Below, piece after piece: positions 1 to 64,000 of a DNA stretch of 64,000 bases (within the stretch, counting starts at the first letter, position 1; each line of letters opens with the position of its first letter). The notes under the pieces were generated by a model. The model saw only the letters and a list, made by a program, of their open reading frames with translations. It made no database searches and was not told the DNA's origin. The translations under genes were made by a program, and so were the position numbers. Source of the DNA: an uncultured Myxococcales bacterium (lineage in GTDB: Bacteria; Myxococcota_A; UBA9042; DTJE01); contig CAIZWN010000044.1 of NCBI GenBank assembly GCA_903936705.1, positions 124,001 to 188,000 of the forward strand, given 5' to 3'.

Positions 1-91
1 CGCATCCGGCCAGCAGGCAGGCCGTGGCAAGAACAACGCACCACTCCCCTGCCCTGGTTGACGTCAGCGAATATTGCCGGCTGATAAACAT
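1..91 (-). CDS. Lipoprotein, N-terminal part only (runs off left edge)
   Basis: The reverse strand has an ATG at 91 preceded by a GGAGG ribosome-binding site at 101-105, nine bases upstream. The frame stays open to the window edge and encodes a short polar start, a hydrophobic stretch and LLAGC, a canonical lipobox with the Cys at about residue 30. This is a lipid-anchored envelope protein, divergent from glpD. Only the signal peptide is visible, so no function can be given. Confidence 0.7.
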   Translation of the reverse strand, partial: MFISRQYSLTSTRAGEWCVVLATACLLAGC

Positions 92-189
92 TGTGCGAAT
101 CCTCCAAATACCGTGGTGCAGGCCAGTCTATCCAGCCTGGCACGTCGGCATCGTACTACAATCCGCTGGAATCGGACTGGGGGTATTGA

Positions 190-1851
190 ATGTCTTTCGG
201 GTTGGGGCAGCGCGAGTCGATTGAATCCCGGATGGCCTCTGAACATTTCGATTTGGTGATCGTAGGCGGGGGCATCACCGGCGCCGGAATCTTTCGCGAT
301 GCCGCCCTTCGCGGACTGAAGGTGGCGCTGGTCGAGATGGAAGACTTTGCCTTTGGAACCTCGTCGCGATCATCGAAACTGGTTCATGGCGGCCTGCGAT
401 ATCTGGAAACCTACCAGTTCGGTCTTGTCCACGAAAGCACCACCGAACGGACAAGGCTCGAGGGCCTGGCCGCCCATCTGGTTCGTCCGCTGCCATTCCT
501 GATGCCTGTTTGGAAGGGCAGCAAGCATGGTTTATGGTTCATGAATCTGGGTCTATGGCTGTACGACGCACTCAGCCTGTTCCGGGTGTACCGCCTGCAT
601 TCCAGGCTGATTCCCGGAAAAGTGGTCCAGACTGCTCCTCCTGTGAAAACGGAAGGGCTCACTGGCGGTCTGCTGTACTACGATTCGGTGACTGACGATA
701 CGCGCCTGACCTTCGAGAATATCCTTGGTGGAGTCCGTGCGGGAGGCCTGGCGATAAGTCGAGCGCGCGCAAATGGCTTCGTCGAGAAGGACGGAAGGAT
801 TGTCGCCGTGAAGGCAAGGGACCTTCTGAACAGCTGCGACTTCGTCATCAGGACCACTGCGGTGATCGCGGCAGCCGGACCTTGGAGCGAGTCGGCACAG
901 GAAGCACTTGGTGTTCAGGACGGGCCAAGATTGCGCCCCACCAAGGGCACACACATTGTCGTCCCGTTGGCAAAGGCGCCTTTGCCGACAGCCGTGGTGA
1001 TGCAGGCCCCCCAGGACGGAAGGGCTTTCTTCATCATTCCGTGGCACGGCGCTACGGTAATCGGCACGACCGATACCGACTACGACGGTGATCCGGCAAA
1101 CGTGATGGCATCGAAGGAGGACGTCGAATACCTGCTTGCCGCAGCCAGGCACCATTTTCCGGGTATCACTGCCGTACCGGCCGACATCATCGGCACGTGG
1201 TCGGGCTTGCGGCCCCTGCTGCGGGCGAACGACGTCTCGGAAAGCGCAGTGTCCCGCGAACATCAAATCCACGTTGACCAGCGGGGAGTAGTAACGATAG
1301 CCGGTGGCAAACTGACTACCTATCGACTGATGGCGCAGCAGGCGTTGAAGGCGGTGAAACCATTTCTTGAAAAGAACCTGCCTAAATCGACGACCGACAA
1401 GATCCCCCTGCCCTACCGCGGGAATCTTGCCAACGAAGCGGCCCGCGAGGCTGTTGTCGTCCAGCTGTCGTCATCCAGGGACATTCCCGAGGATATCGCC
1501 AGGCACCTGACCGAGACATACGGAGAGTCTGCCCAGATACTTCTGGATCTGGGCCGGTCGAATCCGGAACTGCTGCAGCGGCTGGATGCGAACTGGCCTT
1601 ACATCGGGGTTGAGATCGCGTGGGCCGCACGCGAGGAAATGGCCATCACGCTGATCGATGCAATGTGCCGACGTACCCTGGTGTTCTTCCTTCTTGGCGA
1701 CCGCCTGGAACCTGCCGCCAGGAAGGCGGCTGCCATCATGGCCGGGGAGCTTGGCTGGTCCCGGGATCGTGTCGAGGAGGAGGTGGCCCAAATCCTTGAT
1801 TCCCAGCGCCAGCACCTTGACTGCGCGCGAGAATCAGAGCCTCCCGCGTGA
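190..1851 (+). CDS. glpD: FAD-dependent glycerol-3-phosphate dehydrogenase
   Basis: Membrane-associated flavoprotein that oxidises glycerol 3-phosphate to dihydroxyacetone phosphate and passes electrons to the quinone pool. At 553 residues it has the family's normal length. The Rossmann FAD motif VGGGITGAG lies near residue 25, followed by the family hallmarks GTSSRSSKLVHGGLRYLE and, near residue 370, AGGKLTTYR; the C-terminal DAO_C domain is complete. The ATG at 190 has GGGGG seven bases upstream; an ATG at 232 (MASEHFDLVIVGGG) would lose only 14 poorly conserved residues and cannot be excluded. No glpK or glpF neighbour is visible. Its last 116 bases overlap the 3' end of the convergent radical SAM gene. 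Confidence 0.95.
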   Translation: MSFGLGQRESIESRMASEHFDLVIVGGGITGAGIFRDAALRGLKVALVEMEDFAFGTSSRSSKLVHGGLRYLETYQFGLVHESTTERTRLEGLAAHLVRPLPFLMPVWKGSKHGLWFMNLGLWLYDALSLFRVYRLHSRLIPGKVVQTAPPVKTEGLTGGLLYYDSVTDDTRLTFENILGGVRAGGLAISRARANGFVEKDGRIVAVKARDLLNSCDFVIRTTAVIAAAGPWSESAQEALGVQDGPRLRPTKGTHIVVPLAKAPLPTAVVMQAPQDGRAFFIIPWHGATVIGTTDTDYDGDPANVMASKEDVEYLLAAARHHFPGITAVPADIIGTWSGLRPLLRANDVSESAVSREHQIHVDQRGVVTIAGGKLTTYRLMAQQALKAVKPFLEKNLPKSTTDKIPLPYRGNLANEAAREAVVVQLSSSRDIPEDIARHLTETYGESAQILLDLGRSNPELLQRLDANWPYIGVEIAWAAREEMAITLIDAMCRRTLVFFLLGDRLEPAARKAAAIMAGELGWSRDRVEEEVAQILDSQRQHLDCARESEPPA

Positions 1852-3544
1852 TCGGCTGGGCCCGGACCGAACGGGCCTGCAACTCCCGTACTTGCAGTAA
1901 TTCTCCCTTCTCGGCGCAGACCAGTCCTCCCAGGTGTGGCAACGACCAGTTCAAAACCGAGTAGTGCCTGTCGGCAAAAGCTGTCGGCATGACAGTCCCG
2001 GTCATGTCGAACCTCAGCCAACCTGCCGTAACCGCCGCCGCCAGCGGAAGCGCAATGGCGGCTTCAAGCGGACGCGGCCAGGGCACCTGAAGGACCGTCT
2101 GCTGGGGGCGCACAGTTCCGTCAACCAGGGCCAGAAGAAAACGTGACAGCATCCCGGGGTTGTACAACAGGGAATCCTGCACCCGCCATGGCGCGCGCAG
2201 GTACAAGTTGAACGGTATCGTCGACAGCAGTCGCATGCCGGGGGATTCCAGCAGATCAATGGCCGCCTGGGAAGCCGACACCAGCACTGACAGGCCCATG
2301 CCATCCCTGGGGACCGAGGCGATATCATCAAGCGTCTTCGCCAGGTAGGCATCGTTTCCCGCATGGCAAAGGATCCGATCGCCCGAATGCGGATCAACCG
2401 CGTGATGCACCAGCACTATCTCGGAGGCGCCGGCCTGTCGTGCGGCGACAATCCCGGCTCGCCCGGAAATGCTTGATCCACCGGTTGTCACGCGCACGTC
2501 CGGAAAGCCAGCAAGACGGGCCTTCCTGACTACGCGGAACAGGGACGACGCCTTCAGGAGGTCGGTACCGGCCAGCCACAGTTGCGGATGCTGCCAGGCG
2601 CTGATCGCGTCGATCTCAACCTCGAAGTGCGATGCCAGATCCTCCTGCGGGGCCAGCGTGACGTGCAAGCCAGGGCACGAGTTCAGCAGTGCACAAGCCT
2701 CGCAAGCAGGAAGACGCATATAGCCGGTGTCGTCTCCGCGGCTGCGGGAACCAGGCCGAGAATCGTCGTTCTCCCGGAAGGTGGCGCGTTCGTAGGCATC
2801 CAGATCCAGGCCGTTCAGGACGTCCCGGAAAAGGCAGGGAGGCAGATTGAACAACTTGACCCGAAAGCCGTGCTCGACTCCCTCAAGAATAACTCGGCGC
2901 AGGCCGTCGATAACCTCGGCCAGGTTTACCTGAGTATGAGAGGCTTCGACGAAGTTCGATTTCGAAAGGATGCCTGGCTGAAAGACCATCAGTCGAACAC
3001 CAAGCGATGACAGCAGGCGACCAATCTCGGCCAGTCGGTCCGCATTGCCCCTGTGGATGACTGTGAAGGTGTTCAGGCGCACAGGGCGTGAAGAACCATG
3101 CGTTGCGACCGCGTTCCGGATCGCCTGTGAAGCGCGATGGAACGAACCCTTGTGGCCGGTAGCCTCGTCGTGAATCTCGGGCGTGGGACCGTGGATGGAT
3201 ACGCCAAGCGAGGTCAATCCCGCGTCGCGCGCCTCCAGGAAGAAGTCGGGATGGGCCAGGCGCCATCCGTTCGTCGTAATCGCCACGCGTCGATAACCGA
3301 TCTCGCGAGCATACCGAACCAGTTCCAGGAAATCGGGACGGATCGTAGGCTCGCCCCCGGTCAGCGATACCTCGTCGTATCCGTTCTGAAGCCCCCACAA
3401 CATTCTGGCGCGAACGTCCTCACCAGGGACCAGTCGTGGGTAGCCGGGCATACTCCGGTAGCCCTGCTGGTAGCAGAAGGTGCACCGGTTGTTGCACAGC
3501 ACGCCGGTCTCGATCACCAGAGTGCGGTAGTGGGTGGCCGCCAT
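1736..3544 (-). CDS. Radical SAM protein with uncharacterised C-terminal half
   Basis: A 602-residue radical SAM enzyme. The cluster motif CNNRCTFC (Cys17, Cys21, Cys24) binds the [4Fe-4S] that cleaves S-adenosylmethionine, and SLTGGEPTIRPDF is the usual GGE glycine-rich strand. Further cysteines in LPACEACALLNSCPG, near residue 290, suggest an auxiliary cluster of SPASM type. The second half (from about 310) resembles nothing I recognise and ends in a Gly/Pro-rich tail that lies inside the 3' end of glpD on the other strand. The start is the ATG at 3544, because conserved sequence begins immediately. The gene is divergent from the repeat lipoprotein at 3658. The substrate is unknown; a peptide- or cofactor-modifying role is possible, but no precursor peptide is evident nearby. 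Confidence 0.85.
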   Translation of the reverse strand: MAATHYRTLVIETGVLCNNRCTFCYQQGYRSMPGYPRLVPGEDVRARMLWGLQNGYDEVSLTGGEPTIRPDFLELVRYAREIGYRRVAITTNGWRLAHPDFFLEARDAGLTSLGVSIHGPTPEIHDEATGHKGSFHRASQAIRNAVATHGSSRPVRLNTFTVIHRGNADRLAEIGRLLSSLGVRLMVFQPGILSKSNFVEASHTQVNLAEVIDGLRRVILEGVEHGFRVKLFNLPPCLFRDVLNGLDLDAYERATFRENDDSRPGSRSRGDDTGYMRLPACEACALLNSCPGLHVTLAPQEDLASHFEVEIDAISAWQHPQLWLAGTDLLKASSLFRVVRKARLAGFPDVRVTTGGSSISGRAGIVAARQAGASEIVLVHHAVDPHSGDRILCHAGNDAYLAKTLDDIASVPRDGMGLSVLVSASQAAIDLLESPGMRLLSTIPFNLYLRAPWRVQDSLLYNPGMLSRFLLALVDGTVRPQQTVLQVPWPRPLEAAIALPLAAAVTAGWLRFDMTGTVMPTAFADRHYSVLNWSLPHLGGLVCAEKGELLQVRELQARSVRAQPITREALILARSQGAGAGNQGFGPPPPRHDPGTSQAPRP

Positions 3545-3657
3545 GGTGCGTGATTGTACACGCGCGGCACAGGATCGTGTAGGATTCCGTCGTCTGGAGC
3601 GCGTAGGAGTCCCAGGTGCCGGCTGGATTCCGAGTCCCGGTTTCGGGCATTTCGCCG

Positions 3658-5373
3658 ATGTTTTCGCGAACGAGGTCCTACCTGACTTACGGATCGCTAG
3701 CGATGCTGGCGCTGGTTGCGCTGTCGTGCGCCCCGGACCGGCAGGTTCTTCTGAAGTCCCCCGGAGGACGCCTACGAATTGCCAATCAGGCCGGTGAACC
3801 TGTTGAAGTCTTCGCCCGGGGAACTCGCGTGATTTCACGCCTGGACGATGGTGGCGACGTTCTGGTGGACCGTCTGCCGCTGGGAGATTGCCAACTGGAG
3901 GCCAAAGGCGAAAGAACCGGTTGGCGGTTGGGTGCGACGCTACACCTCGAAGAAGGTGGAGAGGTTCTGTGGAACGTGCGCGGCTCGGATGCACATGGCG
4001 AGGCGCTGCGCGCGCTGCCGACGGGTCGGGTGAAGTTCGTCAACCGTTCTTCCGAGCCGATCCGGGCGTTTGTGGACGACGTTCCTCGTGAACTGATCTG
4101 GCCCGGTGGCGAGGCCGAGTACTCCGGCATCGTGCCGGGGCCGCATCATCTCAGCGCAGTCGGCACCAAGACATCATTCCCCAGCGAGTCCGATGTCAAG
4201 GTCTCACCGGGCGCCGTCTCGCTATTCGAAGTGTCTCCACCGCGCGCTGCGATGCGCGTCACTAACCGTTCGAATGCGACGACCTGGGTGTTTCTGAAGG
4301 ACGGCGAACAGCGCAAATTGACCCACGGAACCTCCCTGACCGTGGACGACCTCGATTCCGGATCGACCAAGGTCTATGTACGTGACGAGCAGGGACGTCT
4401 GATCTGGAGCGGCGATGTTGCGCTGATCGCGGGCCAAACCGTCGATGTGGCAATTCCCCTTCCGGATGGGGCCCTTTCCGTGCTGTCCTACGTCGCCACC
4501 CCACTCAACATCTGGGTCAACGGTGCCAACCTTGGCCTGTGCGCCGCGTCAGGTGCGGCGGAATTCAGGGGATTGCCCATCGGTCGTTCCCATATCGAGG
4601 CGATCGATCCCGATGGGCGCGTGCTGGCGCGTGCAGAACTGGTTCTGCAGGCCGGCCCCCCCACACTGTGGATGGTGCGCGAAGGCGACACGTCCGAGCG
4701 GCGAGGCGATGAAGGAAGCCTGGTGGTCGAGAACGGAACCGCCGAACCGCTGAGGATCCAGGTGGATGGAGTCGAGCGCGGCAGCATTCTGCCCGGGGCG
4801 CGGCGCATCGTACCCGGACTGGTTCCTGGGACGCGCAAGGTGGCCGCGTTCGGGACGCTGTCTAAAGATGTAGTGCGCGCGGAAATCGACGTGGTGGGTG
4901 GCGGAGTGACGTCGTGGACGGCTGGACCAAGGTCTGCAAAACTGGCGTTGCGCAACGATCGCACCGAGGAGGTTCGCGTCCTGATCGATGGTAACGCGAA
5001 GGTTCGTCTGGCCCCCTCGCAGTCCATCGAGTTGTCGATTGCCGCAGGTGCAAGCCTGATTGAATCGGTAGGTGTGACCTCGCTTAGAAGCACCGTTCAT
5101 CGGATGGTGCTGCCGGCAGGCGACGTATCCAGCTTGGTCTTTACTGCCCCCTTTGCGACCGTGACGGCCACCAATCGGCACCAGGAACCGCTGATGCTGA
5201 CAGACGGGGATCGCCAGCTTGGAGTGGTGCTGCCGAATGACCGAGTTGTTCTGCGGGACATCGAGCCTGGCGATCATCGGCTGGAGGCAAGGTCGTTGGA
5301 CCGACCGTTGTCATGGCACCTGAAAGTTACGCTGTCTGCCGGTGATTCCTTCCTGTGGGACCTGGGCAACTGA
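3658..5373 (+). CDS. Lipoprotein built of seven tandem beta-domain repeats
   Basis: A 571-residue envelope protein. It starts with an arginine-containing n-region, a hydrophobic helix and Cys24 in ALSC, so it is probably a lipoprotein with a slightly loose lipobox. The rest consists of about seven units of 72-85 residues starting near 38, 123, 197, 272, 354, 428 and 500. Each opens with a strand ending in N-R/Q/G (for example RVKFVNRSSEPI, AMRVTNRSN, TVTATNRHQEP), then an xVDG- or FVDD-like strand, LxPG, and a closing LxPGxHxLxA strand. This is the logic of PEGA-like surface beta domains. The ATG at 3658 is chosen because the signal peptide starts there. Role unknown; adhesive or surface-layer use is only a guess. 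Confidence 0.8.
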   Translation: MFSRTRSYLTYGSLAMLALVALSCAPDRQVLLKSPGGRLRIANQAGEPVEVFARGTRVISRLDDGGDVLVDRLPLGDCQLEAKGERTGWRLGATLHLEEGGEVLWNVRGSDAHGEALRALPTGRVKFVNRSSEPIRAFVDDVPRELIWPGGEAEYSGIVPGPHHLSAVGTKTSFPSESDVKVSPGAVSLFEVSPPRAAMRVTNRSNATTWVFLKDGEQRKLTHGTSLTVDDLDSGSTKVYVRDEQGRLIWSGDVALIAGQTVDVAIPLPDGALSVLSYVATPLNIWVNGANLGLCAASGAAEFRGLPIGRSHIEAIDPDGRVLARAELVLQAGPPTLWMVREGDTSERRGDEGSLVVENGTAEPLRIQVDGVERGSILPGARRIVPGLVPGTRKVAAFGTLSKDVVRAEIDVVGGGVTSWTAGPRSAKLALRNDRTEEVRVLIDGNAKVRLAPSQSIELSIAAGASLIESVGVTSLRSTVHRMVLPAGDVSSLVFTAPFATVTATNRHQEPLMLTDGDRQLGVVLPNDRVVLRDIEPGDHRLEARSLDRPLSWHLKVTLSAGDSFLWDLGN

Positions 5374-5393
5374 TTCGGATTGGTGCCGGTTTC

Positions 5394-6215
5394 CTATAAT
5401 GGGAACCAGACAAAAAACCAGAAAAACGCAATCGGACCTACGAATAGAAACGCATCGACCCGATCCAGCAGTCCACCATGTCCGGGCAGCAGATTGGCAG
5501 AGTCCTTGACCCCATAGGCTCGCTTGAACAACGACTCGACCAGGTCGCCAGCCTGGCCCAAGGCCCCGCCCACCAGCGCAAACACAATCACGGGAACCAG
5601 TGCGGCATCGGGCTTCAGGATGGCACGGACCAGCAGGGCGCCTACAACGCTGCCAAGCATGCCGGATACCGAACCCTCCCATGTCTTGTTGGGGGAAACA
5701 GCGGGGTACATCTTATGGCGGCCGAATGACTTGCCTCCGAAATACGCCATGGTGTCGTTTGCCCAGGTAACTGCCCCGGCCAGCAGAAACACGTATCTAC
5801 CGTCGCTGCCGCGATGGTCGTGAAGAACAAGAAGGATCAGGCTGGACATGACACCCACGTAAGCAAAACCGGCAACAGAGTGCCCTGCCCTGTCGGCAGC
5901 TTGATCGATCGGGTGCGGCGAAAACAGCACGACCAGAAGGATCGCCATGGTACCCAGGGCGAACACCGAGAAAAGCGTCTCGAAACAAATCGCATCGGGA
6001 GAGATCGCCGCTGCAACCATCAGGGCCAGGCCGGCAAACGCGGCCACGACCCGATCGCATGTCTTGACGCGAGATCCGGGAAGCCGAACAAATTCGTCCT
6101 GGGCAACCAGAAATACGAGGATCGCGATCGGAGCCACGACGGCAAACGGGGCAAACAGGATCCCTGCAACGGCTGCGACCGCCAAAAACACCCCAGTAGT
6201 GACCTTCACAAGCAT
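5394..6215 (-). CDS. cdsA: Phosphatidate cytidylyltransferase
   Basis: Integral membrane enzyme making CDP-diacylglycerol from CTP and phosphatidic acid, the entry point to all phospholipids. It has 273 residues, several hydrophobic helices and the CDS family signature near the C-terminus: SLFKRAYGVKDSANLLPGHG followed by GLLDRVD, with the conserved Lys-Asp, His-Gly-Gly and Asp-Arg-x-Asp. The usual neighbours uppS, dxr and rseP are absent; it stands alone, convergent with the repeat lipoprotein 20 bases away. ATG start with AGGA upstream. Confidence 0.95.
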   Translation of the reverse strand: MLVKVTTGVFLAVAAVAGILFAPFAVVAPIAILVFLVAQDEFVRLPGSRVKTCDRVVAAFAGLALMVAAAISPDAICFETLFSVFALGTMAILLVVLFSPHPIDQAADRAGHSVAGFAYVGVMSSLILLVLHDHRGSDGRYVFLLAGAVTWANDTMAYFGGKSFGRHKMYPAVSPNKTWEGSVSGMLGSVVGALLVRAILKPDAALVPVIVFALVGGALGQAGDLVESLFKRAYGVKDSANLLPGHGGLLDRVDAFLFVGPIAFFWFFVWFPL

Positions 6216-6445
6216 CGAAATAACTTCCTGAAATAACTAACATCATAGCTTTCCGGCCAACCCGGGCGCTTGCAATGACGAGGCAGTGTCCCACGGGCCA
6301 GTCGGATGGTCAATGACATGCCAAGGCGCGCTCGCGATTCCGCATCCTACCCCGAGATTCGCCCTTCAAGGACATCGTGACACAGGATTCGTTGTCTCGA
6401 GTTGCGTAACAATCGCTGCGGTGCTTACTGGCCGTGCTTTAGGAT

Positions 6446-9400
6446 TTATTGAGGCGCCATCTCTCGAAAACGGCGCAGGGCGCGAATGCCGCTCCAGTCG
6501 GACGGTTCCAGGATGGCTGCCTTGCGATAGGCTTCGCGGGCATTTGATGGTCGACCACCAGCTTCGAGCATCCTGCCCAGGTGGTAGAAGCCCTCGGACA
6601 CGCCGCCACCCTGCTCGACCGTCCACGCACTTCTTGCCTTTTCCTGCAAAGGCAGGGCAGTCTTTGCGCCCTTGTACAGGAATCGCGCCCACGCCTCTGT
6701 CTCGAGGTAGTAGGGAGCGCCTCGCGGGGCCAGAATCTCCGCGTTTCTGGCCTCGCCCTGTGCCAGTTCCAGGTCGCCACCAGCCATCGATAGCAGGTAG
6801 GCCAGATTGTTGCGCAGCGATCCATCGGACGGCGACAGGTTGATTTCGCGCTGGTATGTGGCAATTCCCGCCGGCAGGCCCAGGGCCATTTCCGTAAGAT
6901 GCCCGCGCAGCGCCCCACCATCGGCATCCCGCGGAATGGCATCGGTTTCCACCCATTTCAGGGCCATTGCACCCATTGATTGGCGTGACGAATTCCTTGA
7001 AATCGAGGCGTCCCCCAGGAATCCCAGAAGCCGGGCAGCGATCGCTCGTCTTGCGGACGTCGAGGTACCGTAGGCATTTGCCGCGGCCTCTGCCAGAACT
7101 CTTGCCGCGTCGAACCGCCCGCCGACCATGGCCCTGCCAAGCGCCGCAAGCAGCCCCGACACCGGCATGAAGGAATCGGTTGCCTTGCGCGCGCAAACAG
7201 CCGCTGCGGGTGCATCGACAGCCTCGCCGCATTCAAGTGCAAGTTCCGACGGTGATTTGAATTTTCCAGGACCCGGGTCCAGAGCCCCACGAACCAGGTC
7301 GACTATCGAGAATGGAAGTTCCGGGTCTACCAGGACCTCCTGCGTCACCCGCACCAGCAGGCCAGAACCGTCGGTTGCAAGTGCTGCCGATGCTCGCGCC
7401 CATGTTTCGGCATCCTTCGTCAATCCCAGTCGGAACGCCATCCTGGCCGCTTGCCACAAGGCGTTCGAGCATTCGGCATCACGGCCGCCGTCCAGCAGGG
7501 TTGGTATCCAGTCCTGCACGACTTCTGTTGCCAATTCGACCGCAGCCGCGGATACCACTGCAGCGGCGACCTTGCGTCTCGCGGCGTGCCTCGCGACGTA
7601 ATCGCGGGCCCCATTTTTTGCAGATGCATCTCCGGAACGAAGCAGTGCGACAAGTCTCCTTCCGGCAATTGGCTCGTCCGCAGGCGCGATGCTCAGCGCG
7701 GACTCAAGGATCCTTGCGGCAAGGTCGTCACGCAGCCTTCGAGTGTACAGATCGGCCAGACGCCGACGAGCCAGCGGCCGGTCGTCAGCGGCAGCCAGCA
7801 CCAGAACCTCGCCCTTGTTGGCGGCAGCCTCGTCACCAGCGTTCAGCGCAGCTTCGACTGCATCCATGGCAGCAGCCGGGTCCAGCGGAAACCACCGAGA
7901 ACGTTCCAGCAAAGCACGAGCCTGTCCCGCGTAGTCGCCTGATTGCCATCGGGCGATCCCCTGGGCCGCCAGAACGGCTGAGGGGTCCTCGGTACGCGAT
8001 GCCAGGAATACCTCGACGGCCTTGACCGGATTTCGCTTCAACATGCGACCCGATACCAGAGTCATCTGCAAAGCGTCGGATATGTCGATGTCACGAGGCG
8101 CGGCCTTCAATACCCGTTCGGCAAGAGATCCTGCATCCTCCCAGCGACCGCACTCGAAAGCAGCTCTTGCCGCAGCAAGCAGGGATTCATGGCCGGGCGG
8201 CCCTCCCCCGATCAATCCCGACCTTGCTTCCTCCACAAGATCCTTGCGACCGATCAGGCATGCTGCAAGCATACGCGCTTCTGCGGCCCTCTTGCCCCTA
8301 ATCGCACCGAGGTCGCCGACCAGGTCATCGCCCCTGCCTGCACGCACCTCGTCCCTTACGTAATGAAATGCATCATCATTCGCCTTGTCCATCAGGGGCA
8401 GCGTCTCCAGGAACTCCTTGCGAGCCTTGACCAGTTCATCGCTGGCATCGGTTCGCAGGCGCAATCTTGCCCTGATAAGCTGAAGTGGAACGTCCGGACC
8501 CGAAATGGCTCGGTCCAGAAAGGCAATGCTCTCGCCAAGAGCTCCCTCGGAAAGAAAAAAGGCCAGCCCGACGCGAGGCCACGGGTGTTCGTCGGCAGCC
8601 TTGCCGTTGCCACGACCTCCGTCCAGGCCTGCCAGTGCAGCGGACAGAGCCTCCTTACGCTTGCCCATACGCCACAAGGCCGACATCAGGGCCGAGCGCC
8701 CGCCGCTTGTGAGGCTGTTTGCCGGCACCTTTGACAGGCTCTCGACCGCCCGGTCGAACCGGCCCAGGGATGCGAACACGCGCCCTATGTTCTCATTGGC
8801 CGCCGCGATTCCTTCGTTGCCACGCAGGTAGCGGTCCAGCAGGTTGTCCATCAGGTCGTCGCGTCCGATTCGCGCCAGATCCTCGGCAACCTCGGCCAAA
8901 TCGCTGGCGTCAATACCGGCCAGCGACTCGTCCGACACCCGGGCCAGAAGTTGCTGGGCCAGATCACGCCTTCCTGACCTGACCCATTCCATATACGCAG
9001 CGCCCACAACTCCACGCCGCGTCTTGAGGAAAAATTCCATCGCCTCCGAGGCGCCGATCTCGTCTCCAGTCGACATGGCCGCAAAAACCATCTCGCTGGC
9101 AACCTCGCTCTCTCGCCGACCCGCAACGGGCACGGCTTTCTTCAGAAGATTGGCCCAGGTCGGTCCTGCCCCGAAATCACGAAATGCCTGGCCCAATCGC
9201 GAAAGAAGTTTGCCCTCGGTCGGCGAAAGCGTCAGCGCGGCATTGGTCATCTTGACGGCACCGTCAAGGTCGCCGGCGCGCAAACGTCGACCCACCAACT
9301 CGGCTCGAAGGCCATTCCCTGCCAATCGTTCAGATGCACGTATCCCAAGAACCTCCAACGCAAGATCCAGCCTGTCGGCGCCCTCAAGACGGTTGGCCGC

Positions 9401-11986
9401 AGCCAGACACCTGGTGTCCGATTCCTGGCCCTCCGATTCACGGCAAACTGCGGCCGCAAGCGACAACGCCTGGCCGGTGTTACCGGCACGCAGCCACAAT
9501 GAAATCTCGAGATCGATCAACTGCGGACGTTCGTCCTCGCGAATGGTCTGTCCGCCGTCCCTGGCCAGAACTGCCGCCTCGGCAAATCGACCCGTCGATG
9601 CAACTGCAACGACGGCAGCTTGCAATGGCAAGGCGCGCTGCCACTTCCGGCCTGCAAGCGAACCAATCAATTCCATCAGCGGGCCGCTCTTGCCCAGGCG
9701 CCACAAACAGTCAATATGGGCAGCTATTGCCTGGAGGCCGGACTCGTCTTCTCCTGAAGCCTCGGCCCTGACGTACCAGTCGACTGCCATCGAAAGGTAG
9801 CCGAGAGCTTGCAACTCCTTCGCCACGCGCAAGGCGATACCGCGACGCTTGCCCGACGCTTCCATCGCTTTCTGGAAACGAAGCACTGCCTCGATCGGCC
9901 GGTTGGCAGCAAGCAGCAGGTGTCCGGCGTTGACCTCCACTTCCCACTTGCGATCCGGTGCGGCAGCACGAATGGCGCGGTCCAGGGCAAGCAGCGCCAG
10001 GTCGGTCATTCCTTCGGCCGCCAATAGCCTGGCAAGAGCTTCATGGTCGAAGTCCAGTACCATGGGACCATTCAGGAACACCTTCAAAAAGGAAGAAGCG
10101 CACGGAGCATCGCCGATTGAAAGACACGCCTGCCCGACTGCCTGGGCCAGTTGAGGAGTGACTATCGCTCGATTGCCCGGCGCCCCCGCCAGATTCAGTC
10201 CATCGGCGATAGAACCTGCGCGGATCAGTCGCGTGACGGCATCAGCCAGTGCGACGGCGCGTTCGGGCGACGTTTCGACATATCGCTTGAAGGCGACGGC
10301 GGCCTCTTTCGTTCTTCCCGCTTCCACGCGTGCAATTGCAAGGCGCTGCCACATATCGGACCGCAATTCATCCTTGCGAACAGAACTTTCGAGAATCGCT
10401 ATTCGAAGGAACGGATTATCGCCCACCTTTGCGGCAATACGTTCCACACGACCCAGAACTTCGGGGTCCTGTGTCCCCGTGTCGATGGCCGCAAGCAGCG
10501 CAGCTTCAGCCGCCGCCCGCTGTCCAACCAAGGGAAGCAGCGCCTCGGCAAGACCGGCCGATGCGGCTGCCTTCCGATCAATGTCCCTGGCAACGGTCAA
10601 TGATTCCTTGAACGCCGCGGCGGCGTTCTGGGTGTCGCCTCGGGTCAGCATGGATTCTGCAACTTCAAGCCAGACGCGCGACGGGTCTTCGGACCTGGCC
10701 GCCGCGTCGCGATATGCCGCCTGCTCAGCCGCCGCGTCACCCGTTTCATGCAGCGCCTTCCCAAGCGCCAGCCATATGCGCACCGGCAACTGGCCGGCTG
10801 CGGATGTGACTTCACGCAGAAGGCCGACGGTTCTGGCTGGTTCGCCCAGTGTGGTCCATTCATCGCCTATGGCGACAAGAGCCGCCTCGGAACGCCGACT
10901 AGCCGCAAGGTAGGCATCGAAGGCTGCGGCGGCCGCGACACGATTGCCCGAGGCGCCCTGCAATTGGCCCAGCAGCCGCCAGGCTTCGGGGTCGGACGCC
11001 TTGTCCATGTCCTTCAGGGTTTCGGCAAGAAAGGATGCGGCCACGGCTGAAAATCCGTGACGACGCAATGTCTGAACGGCCTCAAGGACATTGGCCAATC
11101 GATTTTCAAGGCCGCGAATCTCGCGCATCGCATTCGCGGCTGCCCGTGCAAGTTCAGGCTGACCTGCCGCGGCTGCTGCTGCAACCACGGCATCAGTGTC
11201 AGCCAACGCGAAGCCGTCAAGTTTCAAGAGGGTTCGCGCCACGCGAACGGCATCGGCAGAACGTCCGTGGCGCGCAAGCAGCAGCAGAACGGCACGCAAC
11301 GTCGTACGATCATTTCCAAACCTGATCACAGTAGATTCTGACAAGCGGATTGCGTCCACATCGCGGCCAGATTCCAGGAAGTCCTTGACTGCTCGCATGG
11401 CAATCGCAGCATCACCCGGCGCCAGTGCGACCGCCTGCAACAGGAAATCGGCAGCAAGTCCCGGCCGAGCTCTCGATTCCAGCAACGCTGCGGCAGATGT
11501 GATCGCCCGAAGACGTCCTGCCTTGTCGGCGCCCTCCTCGGTAATCCTGGCCTGCAGCAGCTCCCGTGCCTTGTCCAGATCGCCCCGGGACAACAACGGC
11601 CGCGCACAGATCAGACCGATTTCACCCTTTACCCGACCTGCCTCCGACAGATATCGGCAGGCCTCGATTGCCCGCCCATACCCGCCCATCGAATCGGACA
11701 GATCGGCAATTCGAATGAGGATCTCGCCGACCTCCGCACACGCGCTTGCGGCATCGGGGCGTGCGCCAATAAATGCCTTGACACGCCCCATCACGGCGGC
11801 AAGTTCCGCGTCGGTTGCAGAATCAATGGGTGGCGACCAGTCGCCGCAACTGGAGGCTTGCCTCGCTTGCGCAATAGCTGGTCGGCATGGCGCAGTCGCG
11901 GCAAGAACAAATGCCGAAATCAGGCACAACGCCGGCAGTGGGAAGAAAGCTTCAGACAGTGTCCGTCTTGTCGCCACGCGGGGCAT
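6446..11986 (-). CDS. Very large TPR-rich exported protein (1,846 residues)
   Basis: Alanine-rich helical-repeat protein. The N-terminus has a basic stretch and a hydrophobic segment ending near AIAQA, a plausible signal peptide, so the protein is probably periplasmic or cell-surface. The whole length is built from helix-turn-helix units of about 34 residues with TPR spacing (for example EAWRLLGQLQGASGNRVAAAAAF and GGVSEGFYHLGRMLEAGG near the C-terminus). No catalytic domain is seen. The ATG at 11986 lies inside the last 35 bases of purF, implying translational coupling; an in-frame ATG at 12043 is further inside purF and less likely. Such proteins act as scaffolds, often in envelope export or assembly; the specific partner is unknown. 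Confidence 0.8.
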   Translation of the reverse strand: MPRVATRRTLSEAFFPLPALCLISAFVLAATAPCRPAIAQARQASSCGDWSPPIDSATDAELAAVMGRVKAFIGARPDAASACAEVGEILIRIADLSDSMGGYGRAIEACRYLSEAGRVKGEIGLICARPLLSRGDLDKARELLQARITEEGADKAGRLRAITSAAALLESRARPGLAADFLLQAVALAPGDAAIAMRAVKDFLESGRDVDAIRLSESTVIRFGNDRTTLRAVLLLLARHGRSADAVRVARTLLKLDGFALADTDAVVAAAAAAGQPELARAAANAMREIRGLENRLANVLEAVQTLRRHGFSAVAASFLAETLKDMDKASDPEAWRLLGQLQGASGNRVAAAAAFDAYLAASRRSEAALVAIGDEWTTLGEPARTVGLLREVTSAAGQLPVRIWLALGKALHETGDAAAEQAAYRDAAARSEDPSRVWLEVAESMLTRGDTQNAAAAFKESLTVARDIDRKAAASAGLAEALLPLVGQRAAAEAALLAAIDTGTQDPEVLGRVERIAAKVGDNPFLRIAILESSVRKDELRSDMWQRLAIARVEAGRTKEAAVAFKRYVETSPERAVALADAVTRLIRAGSIADGLNLAGAPGNRAIVTPQLAQAVGQACLSIGDAPCASSFLKVFLNGPMVLDFDHEALARLLAAEGMTDLALLALDRAIRAAAPDRKWEVEVNAGHLLLAANRPIEAVLRFQKAMEASGKRRGIALRVAKELQALGYLSMAVDWYVRAEASGEDESGLQAIAAHIDCLWRLGKSGPLMELIGSLAGRKWQRALPLQAAVVAVASTGRFAEAAVLARDGGQTIREDERPQLIDLEISLWLRAGNTGQALSLAAAVCRESEGQESDTRCLAAANRLEGADRLDLALEVLGIRASERLAGNGLRAELVGRRLRAGDLDGAVKMTNAALTLSPTEGKLLSRLGQAFRDFGAGPTWANLLKKAVPVAGRRESEVASEMVFAAMSTGDEIGASEAMEFFLKTRRGVVGAAYMEWVRSGRRDLAQQLLARVSDESLAGIDASDLAEVAEDLARIGRDDLMDNLLDRYLRGNEGIAAANENIGRVFASLGRFDRAVESLSKVPANSLTSGGRSALMSALWRMGKRKEALSAALAGLDGGRGNGKAADEHPWPRVGLAFFLSEGALGESIAFLDRAISGPDVPLQLIRARLRLRTDASDELVKARKEFLETLPLMDKANDDAFHYVRDEVRAGRGDDLVGDLGAIRGKRAAEARMLAACLIGRKDLVEEARSGLIGGGPPGHESLLAAARAAFECGRWEDAGSLAERVLKAAPRDIDISDALQMTLVSGRMLKRNPVKAVEVFLASRTEDPSAVLAAQGIARWQSGDYAGQARALLERSRWFPLDPAAAMDAVEAALNAGDEAAANKGEVLVLAAADDRPLARRRLADLYTRRLRDDLAARILESALSIAPADEPIAGRRLVALLRSGDASAKNGARDYVARHAARRKVAAAVVSAAAVELATEVVQDWIPTLLDGGRDAECSNALWQAARMAFRLGLTKDAETWARASAALATDGSGLLVRVTQEVLVDPELPFSIVDLVRGALDPGPGKFKSPSELALECGEAVDAPAAAVCARKATDSFMPVSGLLAALGRAMVGGRFDAARVLAEAAANAYGTSTSARRAIAARLLGFLGDASISRNSSRQSMGAMALKWVETDAIPRDADGGALRGHLTEMALGLPAGIATYQREINLSPSDGSLRNNLAYLLSMAGGDLELAQGEARNAEILAPRGAPYYLETEAWARFLYKGAKTALPLQEKARSAWTVEQGGGVSEGFYHLGRMLEAGGRPSNAREAYRKAAILEPSDWSGIRALRRFREMAPQ

Positions 11987-13358
11987 ACTGATCCTCGATC
12001 GAGACCGGGTAGCGTCCCGTGAAGCAAGCGTCGCAATATCCATCGCCGCCCCCGCCAGATACCACCTGGTGCATGCCTTCGACCGACAGGTAACCCACAG
12101 AGTCAGCCGTCAATTCCTGGGCAATATCGGCCAACGATTCAATCCTGGCAGCGATCAATTCCTTCCTGGATGGGGTGTCGATACCGTAATAGCAGGGCCA
12201 GCGCGTCGGTGGCGACGAGATGCGCAGGTGCACCTCCCTGGCGCCCCTGGACCGAACCATGTCCATGATCTTCTGCGAAGTCGTTCCGCGCACGATGCTG
12301 TCGTCGACCACCACCACCACTCGGTCCTTGATGACCTCGGCAACCGGCGCCAGCTTCAGCTTGACCCCAAAATGGCGGATCCGCTGTTCGGGCTCGATGA
12401 AGGTGCGGCCAACATAGTGGCTGCGAATCAGACCCATGGCGAACGGGATGTTCAACTGCTCAGCGAACCCGATCGCCGCCGGCGTGCCTGAATCAGGCAC
12501 TGGGATGACAACGTCGGCATTCTGCACCGGCTGTTCCCGCGCAAGCTGACGACCGAATTCCGTCCGCAGGGTGTTTACCTGTCTGCCAAAAACGACGCTG
12601 TCGGGTCGCGCAAAATAGATCTGCTCGAAAACACAACGAGCCAGCCTGGGAGCCTTGATCGGCGAACAGGATGTCTCGCCATTGGGGCCGGCAATGAAGA
12701 TCTCGCCCGGTTCAATCTCGCGCTCGTAGGTGGCGCCGATAAGACCCAGGCTGGTGGTTTCGGACGCAACAACCGGCGCGCCTTCCAATCGTCCCAGGAC
12801 CAGCGGCCTGAACCCGTGGGGGTCTCGAACGGCCAGCATCTGGTCTGCCGTCAGGATGACCAACGAGTAGGCGCCGCGAGCCTGGGTCATCATGGCTGCG
12901 ACGCGGTCGCCCAACGTGGGGGCATAGTGGGCGGCAACCAGTTGCAGCAATATCTCGCTGTCGGAACTGGACTGGAACAGGTGCCCGCGTGCCAGCAACT
13001 GGTGCCTCAGCGAGGCAAAGTTCGTCAGGTTGCCGTTATGCGCCAAAGCTATCGAACCACCCGAATAGATGCACTTCATCGGCTGGGCATTCAGCAGCGT
13101 TGACGAACCTGCCGTCGAATAGCGAACATGCCCAATTGCAGCGCTTCCCGTCAAGGTCTTCAGCACGTCCGCATTGAAGACATCGGCCACCAGCCCCATC
13201 TGCCGGTAGACCTTAAGTTCCTGGCCATCGGAAGTCGCGATGCCGGCGCTTTCCTGACCACGATGCTGAAGAGCGTGCAGGCCAAGGTAGGAAATCGTCG
13301 CCGCGTCCGGATGACCGTAGATGCCGAAAACGCCGCATTCGTCGTGGATGTCCTTCAC
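11952..13358 (-). CDS. purF: Amidophosphoribosyltransferase
   Basis: First committed step of purine synthesis: PRPP plus glutamine gives phosphoribosylamine. The N-terminal Ntn-hydrolase glutaminase begins at CGVFGIYG, whose Cys is the nucleophile after propeptide removal, and LQHRGQESAGI follows. The PRPP loop VVVVDDSIVRGTTS is near the C-terminal third. The open frame extends to a GTG at 13463, which would give a 42-residue propeptide; the GTG at 13358, with GAGGGGG 12 bases upstream, gives a seven-residue propeptide, as normal for the family, and is preferred. The last 35 bases overlap the TPR gene. No other pur gene is adjacent. Confidence 0.93.
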   Translation of the reverse strand: MKDIHDECGVFGIYGHPDAATISYLGLHALQHRGQESAGIATSDGQELKVYRQMGLVADVFNADVLKTLTGSAAIGHVRYSTAGSSTLLNAQPMKCIYSGGSIALAHNGNLTNFASLRHQLLARGHLFQSSSDSEILLQLVAAHYAPTLGDRVAAMMTQARGAYSLVILTADQMLAVRDPHGFRPLVLGRLEGAPVVASETTSLGLIGATYEREIEPGEIFIAGPNGETSCSPIKAPRLARCVFEQIYFARPDSVVFGRQVNTLRTEFGRQLAREQPVQNADVVIPVPDSGTPAAIGFAEQLNIPFAMGLIRSHYVGRTFIEPEQRIRHFGVKLKLAPVAEVIKDRVVVVVDDSIVRGTTSQKIMDMVRSRGAREVHLRISSPPTRWPCYYGIDTPSRKELIAARIESLADIAQELTADSVGYLSVEGMHQVVSGGGGDGYCDACFTGRYPVSIEDQYAPRGDKTDTV

Positions 13359-13473
13359 GGTAATGCCGTGCCCCCTCGAGAGTTTTCCGGAATGTTCGTA
13401 CCCCGGGAGTTCAGACCGTCTGGCGCGCACTTGGGTTCGATACTTCGCAAATTTGACAGGCACCGCTTGAATT

Positions 13474-13495
13474 CCCCGACCGCAGAGGGTCGGGG
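13474..13495 (-). terminator. Perfect 8-bp hairpin between carD and purF
   Basis: CCCCGACC at 13474-13481 pairs perfectly with GGTCGGGG at 13488-13495 around a six-base loop. It sits 20 bases past the carD stop. There is no U tract after it in the minus-strand transcript, so it may be a processing or attenuating hairpin rather than a full intrinsic terminator. Confidence 0.5.
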
Positions 13496-13514
13496 ATCAG
13501 GCATCTGCCCTGCC

Positions 13515-14054
13515 CTATTCCTCATCCAGATCATCGACCGGAATAATCGAGGCATCCTCCGGCGGCGCCGGGAATATAGCCTCCAATTCCCGCTGGACGT
13601 TGTCAATCGGGCCATGCGTAGCCACCGACAGTTCCTTCACCAGCAGCTCCCGAGCCGTGTCCAGCAAACGGCGCTCGCCGAAGGACAGCGGCTTCTGATA
13701 GCGCAGGAGGTACAGATCGCGCAGCACTTCGGCCACGTCGAACACCGACCCCGTCTTGAGTTTTTCAATGTAGCCCCGATACCGGCGGTTCCAGTTCTGC
13801 CTCGACAAACGAACCGGCTTGGTCCTCAAAAGGCCGAACACCTCGGGAACCTGTTCGCTGCCAATCACCTGCCGAAGGCCGACGGTCGGCGCCTTGTTCA
13901 GCGGGATCATGATCCGCCGGTTGGAATCCAGCAGCCTCAGCATATAGAAGGTTTCCTGATTGCCAGAAACCTCCCGGCTCTCGATACCCATGACCTCGGC
14001 GACTCCCTGGGCGGGATAAACCGCCTTGTCGCCGACCCGGAAGTTCTTCTGCAT
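13515..14054 (-). CDS. carD: CarD-family RNA polymerase-binding transcription regulator
   Basis: A 179-residue CarD/CdnL-type protein. The N-terminal RNA polymerase-interacting Tudor-like domain reads NFRVGDKAVYPAQGVAEV; the helical C-terminal part (RYRGYIEKLKTGSVFDVAEVLRDL) is the segment that binds DNA at the upstream edge of the transcription bubble in characterised members. CdnL-type proteins stabilise open complexes at rRNA and growth promoters. The ATG at 14054 has GGAGG eight bases upstream and matches the family start, so the upstream ATG at 14084 is rejected. It lies 36 bases downstream of bamD and probably shares its transcript. The acidic tail (VDDLDEE) is common. Confidence 0.92.
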   Translation of the reverse strand: MQKNFRVGDKAVYPAQGVAEVMGIESREVSGNQETFYMLRLLDSNRRIMIPLNKAPTVGLRQVIGSEQVPEVFGLLRTKPVRLSRQNWNRRYRGYIEKLKTGSVFDVAEVLRDLYLLRYQKPLSFGERRLLDTARELLVKELSVATHGPIDNVQRELEAIFPAPPEDASIIPVDDLDEE

Positions 14055-14090
14055 GTTCCGAACCTCCCCTGCCAGAAGCTGCAAAAATGA

Positions 14091-14903
14091 TCACCCGCCC
14101 TGGGGCGGGATTGTCCACGAACACAAGCGCGACGCCTTTGAACGGTGCTTCCCGGCGGGGAAGTCCTCCAGATAGGCGGTGCAGGCAGTTGAAAGCGTAG
14201 AATCCTTCGAGGCCGACAGCGCCTCGACAAGGGCGAAACGCGCGTCCTCGAGACGCTTGGCGCTTGGAACATCGGCAACCAGACGCTGCAGGCGACCGGC
14301 GGCACCGACAGGCTTGCCTCGGCTCATGTAGAAGCGAGCGACTTCCATCTCAAACGAGGCAACGACGATCGTCATGCGATCCTGCATCAGCAGGGCATCA
14401 ACAATGTACGGGCTGTCCGGGAAACGGGCCGTGAAATCACGCAGCGCAGCCAGTGCCGAGCGAACTCGCTTCTGGTCGCGCCTGTCGGACGGAGGCACCA
14501 AAAAGAAATCGCCGGAAATTGCCTTCACGCGGGATTCAGCCAAACGGAAGTACGCGTAGTGAAGATTCGGGTCGCCCGATGCCGTCTCGATGAAGGTCCG
14601 GTATCCCTCGACGGCCTCGTCGAACTTTTCCTGGTAGAAAAGCGCATCGGCAAGTCGCAGACGAGCCAGCGGTGCGTACACAATGTACGAAGGTCCCCGG
14701 GCGACCTTCTGCAACGTGTCCATCGAGGCTGCGTAGTCCGCGCTCTCGAGGGCACGCAGGCCGGCAAGGTACTCCTGGCGGCTCTGGGACAGCGTCGTGG
14801 TTGGCTGAATCGGGGAAGACGACAAGGTGGCATTTGTTCCCGCGCAACCGGCGGCAACCAGGACAAACGCAAGCAGTGACGCGCTGTCGGGGAAACGATG
14901 CAT
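14091..14903 (-). CDS. bamD: BamD-like outer-membrane assembly lipoprotein
   Basis: A 270-residue lipoprotein: hydrophobic signal ending in the lipobox VAAGC (Cys19), then TPR-like helices matching the BamD/YfiO family (FYQEKFDEAVEGYRTFI, FPDSPYIVDALLMQDRM, ARFYMSRGKPVGAAGRL). BamD is the essential lipoprotein partner of BamA in inserting beta-barrel proteins into the outer membrane. No bamA is nearby. It is the first gene after a promoter at 14933-14962 and is followed closely by carD. The family fit rests on repeat pattern and spacing; a general TPR lipoprotein is the alternative. Confidence 0.85.
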   Translation of the reverse strand: MHRFPDSASLLAFVLVAAGCAGTNATLSSSPIQPTTTLSQSRQEYLAGLRALESADYAASMDTLQKVARGPSYIVYAPLARLRLADALFYQEKFDEAVEGYRTFIETASGDPNLHYAYFRLAESRVKAISGDFFLVPPSDRRDQKRVRSALAALRDFTARFPDSPYIVDALLMQDRMTIVVASFEMEVARFYMSRGKPVGAAGRLQRLVADVPSAKRLEDARFALVEALSASKDSTLSTACTAYLEDFPAGKHRSKASRLCSWTIPPQGG

Positions 14904-14932
14904 CCTTACCCGGGCAAGCCGAAGGCGGGTAG

Positions 14933-14962
14933 AGGATATCGGATGAGACCCCTGTGTGTCAA
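14933..14962 (-). promoter_or_regulatory. Predicted sigma-70-type promoter for bamD-carD-purF-TPR
   Basis: Reading the minus strand, a perfect TTGACA (14962-14957) is followed 18 bases later by TATCCT (14938-14933). Transcription would start near 14926, about 23 bases before the bamD ATG. Confidence 0.5.
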
Positions 14963-14990
14963 CCGGGGCCTGGGACGCACTTTCCCGTTT

Positions 14991-15812
14991 TCAGGGAAAA
15001 TCCGCCCCGACTTCCGACGGGTTTCGGGCAGGCGCTGAATATTTCCCGTAGTGAGAAATGACCTTGCGAACGTACGTCACGGTGGCATCATCCGGCGGGC
15101 CACCCGCGCGTTTGACGGCGGAAGCCCCGGCGTAGTAGGCCGCAATCGTGCGTTCCAGATCCCCGTTGAACCGATCCGACAGTTGCCTCAACAATCGCGC
15201 CCCTGCCTTGACGTTCTGCTCGGGCTCAAAAGGATCTTCGACATCCAGCGAATCGGCCGTAATGGGCATCAACTGCATCAGTCCCTGCGCCCCGGCAGGC
15301 GAGACCACGTCAGGCCGGAAGCCGGATTCCACCTCGATGACGGCCTTAAGAAGCGCTTCGGGAATACCGGCGTCTCTGGATGCCTGTCGCACGATCCGGG
15401 TCAATGTTTCGTCAAGACCGGCGCGACTGGTCCTGCCGATCGATTGGGAAACGGATTCGGGACCACCAGCGCCGTCAATCGAACCGACAGGTTCCACCTT
15501 GGCCGAGGGGCCGTTGACCGGACGGTTGTAGACCCAAGTAACACCATCCTTCTCGCACCGGTAGAAGACGGTCTCACGGAATCGCATGGTTCGGCACTTG
15601 GCGCCGACAGGTACTTTACGTCTGCTGGACTCGGATGGCGCGTTGATGGCTCGACACTTCGCCCCGTGAGGTTTCGTGTTGATGGTGTAAACCGGGGCGC
15701 CGTCCCGGAAGCCGCACTGGTAGATCGTGTCCGCCGCAGCGCTTGAGGAGCTTGCCGCCATTGCTGCCGCCAGGGCCAGTGATGCGGCTCGCCAGGAAGC
15801 CAGGGTCATCAT
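14991..15812 (-). CDS. Periplasmic lytic transglycosylase (SLT family)
   Basis: A 273-residue secreted peptidoglycan-cleaving enzyme. A signal peptide (residues 1 to about 27, ending SSAAA-DT) is followed by an unusual domain with two similar Cys-containing units (DTIYQCGFRDGAPVYTI, TVFYRCEKDGVTWVYN) resembling the DUF4124-type beta module, then the goose-lysozyme-like SLT domain with catalytic Glu in AVIEVESGFRPDVVSP, followed by GAQGLMQLMP and TIAAYYAGASAV. The ATG at 15812 overlaps the stop of the upstream membrane protein as ATGA, so the two are translationally coupled. It probably remodels peptidoglycan during growth or envelope assembly. Confidence 0.92.
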   Translation of the reverse strand: MMTLASWRAASLALAAAMAASSSSAAADTIYQCGFRDGAPVYTINTKPHGAKCRAINAPSESSRRKVPVGAKCRTMRFRETVFYRCEKDGVTWVYNRPVNGPSAKVEPVGSIDGAGGPESVSQSIGRTSRAGLDETLTRIVRQASRDAGIPEALLKAVIEVESGFRPDVVSPAGAQGLMQLMPITADSLDVEDPFEPEQNVKAGARLLRQLSDRFNGDLERTIAAYYAGASAVKRAGGPPDDATVTYVRKVISHYGKYSAPARNPSEVGADFP

Positions 15813-16915
15813 GTGCCGGGTTCCTCCTCCCCCTGAAAGGCCCCGCCAATAGCGAAGGCCCTACCGAAGGATACCTGCCCCCGAATGATGAACCAACCAC
15901 CGAAGATCAAAAGCTGAAGAAGCTGGAGGGACCAGACCGTCAGTGCGTATGCAAGAGCTGCCGGATTGCCGGGGAGAACACCGTACAACTCGATTGGCTT
16001 CAGAAGGAAATACCAAAAGGAACCGACGTTTGCCGGGGCGTTGGGGATCATCATGCCCACGACAATGGTTGACATCATCGCGAATGCGCCCAGCAGTGGC
16101 ACGTCAAAGCCCACGAAACCATTCGCGCTGCTGACCTCGAAACCCTGGGCCAGAAGGTACAGGCCGATTCCGTTGGAAAACCAGTAGAAGAACGACAACA
16201 GAAAGAACCACAGGATGTTCGGGACGTCTGGGAATATCGAAAGGCCCATCAGGAAACGCTCGACAAAGCCACCCAGACGAACGGCCCACCTTCGTCCGGA
16301 CATGCGGGCCGTCAACGTCTTCACGGCCTCGGTCACCTGCCTGCGGAATGCAAACATCAGCACCAGGGTCACGACTGCGCCCGCAAAGATCGACAAGGCG
16401 AGGTAGGTGCCCAGGCGGATCTCCAGGTAGGAAGTGGTGTTTCCTTGCGGCATGAACAGCAGCGCCACAGCAAGGAACCCGGCGACCATGATGCCGTCAA
16501 CTACACGTTCCACGACGATCGTGGCGAGTGCTGGTGAGCGCCGAACATTGACTTCGGTGCTGATCAGGGCTGGACGAACCAGCTCGCCAAGACGCATCGG
16601 CAGCAAAAACACCGCCATGAACCCAACGGAACAGACGCGGTTCAGCGTCCAGAAATCCACGTTTGCCAAGGGTTTCATGAGGGGCTGCCAGCGCCATACC
16701 CGGAACACGTGCATCGAGACCAGGGTCAGGAAGTACAGGCCCAGGGTCACTATTGAAACCCGCCATTCATCGGTGGCCAGATAACCCTGCTCAAGGCGCA
16801 ATCCACCCACCAGCAGATGATCAATCGGCCATTCGTCGAAGGCGAGCCAGACGAACAGTGCCCCTACCCCAAGCGACAGGACCCACTTGAAAGCATGACG
16901 GACCGCGTTCGGCAT
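15809..16915 (-). CDS. YbhN/AglD-type flippase-like integral membrane protein
   Basis: A 368-residue polytopic protein of the lysylphosphatidylglycerol synthase transmembrane superfamily (UPF0104/PF03706). Conserved features seen: LVSMHVFRVWRWQPLMKP, FLLPMRLGELVRPALI (the family's R-x-G-E motif) and ATIVVERVVDG (V-x-E-R-x-x-D). About eight hydrophobic helices. Members are thought to move or scaffold lipid-linked molecules, but most have no proven substrate. It sits between a small lipoprotein and a lytic transglycosylase, with which it overlaps by four bases, so a cell-wall or envelope-lipid function is inferred. Confidence 0.88.
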   Translation of the reverse strand: MPNAVRHAFKWVLSLGVGALFVWLAFDEWPIDHLLVGGLRLEQGYLATDEWRVSIVTLGLYFLTLVSMHVFRVWRWQPLMKPLANVDFWTLNRVCSVGFMAVFLLPMRLGELVRPALISTEVNVRRSPALATIVVERVVDGIMVAGFLAVALLFMPQGNTTSYLEIRLGTYLALSIFAGAVVTLVLMFAFRRQVTEAVKTLTARMSGRRWAVRLGGFVERFLMGLSIFPDVPNILWFFLLSFFYWFSNGIGLYLLAQGFEVSSANGFVGFDVPLLGAFAMMSTIVVGMMIPNAPANVGSFWYFLLKPIELYGVLPGNPAALAYALTVWSLQLLQLLIFGGWFIIRGQVSFGRAFAIGGAFQGEEEPGT

Positions 16916-16965
16916 GCAGCTAACCCATCCCGATCAAAGGCCGGCGTGGCCTGAAGTATTCGGAA

Positions 16966-17475
16966 TCAATCAACGTTCGTCTCAGCCTCTGGGGCCGTCT
17001 TCGGAGGATCGTCCCCGTCGGCTGTGCCCCGTTCAGAACCGCGCTTCTTGGCAATCGATTCCTTTCCCAGAATCCAACGCTGACCGTGCTGCTCCCATTC
17101 CTGCCGATAGCGGACTGCCTTCATCGTTATGGAGTCGTGTTTGCGAATATCGGCACCGACCAGGACTATTGCCTTCTTGGGTTCCTTGTCGTCCTTGCCA
17201 GGTGGCACGAATCGCACCGACAAGATCTGAAAATCCTCGATGGTCACCGGATCTTCCTCGTCCCCGTGGATGGCCAGAAATTCATCCATGGCCTTGGTCG
17301 AGACGTACGCAGTAGCCCGGTCAAGATCGCCCGCAAGTAGATGATGATGATACGCGCGCAGGCTCTCGTCCAGTTGGTTTGCGTCGTTCATGGACGACGA
17401 ACAGGCAAGGCCATTCGACAAGACGATAACACAGGCCACCCCGATTACCGGGCCAACCATACTGTCGGTCCTCAT
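16966..17475 (-). CDS. Small lipoprotein of unknown function
   Basis: 169 residues. The ATG at 17475 has GGAG nine bases upstream and starts a signal peptide ending GLACSS, a good lipobox (Cys near residue 25). The rest is a compact alpha+beta domain (RAYHHHLLAGDLDRATAYV, then strands ending YRQEWEQHGQRWILGKESI), resembling NTF2/SnoaL-like folds in outline only. A charged, low-complexity tail follows. It is first in a probable three-gene unit with the flippase-like protein and lytic transglycosylase. Confidence 0.75.
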   Translation of the reverse strand: MRTDSMVGPVIGVACVIVLSNGLACSSSMNDANQLDESLRAYHHHLLAGDLDRATAYVSTKAMDEFLAIHGDEEDPVTIEDFQILSVRFVPPGKDDKEPKKAIVLVGADIRKHDSITMKAVRYRQEWEQHGQRWILGKESIAKKRGSERGTADGDDPPKTAPEAETNVD

Positions 17476-17604
17476 GGAAACTCCACTCAAGCTTCAAGGG
17501 CAGCGTAGCAGACCGGCCTTCCGGGTGCCAACCCCGAGGCTTGCCTGCAATTGCCTGTCCAAGTGGCCGGCGCGGCGCAAGTACCCCCCTTTGCACTGCC
17601 CGGC

Positions 17605-17633
17605 TTGCAATCGCAGTTCCCGATGCCGATAAT
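17605..17633 (+). promoter_or_regulatory. Predicted promoter for the Mla-like operon
   Basis: TTGCAA at 17605-17610, a 17-base spacer and GATAAT at 17628-17633. The predicted start near 17640 lies just before the GGAGG (17646-17650) of the first gene. Confidence 0.5.
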
Positions 17634-17657
17634 GCGCCCGCCCATGGAGGTCATCGT

Positions 17658-18098
17658 TTGAAGATTGCGATTCCATCCGATGACGGTATTCACGTGGCCC
17701 CCAGGTTCTGGCGCGTGTCGTCGTTCATCGTTGCAGATGTCGATGCCGGCTGTATCCTGGCAACGGAAAGTCGTCGCAACCTGCCGCGTCTCTCGAAGTT
17801 TCCCCGCATGCGTCCGGATCCGTGGCGTGACCGCTACCGTGCGGTGGCCGACGTTGTCGCGGACTGCCGCACCGTCATCGCCGGTTCGATCGGAGATACG
17901 ATGCGCCGCGCATTGACCCGACGCGGGATCGAGGTCGTCATCACCTCCGAGGAATACGTCGATCGTGCGCTGGCCTTGTTCGCGTTGCTGCTGTTGAGGG
18001 ACGAGTCGCGCATCGACCCCGAGGACGCCGAGATCGCCGAGGTGGCCGAGTCGGTCGGGCAGCCCGCCGCCACTCTCGAAGACGAGTTTGACGCCTGA
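17658..18098 (+). CDS. NifX/NafY-like (DIMN-fold) small protein heading the lipid-transport operon
   Basis: 146 residues. The start is a TTG at 17658 with GGAGG seven bases upstream; the upstream in-frame ATG at 17541 would add unrelated residues. The first strand KIAIPSDDG, then HVAPRFWRVSSFIVADV, and later CRTVIAGSIGDTMRRALTRRGIEVVITSEE give the pattern of the dinitrogenase iron-molybdenum-cofactor-binding fold (PF02579: strand, helix, strand, G-x-G-like turn, helix, strand V-x-x-T). A helical acidic tail follows. Nothing else in the window concerns nitrogenase, so nitrogen fixation is not implied. Its stop overlaps the next start by one base (TGATG), tying it to the ABC genes. Function unknown. 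Confidence 0.65.
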   Translation: MKIAIPSDDGIHVAPRFWRVSSFIVADVDAGCILATESRRNLPRLSKFPRMRPDPWRDRYRAVADVVADCRTVIAGSIGDTMRRALTRRGIEVVITSEEYVDRALALFALLLLRDESRIDPEDAEIAEVAESVGQPAATLEDEFDA

Positions 18099-18862
18099 TG
18101 ACGGAGGGAGGGGCCGTGGAAGCCGCCGCCGAACTCCAGTCCATCGTCAAGACCCTCTCCGGCACCCGTGTTCTTGAAGGCGTCAGCCTTTCCCTGGCGC
18201 GAGGGCGAGTCCATGCCCTGGTGGGCCCAGGCGGGTCCGGGAAAACTCTGATTCTGAAGACCCTTTGCACGCTGCTTCCTCCGGATGATGGCAAAGTTGT
18301 GCTGTTCGGCGAACAGGTGAATTTCGACGATCAGGATGGCCTGCGACACCTGCGCTCACGAATCGGGGTCCAGTTCCAGAATTTGGCTCTATTCGATTTT
18401 CTGGCTGTCAGGGACAACGTTGCCTTCCCCCTAGAAGCTGGCACGTCGGTTCGCCCCAAGGTCGAGGTCGATGGACTCGTCCAGTCGATTCTGGACGACG
18501 TGCGTCTGCACGACAGCGGGACATTGGAGATCCAGGAGCTTTCCGGGGGAATGCAGCGCCGCGTCGCGGTTGCGCGAGCTGCCGTGTCCGACGCCGACCT
18601 GCTGGTCTTTGACGACCCCTCGGGCGGGCTTGACCCCGTCACCACCTCGCGTATCTTCGCCCTGATCGCAGGCATACACGCATCCCGAGGCAACACTGTG
18701 ATTATCGTCTCGCACGACATCGACAGGCTTGCGCGGGTGTGTTCGGACTTTCACGTAGTCGATTCGGGCCAGGTTATTTTCAGCGGAACGCTGGCCGATG
18801 GACGAGTCCATCCCGACATGCGGGTTCGCACTTTCCTGGATGTGCCAGATGAACGGCCTTAG
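18098..18862 (+). CDS. Mla-like ABC ATPase, first half (canonical signature, Asp in place of catalytic Glu)
   Basis: 254-residue ATP-binding subunit of MlaF type. Walker A GPGGSGKT at 43-50, Q-loop Gln94, signature LSGGM at 148-152, H-loop His206. The Walker B strand reads LLVFDDP, so the residue after the Walker Asp, normally the catalytic Glu, is Asp173. Family knowledge: MlaF is normally a homodimer with both sites intact. Here a second, different ATPase lies three genes on, and this subunit appears to give the good signature but a weak catalytic base. It overlaps the next gene by 14 bases. Confidence 0.9.
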   Translation: MTEGGAVEAAAELQSIVKTLSGTRVLEGVSLSLARGRVHALVGPGGSGKTLILKTLCTLLPPDDGKVVLFGEQVNFDDQDGLRHLRSRIGVQFQNLALFDFLAVRDNVAFPLEAGTSVRPKVEVDGLVQSILDDVRLHDSGTLEIQELSGGMQRRVAVARAAVSDADLLVFDDPSGGLDPVTTSRIFALIAGIHASRGNTVIIVSHDIDRLARVCSDFHVVDSGQVIFSGTLADGRVHPDMRVRTFLDVPDERP

Positions 18863-19682
18863 GAAAAATGCCGGTGTTCTGCGCCGAGTCCTCGATCTGC
18901 TGGACCACGCAATAGCCTTGCCCGCTCGCCCACTGGGGCGTGGAGTCCTGCATGCTTGCGAGATTGTCGGGGGAATGTCGGTTCTGCAGATCGACATCCT
19001 GCGCGCCATGGTTCCGCCGTCGTTCGACTACGATGAGACTCTCAGTCAGCTGCACAAGGTTGGCGTCCGGTCCTTGCCGGTAGTCACTTTGACGGCGTTC
19101 TTCGTGGGCGCGTTGATGCTGATCCAGACGGGTAATTTCGTGCGCTCGACCGGCGCGACCGCGATGGTTGGCTGGGCGACCGGACTTTCCATTTTTGCCG
19201 AGGTCGGACCGGTCCTGATCGGCCTGATGTTCAGCGGTCGTGTTGGCGCCAACAACACGGCAGAACTTGGCACCATGACCATCACCGAGCAGGTAGACGC
19301 GCTGCGGGTATTGGGGATCGATCCGATTCGTTACCTCGTCGTGCCACGGTTCATCTCGATGATTCTGATGCTGTTCCTGTTGACATGCATCGGAGACCTG
19401 TGCGCCATAATCGGGGCCGCGTTAGCCTGTCAGGCCATACTGGGTATCGATATTCGCGTTTTCTGGCAGGGGTTGGTGCAGGGGCACCTGCTGGGCGAAT
19501 TCGTCATGGGTCTTGTCAAGGGCACCTTGTTCGGTGGCGCGGTTGCCATCGTTTCATGCCACTGGGGGCTGCGCGTCCAAGGTGGCGCCGTTGGCGTGGG
19601 CCGATCGGTCAACAATTCGGTCGTCACATCAGCCATTGCGATTTTCGTCGTCAATTTCCTGGTGACCACGTTGTGGATGTGA
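18849..19682 (+). CDS. MlaE-type lipid ABC permease, first copy
   Basis: 277-residue inner-membrane permease of the MlaE/PF02405 family. Hallmarks: VGVRSLPVVTLTAFFVGALM, EVGPVLIGLMFSGRVG, AELGTMTITEQVDALRVLGI and DPIRYLVVPRF. MlaE subunits line the lipid path of the MlaFEDB complex that moves phospholipids between inner membrane and the MCE ring. The start chosen is the ATG at 18849 (MNGLRKN), minimising overlap with the ATPase. It is followed four bases later by a second, clearly different MlaE-like gene. Confidence 0.92.
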   Translation: MNGLRKNAGVLRRVLDLLDHAIALPARPLGRGVLHACEIVGGMSVLQIDILRAMVPPSFDYDETLSQLHKVGVRSLPVVTLTAFFVGALMLIQTGNFVRSTGATAMVGWATGLSIFAEVGPVLIGLMFSGRVGANNTAELGTMTITEQVDALRVLGIDPIRYLVVPRFISMILMLFLLTCIGDLCAIIGAALACQAILGIDIRVFWQGLVQGHLLGEFVMGLVKGTLFGGAVAIVSCHWGLRVQGGAVGVGRSVNNSVVTSAIAIFVVNFLVTTLWM

Positions 19683-19686
19683 GGAA

Positions 19687-20484
19687 ATGGTTTTGAGAAC
19701 CCAGGCGCAGACAACTCCCGGACATGCACGCCTGGCATGGTTTCGCCTGCCTGCATTGGTCCGGGAACCTCTGCTGCTTCTGGGTCGCGTGGTCCGGGGC
19801 ATCCTGCATAATCCTCCGCCGCGCGATCGCGTTCTGACCCAGATGCACAATGTCGGCATCCGATCGCTGGTGTTCATATCGATTACCCTGGGGTTTCTTG
19901 GGTTGATTCTGGTCTATCAGGGTTGCGTGCAGACGCTGAAGGTACTTCCGGATCTGTCGGGCGTGGGCCAGGTGTTCATCTACGCAATGTGGCGCAGCTT
20001 CGGGCCAACGATTACGGCACTGATGCTGGCCACACGTGTTGGCGCCGGCATTGCAGCCGAAATTGGTTCCATGACCGTTACCGACCAGATCGAGGCCATG
20101 AAGGTTGCGAATGCCGACCCGGTCGAATACATCCTCGGCCCACGTTTCATTGCGTGCGTTGTCATGACGCCAGTCCTTTGGGTAGTTGGGGCAATGGTCG
20201 GCATCGCGGCCGGCTATTTCATGGGACATCTGCACTTCGGGATCTCGACGCGGGCTTTTCTGGACCTGTCCAGCACGCACGTCTCGGACGTTGTCGTCGG
20301 CTACATCAAGGCACAGACTTACGGCGTCGTAATCCCGATCCTGTCAGCCGAGTCGGGTTTTCGTGCTCAGGGCGGATCCGAGGGCGTGGGCTGGGCCACC
20401 ACAAGGGCTGTGGTCAACTCGTCTTTTGCAGTGATCACTCTTGATTTCTTGATTTCCACATCGGCGTTCCTATTGGGGTATTGA
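19687..20484 (+). CDS. MlaE-type lipid ABC permease, second copy
   Basis: 265-residue permease of the same family as its neighbour (VGIRSLVFISITLGFLGLIL, ALMLATRVGAGIAAEIGSMT, DQIEAMKVANADPVEYILGP, RAQGGSEGVGWATTRAVV). Sequence differs throughout from the first copy, so this is an old duplication or a heterodimer partner rather than a recent tandem copy. Known MlaE acts as a homodimer; two genes each beside an ATPase suggest a heterodimeric membrane core here. Confidence 0.92.
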   Translation: MVLRTQAQTTPGHARLAWFRLPALVREPLLLLGRVVRGILHNPPPRDRVLTQMHNVGIRSLVFISITLGFLGLILVYQGCVQTLKVLPDLSGVGQVFIYAMWRSFGPTITALMLATRVGAGIAAEIGSMTVTDQIEAMKVANADPVEYILGPRFIACVVMTPVLWVVGAMVGIAAGYFMGHLHFGISTRAFLDLSSTHVSDVVVGYIKAQTYGVVIPILSAESGFRAQGGSEGVGWATTRAVVNSSFAVITLDFLISTSAFLLGY

Positions 20485-20511
20485 TTCCAGGCCCTTTGCG
20501 GGGAAGCGGCC

Positions 20512-21255
20512 GTGATCGTGTTCGAAGGGATAAGAAAGGCCTTCGGCGACAAGCTTGTCCTTGAGGGCGTGGACCTTTCCATAAATGACCGGGAGATCAC
20601 GTACATCATTGGCGCGTCCGGCACCGGAAAGAGCGTCCTGATGAAATCGGCGGTGGGCATCCTGGTGCCCGACTCAGGTCGGATCATCGTTGACGGCATC
20701 GATGTAACCGGCTTTTCCGAGGCGCGCTGGCAACCAGTTCGCACCCGGTATGCCATGGTGTTCCAGCATCCCAATCTGTTTGACAGCATGACTCTTCGCG
20801 AGAACGTCGCACTACCCCTGCGCAAACACAGGCGGATTTCGCGAAAACTGGCGCTTGACGCGGCCCTCGAATTCCTGCGGATGGTCCTGATGCAGGACAA
20901 GGCCGACCTGATGCCATCCGAGGTCGGCCCATCCGAGCGCAAGCGTGTCTCGATCGCCCGCGCCCTGACGCTGGACCCGGATTGCGCCATACTCGACGAA
21001 CCAACTACCGGGCTGGATGTCGTTGCCAGTCGAACGATAGACGACTTGATCCAACGCCTGGCCCACGAACTTGGCAAGACGGTGGTTGTCGTTTCGCACG
21101 ACCTGCGTTCCATCTTCGGCGTTGCTGATCGCATCGTTTTTCTATATAAGGGGCGCGTCCACCTTGATGGCCAGCCTGAGGTGTTTCGCAACTCGCGGGA
21201 CCCGGTCGTACGGCAGTTCATCGGGGGGGAGCCCGACGGCCCTATGGAGACCTGA
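20512..21255 (+). CDS. Mla-like ABC ATPase, second half (catalytic Glu present, degenerate signature)
   Basis: 247 residues, GTG start at 20512. Walker A GASGTGKS at 34-41, Q-loop Gln85, Walker B CAILDE with the catalytic Glu163, H-loop His196. The signature motif is lost: where MlaF reads PSELSGGMRKR this protein reads PSEVGPSERKR (residues 135-145). The mismatch replaces the serine and glycines that contact ATP in the opposite subunit. Paired with the ATPase at 18098 this gives one good and one dead composite site. The C-terminal tail VFRNSRDPVVRQFIGGEPDGP is typical of MlaF. Confidence 0.9.
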   Translation: MIVFEGIRKAFGDKLVLEGVDLSINDREITYIIGASGTGKSVLMKSAVGILVPDSGRIIVDGIDVTGFSEARWQPVRTRYAMVFQHPNLFDSMTLRENVALPLRKHRRISRKLALDAALEFLRMVLMQDKADLMPSEVGPSERKRVSIARALTLDPDCAILDEPTTGLDVVASRTIDDLIQRLAHELGKTVVVVSHDLRSIFGVADRIVFLYKGRVHLDGQPEVFRNSRDPVVRQFIGGEPDGPMET

Positions 21256-21258
21256 TTC

Positions 21259-22251
21259 ATGGCCGAACGTGCCAAAGCGCTGGAGGTCAAGGTCGGCGGG
21301 TTGATCCTTGCCGCCGTCCTTCTGCTGGTCGCATTTCTGATCTTGCTAGGCGATTTCCAGTGCAACGAGCGCGTGTCGGTCCTGGTGGACTTCCCGACAT
21401 CTGCCGACCTGAAGATTGGCGCTCCCGTCAAGGTAAGCGGCGTCACCGTTGGCAGGGTGGCGCAGGTCGATTTGTGGGGAGGCAGACAGGATCCGGCAAA
21501 CGGGAATCGTCTGGTTGGCGTCCGGATCACTCTTGTGGTGGACCGTACCGCAGCCGATCTCCTGCTGTCGGACGCAACCTTCCGCATTACGACCCTGGGG
21601 ATCCTTGGCGAAAAATACGTGGAAATTCAACCGGGAACCCCTGATGGCAAGCCGGTGGCCATAGGTCAGATATTCGTCGGTGTCGGGCCCATGAGTCTTG
21701 ATGCCGTCGGCTCGGACGCCTCGTCCCTTGTGACCGACATGTCGATTCTGGTTCGAGAGAATCGCCAAAGCCTGCGGGAGTCACTGGACGGAATCAACCG
21801 CCTGGTCGGCCATGTTGATGAAGTGATAGTCGAGAACCGTCCGGTGATCCGATCGGCCGTAGGGAACATTGAACGACTGTCAAAGGGGCTCGTCGAATCA
21901 ACCCGGGACGGGGTCGAGGTACGTGACACGCTGGTTGCGATCCGGACGCTGGCCGAGCGCCTCGACCGCGGCATTGCACCGACTCTGGCCGAGTTGCCTG
22001 GAGCGGTTCGCCGGATTGACCAGTTGGCAGCGCAGGGAACCACGCTGGCCACTGAACTGCTGACAGTCGTGGCGGGCGTCCGCCCCGAGATTCTGGCGGT
22101 CCTGGCAAACATCAAGGTGCTGTCCCAGAACCTGCGCGATGGAAGGGGAAGCGTCGGAGCCCTTCTGTCGGACCGCGAGGTTTACGACGACATCATCTCC
22201 CTATTGAAGGACGTGAAACGCCATCCGTGGAAACTGCTTCTGAAAGACTGA
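21259..22251 (+). CDS. MlaD-like MCE-domain lipid-binding protein
   Basis: 330 residues: an N-terminal membrane anchor (LILAAVLLLVAFLILLG), then one MCE domain (SVLVDFPTSADLKIGAPVKV, GVTVGRVAQV, ITTLGILGEKYVEI), then a long helical region (about residues 145-310, heptad-like hydrophobics with RENRQSLRESLDGINRL) and a positively charged end. MCE proteins form hexameric rings carrying lipids across the periplasm; the helices probably extend the tunnel as in PqiB or LetB tail regions. It lies three bases after the second ATPase. Confidence 0.92.
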   Translation: MAERAKALEVKVGGLILAAVLLLVAFLILLGDFQCNERVSVLVDFPTSADLKIGAPVKVSGVTVGRVAQVDLWGGRQDPANGNRLVGVRITLVVDRTAADLLLSDATFRITTLGILGEKYVEIQPGTPDGKPVAIGQIFVGVGPMSLDAVGSDASSLVTDMSILVRENRQSLRESLDGINRLVGHVDEVIVENRPVIRSAVGNIERLSKGLVESTRDGVEVRDTLVAIRTLAERLDRGIAPTLAELPGAVRRIDQLAAQGTTLATELLTVVAGVRPEILAVLANIKVLSQNLRDGRGSVGALLSDREVYDDIISLLKDVKRHPWKLLLKD

Positions 22252-22958
22252 GATTGCGGCCCAGCGCGGGGCTGGAGTCTGCCAAGCGTGTTGCTTGCGT
22301 GACCTGCGTCGTGCTTTCCATTGCCATGACCTTTCGGCCCTCCCCTTCCCTTGCTGCTGATGACGCAGAAAGGTTCAATCGGGCCATGTTGGCGCTGTCA
22401 GAGGCAGACTCAAGGTTTCGAGAAGGACGATTGGCCGTGGCGATGTCAGGCTATTCCGAACTCCTGCGCGAATTCCCAACGTGGTGGTTGCCAACGCTGA
22501 AGACGGCGGTTGTCGCAAAGGCGCTGGGCCAGTCGACCGAGTCCGTTTTGGCGCGGATTGGCCTTGCCAGAAACCTGTCGCCATCGGGTACGTACCTTCC
22601 CCTGGTTGAAAGTCTTCTGCTTTCCGGGGTGCCACGGGATCCTTCTCGTGTCGAAGGTGCAGCGCCGTCACTGCCGGATCCTCTGGCGGACCGCATGGCC
22701 CTGCTGCGCGCCGGTCGTCTTGCTGCCGAGGGGCGCCGCGACGAAAGTGAAGCCGAATACCGGTCCATTCTCGCCCGCAATCCAGGGGTCCTGGTGGCTC
22801 GTTGGAAACTGGCCCGAATTCTGGTCGAGTCGGGACGGACTGGCGAGGCTGCCGCATTTCTCCACGAAGGCGCCGGTCGCAGCGCTTTTTCGGCTCGCTG
22901 GCGGTCGGAAGCCTTGTCCCAGGAGCATTCAAACAGGGATGATACGGGTACAAAGTGA
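22227..22958 (+). CDS. Helical-repeat (TPR-like) exported protein
   Basis: 243 residues, overlapping the MCE gene by 25 bases. An N-terminal hydrophobic segment ends near LAADDAE, a likely signal peptide or anchor. The rest forms TPR-like helix pairs (SRFREGRLAVAMSGYSELLREF, LAAEGRRDESEAEYRSILARNP). The coupled position at the end of the lipid-transport operon suggests a periplasmic adaptor, in place of the MlaC or MlaB seen elsewhere, but that is inference. Confidence 0.75.
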   Translation: METASERLRLRPSAGLESAKRVACVTCVVLSIAMTFRPSPSLAADDAERFNRAMLALSEADSRFREGRLAVAMSGYSELLREFPTWWLPTLKTAVVAKALGQSTESVLARIGLARNLSPSGTYLPLVESLLLSGVPRDPSRVEGAAPSLPDPLADRMALLRAGRLAAEGRRDESEAEYRSILARNPGVLVARWKLARILVESGRTGEAAAFLHEGAGRSAFSARWRSEALSQEHSNRDDTGTK

Positions 22959-23020
22959 TTGCAACATATAAGAAAATCCCCTTATTACGGGCCAGATGTT
23001 GATTGAACCGAAAAAACCCG

Positions 23021-23049
23021 TTGACGCGGGTACCCTGCATTTGGACAAT
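23021..23049 (+). promoter_or_regulatory. Predicted promoter for the AgmX-like gene
   Basis: TTGACG at 23021-23026, a 17-base spacer and GACAAT at 23044-23049. Start predicted near 23056, some 40 bases before the ATG at 23097. Confidence 0.5.
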
Positions 23050-23096
23050 ACGGACGGTCTTGGACCCGGGCGCCTCTTCGATTGCGAGGGCTGGAG

Positions 23097-24857
23097 ATGC
23101 TGATTGGCCTCCTGATTGCGTTGGTCGGAGTACTGGTTGGACTTGTCGGTGCGTTCACGGTGCCCTGGGTTGACCAGGACGTCGTGAAATTCTCCGACCC
23201 CAGCTTGTACCAGGGCTGGCAATGGTGGACCGGTGCGGTAGCCATTGCGTTGATGGGCGTCATCCTTGTGTGCGTCGTGACCGGCTTCGTCGTTCACCGC
23301 AAGAAACTGCTGGGGACGCTGGGCCTGGTGGCTGCGCTGGGCACGTTCATCTTTTTGATGGTAGTGCCATTCACGATCCGTTCTTCCATCGTCCAGATGA
23401 TCGGCCTGCAGCTTCTTCCGCCCACTACACAAATCGCGATGTACTACGGCTATCACGCGATGTTCCTGGGCATGATTGTCGCGGTCATCGGCCTGATCTG
23501 GACGTTGTCGGCCGAGCCGCTCCTTGGCCCGGACGATCGTCTCCTTCGTGTTGCCCTTCTGTGGGGCGGCCGGATGGTCAAGGAGACCACCTTTACCGAA
23601 CGTCATGACATCACCATTGGTGACGGCACCCGCTGCGATTTCATCGTGCCGTCTGCCGAGGTTGGCAAGTCCCTTTCGCTGTTCAAGGTCGATCGCAAGG
23701 GTACGTACTCGGTTGCCCTGAACCGCGATTTCACAGGGCGCGTCAACCTTGAAGGCGTACTGGCGCCGGTTCGCGAGTTCGTCAAGAAGCACACATCGGA
23801 CCAGGCCGGCCTGAATTACGTGAAGGTCGGCAAGGGCGACTGGGGTGTTCTGGAATTCGGCAACCTCGAGTTGTTCTTCCAGTTCGTGCGACCCGACGTA
23901 ATTGTGGGGCGCAGCACGGCGATGTCGATGGACGGCAACTTCGTGGCGTCCAGTTTCGGATCCTTGTTCTTCCTGATGTCCATGTGGGTCGTTGCCCAGT
24001 TTGCCTGGGACCCGGCTGGCAAAATCGAACAGCGCAAGGCCGAGAAGCGCATGATGAAGGTCGAGACCAACATCACCCTCGAGAAGGACGAAGCGCTGCT
24101 GGAAATCGGCGAAGAGGACGATTCGGTTGGCAAGAAGGCCGAAGGCGAGGAAGGCAAGTTCGGAGATCCTGACAAGGATCCCGACCTCGAGAGCAAGGTT
24201 CCCAAGCGCGACGGCGCACTGGCGGCAAAGATCGACCCGAAGAAAATCGGTTTGGCTGACCTGCTTTCAAACAAGATGGGCAAGTCCGGCGCGATTTCGT
24301 CGATCCTCAGCGACAACGCCGATGCATTCGACAACCGCATGGCAGTTGCGATGGCCGGCACCGGTTCCGAGTTGGTCGTCGGCTATGGCGCCGGCGGCAT
24401 GGGATTCAAGGGCACAGGTTCGGGTGGCGGCGGCACCGGCGGTTACGGGCGCATCCACGGCCTGGGCCGCGTCGATACCGGCGGTGGCATGGGCATGCGC
24501 GCCGGTCTTGGCAAAAAGGGCGTCAAGGCTGTCGGCAAGATGGCGATGGGCGGCATGGGCGCCACTGGTTTCTGCCAGAAGAACAACATACAAACGGTCG
24601 TGATGCAGCGCTCCGGCGCCATACGCGCCTGCTATGAAGCGCAGTTGCAGATTCACGAAGCATTGACTGGCAAGATCACATTCCGCTGGACGATCGACAC
24701 CGAGGGGCGCGTCAGCGATGCCAGCATGACCGATTCCAGCATCGGCAATACGGCAGTCGAACAGTGCGTCCTGCGCACCATTCGCAACATGCGGTTTGCG
24801 AAGCCGGAAGGCGGCATCTGTGTAGTACAGTGGCCGTTCGTGTTCAACCCTGGTTGA
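23097..24857 (+). CDS. AgmX/PglI-type envelope motor protein with TonB-like C-terminus
   Basis: 586 residues. Four N-terminal membrane helices (about 1-25, 43-67, 71-94, 113-137); a cytoplasmic-type domain (about 145-268: HDITIGDGTRCDFIVPS...LFKVDR) of the kind found in myxobacterial AgmX proteins; a fifth helix (285-304); a charged segment (309-372); a Gly-rich stretch (about 430-490); and a TonB-like periplasmic C-terminus (about 500-586) with GAIRACYEAQL, GKITFRWTIDTEGRVSDA and conserved cysteines. In Myxococcus xanthus AgmX/GltJ works with the AglRQS motor; TolQ/TolR-like genes follow here too. The ATG at 23097 has GAGGG and GGAG just upstream; the TTG at 23082 is less likely. Confidence 0.88.
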   Translation: MLIGLLIALVGVLVGLVGAFTVPWVDQDVVKFSDPSLYQGWQWWTGAVAIALMGVILVCVVTGFVVHRKKLLGTLGLVAALGTFIFLMVVPFTIRSSIVQMIGLQLLPPTTQIAMYYGYHAMFLGMIVAVIGLIWTLSAEPLLGPDDRLLRVALLWGGRMVKETTFTERHDITIGDGTRCDFIVPSAEVGKSLSLFKVDRKGTYSVALNRDFTGRVNLEGVLAPVREFVKKHTSDQAGLNYVKVGKGDWGVLEFGNLELFFQFVRPDVIVGRSTAMSMDGNFVASSFGSLFFLMSMWVVAQFAWDPAGKIEQRKAEKRMMKVETNITLEKDEALLEIGEEDDSVGKKAEGEEGKFGDPDKDPDLESKVPKRDGALAAKIDPKKIGLADLLSNKMGKSGAISSILSDNADAFDNRMAVAMAGTGSELVVGYGAGGMGFKGTGSGGGGTGGYGRIHGLGRVDTGGGMGMRAGLGKKGVKAVGKMAMGGMGATGFCQKNNIQTVVMQRSGAIRACYEAQLQIHEALTGKITFRWTIDTEGRVSDASMTDSSIGNTAVEQCVLRTIRNMRFAKPEGGICVVQWPFVFNPG

Positions 24858-24937
24858 TCGAGTCTCCCCCCGGTTTGACGCCATCCGGCGAACACCGGGC
24901 GCCCGCGTTGTATATCGCGCAGGCGCGGTTTTAAAAG

Positions 24938-24966
24938 TTGACACTGGTCGGGGCGGCTGATATACG
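24938..24966 (+). promoter_or_regulatory. Strong predicted promoter for the TolQ/TolR-like operon
   Basis: A perfect TTGACA at 24938-24943, 17-base spacer and TATACG at 24961-24966. A second, weaker pair follows: TTGACC at 24970-24975 and TAAGGT at 24993-24998, also 17 apart. Both would serve the gene at 25087. Confidence 0.6.
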
Positions 24967-25086
24967 TCTTGACCTTGGCGCGGGCCTCTAGTAAGGTCCA
25001 TGCCACATGTTCCTTACCGTTTGGGAGGGTCCCCCGGACATCGACGGGGCATCAGGTTCGAGACAACAACGAGGAGGGGTACAGCA

Positions 25087-25749
25087 ATGTTCGAGTTCAT
25101 CGCTAAGGCGTTCGACAAGGGCGGCCCGAACATGTACGTCATTTTGGCAACGTCCGTGTTCATGTTCGGCGTTATCATCGAGCGCCTCGTAGTTCTGTAC
25201 TTCCAGTCGAATGTTGACAAGGAAGGTTTTACCCGCGTCCTGACGAAGTACATCCTCGTCGGCGACCTGCGAAACGCCCTGAAGCTGTGCTCGATCTCCA
25301 AGTTCCCGCTGGCCAAGGTGCTGCAGGCTGGCCTGATGAAGGCCAAGGATTCCGACTCGGCAGTCCAGGCTTCCATGGACGAGGCTGCTCTCCGCGAGCT
25401 GCCCCGCATCGAGAAGCGCATCGGCTTCCTCGCCGTTATCGGCAACGCAGCCGTGCTCATGGGTCTGTTGGGCACCATCTTCGGTCTGATCAAGTCGTTC
25501 AGCGCAGTGGCCGAGGCTGATGCCTCTTCCAAGGCGACCGAACTGGCGGCCGGTATTTCCGAAGCCATGTACAACACGGCCTTCGGTCTTGCAGTCGCCA
25601 TTGCCTCGTCCATTGCCTACGCAGTGTTCCAGGCAAAGTCCCAGCAGCTTGTTGACGACATCAACGAGACGACCGTCTCCGTTCTGAACCTGATCACGGC
25701 CAATCGTGACAAGTTCGAGAACGAGAAGGGCGGGCGTTCGGCAGACTGA
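25087..25749 (+). CDS. TolQ/ExbB/AglR-type proton-channel subunit
   Basis: 220 residues. MotA/TolQ/ExbB family: N-terminal membrane helix (YVILATSVFMFGVIIERLVV), cytoplasmic helical loop, and the conserved IGNAAVLMGLLGTIFGLIKSF and ALAAGISEAMYNTAFGLAVA-like helices. The family forms a pentameric channel that uses the proton gradient to drive partner proteins. The start at 25087 has GAGGAGGGG just upstream. Followed by two TolR-like genes and preceded by an AgmX-like gene, the order seen for Agl/Glt gliding motors and for other Tol-type envelope machines; its job here is not settled. Confidence 0.92.
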   Translation: MFEFIAKAFDKGGPNMYVILATSVFMFGVIIERLVVLYFQSNVDKEGFTRVLTKYILVGDLRNALKLCSISKFPLAKVLQAGLMKAKDSDSAVQASMDEAALRELPRIEKRIGFLAVIGNAAVLMGLLGTIFGLIKSFSAVAEADASSKATELAAGISEAMYNTAFGLAVAIASSIAYAVFQAKSQQLVDDINETTVSVLNLITANRDKFENEKGGRSAD

Positions 25750-25821
25750 GGTATCTGGACGGCCGTTCCCCATCGGTCGGGGTGACCCGATCGGGTTTGT
25801 GGACGGCGTCAGGAGGCTACG

Positions 25822-26298
25822 ATGAGCGGGCCCCAGGAAATCGGCGGCAAAGGCGGAAAAAAGTCCCTGAACGTGAGCCTGAATCTGGTTCCGTTCATCG
25901 ACCTGATGTCCGTCTGCGTTACCTTCCTGCTCATGACGGCCGTTTGGACCCAGACTGGACGCATCAGCGTTGACCAGTCGGTTCAGAAGCCTCAGAAGCA
26001 GCAGCAGACCGAGCCTCCAAAGCGTCTGACGGTCCTCCTGGACAAGGCGGGTTACACCGTCAAGTTCTCGGATGGCCAGCCCGAACCGATCCCGATGGTC
26101 AGCGGCAAGTACGATACCGTTGCCCTCAAGAAGAAGCTCGAGGATCTCAAGCTCCCGAAGGACCAGAAGGTCGTCGTGGCGCCCGAGGATACCGTCGCGT
26201 ACACGGACATGATCACTGCGATGGACTCCTGCATGATTCTTGGGCTTGTGAACGTTGTGGTCGCGGATGCTACATCCGTGGCTGGCGAAATGATGTGA
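25822..26298 (+). CDS. TolR/ExbD-type motor subunit, first copy
   Basis: 158 residues with the one-helix topology of ExbD/TolR. The helix LVPFIDLMSVCVTFLLMTA carries the conserved proton-path Asp near residue 31. A Gln-rich linker (KPQKQQQTEPPK) leads to the periplasmic domain ending AYTDMITAMDSCMILGLVNVV, the usual D-x-x-x-x-x-M-D-x-x pattern. Start ATG with AGGAGG upstream. Two TolR-like genes after a TolQ gene match AglR-AglQ-AglS architecture. Confidence 0.92.
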   Translation: MSGPQEIGGKGGKKSLNVSLNLVPFIDLMSVCVTFLLMTAVWTQTGRISVDQSVQKPQKQQQTEPPKRLTVLLDKAGYTVKFSDGQPEPIPMVSGKYDTVALKKKLEDLKLPKDQKVVVAPEDTVAYTDMITAMDSCMILGLVNVVVADATSVAGEMM

Positions 26299-26350
26299 TG
26301 TCGCGGATTTCCGGGTGTTCGTGACCCGGAACGCGGCTTGAGGAGGACCT

Positions 26351-26932
26351 ATGGCCATCAAGGCGCCCGGAAGCCGGATCGGCTCGAGCGTTCACATGAA
26401 GGGCTTGAAGGTTGGCGGCAAGGGTAATCGCCGGACAATGCTCTTCGATTTGAACCTGACGCCCATGATCGACATGTTTTCGATCCTGGTCGTTTTCCTC
26501 CTGATTACGTTCTCGGCGACAGGCGATATTCTTCTGCAGCAGAAGGACATCCAGTTGCCAATGGCGTACTCGGGTCGAATGCTCGAACGCGTTCCGATGA
26601 TCGGTATCTCGGCGGCCTCGCTTGTCTTCGAGGGCGACGAGGTCATGAAGACGCCATGGGTCACCGAAAAGAACTACCCGGACCTCAAGCTCCCCGAGCT
26701 GTCGAAGGTCCTCAAGGCCGCTCGTGACAACTACGAGCGCCTCCACCCAATGCCCTCCGATCAGGAGAAGGCAAACAAGTGGCTTGAGGAGTCCAAGCAG
26801 GTTGTAATCCAGGCCGACGAGCAGACCAAGTTCGAGGTCATCCGCCTGGTAATGACCACCGCCGCGATCGAAGGCTATTCGGCCATCAACTTCGCGATCA
26901 AGAAGAAGGGCAAGGAAGAACCGGCAACCTGA
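26351..26932 (+). CDS. TolR/ExbD-type motor subunit, second copy
   Basis: 193 residues. The transmembrane helix LTPMIDMFSILVVFLLITFS contains the conserved Asp. The periplasmic domain is longer than usual, with an inserted helical segment of about 35 residues (around 115-150: KVLKAARDNYERLHPMPSDQEKANK) before the terminal EVIRLVMTTAAIEGYSAINF. ATG with GGAGG upstream. Differs from the first copy along its length, so the two probably form a heterodimer in the motor. Confidence 0.9.
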   Translation: MAIKAPGSRIGSSVHMKGLKVGGKGNRRTMLFDLNLTPMIDMFSILVVFLLITFSATGDILLQQKDIQLPMAYSGRMLERVPMIGISAASLVFEGDEVMKTPWVTEKNYPDLKLPELSKVLKAARDNYERLHPMPSDQEKANKWLEESKQVVIQADEQTKFEVIRLVMTTAAIEGYSAINFAIKKKGKEEPAT

Positions 26933-27192
26933 TCAACCCTCCCTCCTCGGATTTGGAAGCCGGTTTCATCCCCCTACCCTTCAGTTCTCCTCAGAATGCC
27001 ATCGCAAGTTGACCTTGGCGGTTCGTTGACGGCCGCATTCGCTACACGGCAGTCGCACCTCATTCGACGAGCATTTGGACCTGTATGTATCGCGAGAGAC
27101 TCATGACTGATCAGGCGCGGTCCATCGAGGACCTCTGAAGCAGACGTCAACGCAGATGTGTCAAATCCTCAGCAACTCTAACGGTTGGCCTT

Positions 27193-28218
27193 CTAGCGAC
27201 CTGCTTCTGCCGGCACACGAGCCTCGTTCCCAGCAGCCGTTGTCGGCCCCCTGACGACGTGCAGCGACTGCGACAAAAGACGCCCATCAACCGTCAAGGC
27301 AGCCAGTTCGGTGGCGTTGCGAATCAGCGGCGTGACCGTGACCGTATCAGGTCCGGTAACGTCAACCTTCAATACCTTCCTGAATATCGAGGCGACTGCT
27401 TCGCGCCGGAAGATCCCGACGTACAGGTCCGTGACTGATCGGTTCCCGTCCCTTCCCGCCGTGCGAATGGGTTCGGGGGACCAGAACGCATATCCTGCCA
27501 GGTCTGCGCCGTACGAGCGGAAGCGAATGACAGATCCGACCATCGCCTCGGGTGCCTCCCCCTCCTTCAACGGCATCATTTCAAGTACGGGCACTCCGTT
27601 GCTTGGGTCCGCGGTGAAGAACAGTGCCGCGAAATCCCTCCCGTCGCCAGGAAGCTTCGCAATGGCCCGGGCGTAAAGGTAGACAGCGTCCGGCGCCGAA
27701 CCGGCGTCCACGATCAGATGCTTGGAGTCCTCGAGTGCCTGGAACTGGATTCCAGTGAAACGCGGGACAATCATGACAGGGACACTCAACGAGTCTGTTG
27801 CGACGGCAGCGCCACCGTCGTAAAACGTGACCACCAGATTGTCTATCAGGCCTGGACTGGTCGGCACGGGAATCTGAAAGGTGCAGTCGTTTCCCTCACG
27901 GGTCTGGCCAAACGCCTGAAGTACGAAGCGTGGCTTGCCCGAGGCCTTTACGACCACCTCGCAGTTGAAAGCCACGACCGTTCCCTCCATGACATCGATT
28001 GGCCGGTAAGTCTCGCCCGGGCGCAGAGCCAGGCGCATGAACGGCTCCTCGTCCAGGTGAACGGTAGTCAGCTTGGGTTCGTCAAACGCCTTCGTGGATT
28101 TGTACGGCGGCCACGCCCAGAACACTACCAGCAAGACCATTGCGGCAAATCCGATCAGTACTCCAATCAATGTCAGGATTCGATTCTTGCTGCGCGGTGC
28201 AACCGGCTCCTCGGACAT
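27193..28218 (-). CDS. Membrane-anchored protein of unknown function
   Basis: 341 residues. A short basic cytoplasmic stretch and one hydrophobic helix (about 13-36: ILTLIGVLIGFAAMVLLVVF) are followed by a long extracytoplasmic beta-rich part. No motif I recognise. It is strongly expressed-looking (AGGAGG before the ATG) and divergent from the HEAT-repeat gene, 133 bases away. Confidence 0.65.
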   Translation of the reverse strand: MSEEPVAPRSKNRILTLIGVLIGFAAMVLLVVFWAWPPYKSTKAFDEPKLTTVHLDEEPFMRLALRPGETYRPIDVMEGTVVAFNCEVVVKASGKPRFVLQAFGQTREGNDCTFQIPVPTSPGLIDNLVVTFYDGGAAVATDSLSVPVMIVPRFTGIQFQALEDSKHLIVDAGSAPDAVYLYARAIAKLPGDGRDFAALFFTADPSNGVPVLEMMPLKEGEAPEAMVGSVIRFRSYGADLAGYAFWSPEPIRTAGRDGNRSVTDLYVGIFRREAVASIFRKVLKVDVTGPDTVTVTPLIRNATELAALTVDGRLLSQSLHVVRGPTTAAGNEARVPAEAGR

Positions 28219-28291
28219 GGGGACCTCCTTCGTCGGCCAGAGGATAGATCTCCCTGACGAAAAACGGAATGGCCATGGGCGCCGCCCTTGC

Positions 28292-28321
28292 TTGACAGGA
28301 CATCCTGGTTGCGGGTACGTT
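28292..28321 (+). promoter_or_regulatory. Possible promoter for the HEAT-repeat gene
   Basis: TTGACA at 28292-28297 with a weak TACGTT 18 bases later (28316-28321). The predicted start near 28328 precedes the GTG at 28352. Confidence 0.35.
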
Positions 28322-28351
28322 GCCTTGGCCTCTGGTCAGGACTGTCGAAAC

Positions 28352-30529
28352 GTGGCGGAACTCAGCTCGTCGGGCATTCACCAACTTGGCAGCGACGAGT
28401 ACCGGCTGATCAAGCAGCGCGCAGGTGAGTTCACCCTGCATCTTGTCAAGGCCATTCTCCAGACGGGCACCTACTCCAGCGATCATCCTCTGGCCCGCGC
28501 TGCAACCGGTGACATGTACACCCTGTTTCGCGAGATGACAGCTCAGGCCCATGAACTGACCTACGTCCTTTTGTCCACCGTTGATGACAAGGGCGTGATG
28601 CTGGACGGCTTGCTGCCTGAACCAATCGAGGTGTCCAAGACATTTCGCGGAATGATGGGGGATCACTTCGTCGCGAAATTTCACGACTACTTTCTTCGGA
28701 ACCGGATAGCAGCCTTTACGATCAAGCGCGAGATTGAACGTCCCGAGTTCGAGGCGTTCCTGGATATCTGGACCCGCTGGTCTTCCCAGGCCCAGTCGGC
28801 TGGCGCTGGCACTTCAGTAGTAAAAGGTCTTTCCGACGAGCTTGCCCGCGTGGGGTTGCTGCGCGTCACGGTCGTCGGCATGGACGAAATGGTTGGTGCC
28901 GTCAGGCACCTGAACTGGATCGTCAAGCTGGCACTTTCCAGACTGCGCAAGGATATTGCGCGGCTTCCGATGCTGCGCGACGTGGCGCCTGACGTAATCA
29001 GACAGTTGAAGGTCCAGGCGATCCAGGACATCGTTCGGCCGATCACCAAGACCGAATTGCATCGAGACCTGCTGTTGAATGCCGACCTGGTTTCAGAAGG
29101 CACATCGATAATCAACGACATCGAGATCGAGGAAGCCATTCTGGAGGCGATTCCCTCCAAGGCTACCCTCGAGTTGGTTCGAGTTCTGATGGATCTGGTG
29201 TCCGAGTTGGCCAAGCCGAATCCCAGGGTTGGCATGGCCGGGCGCGAACCGCGAAATCTGCTTGAGGTGACGAAGCGCATCACCCACAAGGCATTGCGGC
29301 GCATCAGTTCAATGGATCTTCCCGAGATTCGAGGCCTGTTGCAAGCCGCATTCATGTCCGACTTGATCCCGTTCGACGAGCTTCCCTCGTATATCCAGCG
29401 TCACATCAGGGCCGGTCAGACTACGGATCGCTTCCTGTTGCAAGCTGATGCCTATTTGAAGGACTTTGACGGCTGCCGGGATGCTAAGGCATACCTTAAG
29501 TATCTGAATGTCCTGCTTATCGTCTTGCCTGAGTTAGGAGCACGTAAGGAAGTGCGCAACGTGTCTCGAATTTTCGAGGTGTTGGGGCGCCACCACGCAG
29601 ACCAGTCGCCACCATTCGTTGGCAGGTCGCGTTTCATCGACGAGACGCTTGGGCACTTGGATTCCGGACGGTTTCAGGACGCCCTGATTCTTATGGCAGC
29701 AACCACACCCAAGGAAGAGCGCGAGCCACTGGAAAAGGGCGTGGCTATGTTCGGCATCGGTGTTGTGCCAGGCCTTGTGCGCTTTCTGGCGGCCACCGAG
29801 GATGTTTCTGCCCGCAAGGCCGTATGCAGCATGCTGGAACGTATCGGGCAGCCTGCTGCTTCGTTTTTGAATGACGAACTTCGGGCACACCGTCACCAGT
29901 GGTTTACGGTACGCAATCTGATTTCTGTTCTGGGAGCGATCGGCGATGGCACTTGCGTTCCGACGCTGGGCCAATACTGCGGTCATCCCCATCCACGGGT
30001 ACGCGAGGAGTGCGTGCTTGTCCTGTCCAAACTTATGGGGCACGACGCCGAAAAGCTGCTGCTGCCCTTCCTGGATGATAAGGACGAGACCGTGGTGCGA
30101 CGGACTGTCCTGGTCCTTGCCGGGATCCATTGCACGAACGGCGAGTATCTGCGGCGCCTGGACGAGGCACTTGCGCTGCGACATCGCGACGAAGAAGAAC
30201 CCCAGGAACTTCTGCAGGTTGCCTGCCTGCGCGCGCTGATGGAATACGAGAAGATCTACCTGCCGGACGAACCTGATTTCGAGGCGCTGTTGCTGGAGAT
30301 TGTGTCCCCGCAGAATTGGAGACGCCTGCTTCCGGGTCGATTGGGGTTGAGGCAAAAAAGCGAGAACGTGATCCAAGTATCGGTTGAAGCCCTTGGCGCC
30401 ATCGGACGATCCCGATCCCAGAAAACACTTCAGGACATGGTAGACAAGGCTTCCGCACCACTACGTCCTTACGTTGCAGCCGCAGTTGCCCGCATTCAGC
30501 ACCGGCTTGCCGGTGGTGGGCCTGCCTAG
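28352..30529 (+). CDS. Large cytoplasmic HEAT-repeat protein
   Basis: 725 residues. The GTG at 28352 (VAELSSSGIHQ, AGGA 10 bases upstream) is preferred; an upstream ATG at 28073 lies inside the divergent gene. The first 500 residues are helical without recognisable motif. From about 520 the sequence breaks into HEAT-like helix pairs (EEREPLEKGVAMFGIGVVPGLVRFL, RKAVCSMLERIGQPAASFLNDEL, RNLISVLGAIGDGTCVPTLGQY, VREECVLVLSKLMGHDAEKLLLP). HEAT proteins bind partners and regulate assembly; no enzyme domain is seen. Similar proteins occur widely in myxobacteria, mostly uncharacterised. Confidence 0.8.
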   Translation: MAELSSSGIHQLGSDEYRLIKQRAGEFTLHLVKAILQTGTYSSDHPLARAATGDMYTLFREMTAQAHELTYVLLSTVDDKGVMLDGLLPEPIEVSKTFRGMMGDHFVAKFHDYFLRNRIAAFTIKREIERPEFEAFLDIWTRWSSQAQSAGAGTSVVKGLSDELARVGLLRVTVVGMDEMVGAVRHLNWIVKLALSRLRKDIARLPMLRDVAPDVIRQLKVQAIQDIVRPITKTELHRDLLLNADLVSEGTSIINDIEIEEAILEAIPSKATLELVRVLMDLVSELAKPNPRVGMAGREPRNLLEVTKRITHKALRRISSMDLPEIRGLLQAAFMSDLIPFDELPSYIQRHIRAGQTTDRFLLQADAYLKDFDGCRDAKAYLKYLNVLLIVLPELGARKEVRNVSRIFEVLGRHHADQSPPFVGRSRFIDETLGHLDSGRFQDALILMAATTPKEEREPLEKGVAMFGIGVVPGLVRFLAATEDVSARKAVCSMLERIGQPAASFLNDELRAHRHQWFTVRNLISVLGAIGDGTCVPTLGQYCGHPHPRVREECVLVLSKLMGHDAEKLLLPFLDDKDETVVRRTVLVLAGIHCTNGEYLRRLDEALALRHRDEEEPQELLQVACLRALMEYEKIYLPDEPDFEALLLEIVSPQNWRRLLPGRLGLRQKSENVIQVSVEALGAIGRSRSQKTLQDMVDKASAPLRPYVAAAVARIQHRLAGGGPA

Positions 30530-30560
30530 GAAATGGTTGGCGAGGGCGCGACGCTGTGGA

Positions 30561-30718
30561 GGGTCGGTTCCGGGGGTGCCCCTCCGGGACCGGAGTTCCG
30601 GCGGGGGCTCTGCCCCCACCGGCCTCCTGCAGTCTCGGCGCGGCCCGATCATTTATTTCCCCTGTAAGGTGGGCCGCGCCTCCGACGGCTCCCTCCGGGG
30701 CACCCCCGGAACCGACCC
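30561..30718. repeat. Palindromic, MITE-like noncoding element with 22-bp inverted ends
   Basis: Bases 30561-30582 are the perfect reverse complement of 30697-30718 (22 of 22). Inside are two further perfect palindromes: GGGGGC/GCCCCC (30603-30608 with 30612-30617) and GGCGCGGCCC/GGGCCGCGCC (30638-30647 with 30671-30680). No reading frame of interest. Terminal inverted repeats with no coding capacity fit a MITE or a large REP-type repeat; no flanking target duplication is obvious. Transcribed, it would fold into one long hairpin and could act as the terminator of the HEAT gene. Confidence 0.6.
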
Positions 30719-30888
30719 GCGGACGCTTTTTGAGGAACTGGCAGGCGTCAGGCTTGCGTGGGATGCGTTAGTTTAAGAACAGCTTGAGCAGGCTTCAACG
30801 GTGTCCCTGCAGGATTCGACAAACGATGAGTCGCGTCTTCATGGATGATCGTCTGCCCAGCGTCATGTAAAATCGCGCATCGCAGTGC

Positions 30889-30913
30889 CTCGCCTGGATT
30901 GCTACCAGGCGAG
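30889..30913. other. Perfect 9-bp inverted repeat
   Basis: CTCGCCTGG (30889-30897) and CCAGGCGAG (30905-30913) with a seven-base loop, not followed by T residues. It lies between the palindromic element and the toxin-antitoxin promoter and could be a protein-binding site or RNA hairpin. Confidence 0.5.
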
Positions 30914-30970
30914 AACCGTTGCCTCAGCTACTCTGCTAACGAGCAGTGGCTCACGATGACGTTTTGTGGT

Positions 30971-31002
30971 TGATGTGTCTTACACTCCACTGTGAGACAT
31001 CA
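30971..31002. promoter_or_regulatory. Operator-like inverted repeat upstream of the HigB-HigA fusion
   Basis: TGATGTGTCT (30971-30980) and AGACATCA (30995-31002) are inverted copies differing by one extra base. The repeat abuts the -35 hexamer. HigA-type antitoxins normally bind such palindromes and repress their own promoter. Confidence 0.5.
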
Positions 31003-31005
31003 CGC

Positions 31006-31034
31006 TTGACGTTAATCCTGCGTGGCGATACTAT
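31006..31034 (+). promoter_or_regulatory. Predicted promoter of the HigB-HigA gene
   Basis: TTGACG at 31006-31011, 17-base spacer, TACTAT at 31029-31034. Transcription would start at about 31040-31041, that is at the ATG itself, implying a leaderless message. Confidence 0.6.
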
Positions 31035-31039
31035 TCCCC

Positions 31040-31630
31040 ATGATCATCTCGTTCAAGGACGGAGATACTGAGGCTCTCGCGCGTGGACGCCGAGTCGGTC
31101 GCTTCGTCGACATCGAGTCGGTGGCGAGGCGGAAGCTTCGCCAGCTCGAGATCGCGGCTCGGCTGGATGATCTCCGCGTGCCGCCCGGCAACAGGCTCGA
31201 GGCACTGAAGGGTGACCGCTCCGGGCAGCACAGCATTCGCGTGAACGACCAGTTCCGAGTCTGCTTCCGCTGGACGAGCGCGGGCGCGAAAAACGTCGAG
31301 ATCGTAGATTACCACTCGAGGAGGGAGATCATGGCAAGACTCAAGCCAGTGACGCCGGGTGAATTGCTGCTCGAGGAGTTCTTGGTGCCGATGGGCATCT
31401 CGAAGTACCGGCTCGCCAAGGAGATCGGGGTCTCCGCCCAGCGCATCGGAGAGATCGTGGCCGGGAAGCGCTCCATCACGGCCAACACCGATCTGCGCCT
31501 CTGCCGATTCTTCAGCCTTTCGAGCGGCTACTGGCTGCGGGCGCAGGTGGCCCACGACACCGAAGTGGCGGAAGCTGTGCTAGGCAAGGAACTCGCCCGG
31601 ATCAAGCCCTGGGCGGGGACCGCGGCCTAG
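31040..31630 (+). CDS. In-frame HigB toxin-HigA antitoxin fusion
   Basis: 196 residues combining two normally separate proteins. Residues 1-92 are a complete RelE/HigB-family mRNA-cleaving toxin (RRKLRQLEIAARLDDLRVPPGNRLEALKGD, FRVCFRW, ending VEIVDYH where the family stops). There is no stop codon; five residues (SRREI) lead into Met98 and a full HigA antitoxin (MARLKPVTPGELLLEEFL, helix-turn-helix about 119-145, KRSITANTDLRLCRFF). An AGGAGG six bases before that ATG allows free HigA as well. The toxin ATG at 31040 fits family length; the promoter suggests leaderless translation. Alternatives: a sequencing error removing a stop, though the linker is in frame and the ribosome site intact. Confidence 0.85.
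   Translation: MIISFKDGDTEALARGRRVGRFVDIESVARRKLRQLEIAARLDDLRVPPGNRLEALKGDRSGQHSIRVNDQFRVCFRWTSAGAKNVEIVDYHSRREIMARLKPVTPGELLLEEFLVPMGISKYRLAKEIGVSAQRIGEIVAGKRSITANTDLRLCRFFSLSSGYWLRAQVAHDTEVAEAVLGKELARIKPWAGTAA
31318..31333 (+). promoter_or_regulatory. higA: Internal ribosome-binding site and start for free HigA
   Basis: GAGGAGGGAG at 31318-31327 followed by ATG at 31331-31333. Translation from here gives a 99-residue antitoxin (to 31630) of normal HigA length. This probably is the original start of the antitoxin gene, kept after the toxin stop codon was lost. Confidence 0.7.
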
Positions 31631-32200
31631 TTCCCGGACCCGCTACACTCACCCCCAAGGAGACCAGTGGTGGACCAGGCAAGCTTGCCAGCTCGTCATC
31701 GAGGCCCTCGAACGTGCCTGAGCCTCGCCAAAACTCCATCCGCCCTGGGTGTCTCAAAGTTGTTGACAGGTTCTGGGCTGCGCTGATGCCAGCCCCGTAC
31801 TCCAACACCATCCGGTATCAAGGCATGTTTGTAAACCGTTCGAAATATCGCCCCTTGTTGCTGCCGCCGCCGGTACTGGCACAGGCTTCGTCTTAGGCCT
31901 TGACGATGGACACAGGCCAAAGCCCGTTCGCGCCCCCGGTTACCCGGTTGTCGATGCCGTTTCGTGGTTGATGTTGCCTATACGCGATGTCATGAATTGC
32001 CCGGGCTGGGTTACCTCGTAGCAGTAATTGTTGCAGGGAACAGGCGGGCGCTGGAGCCGCGCCCAAGGGTCGCCTTGGCAAATACGGCTTTCGATGTCGA
32101 AACTATGGCCAAAGCCTCTGAATCGGCCCGCGACATGGGTGCTTACGAGTACCGTCTGTAGCACGCAATCTGTTTCCAAATCGGAAGATGCATTTAGTGA
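31631..32200. other. 570-bp stretch with no intact gene
   Basis: No reading frame has a convincing start and family match. The only recognisable piece is a short frame at 31964-32161 ending DMGAYEY. The stretch separates the toxin-antitoxin gene from a lipoprotein gene and looks like decayed accessory DNA. Confidence 0.6.
31964..32161 (+). pseudogene. Remnant of a beta-helix/anchor-domain protein (C-terminal end)
   Basis: The last residues read ARDMGAYEYRL. The ending D-I/M-G-A-Y-E-Y is the closing motif of many secreted parallel beta-helix proteins (choice-of-anchor Q type). The preceding 55 residues carry little of the expected repeat pattern and no signal peptide, so only a fragment would remain. 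Weakly supported because it depends on one short motif. Confidence 0.3.
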
Positions 32201-33718
32201 TCAACGCATCCCGCACCACTCCAGCGGGAATGATGGGGGGGTGATGGCCGCCAGGTCGGCGGCGTAGACCGCGCGGCCGGCAACCTGGTCCAGGCGGTAG
32301 ACTTTCGCGTCTGCGCCAACTGCGACCTGCAGTTCCTCGAATGCCGTCAGTGAAACGTATCCCGTATTCACGAGGCCATCTGCAGAGGCGTACTGGATGA
32401 ACAGCGTGAGCTGGCCAGCCGGCCCCTTGCCGCAGGTAATGCAGTACTTCGCGAACGGGTCATTTTCTGTGGGGGCGTCCCAGATCGGTTGGTCCACGCC
32501 GCCGCTGGCGTTCTCGCGCATCACCAGGATTGTCCCGGGTGCAGGTGGGTCGCTGGGACGTTCCACGATCGTGGTCGTACCAGGCACCACCAGCACCAAA
32601 CGGTCGGTTCCTGGATCCCCCCAGACAGCGTCGCCAGATCCGCCCCCACCGAAGAAGTCGCCGCCCTGGAACGGGGTCTTCTCGTTCATCTCGTCCGCGT
32701 ACCAGACCAGCGTGTCATGGCCATAGCCGCCGAAGAAGCGAACGTCCTTGACGTTCCCCCCCAGCACGACCAGATCGTCGCCATCACCCAGGTCCAGCGC
32801 GTCGGTACGGCCGCCGGCGCCGTTTCCAGCGTCGATCGCCGAGGCTCGCAGGTTGCGCGCGAACACGACGTCGGCTCCAGGTCCTGTGTGGATGCTGGTC
32901 GTGTAGATGGGATAGGACTGGCCTGCATCGCGCAGGCACCCGGCTATCACGAGGTCGTCGTCGTTGTCAGCGTTCGAATCAAGCGACGAACCAGTCCGGT
33001 AGTCCAGGCTGTACGAGGCGCCAAAGACCAGCACGTCCGGCCCGCCGGCCAGAGAGCCGGCGATGCTGTGGATCGTGCCGCTGCCGCCCAGCAGCAGAAT
33101 GTCGGTGCCAGCCGACCCCTCAAAGTATTCCCCTGGGCCTGCGAAGTCGATGGAATCTGGGTACTTCGGCACGAACTTCCAGCCGTGATGCCTGCCGCAT
33201 CCGTCCAGCAGGCGATCGAACTCGCCCAGGTTCGTGTAGAAGTTGCGCCAGTTGGCAGCGTCGTTATCCGCGTTGACATAGTCCCATCGCCCCGGCGGCA
33301 GAATTGGTGTCGGTGCTCCACCGTTTTCGTGACCATCGAAATACTCGTCATCCAGCAGGCCAGCAATCAAGGACGACGCCGGAACCCACAAACCGTCCCA
33401 CGCGTAGGCGTTCGGGGACGGCCCTTCAAGCCAGGCGGGGTCGAGGAAGCGTTGCGGGACAGGGGTTGCACAACCTGACGGGACGTCGAGATCTTCGGCC
33501 TCGTCGGTGTTGTCCCTGGATTCCAAACCGTCATCGCGTCCAGAATCGGTCGCATCCGTAGGCTCCAGCACGTCCCACGCTGCATCGTCTGAACCCGGAT
33601 TATCGGCAACGACGACAGGGTCGCCCATGCCGCACGAAAACAACATCAGACCCAACGCGACTGACCAACGGGTCCCGCAAGTCATCGGAAAGTGCCTTGC
33701 CCGAATCCTGATTCCCAT
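32201..33718 (-). CDS. Surface lipoprotein with Asp-rich linker and degenerate beta-roll repeats
   Basis: 505 residues. ATG at 33718 with GGAGG eight bases upstream; basic n-region, hydrophobic helix and FSCGM lipobox (Cys29). An Asp/Glu-rich linker (about 35-75) suits tethering through an outer surface layer. From about 195 to 400 come glycine/aspartate turns resembling hemolysin-type calcium-binding beta-rolls (LLLGGSGTIHS, DALDLGDGDDLVVLGG, FFGGYGHDTLVWY, FFGGGGSGDAVWGDPGTD), spaced irregularly. Two CxxC-like cysteines (YCITCGKG) near 435. Function unknown; calcium binding at the cell surface is inferred from the repeats alone. Confidence 0.75.
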   Translation of the reverse strand: MGIRIRARHFPMTCGTRWSVALGLMLFSCGMGDPVVVADNPGSDDAAWDVLEPTDATDSGRDDGLESRDNTDEAEDLDVPSGCATPVPQRFLDPAWLEGPSPNAYAWDGLWVPASSLIAGLLDDEYFDGHENGGAPTPILPPGRWDYVNADNDAANWRNFYTNLGEFDRLLDGCGRHHGWKFVPKYPDSIDFAGPGEYFEGSAGTDILLLGGSGTIHSIAGSLAGGPDVLVFGASYSLDYRTGSSLDSNADNDDDLVIAGCLRDAGQSYPIYTTSIHTGPGADVVFARNLRASAIDAGNGAGGRTDALDLGDGDDLVVLGGNVKDVRFFGGYGHDTLVWYADEMNEKTPFQGGDFFGGGGSGDAVWGDPGTDRLVLVVPGTTTIVERPSDPPAPGTILVMRENASGGVDQPIWDAPTENDPFAKYCITCGKGPAGQLTLFIQYASADGLVNTGYVSLTAFEELQVAVGADAKVYRLDQVAGRAVYAADLAAITPPSFPLEWCGMR

Positions 33719-34068
33719 GTCTCGTCCTCCGGTGACTTTCCGGCCCCGGCACGACTGCAGGTGCAGCCGCCCTCGCGACTAATCCTGGAGTCGCCACCAT
33801 CGCATCTTCGCTCGCAATCTTCTGAACTTCTTCATTATGCCTAACGGGTCAGTTGCGGGCCATCTAGGTTGTACGGCTCATCAACTACGAAGCCACTTCG
33901 ACGGCCGGTCATCCCCCAGGCCGACTCCGGCACATAAACAGCCGAGACCCTGGTTCCATCGGTCCAATTGTTGGGAAATTCTCAACTTACGCTTTCTCGC
34001 GAACGCAGTTGTCCATCAATCGGTTATTGCCGCTGGCGAAAATGGGCTGACGGGGCGGGAACCGGGGC
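33719..34068. other. 350-bp intergenic region
   Basis: No gene seen on either strand. It contains a near-palindrome of 17 bases at 33970-33986 (GTTGGGAA..TTCTCAAC, one mismatch), which could be an operator or a weak terminator of the TRAP operon that ends at 34069. Confidence 0.5.
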
Positions 34069-35343
34069 CTACTTGCCCAGGAACTCAAGAAGGCCGAGGG
34101 AGAGCCAGGGAACGTAAGTGATCAAAAGCAGCGAGGCGATCATCACGAGGCCGAAAGGCAGCGCGATGCGGTACATCTTGGTCATCGGCTGGTTGAAGGC
34201 CAGCGACGAAACGACCAGGTCCATGCCGGCTGGCGGAAGCAGGTAGGCGGTCTGCATGTTCGCGATGAAGATGATCGCCAGGTGGACAGGGTCGATCCCG
34301 ACTTCCCGGGCCACCGGCATGATCAGGGGTACCACGACGAACGTGGCCGAGAAGATGTCCAGGATACTGCCGACCATCAGCAGGAACACGTTCAGGGCCA
34401 GCAGGAAGGTCCACTTGCTGGTGAAGTAGGTCTGGGCTACCTCGAAGATCTTCATGGGAACTTCGGCGTCCACCAGATAGTTGGTCAGGCCCAGCGCGCA
34501 ACTGAGGATCAGCAGGATGGCGCCGACCAGGGTCATGCTCTTCCGGATGACCCGGGGCATGTCACGGACCAACTGGAGATCCTTGTAGACATAGACCTCG
34601 ACGATCAGCAGGTAGAACGCCGTGATGGCCGCGACCTCGGCCACGGTCACGATGCCGCCGAAGATGCCCACGAAGATGATCACGGGGACCAGCAGTTCCC
34701 ACTTGGTTTCGCGCACGGCGCCCAGGAACTCGCGGGCGTTGAACGCGGTGCGCTTGGCGCCCGAGCGCCAGGACACGACGCCGCCGAAGATGGACAGGGC
34801 CAGGATCGTCACCACGCCCGGCAGCAGGCCGGCGATGAACAGTTTGTCGATGTCGACCTTCGACTGCATGCCGTAGACCAGCAGCGGCAGCGACGGCGGG
34901 AACAGCAGGCCCATGGAGCCCGCCGTGGTGGCGAGGCCGTACGCGAACTTTTTCGGGTACCCCTCGGCGGTCAGGACCGGCAGGAACAGGCCGCCCAGCG
35001 CGATGATGGTGACGCCCGACGCGCCGCTGAACGTCGTGAAGAACGTGCAAGCGCCGATGACGGCCAGCACCAGGCCGCCCGGCAGCCAGCCCAGGCCGGC
35101 ACGGGCCAAGCGGGCTATGCGCCCCGCGGTGCCCGATTCCGCCATCAGGAAGCCTGCAAACGTGAACAGCGGAATGGTCAGCATGAATGGATTCGCGGCC
35201 AGTCGATACATTTCGACGGCCACCGACTGGGTGTCGATGCCCGCGAAGGCGAACAGGACGATGGCGGCGCTGCCCACGATGGTGAACAGCGGCGTGCCCA
35301 GAAGTGCCAGCAGGACCAGGACGATCGCGACTGCAATACCCAT
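34069..35343 (-). CDS. dctM: TRAP transporter large permease
   Basis: 424 residues, about twelve membrane helices; the ion-coupled transport subunit of a tripartite ATP-independent periplasmic transporter. Typical DctM stretches: FTFAGFLMAESGTAGRIARL, TFSGASGVTIIALGGLFLPVL, TTAGSMGLLFPPSLPLLVYG and ANMQTAYLLPPAGMDLVVS. The ATG at 35343 shares one base with the DctQ stop (TGATG), with GGAGGAGG upstream. Substrate cannot be read from the sequence; TatT-linked systems are suspected to carry hydrophobic ligands. Confidence 0.93.
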   Translation of the reverse strand: MGIAVAIVLVLLALLGTPLFTIVGSAAIVLFAFAGIDTQSVAVEMYRLAANPFMLTIPLFTFAGFLMAESGTAGRIARLARAGLGWLPGGLVLAVIGACTFFTTFSGASGVTIIALGGLFLPVLTAEGYPKKFAYGLATTAGSMGLLFPPSLPLLVYGMQSKVDIDKLFIAGLLPGVVTILALSIFGGVVSWRSGAKRTAFNAREFLGAVRETKWELLVPVIIFVGIFGGIVTVAEVAAITAFYLLIVEVYVYKDLQLVRDMPRVIRKSMTLVGAILLILSCALGLTNYLVDAEVPMKIFEVAQTYFTSKWTFLLALNVFLLMVGSILDIFSATFVVVPLIMPVAREVGIDPVHLAIIFIANMQTAYLLPPAGMDLVVSSLAFNQPMTKMYRIALPFGLVMIASLLLITYVPWLSLGLLEFLGK

Positions 35344-36413
35344 CAGGCTACCTCCTCCTGGCTGCGCTGGAGTTCTTCCTTCCACGCCAGCAGTTCCGGC
35401 GTCTTGTTGCCGGCCCACAGCGCGATCTCGAAGACCGCGTCCATCAGGAAGTGCCACATCAGGAGGCCGAAACCCACAGGGATGATGACGATGCCGACCC
35501 AGCCCGGGATCGAACCGTAAAACACAGTGCCGCTGGCCGTTTCACTGGCCATGAACTTCAGGGCTGCGTTGGCCAGGAAAAAACAGGCTGTGGCCGCGAC
35601 GAGGTCCAGCAGTATCTGGAGACGCTCGCGGAACGCCTTGGGGAGCAGACGGCTGAGGGCGTCGATCTTGATGTGCTTGCGCTTGCCGGCAGCGATGGCG
35701 GCGCCGAAGAACCCGACCCACAGCAGGAGGTGCAGGGTGACCTTGTCGGTCCACGCCAGGTTCAGGGACTTGAGCACCTTGAGGAATGCCGAGTCCTGCG
35801 GAATGTTGTTGATGAAGGAGGCGCTGGACGGCGCCGGAGTCGGGGCGGCTGCCACTTGGGCAGCGGCCGTGGCCACCGCCGGCGCAGGAGGCGTGGGCTG
35901 ATCCTCGTCGAGGTCGCCCGTGGATGGAGCCGCGGCAGGCGCTGCGGCGACCTTTGCCGGAGCTGCGGGTTCGTCATCCAGATCGCCGGCCGAGGGAGCC
36001 GCGGCAGGGGCTGCGGCAGCGACGTTTGCCGGAGCCGCGGGTTCGTCGTCCAGATCACCGGCCGAGGGGGCCTCAGCAGGCGCTGCGGCAGCGACCTTCA
36101 CCGGTGCTGCTGGTTCGTCGTCCAAATCGCCGGCCGAGGGAGCTGCCGCAGGCGCTGCGGCAACCGGGTCCGTGCCGACACTGGCCGCTGCAGGGGCAGC
36201 CGACGCGGGCTTGGCGGCCTTCGCGTTTACGACGGCCGGGGCCATGGTGGATTCGCTCATCTCGGAGGCCTGCAACTTCAGGACGAAGGGGGCCAGCAGG
36301 TTCCGGTACGCCACCGAGTAGAGTGTCAGCGACAACATGGCCACCAGTGAGGCGACCAGGAAGAAGGATTCCACCTTCCCGACCCACCTTTCCAAAATGA
36401 GGAGTGCCTTCAC
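35343..36413 (-). CDS. dctQ: TRAP transporter small permease with a 130-residue repetitive insertion
   Basis: 356 residues, about twice the usual DctQ length; GTG start. The first membrane helix (about 17-43) and the last three (about 227-245, 268-290, 305-325: LHLLLWVGFFGAAIAAGKRKHIKIDAL, FRERLQILLDLVAATACFFL) match DctQ, with the usual K-R-K-H-I-x-I-D motif. Between helices one and two, residues about 65-197 are Ala/Pro-rich with four near-identical 23-24-residue repeats around APSAGDLDDEPAAP. This would be a long flexible acidic loop, extracytoplasmic by the family's topology. The insertion keeps the frame and is not seen in standard DctQ. Confidence 0.88.
   Translation of the reverse strand: MKALLILERWVGKVESFFLVASLVAMLSLTLYSVAYRNLLAPFVLKLQASEMSESTMAPAVVNAKAAKPASAAPAAASVGTDPVAAAPAAAPSAGDLDDEPAAPVKVAAAAPAEAPSAGDLDDEPAAPANVAAAAPAAAPSAGDLDDEPAAPAKVAAAPAAAPSTGDLDEDQPTPPAPAVATAAAQVAAAPTPAPSSASFINNIPQDSAFLKVLKSLNLAWTDKVTLHLLLWVGFFGAAIAAGKRKHIKIDALSRLLPKAFRERLQILLDLVAATACFFLANAALKFMASETASGTVFYGSIPGWVGIVIIPVGFGLLMWHFLMDAVFEIALWAGNKTPELLAWKEELQRSQEEVA
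35897..36158. repeat. Tandem repeats (about 70-bp units) within dctQ
   Basis: Four units of 69-72 bases encode the APS(A/T)GDLDD repeats; cores lie 24, 24 and 23 codons apart. Such DNA is prone to slip, so copy number probably varies among relatives. Confidence 0.8.
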
Positions 36414-36473
36414 GTCAATCCATCCTGCGAGAGAGGAGAACGAGGAGACCTGGGCATCGAGGCCCGAAGGCCA

Positions 36474-37487
36474 CTACTGTCCGGCGCGGACCTTGTCACG
36501 AACCGATTCCACTTCCTTCAGCAGCGCGGCGTCGAAGACCTGGCCCGCCAGGACCTGCCGCACGCGGGTGGAGATCTCCTGGAAGCGGGCCAACTGGTCG
36601 GCGGCCACATCGACGAACTGCATGCCCTGCTTCTTCAACTGGACCGAGGATTCCTTGTTCTTCTTCTGGATTTCGGCGTTCAGCGCGATGTGGTGTTTCT
36701 TGGCGATCTCCATGACCTTGATCTGGTCGGCGGGCGCGACCTGGTCCCAGGCCGTCTTGGAAACCACGGTCGCGCCGATGCCAATGCCGATAACCAGCTT
36801 GGTGGCATAGGACACGTACTTGTCCCACTGCACGGCAATGAGGCCCTGTGTGGAGTTGTAGACGCCGTTGATCATGCCGCGCTGCAAACCGGGAAGAACA
36901 TCGGGCAGCGACAGGGGGACCTGGGCGATGCCGGCGGTCTCGAAGAAGGCCTTGCTGATGGGCTCGTCTTCCCAGCCCCACATCTTGACGTCCTTGAAGC
37001 CCGCCAGGTCGTTGACCGGGGTCTTCGTGAAGACGTAGGTGTAGCCGAGGTCGGACCAGCCGAGGATGACGAAGCCCTTCTTGTTCATCATGGCCTGGAG
37101 CTTGTCCTGGAGACGATCACGGACCTTCGACATCTCGTCGTAGTCCTTGAACAGCATGGGCAGTTGCATGACCAGCATGCCGGGCTCGATCATCTGGAGG
37201 CCGACGCCCGTGAGGCCGGAGGCCTGGAGCTGGCCGGCGCGCATCTTGCGAACCATGTCCTTTTCGTCGCCCGAGACCATGCCCGGGAAGAACTTGAAGG
37301 TCACGTTCCCGCCGGTTGCCAGCTCGACTTCCTTGTTCATCGCGCTGTAGGCGTTCATCCAGACCGAGTCCTTGGGGGCAACGGTCGCCAGCTTGATGAC
37401 CACGGGTTCGGCGGACGCCGGAAGGGAAACCATGACCAACGCACACAGCAGCACCGCGGATAGGATCCTGTTACAGCAGACCATCAT
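36474..37487 (-). CDS. dctP: TRAP transporter substrate-binding protein (DctP family)
   Basis: 337 residues with a cleavable signal peptide (ILSAVLLCALVMVSLPASA). The mature part begins EPVVIKLATVAPKDSVW and shows the DctP pattern: GGNVTFKFFPGMVSGDEKDMVRKMRAGQLQ, GWSDLGYTYVFTK, and FKDVKMWGWEDEPI, where the usual conserved K-x-R-V region is changed. The ATG pair at 37487/37484 follows GGAGGAGG and overlaps the end of the TatT gene by 17 bases. It feeds the DctQM permease. Confidence 0.93.
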   Translation of the reverse strand: MMVCCNRILSAVLLCALVMVSLPASAEPVVIKLATVAPKDSVWMNAYSAMNKEVELATGGNVTFKFFPGMVSGDEKDMVRKMRAGQLQASGLTGVGLQMIEPGMLVMQLPMLFKDYDEMSKVRDRLQDKLQAMMNKKGFVILGWSDLGYTYVFTKTPVNDLAGFKDVKMWGWEDEPISKAFFETAGIAQVPLSLPDVLPGLQRGMINGVYNSTQGLIAVQWDKYVSYATKLVIGIGIGATVVSKTAWDQVAPADQIKVMEIAKKHHIALNAEIQKKNKESSVQLKKQGMQFVDVAADQLARFQEISTRVRQVLAGQVFDAALLKEVESVRDKVRAGQ

Positions 37488-38505
37488 TGACCTCCTCCAA
37501 GTCGATTTTCGCCGGAGCCTGCGTTGCACACCCTTGACCGTCCTCGAACAGCGAGGCGGCACGTCCAATCCAGCGGGACGCCCACCGCCGACTGACGTTG
37601 TTCATCATCTGCTGCTCGAGCAGGAGGTCCGACGGCGCGTCGATGACCTCCTGGAGGAGACGGCAGTAAAGAGCCCGATCCTGGGCCTGCAGCGCGTAGT
37701 AGCGCGCCCAGTTGAACTTCGCTATCAGGAATTTCCCGTCACTAGCCTGCACGCCCCGCTCGAAGTAGGTGTTGCCGCGCGGGAGGTCGCCGCCAAACAG
37801 GGCCCCTCGGCTGTAGACCGAACCGGCGATGATCATCGGCAGACCGTGGTAATACAGCGGGTCCAGTTCGATGATGCGGTTGATGAGGGCCTCGATCCGC
37901 GGCAGGTCAGAAATCCGCGCTGGATTCGACTGGTCCAGGTTGACCTGGCCTACCCAACTGAAGGTGTACCAGAAGAGCCCCGGCACGTCCTTCTTGACGA
38001 ACTTCGCCAGCAGCTCCTTCATCTGGTCCGGCGTGCCGGTTTCAAGGATCTTGCGGACCTCAAAGGACGGCGTGTCCTTCGTGCGGTTCAACTGGGCTGT
38101 GTAGTTCTGGGCGCGGAGGTACAGGGCCGAGGCCCGGGTCTTCAGCTGTGCGACCTTCTTTGCATCGCCCGCCGCGTCGGCCAGATCGATGTCGTCCTCG
38201 ATCACCAGGTAGGTGTACGCGGCGAAGCCCTCGCCCGCCATGTACAGCATGTCCAGGTTGCCAGGGTTGGCCGCCATCATCACCTCGACGGTCTTCAGGT
38301 TTCCCGGAAAACTGTCGCGAACCATCTCGAAATCGGGTTCCTCGTTGATGGCCCTGGAACCCTCCAGAAGGACTGCCCCCGTCATGTCCAGGGCATACCT
38401 CTTGATAGCGCCGCAGCCCGACGCCATCAACAGGAACACTGCCGTTGAAAGATGCACTGCATTTCGCAGCCCAGATGTACCGCCGCGAAACATGTTCCAC
38501 CTCAT
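37471..38505 (-). CDS. tatT: TRAP-associated TPR lipoprotein (TatT family)
   Basis: 344 residues. Signal peptide with lipobox MASGCGA (Cys31), then an all-helical TPR-like body matching TatT (SRAINEEPDFEMVRDSFPGNLK, LLAANPGNLDMLYMAGEG-type helices, FFERGVQ-like AYFERGVQASDG). In Treponema pallidum TatT (Tp0956) forms a complex with the binding protein TatP and has a tunnel for hydrophobic ligands. Here it precedes DctP, DctQ and DctM in one operon, the TPAT arrangement. Promoter at 38534-38562. GAGG seven bases before the ATG. Confidence 0.88.
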   Translation of the reverse strand: MRWNMFRGGTSGLRNAVHLSTAVFLLMASGCGAIKRYALDMTGAVLLEGSRAINEEPDFEMVRDSFPGNLKTVEVMMAANPGNLDMLYMAGEGFAAYTYLVIEDDIDLADAAGDAKKVAQLKTRASALYLRAQNYTAQLNRTKDTPSFEVRKILETGTPDQMKELLAKFVKKDVPGLFWYTFSWVGQVNLDQSNPARISDLPRIEALINRIIELDPLYYHGLPMIIAGSVYSRGALFGGDLPRGNTYFERGVQASDGKFLIAKFNWARYYALQAQDRALYCRLLQEVIDAPSDLLLEQQMMNNVSRRWASRWIGRAASLFEDGQGCATQAPAKIDLEEVNDGLL

Positions 38506-38533
38506 CGTCCGACCTCAACACGGGACGGGGGAC

Positions 38534-38562
38534 AGGCTATCCAGCAACCGGGCGCCTGTCAA
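38534..38562 (-). promoter_or_regulatory. Predicted promoter of the TatT-TRAP operon
   Basis: On the minus strand a perfect TTGACA (38562-38557), 17-base spacer and TAGCCT (38539-38534). Start near 38527, about 22 bases before the tatT ATG. Confidence 0.5.
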
Positions 38563-38637
38563 TCGAAGATCTGGAGACTTTTCCGGTTCGGACAACGGGG
38601 TATGACATGGCCAACGAGAAAGGATCTCCAGACAGTT

Positions 38638-40689
38638 TCACGACACGTCATAGCGGGCAAAACGCAGCGAGAAAGTTGCCCGGCCCTGCGACGATGATCG
38701 CAGTTCCGTTGCGTAGCCGAACATGCGCTCGATCGGAGCGGTGGCCATTATCACCTTGACCGGTCCGCGGTCCTCCATCGCTTCGATCACCCCACGACGG
38801 GCCTGGATTCCACCCAGCACCTCGCCCATCGATTCGGACGGGCATGTGACCTCGATTACTCCAATCGGCTCCAGGCGTGCCGGGGCCGCTGCCGCGCACG
38901 CCTCCTTGACCGCGTTCATCGCGGCGATCTTCAGGGATGTCTCGTCAATCAAGAAACCCTCACGCGTCTCGACACCGAGGATGCATGCCTGGACATCGGT
39001 AAGTGTCAGGCCGTGCAGGACGCCACCCTTCAGAGCATCAAGAACGCCCGTGCGCGCCGCCTCAAGAAGACTGGCGTGCAACGGAATTCCAACGGCCACG
39101 GCACAGGTCGATCCAACGCCCCGCGCGGCCGGTTCGACCCGCAGAAATAGTCTGGCAAAGACCCTGGTTTCATCGTGTTCGATCTCGCAAATACCGGAGG
39201 CTTCGGCAGTGCGCCCAACCGTCTCGGCATAGACGACCTCGGGACGCCCCACGCGAACAGGCACGCCGAAATCGCGCCGGATCCTGTCGGCCACGACGTC
39301 CAGGTGCAACTCGCCCATTCCGGACATGACAGTCTGGCCGGTATCGGGATCCTCGCGAAAGCGGAAGGTCGGGTCCTCGTCTGCGATGCGGCGCAAGGTC
39401 GTATCCAGGCGCTCGCGGTCTGCCTGGGACTCGGTCTCGATGGCGATGCTGATTACCGGCTCGTAGGAACCGATCGACTCCAGCACGATCGGATGTGCCG
39501 GGGCGCACACGGTTTCGCCGGTGCTGGTCAACTTCAGGCCCAGGACGCCGACGATGTTTCCGGCGCCTACCTCCTCCAGCCGCCGCCTGTCCTTGGCGTG
39601 CATAAGGAAGATTCTGCTGATCTTTTCGGTCAGTTTTCGCCCTGGGTTGTATGCATCGGACTTCTCGTCGATGCGCCCCGAGTAGATTCGCAGATACGTC
39701 AAACGACGGCCCTCGTCCGCAATCTGGACCTTGTAGACCAGCGCACACAACGGGCCATTGGGGTCGTGCGCCATCTCGACCGACTCGCCGGTCCTGGGGT
39801 CCACGCCACGGACCGGGGGAAGGTCCAGGGGCGACGGCAAATATCGCACAACGGCGTCCAGCACCGGGGGGACCCCCTTGTTGCGCAGGGCTGAACCGCA
39901 CAGCACAGGAACGACCTTGCCGTCGATACAGGCGCGACGAACCGCGGCCTCCAGTTCGACTGGCCCAACCTCCACGCCGTTCAGGTACAGATCTGCGACG
40001 GCCTCATCAAAGTCGGCGATTCCCGCAACAAGGTCGTCGCGAGCCTGACGGGCCTCCATCTCGATTTCGGGGGGAACGCCATCATCGACCTGGGTGTCGC
40101 GCGGGTCATCGCCGTTCCAGCGCAGAGTCTTCCAGCCGACCAGGTCGACGGCCCCATGAAAGGCCGATTCGACGCCGACCGGAAACTGGATTGCCAGGAT
40201 CCTCTGGGTAAATCGCTCGCGCATCGACTTCATGGACATCTCGAAGTCGGCGCCAACCCGGTCCATCTTGTTGATGAAGGCCAAACGCGGCACGCCGTAC
40301 TTGTCTGCCTGGCGCCATACCGTCTCGGACTGGGGTTCGACACCACTGACGCCGTCGAAGACGACAACTGCGCCATCCAGCACCCGCAACGAACGTTCCA
40401 CCTCGACGGTGAAATCAACGTGCCCAGGGGTATCGACAAGGTGCATCTCGCAGCCGTCCCACTCGAACGAAGTAACGGCGCTGGTGATGGTGATGCCGCG
40501 TTCCTGTTCCTGGACCATATAGTCCATGACGGCCTCGCCGTCGTGAACCTCGCCCATCTTGTGTGTCCTTCCGGTCGTGAACAGCAGCCGCTCGGTCAAC
40601 GTGGTTTTACCTGCGTCGATGTGAGCGATGATGCCGATGTTGCGAATGCGCCGCATCGACTTCAGCGTTGTTCGGTCGCGTTCACCCAT
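38638..40689 (-). CDS. Elongation factor G paralogue
   Basis: 683-residue translational GTPase. G1 AHIDAGKTTLTERLLF, G3 DTPGHVDF and G4 NKMDR are intact, followed by domains II-V. Domain IV differs from housekeeping EF-G: the loop that enters the decoding site lacks the usual YHDVDSSE-like sequence and reads EGFLIDETSLKI. It stands alone rather than in a str operon with rpsL and tufA, so it is probably the second EF-G (EF-G2/spdEFG-like) with a specialised or backup role in translocation or recycling. Divergent from the PHP-domain lipoprotein, with a predicted promoter at 40722-40751. Confidence 0.9.
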   Translation of the reverse strand: MGERDRTTLKSMRRIRNIGIIAHIDAGKTTLTERLLFTTGRTHKMGEVHDGEAVMDYMVQEQERGITITSAVTSFEWDGCEMHLVDTPGHVDFTVEVERSLRVLDGAVVVFDGVSGVEPQSETVWRQADKYGVPRLAFINKMDRVGADFEMSMKSMRERFTQRILAIQFPVGVESAFHGAVDLVGWKTLRWNGDDPRDTQVDDGVPPEIEMEARQARDDLVAGIADFDEAVADLYLNGVEVGPVELEAAVRRACIDGKVVPVLCGSALRNKGVPPVLDAVVRYLPSPLDLPPVRGVDPRTGESVEMAHDPNGPLCALVYKVQIADEGRRLTYLRIYSGRIDEKSDAYNPGRKLTEKISRIFLMHAKDRRRLEEVGAGNIVGVLGLKLTSTGETVCAPAHPIVLESIGSYEPVISIAIETESQADRERLDTTLRRIADEDPTFRFREDPDTGQTVMSGMGELHLDVVADRIRRDFGVPVRVGRPEVVYAETVGRTAEASGICEIEHDETRVFARLFLRVEPAARGVGSTCAVAVGIPLHASLLEAARTGVLDALKGGVLHGLTLTDVQACILGVETREGFLIDETSLKIAAMNAVKEACAAAAPARLEPIGVIEVTCPSESMGEVLGGIQARRGVIEAMEDRGPVKVIMATAPIERMFGYATELRSSSQGRATFSLRFARYDVS

Positions 40690-40721
40690 ATCGCCACAAG
40701 CTCCCAGGAAAAAGCGGTGCG

Positions 40722-40751
40722 ATCATGCCACGGGCAGCTTTGCGATGACAA
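40722..40751 (-). promoter_or_regulatory. Predicted promoter of the EF-G paralogue
   Basis: TTGTCA (40751-40746), 18-base spacer and CATGAT (40727-40722) on the minus strand; start near 40715, about 26 bases before the ATG. Confidence 0.4.
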
Positions 40752-40843
40752 CGTCCTCTTTCAACCTCCGAACCGTATTCATGGCCTGCCCTTCGGACCT
40801 TGCCAGTACCGCATGCGGCCGATGTGCCCAGCGATCTCCGTGG

Positions 40844-40872
40844 TTGATCGAAAACCGCTGATAGACCATAAT
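40844..40872 (+). promoter_or_regulatory. Predicted promoter of the PHP-domain lipoprotein
   Basis: TTGATC at 40844-40849, 17-base spacer, CATAAT at 40867-40872. Start near 40879 and a 20-base leader to the ATG at 40900. Confidence 0.5.
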
Positions 40873-40899
40873 CTTCGCGGTTTTCCCGGGAGTATCCAG

Positions 40900-42606
40900 A
40901 TGCGTTTCAATTCATTGTGGCTGGTTCTGGCTGTTCTAGCCGTTGCCGGGTGCGGTTCGTCTGGAAGCGATTCGGACGTGCGTGACCTTGGCAATACGCC
41001 TGACGTGCCAAGCGACGTGACAGATATTTTCGACGCTATCGATGTGTCGCCGGACCCCACGCCGCCCGACGCGCCGGCGCCGGACGTGACGGCCGAGCTG
41101 CCAACGACATCTGATCTGCCTGACGATTCGGTTGGGGACCTGGCGACCGACCCTGGATGGGAGACCGTCTCGCCTCCGGTTCCGTTCGGACAGGAGAATC
41201 GCGGCTACAAGATGCTGCGCGGCATCGTGCATCTTCATTCGAACCTGTCCCACGACGGGTGTTATCCCCAGCACGAGGAAGTTGACGCGTCCCTGCTGGT
41301 CGACTGCGAGACGGAACATCGCGCCGCGCCTTGCCTCAGCGGGATCGATTTCCTGATGCAGTCCGACCATCCATCAAACGTTCGCGATGCCACTTTCGAG
41401 GAGGCATTGCATTTCCGTTCCGGCGAGGGCGACACCCTGCTGAACGATTCCAAGGGGAACCTGACCGCAAACCTGGTGCAGTGCCCCAAGGGAAGCCTGG
41501 TCCCGTCGTTCATGTATTTCGTCGGCACGGAAGGATCCAAGCAGATGCCCATCGGCATGTCGGCGCCCATTCCTGCAGAGGTCTGGAACACCTCGTACGG
41601 TGACTCGACGCCCTTGGAGGCGACCCAGGCCGCGATCGCCAAGTTGCACGAGATCGGCGGATACGCCTTCGTGGCGCACCCGGAAGAGGACGATCTGACG
41701 GTCGAACGCATCAAGGCGGCGCCGCTGGACGGCATCGAGATCTTCAACTTCCACCCGATGCTGATGGATGCCCTGACCTCGAACATCACCCAGTTCATCC
41801 GTATGGACGCCTTCATGACCCCCGGAAGGGCGAACCCGGATCCCGACCTGGCGATACTGCTGCTGCTGAAGCCGGTTGCAAACGATCCACTCAAGTTCGA
41901 CCAGGCAGCCCCGTTCATCAGGCTGACCGGATTCGGGGCGACCGATATTCATCGCAACGTGGAAGTCCCATCCCTGTGCACGGACCTTGAATCGTGCGGC
42001 GACAACTGGGGCGAAACGTTCCCGAACTTTGCGCAGCTTCTGGTGACCGGAGGACCTCCGGTCCTCGCTGACGGACAGCGAATGGACGGATTCAAGCGCG
42101 CTTTCAGATGGATGTCGAACCACACGCTGGTGGCTACTGAAAAGGCCGCCGAAGTTGACGAGGTCAGGATGTCGATCGGGACTGGCCGCTCGTTCATGGC
42201 CTTCGACGTGCTTGGTTCCCCGGCCGGTTTCGACTTCTTTGCCGTTGCGGACGGGAACACGGTCGAAATGGGGCGCGAGATCAAGGGCGCAACGTCGGTT
42301 GATTTGTATATTCGCTCACCTGCCCTGGAGTTGCCCGCATGGGGACTCCCCGGCGTTGACCAGCAGGCTTGCGCGAACAGTCTGGTCCGCACCAAGGTCT
42401 ACCATGCGACATCGACCGGTTCCGAACTGGTGCTGGACCAGCCGGGACAGGGGCGCGAGTTCAAGCTGGCTGGCGCCGCGGCAGGAGCGTACCGGGTCGA
42501 GGTCTGGGTCACGCCCACACACGTGAAGCCAGCCCTGAACGGCATCGAAGAGATCGCCGATATCGAGGTGCCGTACCTGTATTCGAACGCCATTTTCGTC
42601 CGATAG
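40900..42606 (+). CDS. Surface lipoprotein with PHP-type metal-dependent hydrolase domain
   Basis: 568 residues. The ATG at 40900 begins a signal peptide with lipobox VAGC (Cys18); the in-frame upstream ATG lies in unrelated sequence. An Asp/Pro/Thr-rich linker (about 24-88) is followed by a PHP-like domain: GIVHLHSNLSHDG (His111, His113, His118), MQSDHPSN (Asp156, His157), GYAFVAHPEE (His260) and GFGATDIHRN (Asp/His near 345). These match the four metal motifs of PHP phosphoesterases. Probably a cell-surface phosphatase or related hydrolase; substrate unknown. Followed 30 bases later by a DedA gene. Confidence 0.82.
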   Translation: MRFNSLWLVLAVLAVAGCGSSGSDSDVRDLGNTPDVPSDVTDIFDAIDVSPDPTPPDAPAPDVTAELPTTSDLPDDSVGDLATDPGWETVSPPVPFGQENRGYKMLRGIVHLHSNLSHDGCYPQHEEVDASLLVDCETEHRAAPCLSGIDFLMQSDHPSNVRDATFEEALHFRSGEGDTLLNDSKGNLTANLVQCPKGSLVPSFMYFVGTEGSKQMPIGMSAPIPAEVWNTSYGDSTPLEATQAAIAKLHEIGGYAFVAHPEEDDLTVERIKAAPLDGIEIFNFHPMLMDALTSNITQFIRMDAFMTPGRANPDPDLAILLLLKPVANDPLKFDQAAPFIRLTGFGATDIHRNVEVPSLCTDLESCGDNWGETFPNFAQLLVTGGPPVLADGQRMDGFKRAFRWMSNHTLVATEKAAEVDEVRMSIGTGRSFMAFDVLGSPAGFDFFAVADGNTVEMGREIKGATSVDLYIRSPALELPAWGLPGVDQQACANSLVRTKVYHATSTGSELVLDQPGQGREFKLAGAAAGAYRVEVWVTPTHVKPALNGIEEIADIEVPYLYSNAIFVR

Positions 42607-42636
42607 GCTTTCACTTTCGAAACAACTGGAGGCGTC

Positions 42637-43302
42637 ATGGAGCTTGTTACCTGGTTTATCGAGCACTTCATCCTTCACCTGGATCTGTACCTTGTGGATC
42701 TGGTCAAGAACTACCAGTTCTGGACCTACGGCATCCTGTTCGTGGTCATCTTCTGCGAGACTGGACTTGTCGTGACGCCCTTCCTTCCGGGCGACTCGCT
42801 GCTGTTTGCCGCGGGCGCGGTTTCAGCTGCGGCAGCTTCAGAATTGGGCGGCGAGAACCCCTTGAACCCGGTCTACATGTTCGTGTTGCTGGCCATCGCC
42901 GCGTTCCTTGGCGACACGGTGAACTACTGGGCCGGGAGACACCTTGGGCTGAGAGTTTTCGAGAGGTTCATCAAGCGCGAACACCTGATGAAGACCCACC
43001 AGTTCTACGAGCGTCACGGCGGCAAGACAATCATCATCGCGCGCTTCGTGCCGATAGTCCGAACGCTTGCCCCATTTGTCGCCGGCGTTGGCGAAATGAC
43101 TTACACCAAGTTCATTTCCTACAACATCATCGGAGCTATTCTGTGGCCGGCGTTGTTCATATTTGCAGGCTACTTCTTTGCGGATGCGCCCATCGTCAAG
43201 AAGAACTTCACCCTGGTGATTTTCGCGATCATCTTTCTTTCGGTGCTTCCCGCGGTAATTGAAGTGCTGCGGGCCAGGTATGGAAAGAAGACCAAGGTCT
43301 AG
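42637..43302 (+). CDS. DedA-family (SNARE-associated/VTT) membrane protein
   Basis: 221 residues with four to five membrane helices. Family motifs are clear: [55 protein letters not shown] and the F-x-R-x-x-P-x-x-R core. DedA proteins recycle undecaprenyl phosphate or other lipids across the inner membrane. ATG with GGAGG upstream; likely co-transcribed with the PHP lipoprotein. Confidence 0.93.
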
Positions 43303-43314
43303 CCGCAATAATCC

Positions 43315-45765
43315 TCAGCCTACCTCGACCATGGTGACACCCTCGCCGCCCTCGCCCTGCTGGCCCTGCCGGAATCGCTTGCAATAGCGGCTGGTCTTCA
43401 AGTAATCGCGGATGGCGCTGCGCAATGCCGAGGTGCCCATGCCATGAATCACCATGACCACAGGCTCCTCTCGCATGAACGACGCGTCCAGAAAGCGATC
43501 CACCTCGCCAAGCCCCTCGTCCACCCTCATGCCGCGGCAATCGACGGTGTTGAATTCCGAGCGAATGAACGGCTTGTCAGAATCGGGCGTGCCAGCCAGC
43601 GTCGTCGATGGGCGGGGTGCCGACGATGAAGACTGCGCGACAGAAGGCTTTGGGGTGTTCTTCGCCGCCTTTGGCTTCGGAATCCTCAGGTCGGCCAGCT
43701 TGACAGAAGACCTTAGCAAGCCGACCTGCACAGTGCCGCGCTTGCCATCGGCCGCAACCTCTACAACCTTGCCATCGGAACGCAGCGACCAAACGAACAC
43801 CAAGGCCCCAACCTTGAAGCTGGCGGCGGGCAGCGGCTCGTTGGGCAGGTTTCCCAACAGCGCAGCCTCCTGGTCCATGTCGCGATGAACCTCGACCTTG
43901 CGATCCCTGACTTCCTGGCGTCGCGCAACGACGGTCGGCTGCGCCGTCGGTCGGGTGACCTGGGCCTTCTCGGCGCGCGCCTGCTTGGCAATCGAGTCCA
44001 GTTCCTCCTCGAGTCGCTTCATCTTCTGCAATACCTCCCGCCTGGCCTCGTGAACCAGACGATCTGCGTCGGACCGCAGGCGCACCAGTTCCTTTTCGTA
44101 CTTCTTCTTGTCGATACCCAATTGATGTTTGAGGTCCTCGGTCTCGGCCTTTTCTGTCAGAAGCGCGGCATTCAGCCGTCGTGCCTCCGACAATGCGTCC
44201 TCCAGTTCGCGCTCGCGCCGGTCCACCAGACCCTTGGCCCGTTCAAGAATTGCCGTTGGAAATCCAGCCGATGCCGCCACGTCGAAGGGATTCGAATCAC
44301 CCGAAGCCCCCTGTTCCAGGCGGAAGTCGGGACGTCCTGTACGCGCGTCGAAGCCCACGCGGGCATTAAGAAATCGAGGATCGTTGTCGGCCCGCCGCTT
44401 CAGCAGGTCGTAGTGGGTCGCAACCACGCATTCGGCCCCGCCCTGGACCAGCGTCTCTACGATCGCAGTTGCCAGCGCTTCTCCCTTGCGAGGTTCGGTT
44501 CCTGTTGCCAGTTCGTCCAGCAGGACCAGGGTTCGGCCAGGCGGGCGGCCCAGTATCTGGCCCAGACGATCAAGCTGGCCCGTGAAGGTCGAGACGGCGC
44601 GGTCCATGTTCGTCGGATCGCCAATCACAGTCAGCACGTCGTCGTACCAGGGAACTACCGAACCCTCCCCTGCCGGCGGCAAGAATCCGTGGCGCACCAG
44701 CAGCACACACAAGCCGATTGTCGACAGCGTCACCGACTTGCCACCCGCATTGGGACCCGAAACCACCAGGGCAAGGCCACCACCTGCGGACGGAAAATCC
44801 AGGTCGATTGGCACGACGTCGCGCCCAATAAGAACAAGTACCGGGTTCAGGGCATTGACAAGACGCAGGCCGTCGGCCGATCCGCCTATCGCAGGGCGGG
44901 AGCACCGCATCCTGCGTGCCAGCCGACCTCGACCCATCAACGAATCCAGGCGCCACAAGGCATCGGCCAAGGTCCGGGCCTCGGCTGCGTAGCGTCCCAG
45001 CAAGGCCGAACGATCCGCAAGCACGGCGCGTTCCTCGACCCCAATACCGTCCAGGACCACCTTCAACTGGTTGTTGTCCTCGACAATCGCCTGCGGTTCA
45101 ATGAACAGCGTCTGCCCGGTCTGGCTGGTGCCGTGAATGATGCCCGGCACAAAGCGATGGTCCTCCGCCTTCACTGGCAGAACGTACCTGCCCTCGCGCA
45201 GCGAGTAGTATTCGTCCTGGATCACCAGCTTGATCCTGGGATCCTGCAGCATCGTTTCGATGCGAACCTTCACGCCCCGAGACAGGGAAACCGACTTGTG
45301 CCGCAATTCGGCCAGGCGCGGCGAGGCCTCGTCGCGGATTTCACCTTCTTCGTTGAAGGTCATCGCAACATGATCGGCCACCGTGGACAGGTCAGCCACA
45401 CCTTCGAACAGATGCGCGATACCTGGAGCGCTGTCCTTCAGATCACTCGTAGCCTTTCTGGCACTGGCGCCGACCGTCAGCAGCCTGGCGCAAGCAATCA
45501 GTTCGGCGGCAGCCAGCATCCCGCCCTTCGCGGCGACCTCGAATGCATGGGTCATGTCCTCGACGCCGCCCAGCGACGGATGACCGGGCAGATCCAGCAG
45601 GTCACGGGCCTCCTCGACAAGGATCAGTTGGGCGTCAGCTTCTGCGGCGTTAATGATGGGCGGAAGAAATCGCACAAGGTTGCGTCCGCGGGAAGTCTGG
45701 CAGGCATCAGCAGCCGCCTCGACGACCCGCGAGAACTGAAGGTCTTCCAGGGTCCGGTCGTCCAT
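43315..45765 (-). CDS. mutS2: MutS2 ATPase with Smr endonuclease domain
   Basis: 816 residues: N-terminal core and clamp helices; ATPase with Walker A SGPNAGGKSVTLS near 335, the loop STFTGQLDRL and Walker B LVLLDELATGTEP; a coiled coil (about 520-600); a KOW-like segment (GALVFVWSLRSDGKVVEVAADGK); and a C-terminal Smr nuclease (FNTVDCRGMRVDEGL, VVMVIHGMGTSALRSAI). MutS2 suppresses recombination and, in Firmicutes, splits collided ribosomes. It lies 21 bases after a 36-residue membrane peptide gene at the end of the metal-transport operon. Confidence 0.94.
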   Translation of the reverse strand: MDDRTLEDLQFSRVVEAAADACQTSRGRNLVRFLPPIINAAEADAQLILVEEARDLLDLPGHPSLGGVEDMTHAFEVAAKGGMLAAAELIACARLLTVGASARKATSDLKDSAPGIAHLFEGVADLSTVADHVAMTFNEEGEIRDEASPRLAELRHKSVSLSRGVKVRIETMLQDPRIKLVIQDEYYSLREGRYVLPVKAEDHRFVPGIIHGTSQTGQTLFIEPQAIVEDNNQLKVVLDGIGVEERAVLADRSALLGRYAAEARTLADALWRLDSLMGRGRLARRMRCSRPAIGGSADGLRLVNALNPVLVLIGRDVVPIDLDFPSAGGGLALVVSGPNAGGKSVTLSTIGLCVLLVRHGFLPPAGEGSVVPWYDDVLTVIGDPTNMDRAVSTFTGQLDRLGQILGRPPGRTLVLLDELATGTEPRKGEALATAIVETLVQGGAECVVATHYDLLKRRADNDPRFLNARVGFDARTGRPDFRLEQGASGDSNPFDVAASAGFPTAILERAKGLVDRRERELEDALSEARRLNAALLTEKAETEDLKHQLGIDKKKYEKELVRLRSDADRLVHEARREVLQKMKRLEEELDSIAKQARAEKAQVTRPTAQPTVVARRQEVRDRKVEVHRDMDQEAALLGNLPNEPLPAASFKVGALVFVWSLRSDGKVVEVAADGKRGTVQVGLLRSSVKLADLRIPKPKAAKNTPKPSVAQSSSSAPRPSTTLAGTPDSDKPFIRSEFNTVDCRGMRVDEGLGEVDRFLDASFMREEPVVMVIHGMGTSALRSAIRDYLKTSRYCKRFRQGQQGEGGEGVTMVEVG

Positions 45766-45786
45766 TGGTCGTCCTCGTAAAGCGGA

Positions 45787-45897
45787 CTACAGCCCGCGGA
45801 TGAATCGCACCAGCAGCAGCCCCAGCAGAGCCACAAGGTAGATGCTCAACGATCCCAGGGCAAAGCGAACCATCGGGGTCGTCTTGACTCGCGGCAT
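45787..45897 (-). CDS. 36-residue single-helix membrane peptide
   Basis: A short gene between the CBS protein and mutS2. ATG at 45897, TAG at 45787. The GGAGG that lies at the end of the upstream gene is nine bases before the ATG. The peptide has a basic start (MPRVKTTPMVRF), one hydrophobic helix (LSIYLVALLGLLLVRF) and a basic end, the shape of a bitopic membrane micropeptide. Six bases separate it from the CBS gene and 21 from mutS2. It could modulate the NRAMP-related transporter, as small membrane proteins such as MgtS or MntS do in enteric bacteria; that is inference. Confidence 0.6.
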   Translation of the reverse strand: MPRVKTTPMVRFALGSLSIYLVALLGLLLVRFIRGL

Positions 45898-45903
45898 GGG
45901 TTC

Positions 45904-47205
45904 CTACCTCCGGATCGGGGACAGCGGCCCCTTCATGATGTCGTTGAAGCGAACCACTCCAAGAATGTGGTCTTCGGCGTCAGTTACCGGGACCATCCTG
46001 TAGTGATACTTGGCAAACAGTTGAGTAAGGTCGTCCACGGTGTCGTCGGTCTCGGCAGTGACCACGGGAGAGGCCATTATATCGCCCAGCGTCTGGGGGT
46101 CCGGCGCCAGAACCAGTTCGCGCAGGTCAATGCATCCGACCAGGGTGCGCCCGTCCTCGCCCGTGACATACACGTAGGAAATCGAGTGCTGATCCCGGCC
46201 AGATATCCGGATCTCGGCCAGCGTTGGCCCGACCTTCGCCGTCCTGGGAAAGGTCATGAAGTCCTGATCCATCAGGTCACCCGCGCGTGCCTCCTGATCG
46301 GCAAGGATTGCCTTGATGCGCCGGGCCTCGTCCTCGGGAACCAGTTCAAGCAGTTCACTGGCATCATCATGCGGCAGAACTGACAACAGGCTTGCCAACT
46401 GGGGAACCGACATCTCGGTCAGAATCTGCTTGGCCCGCTCGCGACGCAGATCCGCGATGATCTGGCGCCGCGCACGCGGCTCGGCCTCCATCAAGGTCTC
46501 GGCCGCGGTTTCCGGGTCCAGGGCCGAGAACAGCGCCTCCTGTTCCTTGCCCGACAGCTCCTCGAGGGCGTCCGCCAGGTCCTGTGGTGGCAGTTCCGCA
46601 AGCTGGTTCTTGGTAATCGAAAGCGAGACTCGATCGGTGGCAAGAGCGTCCTCGTGGGACAGCGGTTGGACGAACTTCCACGAGATGAAATCATCCTTCA
46701 TCCAGCGGGCGTTCTTCAGCCCCCACCTGCGCAGGAAGCCATTGAAGGACATATCGACCTGGACCAGCAGCATCCGGCCCTTCGCGTCCAGAAGCTGGAC
46801 GTCGTTGACAACCTCTACGCGCCTGCCGTCCAGATCCAGCACATCCTTGCCCATAAGGTGCTGGTCCAACAGCAGCCAACCCGGCTGATCGACAAACGGA
46901 GGATATTGCTGCCCATCGGGAGTCGGCATGACCACGACGGATTTGCGGCCCACCTCAAGAACACGGTCCCACGGGATGAACTCGGTGGGCTGACCCCAGC
47001 CATGTTCGAGATAGATGCCGACAGCCTCGGGGTAAGGCTCCTTCACGGCAAACACAAGGTCGGTAACCTTGCCCAGCGCCTTCTTCGTCCCACGAGCGCG
47101 CACAGGCAGCTTGATTATCTGCGAGAAGAACAGGTTCCTTGCGCCAGCCGTCTCGATGGTGGGTTCGGGCGCAGTTGCCGCGGGATTGTGCCAGGGTGCG
47201 TTCAT
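45904..47205 (-). CDS. PRC-barrel/MgtE-N/CBS protein, probable metal-transport partner
   Basis: 433 residues without membrane helices. N-terminal part with two PRC-barrel-like strands (KLPVRARGTKKALGKVTDLVF, LMGKDVLDLDGRRVEVVNDVQL); an MgtE N-terminal superhelix (about 210-300: ELPPQDLADALEELSGKEQEALF, EMSVPQLASLLSVLPHDDASELL); and a CBS pair (about 305-430: DFMTFPRTAKVGPTLAEI, VVTAETDDTVDDLTQLFAKY). In MgtE these parts sense magnesium and gate the pore, but here no pore follows. It starts one base after the stop of the NRAMP-related gene, so it is probably its cytoplasmic sensor or regulator. Confidence 0.88.
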   Translation of the reverse strand: MNAPWHNPAATAPEPTIETAGARNLFFSQIIKLPVRARGTKKALGKVTDLVFAVKEPYPEAVGIYLEHGWGQPTEFIPWDRVLEVGRKSVVVMPTPDGQQYPPFVDQPGWLLLDQHLMGKDVLDLDGRRVEVVNDVQLLDAKGRMLLVQVDMSFNGFLRRWGLKNARWMKDDFISWKFVQPLSHEDALATDRVSLSITKNQLAELPPQDLADALEELSGKEQEALFSALDPETAAETLMEAEPRARRQIIADLRRERAKQILTEMSVPQLASLLSVLPHDDASELLELVPEDEARRIKAILADQEARAGDLMDQDFMTFPRTAKVGPTLAEIRISGRDQHSISYVYVTGEDGRTLVGCIDLRELVLAPDPQTLGDIMASPVVTAETDDTVDDLTQLFAKYHYRMVPVTDAEDHILGVVRFNDIMKGPLSPIRR

Positions 47206-47206
47206 C

Positions 47207-48529
47207 CTACCCTCCCCCCACCACCCCGAACCAGTCGGGGAACAGCGTACTGACGGCGAACAACGTAGACATCGCGATGACGAACAGCACGATCGACCAG
47301 TTGACGATGTTCTGCCAGCGCGTGTTGACGTGCTGACCCATGAACGACGAATCGTTCAGCAGCAATATCAGGAACACCAGCAGCGATGGAAGCAATGTCA
47401 CGGCAACGACCTGAACGAACATCGTAATCGTGATGAGGGGCGCATCGGGAATCAGGACGACGGCGCCCGCGGAAAGCAGCATCAGCGTGTGAAGCACGTA
47501 GAACCATGGCGCCTCGCGAACGCTGCGGTTCAGCGAGTGGGCCCAGCCGAAGACCTCGCCCACCGCCCACGATGTCGACAACGAGACGCACAGGGCGCCA
47601 AGGAAGCCGGCGTCGAAAAGTCCAATGGCGAACAGCTTTCTGGCCAGGTCGCCATGGTTGCCCAGCAACGGAGCCAGAGCGTTGGCAGTGTCGGCCGCGT
47701 CCTCGACCAGGATTGGCGGGTTGGCGTAGTGGAAGGCAGCCCCGGTAGCGATCATGATGAATCCGGCGACAACACAGGTCAGCAACGCGCCAGCCAGTGT
47801 GTCGATCTTGCCGAACTTGATGTCGTGGATGTCCAGACCCTTGTCAACGACCGATGACTGCTGGAAGAAGATCTGCCAGGGCGTGATCGTGGTACCGATG
47901 TTTGCCAGGATGATGAACAAAAGCTCACCGGTCCCACCGCCTGGGAAATTCGGGATGAACAGACCGTCGGCAACAGCGCTCCAGGCGGGCGATGAAGGTG
48001 TGTCCATCGCCCAGAAGGCGGCAGGCACATACACCAGGTTGAATGCGCAGAAGAAGAGAGTCAGCTTCTCGAAGGTCCAGTACTTGCCCGTAACGGCAAC
48101 CGCGACCAGGACGAACGTGACAAACAGAACAGTGATCCACGGGGGGACACCGAACAGCGCCATCGCCGCGGTCATCCCGATGTACTCGGTGATCAGCGTC
48201 AACCAGTTGACGACGGCAAGATCACCCAGAGAGAACCATCCCCAGAAGGGACCGAACCCCTCGAAAATCGCCTCGGCATGGCCGCGTTTGGTCACGGCAC
48301 CCAGTCGGACGGTCATCTCCTGGATGAAGTAGGCCATCGGCAGCAGGATGAACAGGATCCACAGAAGACTGAAGCCATACTTGGAACCCGTTACGGCGTA
48401 GGTCGAGATCCCGCCGGCGTCGTTATCCGCGACCATGGTGATGATGCCAGGACCCAAAACGGCCAACAGCACCAGCGTCCGCCGCTTGAAGCGGTGCAGC
48501 CAGTGGAAAGACTTGCTTAGCCAGTACAT
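47207..48529 (-). CDS. NRAMP-related divalent metal (probably Mg/Mn) transporter
   Basis: 440 residues and about eleven membrane helices of the SLC11/NRAMP fold. The metal-site motifs depart from classical MntH: helix 1 has ADNDAGG where MntH has DPGN, and helix 6 has TPWQIFFQQS where MntH has MPHNLYLHS. Loss of the Met and Asn ligands is the hallmark of NRAMP-related Mg transporters (NRMT), which carry Mg2+ and Mn2+. The ATG at 48529 has AGGAG five bases upstream and is preferred over the GTG at 48550. The adjacent MgtE-N/CBS gene supports magnesium. The substrate is an inference from motifs and context. Confidence 0.88.
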   Translation of the reverse strand: MYWLSKSFHWLHRFKRRTLVLLAVLGPGIITMVADNDAGGISTYAVTGSKYGFSLLWILFILLPMAYFIQEMTVRLGAVTKRGHAEAIFEGFGPFWGWFSLGDLAVVNWLTLITEYIGMTAAMALFGVPPWITVLFVTFVLVAVAVTGKYWTFEKLTLFFCAFNLVYVPAAFWAMDTPSSPAWSAVADGLFIPNFPGGGTGELLFIILANIGTTITPWQIFFQQSSVVDKGLDIHDIKFGKIDTLAGALLTCVVAGFIMIATGAAFHYANPPILVEDAADTANALAPLLGNHGDLARKLFAIGLFDAGFLGALCVSLSTSWAVGEVFGWAHSLNRSVREAPWFYVLHTLMLLSAGAVVLIPDAPLITITMFVQVVAVTLLPSLLVFLILLLNDSSFMGQHVNTRWQNIVNWSIVLFVIAMSTLFAVSTLFPDWFGVVGGG

Positions 48530-48621
48530 CGGCGCTCCTACTTCCCGCACGGCTCGAAGAAGCGAACAAAAAAACCGTTAGCGACTCAGGGTCGAGGCGT
48601 GGGAATGGGAGCTTTGGGCCT

Positions 48622-48680
48622 GGTCAGTGGACCTTTGGTCCGATGACCGTGGCGCCAAGGCCCCCGCGCCGACGCGCGGG
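48622..48680 (-). promoter_or_regulatory. Structured leader of the NRAMP-related operon (two hairpins)
   Basis: Hairpin A, 48622-48648: GGTCA and TGACC outside, a 2-by-2 mismatch, then GGACC and GGTCC around a three-base loop. Hairpin B, 48663-48680: CCCGCGC and GCGCGGG around a four-base loop. They are 14 bases apart inside the predicted leader. A metal-responsive RNA (M-box-like or new) is possible; I cannot match the conserved core of known Mg or Mn riboswitches. Confidence 0.45.
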
Positions 48681-48767
48681 ACCCCCGGTACTAGCACCAT
48701 CGTCCATGGAACCCTCGGTCAAGGGACAGTCGAAGATGACGACTCTGCAGCCGTCCAGACGGGCGGA

Positions 48768-48797
48768 TTTGTACACCTTGGATGGGGGTGAAGTCAA
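48768..48797 (-). promoter_or_regulatory. Predicted promoter of the NRAMP-CBS-micropeptide-mutS2 operon
   Basis: TTGACT (48797-48792), 18-base spacer, TACAAA (48773-48768) on the minus strand. Start near 48761, about 230 bases before the transporter ATG at 48529. Confidence 0.45.
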
Positions 48798-48923
48798 GAC
48801 TCGCCGATTGCAATTCATCACCCAGGCGCGCTAGCAGTGTCTACCTGGGATCCAGCCCGCCTGATGCAACCATGCAGCTCGACGCCATCCGGGATTTCCG
48901 ATCAATTCACGACTGCTGAGCGG

Positions 48924-49904
48924 TCAACGGCCAATCGTTGCAACCATGACCGCCTTGATGGTGTGAACGCGGTTCTCGGCTTCGTCGAACACCCGGCTTT
49001 GCGCGCCCTCGAACACCTCGTTCTCGACCTCGCAAATGTCCGGGAACTGGCGCGCCATGTCGGTATCGTGGTTGTGGAATGCCGGCAGACAGTGCAGGAA
49101 TATGGCTTGGGCATTGCCTGTCTGCTGGAACATCTGACGGGTGATCTTGTAGGGTTTCAGAACGGCGATACGCTCGGGGATCTTGGCTTCCTCTCCCATC
49201 GAGGCCCAGACGTCGGTGTACAGCGCATCCGCCCCGGCTACGCCTTCAGCGATATCGTCGGTGATCGTCACGGCGCCGTGGGTGCCCGCCGCGATGTCCC
49301 TCACTACCTCGACCAGCGCTGGCTTCGGGAACAGGGATTTGGGCGCCACAACACGCACGTGCATGCCCATCTTGGCACACCCGACCAGCAGCTCGTTCGC
49401 CATGTTATTGCGGCCGTCACCAACGTAGGCGAGTGAACGCCCGCGCAGGCTGCCGAATTCCTCCTGGACGGTCAGCAGGTCCGCAAGAACCTGCGTCGGA
49501 TGCCAGTCGTCGGTCAGGCCGTTCCATACCGGAACGCCTGCGTACTTCGCCAGTGTTTCGACGACGTCCTGCGAGTAGCCACGGAACTGGATGCCGTCAA
49601 ACATTCGGCCAAGCACACGCGCGGTGTCGGCCACGGTTTCCTTCTTGCCGAACTGGATGTCGCCCTTGCCCAGGTATTCTGGATGCGCTCCCTCATCAAA
49701 GCAGGCGGTCACGAACGCGCACCTGGTTCGCGTTGACGCCTTCTCAAAAATCAGCGCGACGTTACGGCCCTCCATGGCCATACCCTTCACGCCTGCGCGC
49801 TTGTTGGCCTTCAGCGTCGCCGACAAAGTCAGAAGATCGGCAATTTCTCCCGGTGTGAAGTCCAGCAACTTCAGGAACGATCGACCCTTCAGATTGGCGG
49901 CCAT
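48924..49904 (-). CDS. argF: Ornithine carbamoyltransferase
   Basis: 326 residues. Makes citrulline from ornithine and carbamoyl phosphate in arginine synthesis. Carbamoyl-phosphate loop FEKASTRTRCAF, DDWHPTQVLADLLT, and the C-terminal ornithine motif FLHCLPAFHNHD are intact. The ATG at 49904 with GGAG upstream fits family length; the in-frame upstream ATG is not needed. No other arg gene is adjacent, so biosynthetic use rather than an arginine deiminase operon is assumed. Confidence 0.95.
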   Translation of the reverse strand: MAANLKGRSFLKLLDFTPGEIADLLTLSATLKANKRAGVKGMAMEGRNVALIFEKASTRTRCAFVTACFDEGAHPEYLGKGDIQFGKKETVADTARVLGRMFDGIQFRGYSQDVVETLAKYAGVPVWNGLTDDWHPTQVLADLLTVQEEFGSLRGRSLAYVGDGRNNMANELLVGCAKMGMHVRVVAPKSLFPKPALVEVVRDIAAGTHGAVTITDDIAEGVAGADALYTDVWASMGEEAKIPERIAVLKPYKITRQMFQQTGNAQAIFLHCLPAFHNHDTDMARQFPDICEVENEVFEGAQSRVFDEAENRVHTIKAVMVATIGR

Positions 49905-49960
49905 GACGACTCCATCAACGATCCCGGGCGGAGGATGCCGCAGGTTGATCAAAGGGTCAA

Positions 49961-50048
49961 GACTCGATTCCAGACTCGGATTCCAGACTGTAAGAAACTG
50001 TAAGAAGCTGACTAAATGTCCGGGTCATAAGCGGGAGTAGATGTCCGG
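49961..50048. repeat. Short direct repeats between argF and the amidase gene
   Basis: GACTCGATTCCA/GACTCGGATTCCA in tandem at 49961-49985, CTGTAAGAA twice at 49988-50006, and ATGTCCGG at 50016-50023 and again at 50041-50048. Spaced direct repeats of this last kind occur at the ends of some insertion elements, but no transposase fragment is next to them. Confidence 0.4.
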
Positions 50049-50105
50049 TCTTGGAGCGAGGTGTTGCTGACGAATTTAATGAAACCCCAAGCGTCTTCGG
50101 AGAGC

Positions 50106-51548
50106 CTACCGGCGCGGTTGCGGAACGACCCAGCCACCCATGGCCTGCTCCAGCGCCATCGCGACCGCAATCGTACGGTGGTCGTTGCCGGGGATCGACG
50201 CGACCTGGCATCCCAGAGGAAGACCTCGGTCGTTAAGGCCCAGGGGGACCTGCGTGACGGGCATTTCCAGGACATTGAAGATGCCGGTGTAAATCCAGTT
50301 GATAGGCCGCAGCAGCGGCTTGTTGTGTCGCGGCGCGGGCTCGGGGTAGGACGGGTACAGCAGCACGCCCCCGGGACCCAGGCGGCGAGCGAGGTCGGCG
50401 CGCAGGGCCGCCGTTTCCTCCAGGAGTGGGCCGAAGCGTGGCGGAAACCGGGACGAAATGGCCTCGATCAGGCCAAGTCCCAGGGCGGGCAGCGTGTGGC
50501 GGCCGCGACCAGCGGCCCACATCAGGAATTCGAAGCCGAGGTTGAACGGGCGCCCATCGCCCAGCAGCGAAAGGTAGGTCGATTCGCCGCCAGTGGCGAC
50601 CGTCGCCGTCCACATAAGGATGGCGCGGGCCAGGGCCGGGACGCGCTCGACCCGGATCCTGGCGCCCCGGGCCGCCAGGCAGGACGCGGCGCGGCGCTGG
50701 GCGGCGCGAAGATCCTCGGACACCGACAGCAGGCCGTCGTCCTCGACCGAAACAGCGTCCAGCCCCTCAAGGGACACGGTCGCGGGATCGCTCAGGGGCA
50801 TCTCGGTGCAACCCTTGTCGATGCCATCGGGGCCAGCAAGCAAGCGCAGCAACGGGTACAGGTCCTCTGCCTTCCGGCAAATCGGCCCCGTCGTCAAAAC
50901 CCGCACCAGCCCATGTTCGGTGCACGGGAACTGGCCGGTGTTGGGGACCAGCCCACCCGAGGGCTTGTGGCCGAAGACGCCGTTGAAGAAGGCAGGCATG
51001 CGGATCGACCCGCCAATGTCCGAGCCGACACCAAAGGGAGACGCCGCCGACCCGATCAGGGCGCCCTCGCCACCGGAACTGCCGCCCGAGGTCCGACCCG
51101 GGTCGTAGGCACAGTTCGTACGACCGTAGTTCGGGTTGCTGGCTTCCATCCACAGACACAGTTCCGAGATGTTGGTAACTCCAAGTGGGATGGCGCCGGC
51201 AGCACGAAGCCGGGCCACCGCGGTGGCATCCCTGGTAGCGGGATGGCCTACGCGCGAAGGCAGGCCTCCGGTGTTTGGCATCCCGGTCAGGGCAAAGCAC
51301 TCCTTCACCGTGCAGGGCACACCCAGCAACGGTGGCAGCGAGGCAGGGTCCTCGCGGGCAACACGAAGGTCGGCGGCCCGAGCCTCGGCACGTGCCAGGT
51401 CGAACCGGTTTGCGACCATCGCGTTCACACGAGGGTTGACCTCGCGAACGCGGCGCGCATGGGCCTCGACGATCTCGACGGACAACGCGCCACGCTCGCG
51501 AATCAAGCGGGCCAGCGCGGTACCGGACAGTGTCAGGAACGGATCCAT
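50106..51548 (-). CDS. Amidase signature family hydrolase
   Basis: 480 residues. The Ser-cisSer-Lys triad of the amidase signature is intact: Lys in GVPCTVKECFAL, the Gly/Ser-rich GRTSGGSSGGEGALIG with cis-Ser, and nucleophile Ser in GVGSDIGGSIRMPA. C-terminal region LPLGCQVASIPGNDHRTIAVA is typical. The closest resemblance by eye is to fatty-acid-amide-hydrolase-like (FAAH2) and general amidases rather than GatA, because no gatB or gatC is present. It is followed 16 bases before the next gene's stop, so amidase and metallo-beta-lactamase are probably co-transcribed. Confidence 0.9.
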   Translation of the reverse strand: MDPFLTLSGTALARLIRERGALSVEIVEAHARRVREVNPRVNAMVANRFDLARAEARAADLRVAREDPASLPPLLGVPCTVKECFALTGMPNTGGLPSRVGHPATRDATAVARLRAAGAIPLGVTNISELCLWMEASNPNYGRTNCAYDPGRTSGGSSGGEGALIGSAASPFGVGSDIGGSIRMPAFFNGVFGHKPSGGLVPNTGQFPCTEHGLVRVLTTGPICRKAEDLYPLLRLLAGPDGIDKGCTEMPLSDPATVSLEGLDAVSVEDDGLLSVSEDLRAAQRRAASCLAARGARIRVERVPALARAILMWTATVATGGESTYLSLLGDGRPFNLGFEFLMWAAGRGRHTLPALGLGLIEAISSRFPPRFGPLLEETAALRADLARRLGPGGVLLYPSYPEPAPRHNKPLLRPINWIYTGIFNVLEMPVTQVPLGLNDRGLPLGCQVASIPGNDHRTIAVAMALEQAMGGWVVPQPRR

Positions 51549-51564
51549 TGTGTCCTCCTCGCGC

Positions 51565-52395
51565 TCAGGGTTCCCAGGGACCTACAACCTTCAGACCACG
51601 TAAAACACCCATCCCTTCCAGCACCGGCCCGTGGCCCGGGAACACGGTGTGGACCGGCAAGTCCTGCAGAGTCGCGATCGTGGCTTGCATCGACGCGCGA
51701 TCGACCTGAAGGGGGTTCCATTCCCCACCCAGGAAATTCCGCACGGTATCCCCCGTCACCAGAAACCCTGCCCGGCGGTTGTACAGCGCGATGGCATCGT
51801 CTGCGTGGCCCGGCGTTTCAAGGATCGTCCATCCCGGCAGGCCGGACAGACGCGCGCCATCTGTCAGGGGCAACAGTTCAGCCTGGAATGGGTTCGGGGC
51901 ATTGGGAAAGCCGAAGCGAGGGCCATCGGGCCAATCCGACCTGGACGGGGCCGGAGCACCTTGGTACACCCAGCCCCCGACGAGATGCAACGCATCTCGG
52001 AAATCGGGATAGCGCAGCGGCGGTCCGCCGCGAATCGACTCGAAGGCGGCGCGACCAACGGCGACCGGCGTCCCCAGTTTCCGGGCCAGGGTATCAATAC
52101 CCATCACGTGATCGCAGTGCAAATGGGACGCAACGACGACGCTGACCTGCGATGGAGTTCGTCCCAACCACCGCAAAGCCTCCATCACACGAGGAACGTC
52201 CGCGCAGGATCCCACATCAACCACGGCGACCGAGCTTTGGGCCAGCAGCAGGTACGTGACGGAGTATCGGTTCGGCAAGGCCACCACCGTTGCGCCGGCG
52301 CGTGACACTACCCGTACATCCGGAGCACCGGCTGGCGAAAGGCGAGCACCCCAGGGGCGCTCGGTAGAGAATGGTGCGGGGGGGAAGGAAACCAT
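51565..52395 (-). CDS. Metallo-beta-lactamase fold hydrolase
   Basis: 276 residues. Zinc-binding HLHCDHVMGID (HxHxDH), TPGHADDA (H), LVTGDTV (D) and VFPGHGPVL (H) are complete. Shape and GWTILETPGHADD/FPGHGPVLEG resemble the glyoxalase II/lactonase-type subgroup. The ATG at 52395 has GAGG upstream; the open frame runs further but is rich in residues typical of shadow translation. Substrate unknown; a lactonase, thioesterase or arylsulfatase-like role cannot be separated by eye. Confidence 0.87.
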   Translation of the reverse strand: MVSFPPAPFSTERPWGARLSPAGAPDVRVVSRAGATVVALPNRYSVTYLLLAQSSVAVVDVGSCADVPRVMEALRWLGRTPSQVSVVVASHLHCDHVMGIDTLARKLGTPVAVGRAAFESIRGGPPLRYPDFRDALHLVGGWVYQGAPAPSRSDWPDGPRFGFPNAPNPFQAELLPLTDGARLSGLPGWTILETPGHADDAIALYNRRAGFLVTGDTVRNFLGGEWNPLQVDRASMQATIATLQDLPVHTVFPGHGPVLEGMGVLRGLKVVGPWEP

Positions 52396-52486
52396 CGCGC
52401 ACCTCGCAAGACCGACCCGGCCCGCGCACGAAGCAACAAGAATACGATCGGCGCCCGTTAGGAAGACGTCGACGGGCGAACACTGG

Positions 52487-52966
52487 TCAAGCCGACGGAC
52501 GCCAGGGATTCGCCCAATCGATGGGACCTTCGCGGAAACGGCGTTCCAAACGGGCCAGCACCAAACTCCATGCGTCCGAGAAGTAGGCAAAACCGGCGTC
52601 CCAGTCCGGTCCCTCCTTCCAGCCGACCTGTTCCAGACTGACCTGGCAGTTCCGGTCGCCAAAGGCGTTGATTTCGATGGACACCGTCGTCTTCTGGTCA
52701 CGGATGGGCGAGCCTGGTACGAAGTTCCACTCGAAGACCAACCGGCGGCCCTTCTTGACCTCCAGAACCTTGCAGCCCTCGCTGCCGCGGGATCCGGCAG
52801 GCGCCTCCGGCACGAAGACGATTTCCCATTGGCCTCCCGCCTTGACGTCGATCACCGCGTCGGGGGCCAGGAAGGTCCGCAGGCCCTCTACCGTGGTCCA
52901 AGCCATCCACACGTCGGCGGCCGGGGCCTCGATGATCTCTTCCAGGCGAATCAGACGTTCGGCCAC
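52487..52966 (-). CDS. SRPBCC (AHSA1-like) small protein
   Basis: 159 residues with the START/SRPBCC pattern: EEIIEAPAADVWMAWTTVEGLRTFLAP, GGQWEIVFVP, LEVKKGRRLVFEWNF, TVSIEINAFGDRNCQVSLEQVG, and a long C-terminal helix. These proteins bind hydrophobic ligands in a deep cavity; most bacterial copies are uncharacterised. Confidence 0.85.
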   Translation of the reverse strand: MAERLIRLEEIIEAPAADVWMAWTTVEGLRTFLAPDAVIDVKAGGQWEIVFVPEAPAGSRGSEGCKVLEVKKGRRLVFEWNFVPGSPIRDQKTTVSIEINAFGDRNCQVSLEQVGWKEGPDWDAGFAYFSDAWSLVLARLERRFREGPIDWANPWRPSA

Positions 52967-53102
52967 GATCGACTCCCAGCTTCCAGCCGGCCCGATAATA
53001 CACGAGTGGAGGGCGACGGCCTCACATCAAAAGCCACATAGTGGACATTCGGGAATCGGGATGGGCTACACCCTCGGGTTCCATGTACAGCCAGCCTGAC
53101 GC

Positions 53103-53687
53103 CTACTTTCGCAAACCCTCGACTTCACCATGCCGGAAACACTGCACCATGTGGTCGTTGAACATGCCAACTGCCTGCATGAAGGCATAGCAGATCGTTG
53201 GCCCGCAGAACCGGAAACCGGCCTTCTTCAACGCCTTCGACATCGCCTTTGACTCGAGAGATTCCGAGGGCAACTGCGACATCGATGTAAATGCGTGGTC
53301 AATAGGACGGCCGTTCACGAATCCCCACAGGAAGTCGGAAAAAGACGTGCCGCGCGCCGCCAGATCAAGAAAGGCTCGCGCGTTCGAAACGGCCGCGCGC
53401 ACCTTGGCCCGATTGCGGATGATGCCAGGGTCCAGCAGGGCAGCCTGAACGCGGGCCTCATCCCAGGCAGCCAGACGCACCGGATCAAATCCCTCAAACA
53501 CTCGCAGGAAGTCGTCGCGCCGGTGCAAAATACTGCGCCACGACAAGCCAGCCTGGAACCCGTCCAGCACCAGCTTGCCAAACAACGCCCTATCGTCACG
53601 GACCACAACACCCCATTCCCGGTCGTGATAATCGCGCATCAGAATGTCGTTGCCCGGCCACTCGCAGCAGTTTCGTTGCAGATCCAC
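53103..53687 (-). CDS. tag: DNA-3-methyladenine glycosylase I
   Basis: 194 residues. Base-excision repair enzyme that removes 3-methyladenine. Family hallmarks: YHDREWGVVVRDDRALFGKLVLDGFQAGLSW, FDPVRLAAWDEARVQAALLD, IIRNRAKVRAAVSNARAFL, KKAGFRFCGPTICYAFMQAVGMFNDH. Zinc ligands are visible at both ends (Cys in RNCCEW, His in DYHDREW, and His/Cys in NDHMVQCF). The GTG at 53687 with GGAGG upstream is preferred because it includes the N-terminal Cys; an ATG at 53636 would lose it. Confidence 0.93.
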   Translation of the reverse strand: MDLQRNCCEWPGNDILMRDYHDREWGVVVRDDRALFGKLVLDGFQAGLSWRSILHRRDDFLRVFEGFDPVRLAAWDEARVQAALLDPGIIRNRAKVRAAVSNARAFLDLAARGTSFSDFLWGFVNGRPIDHAFTSMSQLPSESLESKAMSKALKKAGFRFCGPTICYAFMQAVGMFNDHMVQCFRHGEVEGLRK

Positions 53688-53778
53688 GGATGCCTCCAGC
53701 CGGAAAAGTATCCGTATCACCGGCTCGAGGGTCAACCACTCCCCAGGAGACATGTGAATTATGGATTAGGTCCACAGG

Positions 53779-53807
53779 TTGACCTCCCCGCCTGCTGGTG
53801 GTAGGTT
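53779..53807 (+). promoter_or_regulatory. Predicted promoter of the tRNA-Arg gene
   Basis: TTGACC at 53779-53784, 17-base spacer, TAGGTT at 53802-53807; start near 53814, nine bases before the mature tRNA. Confidence 0.5.
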
Positions 53808-53822
53808 CCCCGTGCGTTACCG

Positions 53823-53898
53823 GCCCCTGTAGCTCAGTTGGATAGAGCCGGGGATTCCTAATCCCTGTGTGCCGGGTGTTCGACTCACCCCAGGGGCG
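53823..53898 (+). tRNA. tRNA-Arg (anticodon CCU)
   Basis: Acceptor GCCCCTG (53823-53829) pairs with CAGGGGC (53891-53897); D-arm GCTC..GAGC; anticodon stem GGGGA/TCCCT with loop TTCCTAA, anticodon CCT; T-arm GGGTG/CACCC with loop TTCGACT. The variable loop is seven bases, slightly long. CCA is not encoded. Reads AGG codons. Confidence 0.9.
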
Positions 53899-54034
53899 CT
53901 GAAATCATTGATCATTCCTGCGTAACTACGGGCTTCGCAAGATGCCGGTTATACCGGAACTTCACCTGAAAATCCCTAGGAAAACCCCCAGAACGCCTTG
54001 ATGCAACACGCCACTACATGCCAACCACCGGAAA

Positions 54035-54062
54035 TTGACAAAGGGGTTTGTCGGGCTAAACT
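54035..54062 (+). promoter_or_regulatory. Predicted promoter of the His-rich secreted protein
   Basis: TTGACA at 54035-54040, 16-base spacer, TAAACT at 54057-54062; start near 54069 and a 65-base leader. Confidence 0.5.
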
Positions 54063-54134
54063 GACCTCGAGGAACATATTCATGGGTTGTCTGGCGGGGC
54101 TTTTGTTGCCCTGGAATTGTGGAGGTAGAGGGCC

Positions 54135-54785
54135 ATGAACAGACTGATTGCCATTGCGCTGATGTTTGTGATGGTTTCGCTGGCCGGCCTTGAGGCCTGG
54201 GCGCAGCGTCGTCCTCCCCCACGAAAGGCCGCCGCCGTTGCGGCGCCACCCCCTAACACCGCAGCCGTAGCGGCCCCCCCTCCCAACACCGCCGCCGTCA
54301 CGGCCCAACGCCGAGCACCATCTAATACCGCCGCTGTCGCAGCACCACGACCGGCACCGAACGTGGCTGAGCCACGTCATGACGAGAGACGCCATCACGA
54401 CAAGCATCATGACGGCAGGCGCAAGGACGATAGGCACCACAACGACGGACGACGTGACGATGGATATCATGGCGATGCTGCTGCCGTAGGTGTTGCTGTT
54501 GGCGCGGCCGTCGTTGGAGCAGCCGTGGTCGGGGCAGCAGCCAATACAGCTGCCGCCAGGGCCCCTGCCCCCAATGTCGCCGCCAGAGCCCCTGCCCCCA
54601 ATGTGGCAGCCAGGGCCCCTGAACCCAACGTCCCGGTTATTGGCACGATGGTGCTCACGTTGCCTGGCGGATGCGAAACTTCCTCGGTGAATGACGTCCA
54701 GTACTACAAGTGTTCAGGTTCGTACTATCGTCCGATCTTCGGGAACAACGGTGTCTATTACCAGGTAGTCGTGCAACCTTTCTAG
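54135..54785 (+). CDS. Secreted His-rich, low-complexity protein
   Basis: 216 residues with a clear signal peptide (to about AWA-QRR). Ala/Pro repeats of the form PPPNTAAVAA and later ARAPAPNVA (three copies) flank a His/Asp/Arg-rich patch (about 77-113: RHDERRHHDKHHDGRR). A short hydrophobic Gly/Ala/Val run follows near 115-138. The C-terminal 45 residues (LTLPGGCETSSVNDVQYYKC, GSYYRPIFGNNGVYYQVV) match the Tyr-rich C-terminal module of DUF6515-like proteins, with two cysteines that could bond. GGAGG 15 bases and GAGG closer upstream of the ATG. Possibly metal-binding; role unknown. Confidence 0.8.
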   Translation: MNRLIAIALMFVMVSLAGLEAWAQRRPPPRKAAAVAAPPPNTAAVAAPPPNTAAVTAQRRAPSNTAAVAAPRPAPNVAEPRHDERRHHDKHHDGRRKDDRHHNDGRRDDGYHGDAAAVGVAVGAAVVGAAVVGAAANTAAARAPAPNVAARAPAPNVAARAPEPNVPVIGTMVLTLPGGCETSSVNDVQYYKCSGSYYRPIFGNNGVYYQVVVQPF

Positions 54786-54887
54786 GAACTGCCCGCTTAA
54801 AGATCAAGTCAATCTGGCAGGTTTGCCCACCATTGCGGAAGAATGCCGACTTGTCCAAACCGGCTGACGGCGGCTGACTGTGTCCAA

Positions 54888-54916
54888 TTGACGGTATTGC
54901 GGACGCTCGGTAGCAT
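54888..54916 (+). promoter_or_regulatory. Predicted promoter of the GT-C-like membrane protein
   Basis: TTGACG at 54888-54893, 17-base spacer, TAGCAT at 54911-54916; start near 54923. Confidence 0.45.
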
Positions 54917-54944
54917 GACATCGTTGTATTCGTAGGAGCAGTGA

Positions 54945-57050
54945 TTGCCGCGGCAGGTCCTGGTGTGGGCATTTGTTCTTGCGCCCTTCGCAGCCTCCTG
55001 CTGCCAGCAGAACCCCGAAATCGACGGACGTTCTGTTCCCGACAGCCATCGGTCTGTTGCAACCTCGCGAGTTCTTTCCCCTGGTGCCGCTAATGACCTA
55101 TTGCCACTCGCCATTCCAGTTGCCGACGGCGATTTCAACGCACCAGAGTATCGACTCGACGGTGTATCCATCGACACCCGACAGGTTCGCGCCAGGTACT
55201 TGCCCACGGGTGACGGCCCCCCGGTGGACGTTCGTCTGCTGGACCCCGAGGAGTCCTGCCCCGAATGCATTCCGGCCGGCGATTTCCAACTACGTGCAGA
55301 CTCCGGAAGCGCTGGCGCTCGGCATGTGGCTGGTTTCGTTTCGGGGTTCCTTGGGTCGCATCATGCTGGAGGAATCTGGATCCGGCCCGTGCCGGCGCCC
55401 TTGCCGATACGGACACTCCAGTGGTCAACCATGACATCGCCTGAATTCGCCTTGCCCATTGCCATGAGGGCACTCTGGATTTTCGTCCTGCTGGGCTGGG
55501 GCCTTGATGCCTTCCGCAAGGTTCGGCGCAAGGATTGGAACGTCACCCTCTTCCAGGTGTTCCTTTTCATCGGGGCCGCAGGTCTGAATCTGTCGCTGGC
55601 CACCTTCGGCCCCGGAGATCTGCACTGGAACCAGGCCCCATTCTTCCTGTCCCCACATGGATACGACCCCATGTACGGCAGTTCTCCCGGCGGTTTGCTG
55701 CGACTTCTGTTCCCATTGATACCGCGTACCTTCGACGCCTCGATCGTCATCCAGATCCTGCTGGGTGCGTTGGCTGCGGTACTTGCGGTCTCGCTGGGAA
55801 GTGCCCTGGGCCTTGGTCGGGTGCAGGCGGCGTTTACCGGGATAATTCTGGCGGCACAACCATTGTTGGTGCGTTTCTCGGGCGAGGGAGATCGACAGGC
55901 ATACGTTCTGGTCCTGGTCATCATGACACTGCTGCACCTTGCCCGCCATCGGCGTGATGGTTCGTGGACCGAATTGGTGCGCTACGTGGTCGCAGCAACC
56001 CTCTGCCTTCATGCCCGGCCGGAAGGGATCCTGATCCTGATTCCTGCGGTGGCGTTCACATTGTCGGCGGGTGAGCCTGGAGGGGCAATTCGAACCCTGG
56101 CTACCATGCGGCGGCTTGTTGGCGAGGGTTTGGCCCATCTGGTGGTGGTTGCCCTGCTTGTCCCCTATGCGCTGGTGTCGCTGAGCCAGTTTTCAGGTTA
56201 TTGGACCAGCTCGCTTGGGTCCAACTCGAGGTCATTGGCGGATGTGGTCTGGCTTAACCCAGAATTCACCGCTTCGGCCTGCATTGCACTGGTTCTGACA
56301 GGTTTTGCTGCCGCCTTGTTCAACAGGCATCGGATGGCGCTTTGGGCGTCGATGTCGATGTGCGCCGTGACATGGTTTGGGTTGTCCTACCCGACGGCGG
56401 GACTGAAGATCGCCAGCGCCCGCTATCAGACGCTGGCGTTGCCGCTTTTGATTCTTGTTGCGGCCTACGGGCTACATTTTCTAATGCGGCTGGGATTTCG
56501 GCTGACCCGACGAACTGCTGTTCGTGAAGTTTTGCAGGTGGCAACTCCCATTGCGATCCTCTGCTGGATAGCCCTTGCGACGCAGGCCCCGATGCGGATG
56601 GTGACATCACCCCGCACGATCGACTACGAGTTCCGCTTTCTGATGTCTGCCCTGCCCTTGCTGCCTGCCGATGCCGAGATCTTCTATACATATCCTAGTG
56701 ATCGCTACAACCTGGACCTGGGATTGCGCGCCCCGCCGCCCCTGTCGATACTGGCGGGCCGTACGCGCCAGCAGTGGATCCAGTTCAGACCCGATGAAAC
56801 CTTGCAGCCATCATCGCATCCCCGCTTCTACTTCCAGCAGGCGTCCTGTTACGCGACCCATGCGAACTTGGACGAGGTCGGACGAGCAGCCGTCGCCGTG
56901 GAATGGGGCGACCGTTGCAGGCAAGCAATGGCCAGGTTCGGGGATTCCCCGTTTCTAGAGGAAACCATCCCAGCATCCAGGTTCGCGTCAGATCTGTATC
57001 TGGTTGATCCGTTGCGAGTCGGATTTTTCAGGATGCAAAAGGATTTGTAA
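54945..57050 (+). CDS. Polytopic GT-C-like glycosyltransferase or related membrane protein
   Basis: 701 residues; TTG start at 54945 with AGGAG seven bases upstream. A signal-like segment and an extracytoplasmic domain of about 140 residues are followed by nine to ten membrane helices (about 165-545) and a soluble tail. The outline (FSGEGDRQAYVLVLVIM, LCLHARPEGILILIPAVAF, LKIASARYQTLALPLLIL) resembles lipid-linked-sugar-using GT-C enzymes such as dolichyl-phosphate-mannose-type transferases, but the diagnostic loop acid pair is not obvious. Function uncertain. Confidence 0.7.
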   Translation: MPRQVLVWAFVLAPFAASCCQQNPEIDGRSVPDSHRSVATSRVLSPGAANDLLPLAIPVADGDFNAPEYRLDGVSIDTRQVRARYLPTGDGPPVDVRLLDPEESCPECIPAGDFQLRADSGSAGARHVAGFVSGFLGSHHAGGIWIRPVPAPLPIRTLQWSTMTSPEFALPIAMRALWIFVLLGWGLDAFRKVRRKDWNVTLFQVFLFIGAAGLNLSLATFGPGDLHWNQAPFFLSPHGYDPMYGSSPGGLLRLLFPLIPRTFDASIVIQILLGALAAVLAVSLGSALGLGRVQAAFTGIILAAQPLLVRFSGEGDRQAYVLVLVIMTLLHLARHRRDGSWTELVRYVVAATLCLHARPEGILILIPAVAFTLSAGEPGGAIRTLATMRRLVGEGLAHLVVVALLVPYALVSLSQFSGYWTSSLGSNSRSLADVVWLNPEFTASACIALVLTGFAAALFNRHRMALWASMSMCAVTWFGLSYPTAGLKIASARYQTLALPLLILVAAYGLHFLMRLGFRLTRRTAVREVLQVATPIAILCWIALATQAPMRMVTSPRTIDYEFRFLMSALPLLPADAEIFYTYPSDRYNLDLGLRAPPPLSILAGRTRQQWIQFRPDETLQPSSHPRFYFQQASCYATHANLDEVGRAAVAVEWGDRCRQAMARFGDSPFLEETIPASRFASDLYLVDPLRVGFFRMQKDL

Positions 57051-57111
57051 CCGTTTATTGGGATGAAGCCCTGCGTCGCAATGGCGACAGCGACAGCATC
57101 TGCAGCAGGAA

Positions 57112-59115
57112 TTATTTAGCAGCGTGAACGCGATCCTGCGACTGCCGGTAGCGTTCGGGAATGCGCGGCAGGCCTGTCGCCGGGTCCTTCGGAAACGACG
57201 CCGCATAGTCTACCAGCGTGCGCCACAGTTTCAGTTCCTGAATACCCGCGGTCGCTGGGTCGATGTCCAGGATCGCGTCCTCGTTCTTCAGATATTTGTT
57301 CCCGTCCTTGTCCTTCATGTCGATCGCAATCATCCCGCTGGTAGCCTCTTCCAAAACGTCCAGCATCTGGGCGATGTAGAGGTTTGCCCCAACCTTGTAT
57401 AGGCGGGTATTGGTGGCGCTGGTGTCCAATGCCTCGGCGGCATACCCCGATATCTCGTCGCCCAACCAGACGCTGGTCACCTTTTCCAGCATTCCGGCGG
57501 CTGGGTCGTACTCGAAACGCAAGCCCGACACTTGCAGCCAGAAACTGTCCGCAACGATCGGGGCAATACCCACGATCACCTCGGCGGCCTGCAGCAATTC
57601 GCTTGCCGTCAGATAGAAGGACAGCATTGGATAACCGATCAGTTCGTCCGGGCCTATGCCCAAGGGCAGCACGCGTACCAGGTCACCGACACGAATCTCG
57701 CCTGTCTGCCCCATCTGGATCCCGTCGCGGATGACACCGTTCGCCTCGAACACCACTTCCACAGGTCCCCCTGGGTCGTGCTGCGTCGTCGTCCAGCGCA
57801 CCGCGTCGGCCACGAAATCCCCCAGGTTCGATTCCGAAAAGTCCTTTGCCAGCAGGTCGAAGGGCGTTGTCGCCACGGCCGACTGGTATCCGTATGTCGT
57901 CCCCTCGAACATCGACCCGGACAGGCGCCCCTCGGCGTCCTGAACCATCTCTGTCACCTCGGGCAGTCCGGGCACGCTGTCATCCGCCCGGGGCGTGTCC
58001 CACGACTCCAGCTTGAAGACCCCGTCCTCGCGCACCAGCGTCAGGCGACCCAGGTGCTGACCGTACCAGCCGGCCTGCAGGATCAGCGTCTTGCCAACGA
58101 CTGTCGGCGTCGGCAGCACCACATGGGTGTGGCCGCCCACGATCACGTCGATCTCCGGAACCAGCTTGGCCAGTTGCTCATCCTCGCCCTGAACAACCCC
58201 GTTCGTCACCCCGGAATGAGACAGCGCCACAATCAGATCCGCGCCCTCGGCCTTCAGGGCCGTCACTGCCTCGTTGGCCGCCTCCTCCAGCGGGCGCACG
58301 GTAATCGGCTGAGCGTGGGGCGACAGTTTCCGGGCCTGAACGCCCAGAAGACCGAACAACCCCACCTTCACACCGTTGTCCAACGTGATGACCATCCAGG
58401 GCAGGATGCGGGTGCCGAACTGAGCCTTCAAAGCAGCCGTCGACGGGTCGTCCGGAATGACCAGGTTCGAACTGAGAACCTTGATGCCCTCGCCGACCGG
58501 AACGCCAGCCTCGACAAGTCTAGCCGTCAACTGAGGCGTCCAGTCCATCTCGTGGTTGCCCAATGTCGTGGCCGCGAAGCCCATCGCGTCCAGAATCTTC
58601 AGTTCCACACCCTCGGTCAGTGTCAGGCCGGCAAACGCGGACCCGAATGTAAAATCACCCGCGTCCACCGCCAGCACGGCCGAACCCGGGCGCACGTCAC
58701 GCCGCTCGCGCTGAATCAAAGACCCGATCCGTGCCAGACCGCCGATGGTTGCATCGCCGTCGGAAATACCTGGCGTGAAATCAGCCAGCGGACCAAGCCC
58801 GTCGAGGTGTGAGTGCAAGTCATTCGTGTGCAGCAGGACGATTCGCGTCTTTCCATCGTCGGCCAGGCCCCGCGGAGCAAAGAAGGTATCCCAGTCAGCG
58901 ATTGCGGGGGTATCGGCCAAGGCGTCTCCTACCAGGTCAGCTACCTCCACAGAAACGTCCCCAGGGGCATCCTCCTGCAAAAGTTCCGCCGGGACGTCCT
59001 GCAATGGCACGTCCCGGGCGTCGGCCGCCAAGTCGGCGCCGCTGTTTCCCCCGCAGGCAAAAACAAAGCAGATCAGCAGGACGGACGCGTGGATCATCTC
59101 GAAAGCATGTTTCAC
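57112..59115 (-). CDS. UshA-like 5'-nucleotidase/2',3'-cyclic phosphodiesterase lipoprotein
   Basis: 667 residues. Signal peptide with VFACGG lipobox (Cys21), an Asp-rich linker (about 27-75), then the calcineurin-like metallophosphatase domain: LLHTNDLHSHLDG, AVDAGDFTFGSAF, TTLGNHEMDW, IVALSHSGVTNG and VGGHTHV, all metal ligands present. The C-terminal 5'-nucleotidase domain (SNLGDFVADAVRW, VFEANGVIRDGI) binds the nucleoside. It probably salvages nucleotides at the cell surface. Confidence 0.93.
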   Translation of the reverse strand: MKHAFEMIHASVLLICFVFACGGNSGADLAADARDVPLQDVPAELLQEDAPGDVSVEVADLVGDALADTPAIADWDTFFAPRGLADDGKTRIVLLHTNDLHSHLDGLGPLADFTPGISDGDATIGGLARIGSLIQRERRDVRPGSAVLAVDAGDFTFGSAFAGLTLTEGVELKILDAMGFAATTLGNHEMDWTPQLTARLVEAGVPVGEGIKVLSSNLVIPDDPSTAALKAQFGTRILPWMVITLDNGVKVGLFGLLGVQARKLSPHAQPITVRPLEEAANEAVTALKAEGADLIVALSHSGVTNGVVQGEDEQLAKLVPEIDVIVGGHTHVVLPTPTVVGKTLILQAGWYGQHLGRLTLVREDGVFKLESWDTPRADDSVPGLPEVTEMVQDAEGRLSGSMFEGTTYGYQSAVATTPFDLLAKDFSESNLGDFVADAVRWTTTQHDPGGPVEVVFEANGVIRDGIQMGQTGEIRVGDLVRVLPLGIGPDELIGYPMLSFYLTASELLQAAEVIVGIAPIVADSFWLQVSGLRFEYDPAAGMLEKVTSVWLGDEISGYAAEALDTSATNTRLYKVGANLYIAQMLDVLEEATSGMIAIDMKDKDGNKYLKNEDAILDIDPATAGIQELKLWRTLVDYAASFPKDPATGLPRIPERYRQSQDRVHAAK

Positions 59116-59133
59116 GGCGGGACTCCTAGTGTG

Positions 59134-60408
59134 CTAGTTCCAGTGATAGCCAACGGTAAATGTCAGGTCGTGGGTCATGTTTGTGTAGGTACCCGCCATC
59201 GGGGCGCCAGAATCCGCGCGGACCTTGCGCTTCAGCCCGAAGACCGGCATGTACGCCACGTCCAGGTAGAACCCGGACCACTGGGTGCCAAGGCCTATGC
59301 AGGGCATCAGACGCTGGGTGTCCGGCAAGTTCGGATCCATATACTGGTCAGGCACGGGGTTCTGGTCCCACAGAAAGCCCAATCGGACAGCCAGGTGTTC
59401 GTTCAGGCCGACCCACTCCATGCCCAGACGCAGCTGAACCGCGTCCTTCCATCCTTTTGTTTCCTCGAGGGCCGGCTGCAACGCGCCTGGGCCGTCACCC
59501 TGACCAAGGCCGAGTCCCTTGGACAGTTCAAAGCGCAGTCTGTCGTACGATGACCACTGCACCCACTGCACGTCCAGTTCCAGAGACAGGTCCTTGATTG
59601 GCCAGAAGCGCGCACCGGCAAAAATCAGGTGGGGAAGCGACAGGGATCCCTTGAAACGCTGGTCCGGAAAGCGCGATGCGAATGCCTTCCCCACGTCGAA
59701 ATCCACAGTCCCGTTGTCGGCAGATATCTTGATTCCGGACCGGTACGCGATCCCCAGGCGGACCCAGGGAGCGGGCTGGTACATCAACCCGATGTTGCCG
59801 CCGAAACCCCATGCGCTGCCACGAAGATCGACCGTGTTGGCAGCCGTGTCACCAGGGGCAGGCTGCCCCAGATTCAGGCCCCTGAAGATACGGAACGACC
59901 CGTGCATCGCGGAAAACCCCACAGCGACGGCGAACCCCTTGAATGGGCCGAAACTGATGTTGGGGTTCAGGGTGAACGTTTCAAGCGAGGATTCGATTGC
60001 AAGCGTTCGACCTTCCCAGTTCGACGGCCACCGCATCTTCAGACCGAAGGCCGTGAACTCGGACAGCCCGATGGCCAGCCATTTGTTCACCCTGTAGGAC
60101 CCGAAGAGGTACGGGACGAAGAGGGTCGGCGTCGTCGCCTCGGTCACGCTGCCAGCCGGGTTCTCGTAGGCACCCGAAATCCAATAGGTCGTCCCCGAGA
60201 ACTCGATGTAGCCGCCGTCCGAAAACGACAGGTTTGCGGCATTCTGGAACTGGGAAGATGGCTTGCCACCCGCGGCCACCAACGCTCCAGCCTGACCCAT
60301 GCCAGCGGCGCTCATTTCCTGGATGTAGAACCCGTTTGCACGCGCGCTTCCGGCGCCCAGCATCAGCGCGGCAGCGGCGAGACAAATGATCGTAAGGTGC
60401 TTCTTCAT
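59134..60408 (-). CDS. FadL-family outer-membrane hydrophobic-compound porin
   Basis: 424 residues. ATG at 60408 after GGGAGGGAG; cleaved signal peptide ending ARA-NGF. The mature N-terminus NGFYIQEMSAAGMGQAGALVA and QNAANLSF form the FadL plug (NPA-like motif), followed by about 14 amphipathic strands and a C-terminal aromatic end (FTVGYHWN). FadL proteins admit long-chain fatty acids or other hydrophobic molecules. The ATG overlaps the stop of the upstream lipoprotein as ATGA, so the two are coupled. Confidence 0.93.
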   Translation of the reverse strand: MKKHLTIICLAAAALMLGAGSARANGFYIQEMSAAGMGQAGALVAAGGKPSSQFQNAANLSFSDGGYIEFSGTTYWISGAYENPAGSVTEATTPTLFVPYLFGSYRVNKWLAIGLSEFTAFGLKMRWPSNWEGRTLAIESSLETFTLNPNISFGPFKGFAVAVGFSAMHGSFRIFRGLNLGQPAPGDTAANTVDLRGSAWGFGGNIGLMYQPAPWVRLGIAYRSGIKISADNGTVDFDVGKAFASRFPDQRFKGSLSLPHLIFAGARFWPIKDLSLELDVQWVQWSSYDRLRFELSKGLGLGQGDGPGALQPALEETKGWKDAVQLRLGMEWVGLNEHLAVRLGFLWDQNPVPDQYMDPNLPDTQRLMPCIGLGTQWSGFYLDVAYMPVFGLKRKVRADSGAPMAGTYTNMTHDLTFTVGYHWN

Positions 60409-62180
60409 CGTGCGCTCCCTCCCTTCGAACCGCACGTCCCGGTCGCGAACGTCCACGCCAGCACTACGTCCTCGCGCTCGGCGACCACGTTATCCACTCC
60501 GGTTTCACCGGGGATGCCGGGCTTGCCGTCGGGGCCAAGGACCAGGAAGTCAAGATGCGGCTTGAGGTTCTTCCTCAAACCCTCCAGGTACAGCAGCACT
60601 CCCAACATGGTCTGGCCCGCAGACTCCAGCGCCGACGTCGAAATGTCCTCGACCTGGCCGGTGAGGATCAGAGTGTCCAGTCGGCTGTCCAGGTAGGGTG
60701 AATTCCAGGCGACAGGGGTGCCTTTTTCGTCGAATGTCACCAGCGGAGTATCCAGGAACGTCACCGCGCCAGTCGTCGCGTCAACCTGCTTCAGTGCCAC
60801 GCGGGCCAATCCGAAGTATGCCTGATCCACCGCCGCACGGGACCCGTCGGCCGTTTTGATCCCGTTTGTCACCACGGCGAGATACATGGAACTGCCCACA
60901 AGCAGTGCACCATTTGCTGGTACCGCCTTCACGGAGGGTCGACCGGCTTCGTCTGCAACCGTCACGTCAAGAGGAACCTCGACGTAGGTGCCGTCAACAA
61001 CCCGAAACAGCTTGACGGTATTGGCGTTCACGGTGTCCGCACTAACCTGCTTGTCCAGGACGAATGCCAGGGCCGAGTCGCACGCAGCATCGGCCGATGT
61101 CATCAAGCCAGTGTCCTTGTCCAGCGAGTCCGACGGCGTCGGCTTCACCGCGTTTCCACCAAGGAGGGCTCCCACCGGGTCGAAGTAGTCGGGCATTGGA
61201 TTCGTCGAAATTGTGAAGTGGTACGCCGTTACGACATCCGCCCGGGTCCATGCGCCGGCCACGCCGTCCAATTTTTCCCAGATCTTCAAACCCCAATCCG
61301 TCAACTGGCGGCCGCCTTCCAGCGTGCGAACCGCCTCCAAACCAGACACGACGCCGCTGCGTGGCAGCCCGTCCGGGCCGATGTACGTCGTGCCCGTGCC
61401 GTCAAACAGGGTCGGTGCCGCAAACAGCAGGAACGGGCCATCGGCCGTCACGGAACGGGCGACCTTGCCGGCAGCAACCTCAACCTCGGTCAGGGCCTCC
61501 TTCAGGCCGCGGTCGGTCCATCCAGTCGCGACCACAAGGTAGGTATGCCCAGAAGCAAAGTCCTGGGGTGGGGTGAGGACAGCAGGCTGCGGCAGGCGCA
61601 ACGTCAGCATATAGGGCATCGCCTCGGCCAGCTGCCAGTTCGAAAGACGAAGGTATTCGCCTGGCCGGAGAAACTCGGGCTTCAGCGGATCAGTAACGTC
61701 CAACAGCCAGAAGTTCGCCATGGCCCCGTTTGTCCCGTCGTAGGGGACCAGCGAGCTCAGGTCGATGGGCCGACTGAATGGGATTGACGGCGCGAAGGAA
61801 GCCATGAAGCCATCCATCCGATTCTGTCCCGCCAGGATGGCCCTGGTCAGGACATTGTCTTCGGTCACGGGGTAGCCGAGATCCTGCGCCTTCTTGGCCG
61901 CAGCAGCGTCCACAACCGGCAGGGCCAGCTGCTGTGGGGCTGGTGTGGCAGCCGGAACGCCAGGTATGCTGACGATCCCAGCCTGCCGAACCGGATTCAG
62001 AAAGTTGTTGGGCAGCGGCAGGACGCCCCAATCCGGGTTCACTATTGCGACAGGGCCAGTCGAATAGTTGTAGGGTTCGGGGTCAACCAGTTCCACATCG
62101 GAACAGGCGGCCGCAAACACCGCCGTCAAGAACACGAGAACTGTCACCGGGAGCCACCTGAGCCTGTCGGGACGAACCAT
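60405..62180 (-). CDS. Lipoprotein resembling the N-terminal part of VolA lipases
   Basis: 591 residues. Signal peptide with FAAACSD lipobox (Cys26). Residues about 45-330 show the pattern of the bacterial virulence-factor-lipase N-terminal domain seen in VolA (DWGVLPLPNNFLNPVRQAG, IPFSRPIDLSSLVPYDGTN, MPYMLTLRLPQPAVLTP, FASGHTYLVVATGWTDRGLKEAL). The remainder resembles Ig-like folds. No GxSxG nucleophile motif is visible, so the catalytic lipase half appears absent. In Vibrio, VolA sits beside FadL and releases fatty acids for uptake; this gene overlaps fadL by four bases. Confidence 0.75.
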   Translation of the reverse strand: MVRPDRLRWLPVTVLVFLTAVFAAACSDVELVDPEPYNYSTGPVAIVNPDWGVLPLPNNFLNPVRQAGIVSIPGVPAATPAPQQLALPVVDAAAAKKAQDLGYPVTEDNVLTRAILAGQNRMDGFMASFAPSIPFSRPIDLSSLVPYDGTNGAMANFWLLDVTDPLKPEFLRPGEYLRLSNWQLAEAMPYMLTLRLPQPAVLTPPQDFASGHTYLVVATGWTDRGLKEALTEVEVAAGKVARSVTADGPFLLFAAPTLFDGTGTTYIGPDGLPRSGVVSGLEAVRTLEGGRQLTDWGLKIWEKLDGVAGAWTRADVVTAYHFTISTNPMPDYFDPVGALLGGNAVKPTPSDSLDKDTGLMTSADAACDSALAFVLDKQVSADTVNANTVKLFRVVDGTYVEVPLDVTVADEAGRPSVKAVPANGALLVGSSMYLAVVTNGIKTADGSRAAVDQAYFGLARVALKQVDATTGAVTFLDTPLVTFDEKGTPVAWNSPYLDSRLDTLILTGQVEDISTSALESAGQTMLGVLLYLEGLRKNLKPHLDFLVLGPDGKPGIPGETGVDNVVAEREDVVLAWTFATGTCGSKGGSAR

Positions 62181-62208
62181 ATGAAGGGCTCCTACCGAGT
62201 ATGGTGCC

Positions 62209-62237
62209 TGAATAGACCGGCTTGGCTCTCAAGTCAA
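62209..62237 (-). promoter_or_regulatory. Predicted promoter of the VolA-like/FadL operon
   Basis: TTGACT (62237-62232), 17-base spacer, TATTCA (62214-62209) on the minus strand; start near 62202, about 22 bases before the ATG. Confidence 0.45.
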
Positions 62238-62243
62238 CCGGTT

Positions 62244-62260
62244 GGGAACCACTGGTTCCC
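62244..62260. promoter_or_regulatory. Perfect 17-bp palindrome between divergent promoters
   Basis: GGGAACCA at 62244-62251, central C, TGGTTCCC at 62253-62260. It begins seven bases upstream of the VolA-like -35 and lies 28 bases from the helicase -35. A second palindrome, AACCGGTT, is at 62236-62243. The layout fits a dimeric repressor operator, for example TetR or FadR type. Confidence 0.6.
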
Positions 62261-62288
62261 TGCTGTGCTGGCACCGACAGAGGCAAGT

Positions 62289-62317
62289 TTGCAGCAACCC
62301 GCCTGATCTGATACATT
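62289..62317 (+). promoter_or_regulatory. Predicted promoter of the DEAD-box helicase
   Basis: TTGCAG at 62289-62294, 17-base spacer, TACATT at 62312-62317. Start would fall at about 62324-62325, at the GTG codon. Confidence 0.4.
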
Positions 62318-62324
62318 GCTGCCC

Positions 62325-63812
62325 GTGCCGGATAACGACAACATTTCCGCCGAGCCTCTTCCGACGACGTTCGAGTCACTGGGCCTAAGCCCCGCCGTCA
62401 TGGAATCGGTTCGCACAGCCGGATACCTGGCGCCGATGCCGGTGCAGGTCTCGTGCTTTGCCCCGATTCGCGATGGGCGCCATCTGGTCGTCCAGTCACG
62501 CACTGGCAGCGGCAAGACGGCTGCCTTTGCCTTGCCGCTTCTGCATCGAATTCGATACGACGATCTTCGCCCGCAGGTACTGGTGCTGGCCCCGACTCGG
62601 GAACTGGCACTGCAGGTGCACCAGGAAATAGAGCGCCTTGGAAAGGGTACCGGCCTGGAGTCTGTCTGCATCTACGGCGGTACCCGTTTCGGGGAACAAC
62701 TGGACAAGCTGCACGCGGGCGTCCACATCGTGGTCGGCACGCCTGGCCGCGTGCTTGATCACCATCGCAGACGCACCTTCAGGACGGACGCAGTTCAGAC
62801 CTTGGTTCTGGACGAGGCCGACGAGATGCTGTCCGCGGGTTTCTACGAGGATATCCGCAAGGTCCTGGACGCGCTGTCTGGCCTTTCGCAGGTCCTCCTG
62901 TTTTCGGCAACCCTGCCGCCGAATCTTCAGGGGCTGATTCGCAAGTACATGGCCGATCCAGTTTGCATCAACCTGTCCCAGGACCGGGTCGATGTCGACA
63001 GGATCGAGAACGTCGCCTACACGGTCGATTCCACCGGCACAAAGATGCGGACATTGATGGCCGTCATCGAAGCCGAGGACCCTTCGGCAGCCATTATTTT
63101 CTGCAACATGCGCAGCACGACCGAGGCAGTAACGGCCTACCTGCGACGACGCGGCTTCGACGCCGCGATGCTGAACAGCGACCTGTGCCAGACCGATCGC
63201 GAGACCGTCATGGCCCGTATGAAAGCGGGTCATCAACGTCTTCTGGTCGCAACCGACATCGCCGCTCGCGGGATCGACATCTCGTTCCTGCCTTGCGTGA
63301 TCCATTACGACCTGCCTGATGATGTCCAGCAATACATCCACCGCACCGGCCGAACGGGGCGCGTGGATCGTTTCGGACGGGCAATATCCCTTCTGACTTT
63401 GAAGGACTCGCAGTCCATCCGGCGACTGGAATGGTCCTACGGGATCAAGTTGAAACTGCTGGAGACGCCCTCGCGCGAGGAGACCCTCAAGATGCTGGCT
63501 GACCGACGAATCCGCGAGATCAAGGAAATGATCGAGGCCGGGCGCGTCATTCCCGAGGAGTTCCAGGTGATGGCCCGCGAGATCCTGGCCGACCCGGACG
63601 TGGAATCGGTAGTCGCCACACTGGTCGATGCCTTCCTGACCTCGAAACCGCTGGACGAGATGCCAATGCAGGCACCCAGGCTGTCGCACCGACGCGAGTC
63701 CGAACGGGGTCCGTCCGATGCCCCGAGGGGTGACGGCGGCGGTGCTGGCGGACGTCCTCGCAGCGCCCCAGGACGCAGCGCGGGCGGCGGTTCCAGGGGC
63801 CCCCGAAGATAG
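62325..63812 (+). CDS. DEAD-box ATP-dependent RNA helicase
   Basis: 495 residues. All motifs are present: Q-motif FESLGLSPAVMESVRTAGY..PMPVQ, I SRTGSGKT, Ia APTRELALQV, Ib GTPGRVLDH, II DEAD, III SAT, IV IIFCNMRST, V ATDIAARGID, VI HRTGRTGR. After a short helical linker the C-terminal tail is Gly/Arg/Ser-rich (GDGGGAGGRPRSAPGRSAGG), an RNA-binding type common in DeaD/RhlE. The start is set at the GTG 62325, where the predicted transcript begins (leaderless); a TTG at 62316 overlaps the -10 and is less likely. Confidence 0.9.
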   Translation: MPDNDNISAEPLPTTFESLGLSPAVMESVRTAGYLAPMPVQVSCFAPIRDGRHLVVQSRTGSGKTAAFALPLLHRIRYDDLRPQVLVLAPTRELALQVHQEIERLGKGTGLESVCIYGGTRFGEQLDKLHAGVHIVVGTPGRVLDHHRRRTFRTDAVQTLVLDEADEMLSAGFYEDIRKVLDALSGLSQVLLFSATLPPNLQGLIRKYMADPVCINLSQDRVDVDRIENVAYTVDSTGTKMRTLMAVIEAEDPSAAIIFCNMRSTTEAVTAYLRRRGFDAAMLNSDLCQTDRETVMARMKAGHQRLLVATDIAARGIDISFLPCVIHYDLPDDVQQYIHRTGRTGRVDRFGRAISLLTLKDSQSIRRLEWSYGIKLKLLETPSREETLKMLADRRIREIKEMIEAGRVIPEEFQVMAREILADPDVESVVATLVDAFLTSKPLDEMPMQAPRLSHRRESERGPSDAPRGDGGGAGGRPRSAPGRSAGGGSRGPRR

Positions 63813-63849
63813 TTGTTTCCCAACGATCTGCGCAATTCGATCTGTTTTT

Positions 63850-64000
63850 TCCCGACGACGAGGAGATCCTTCCAGCCGTGCCAGAACCTCGACAAGAGGA
63901 CCCAGAACGAGCGTTCGGCGTTGGTCAACCTTGGTCTTGGCGCGGTTCTCTTCATGACGGCGAGCTGCTGGCGCAGGGCCAGGTTCTCGACGGCCAGTTC
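63850..64000 (-). pseudogene. Truncated transposase/integrase N-terminus (runs off right edge)
   Basis: On the minus strand from the window edge, in one frame: ELAVENLALRQQLAV then MKRTAPRPRLTNAERSFW and VLLSRFWHGWKDLLVV. This is the conserved start of integrase-core transposases (usual continuation K-P-E-T-V-x-x-W-H-R). After LLVV the match is lost (GKKQIELRR) and the frame runs into the helicase tail on the opposite strand. The rest of the enzyme is missing, so this is a decayed element; its 5' end lies beyond the window. Confidence 0.65.

Follow-up and report, generated by a model that had tools for sequence, protein, structure and literature searches.

How can an Mla-type lipid transporter run on two ATPases of which neither carries a complete set of catalytic motifs? 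The question is raised by five genes on the + strand of the window (the whole 64,000-nucleotide stretch analysed, from an uncultured Myxococcales bacterium), which follow one another in the order N1, P1, P2, N2 and MCE gene with tight spacing and some overlaps. These genes, the relevant motifs of their products and the adjoining downstream gene are:

18098..18862, +, N1, MlaF-like ATPase of 254 aa with an intact signature and a degenerate Walker half
18224..18247, +, N1 Walker A GPGGSGKT (residues 43-50), intact
18539..18553, +, N1 signature LSGGM (residues 148-152), intact
18614..18616, +, N1 Asp173, where MlaF has the catalytic Glu (E170), by alignment
18713..18715, +, N1 H-loop His206, kept here and replaced by Ser in the clade that retains Glu
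18849..19682, +, P1, MlaE-type permease (likely start 18849; the longest ORF begins at 18798)
19687..20484, +, P2, second MlaE-type permease, unlike P1 (Pfam MlaE)
20512..21255, +, N2, MlaF-like ATPase of 247 aa with an intact Walker half and a degenerate signature
20923..20937, +, N2 VGPSE (residues 138-142) at the place of LSGGM, by alignment
20998..21000, +, N2 catalytic Glu163, intact, by alignment
21097..21099, +, N2 H-loop His196, intact, by motif reading
21259..22251, +, MCE protein of 330 aa (Pfam MlaD/MCE)
22227..22958, +, TPR protein; overlaps the MCE gene if translated from its first possible start

The cluster and the motifs of its ATPases

The original prediction of two MlaF-like ATPases, two MlaE-like permeases and one MCE protein agrees with the family matches. 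PF02405 (MlaE) matches P1 and P2 with E values of 4e-69 and 8e-57, PF02470 (MlaD/MCE) matches the MCE protein (E 2e-15), and the top-scoring named NCBIfam for both N1 and N2 is MlaF, but under the equivalog cut-off. Translation of P1 probably begins at 18849 rather than 18798, which places its first 14 bases within N1. Across all five genes dN/dS is 0.10-0.28; pseudogene decay is ruled out by these values together with the intact reading frames.

N1 and N2 share 32-34% identity with E. coli MlaF, and the permeases 31-32% with MlaE. In an alignment with E. coli K-12 MlaF (the row L272:8883-9650, out of frame, was left out), D173 of N1 and E163 of N2 occupy the column of E170, and VGPSE of N2 falls in the column of LSGGM. 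The alignment concurs with the residues and coordinates originally read for both ATPases, LSGGM (148-152) with Asp173 in N1 and Glu163 with VGPSE (138-142) in N2. In E. coli, MlaF carrying the E170Q substitution does not complement (PMC7367683). The intact Walker A motif of N1 is expected to bind ATP. The C-terminal handshake extension, which stabilises the E. coli MlaF homodimer (PMC7367683), is absent from both N1 and N2 in this alignment, and we count its absence as a feature that would favour a heterodimer.

The MCE protein is predicted to consist of an N-terminal transmembrane helix, a single MCE domain (about 38-142) and a long helical region, and a conserved KDxKRHPWKLL motif lies at its C-terminus. 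This motif (22180-22248), in its longer form KDxKRHPWKLLxK, is strongly conserved after the predicted helical region and closes the MCE proteins of 21 aligned relatives. A structural model (pLDDT 60 over the whole chain, mostly 80-90 in the MCE domain and of low confidence in the helical part) gives fold matches to MlaD and Mce1 chains, with the Mce1 chains best. Two further MCE genes occur in the same genome, both away from the cluster, and this one is the sole MCE gene beside N1, N2, P1 and P2 in the window.

Several neighbouring genes are also of note. The gene upstream (17541-18098, +) encodes a dinitrogenase iron-molybdenum cofactor (NifX/NifB C-terminal-like) domain protein, and the overlap of its stop codon with the N1 start suggests translational coupling. 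The TPR protein at 22227..22958 is a possible accessory of the transporter; TPR proteins also adjoin P2 at one related locus (L277) and precede N1 at another (L281). Just downstream (23082-26932, +) are genes for an AgmX/GltG-like protein with a TonB-type C-terminus and then for ExbB/MotA-type and ExbD-type proteins, which resemble parts of gliding (Glt/Agl) or TonB-like energising machinery.

Conservation and co-occurrence in Myxococcota

A contig search with N2 alone returned only close relatives and unrelated ATPases. Relatives were found by profile searches across the phylum, with the permease P2 as the guide, and more than 100 loci were read, giving sets of 98 N1 and 100 N2 sequences from Myxococcota genomes, with each N1 from a different genome. 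Both signature glycines of N1 are invariant (98/98). The Walker half of N1 combines Asp at the Glu position with an unchanged His in 59 of the 98 sequences, Glu with Ser in place of the H-loop His in 38, and Asp with Gln in one; none of the 98 holds both Glu and His. At the place of MlaF E170, the residue is Asp in 60/98 and Glu in 38/98. The substitution of Asp for Glu that had been noted at this locus holds for 59 relatives with His and one with Gln, and gives way in one large clade to the change of the H-loop His to Ser. The Ser form thus damages the same functional half as the Asp form through another residue. The rest of this half is kept, with the Walker A Lys in 97/98 and the Q-loop Gln and D-loop Asp in all.

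The pattern in N2 is the mirror image. All 100 sequences retain the Lys of Walker A, the Gln of the Q-loop, the Glu and the H-loop His. At the third position of the signature (the first Gly of LSGG) none of them has Gly: 82 have Asp, 12 Pro and 3 Ala, and the others Ser, Gln or Ile. In all, the N2 signature takes 20 forms among the 100 sequences. All 95 genomes that hold both ATPases combine one degenerate and one consensus composite site. This fits the logic of the original prediction, in which a heterodimer would join the good halves in one composite site and the bad halves in the other, and the co-occurrence of both changes in relatives, on which that prediction had staked itself beforehand, holds without exception. 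The 13 other MlaF-like ATPases met alongside have LSGG, Glu and His all intact; set against these, 95 of 95 genomes indicate that the complementary split is not due to chance. The pattern of one dead site is a conserved property of the system across the Myxococcota phylum.

Two details of these alignments stand apart. One N1, L061 (genome G013), is alone in carrying the two lesions together, with Asp at the Glu position and Gln replacing the H-loop His. In 24 genomes the D-loop of N2 reads TTSLDP, exclusively together with Ser in the N1 H-loop (for example L132-L134, L146 and L148). The two loops may be in contact across the interface; the pairing is confined to one clade and was therefore left out as evidence.

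Sequences were assigned to N1 or N2 with profiles of the whole domain. With the motif columns masked and with cross-validation by genome, these sorted 98/98 N1 and 100/100 N2 sequences correctly. In a tree built without the motif columns, a branch with SH-aLRT 99 separates the N2 sequences as a whole from the rest, and the N1 sequences group together save for one long-branched exception, with all Glu/Ser forms as a single clade inside N1 (SH-aLRT 92). The tree points to few independent events, namely one ancestral asymmetry and one exchange of the N1 lesion. As such events are few, the weight of the argument lies in long maintenance: N1 identity falls to 31-40% while the asymmetry is maintained.

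Presence was counted at fixed thresholds over 379 Myxococcota genomes, of which 154 hold P2, 149 N2 and 135 N1. Correlations uncorrected for relatedness are high for P2 with N2 (143 genomes with both, phi 0.91), N1 with N2 (132, phi 0.89) and P2 with N1 (130, phi 0.84). The N1 threshold is strict, and five genomes scored as lacking N1 do have it (G007, G008, G028, G317 and G352); two others (G041 and G047), with incomplete assemblies, have no detectable N1. Three genomes of family f46 (G177, G251 and G366) depart from the pattern and speak against it: they encode a P2-like permease (E about 1e-80), and neither N1 nor N2 reaches the thresholds applied, which possibly reflects a divergent or a symmetric variant. 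An N2 profile run over 398 genomes centred on a Burkholderiales genome gave no match at E 1e-86, which weakly suggests that the system is absent outside Myxococcota.

Gene order in relatives, which the original prediction had proposed as a check, is most often N1-P1-P2-N2 (55 loci). In family f6 the set is scattered as N1+P1, P2 alone and N2+MCE, yet complete, and N1 is separated from the remaining genes in some other families as well. The set is still complete in a genome where N1 is about 514 kb from N2 (G340).

A proposed one-engine transporter and its alternatives

The two ATP sites of an ABC dimer are composite: for each, one subunit supplies the Walker, Q-loop and H-loop motifs and its partner the signature (PMC7756269). 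An N1:N1 or N2:N2 homodimer would consequently have no consensus site. On the evidence observed directly (motifs, conservation, co-occurrence, gene order and the fold-level match of the MCE protein), we consider it very probable that the products of the five genes form a single, obligately heteromeric ABC lipid transporter of the MCE class (Mla-type, type VIII), with the composition N1:N2/P1:P2 and one catalytic site. P1 would pair with P2 above a head-to-tail N1:N2 dimer, and six copies of the single MCE protein would probably form a ring topped by a helical needle. The site built from the N2 Walker motifs and the LSGGM of N1 would be of the consensus type, hydrolysing ATP and powering the step that moves the presumed lipid cargo. 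The site built from the N1 Walker motifs and the N2 signature would be degenerate; it should still bind ATP, because N1 keeps its Walker A, Q-loop and D-loop, and the nucleotide would stay occluded there with turnover dead or slow. Asp in place of Glu can leave slow hydrolysis in other transporters (PMC7756269), a point that we count against the scheme.

The dispersed gene orders would also suit a pair of independent homodimeric transporters, one of N1 and P1 and the other of N2 and P2, that share or alternate on one MCE ring: family f6 keeps P1 with N1 and leaves P2 by itself and MCE with N2, and elsewhere N1 stands apart from the rest. Each such homodimer, however, would have two defective sites, since the Walker half is crippled in N1:N1 and the signature in N2:N2, and the lesions are complementary in every one of the 95 genomes. 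P2, N1 and N2 moreover tend to come and go jointly, and the window holds a single MCE gene, the other two of the genome being elsewhere. We regard separate homodimers as very unlikely. Even less credible is the proposal that one of the ATPases acts as a non-catalytic regulator outside the dimer, with a homodimer of its counterpart, or of a separate MlaF, as the motor. Further MlaF-like ATPases are indeed encoded in the genome, and the motifs are intact in one or more of them (L087), but the other MlaF genes adjoin MlaE and MCE genes of their own (L087) or an MCE gene (contig C22). An invariant N1 signature would be useless outside a dimer with another ATPase, and the Walker and H-loop residues of N2 are likewise invariant. 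Neither ATPase alone builds a full site.

A further alternative predicts the same complex and differs over the origin of its dead site, which would have drifted by neutral decay because one site was enough. The N2 signature, with its many variants, behaves as such loose constraint predicts. N1 does not: its lesion is restricted to two residues, its Walker A Lys, Q-loop Gln and D-loop Asp are retained almost or entirely without loss, and the Glu-bearing clade has Ser for His in every member. The confined lesion, the kept motifs and the Glu/Ser clade together look like a maintained ATP-binding site that does not hydrolyse. Return of the degenerate site to consensus impairs function in several other transporters of this kind (PMC7756269). 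Neutral decay, like the separate homodimers, strikes us as very unlikely. That the second site of the N1:N2 heterodimer is held dead by selection, which would make these systems a phylum-wide Myxococcota class with a single catalytic site by design, is likely in our judgement; this reading draws on the occurrence of Asp/His in one clade and Glu/Ser in the other, with neither holding both residues among 98 sequences. The system is real, old within the phylum and conserved, and is best read as a one-engine MCE transporter.

Comparison with known transporters

The cluster shows the hallmarks of MCE/Mla-type (type VIII) transporters: an MlaE-family permease, a co-encoded MCE protein and an MlaF-like ATPase. 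With the MlaFEDB complexes of E. coli, P. aeruginosa and A. baumannii, also of type VIII, it shares the MlaF-like ATPase, the MlaE-fold permease and a single MCE-domain protein. It differs from them in having two unlike ATPases and two unlike permeases rather than homodimers, in the complementary degenerate motifs, in the long helical region of its MCE protein and in the lack of the C-terminal handshake extension. A homodimer with two identical sites, as in the six-part Mla pathway (MlaABCDEF), is not what the sequences predict, neither ATPase having the full motifs. No gene for MlaB or MlaC was found within the cluster, PF04333 (MlaA) had no match in the 96%-complete genome in which controls matched, and the one MlaC-family gene of that genome lies on another contig (C57). 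The absence of a match to MlaA and the distant location of the MlaC gene identify the cluster as MCE/Mla-type and not as the six-part Mla pathway. A similarly minimal core with a long MCE protein and no MlaA, MlaB or MlaC genes in the cluster is found in Veillonella parvula MlaEFD; that system, however, has a single MlaE and MlaF modelled as 2:2:6, and its MlaD ends in an outer-membrane barrel, whereas none is predicted for the 330-aa MCE protein here (PMC10665443).

Mycobacterial Mce1 shares a heterodimeric permease pair (YrbE1A/YrbE1B) and an MCE domain followed by a long helix. In M. smegmatis, these permeases sit on a homodimeric ATPase, MceG, and Mce1 combines this one ATPase with six different MCE proteins (Mce1A-F), where the present cluster has two ATPases and one MCE gene (PMC9882608). 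The ATPases themselves resemble those of heterodimeric exporters with a degenerate site (TAP1/2, TM287/288 and BmrCD, and the full-length CFTR), in which one half has the signature lesion, the other half a lesion at the Walker B Glu, the H-loop His or both, and one site is of the consensus type (PMC7756269). The original prediction had recognised this split for TAP, TM287/288 and CFTR. A review of the human set describes matching lesions: signature changes are universal, Glu to Asp is next commonest and H-loop changes also occur (PMC7756269). By sequence, the present ATPases carry the changes that define this group, in the signature of 100/100 N2 and at Glu or His of 98/98 N1. In those systems the ATPase is fused to membrane domains of the exporter type, whereas a separate MlaE-type membrane part and an MCE protein are present here.

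A broad survey of Mla systems describes, for the Gracilicutes half of the bacterial tree, several events of duplication and transfer; its main text mentions neither Myxococcota by that name nor heterodimers (PMC10665443). No MCE transporter whose ATPases are heterodimeric or unequal, or that has a degenerate site, emerged from our full-text literature search, which was of incomplete coverage. The asymmetry had been put forward as undescribed; within that search this stands for the ATPases, and the unlike permeases have a precedent in Mce1 (PMC9882608).

If the proposed single-site design is correct, lipid transfer through the MCE ring would be driven by an asymmetric power stroke, unlike that of MlaFEDB, and the design with one dead site would extend to a membrane fold unlike those of the exporters studied previously. 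For the symmetric E. coli MCE complex, the coupling of ATP to lipid movement and the direction of transport are disputed. With one live site and with distinguishable permeases and ATPases, the two halves of the present system could be mutated separately, and the two alternative residues that do the disabling constitute a natural experiment.

Elsewhere in the same genome, a conserved MlaE permease (L086, G000:C83:161999-162634; relatives L088, L090, L093, L095 and L098) has no recognisable MlaF or MCE neighbour. Contig C22 carries an MlaF-like ATPase and an MCE gene without MlaE, and these possibly partner the L086 permease.
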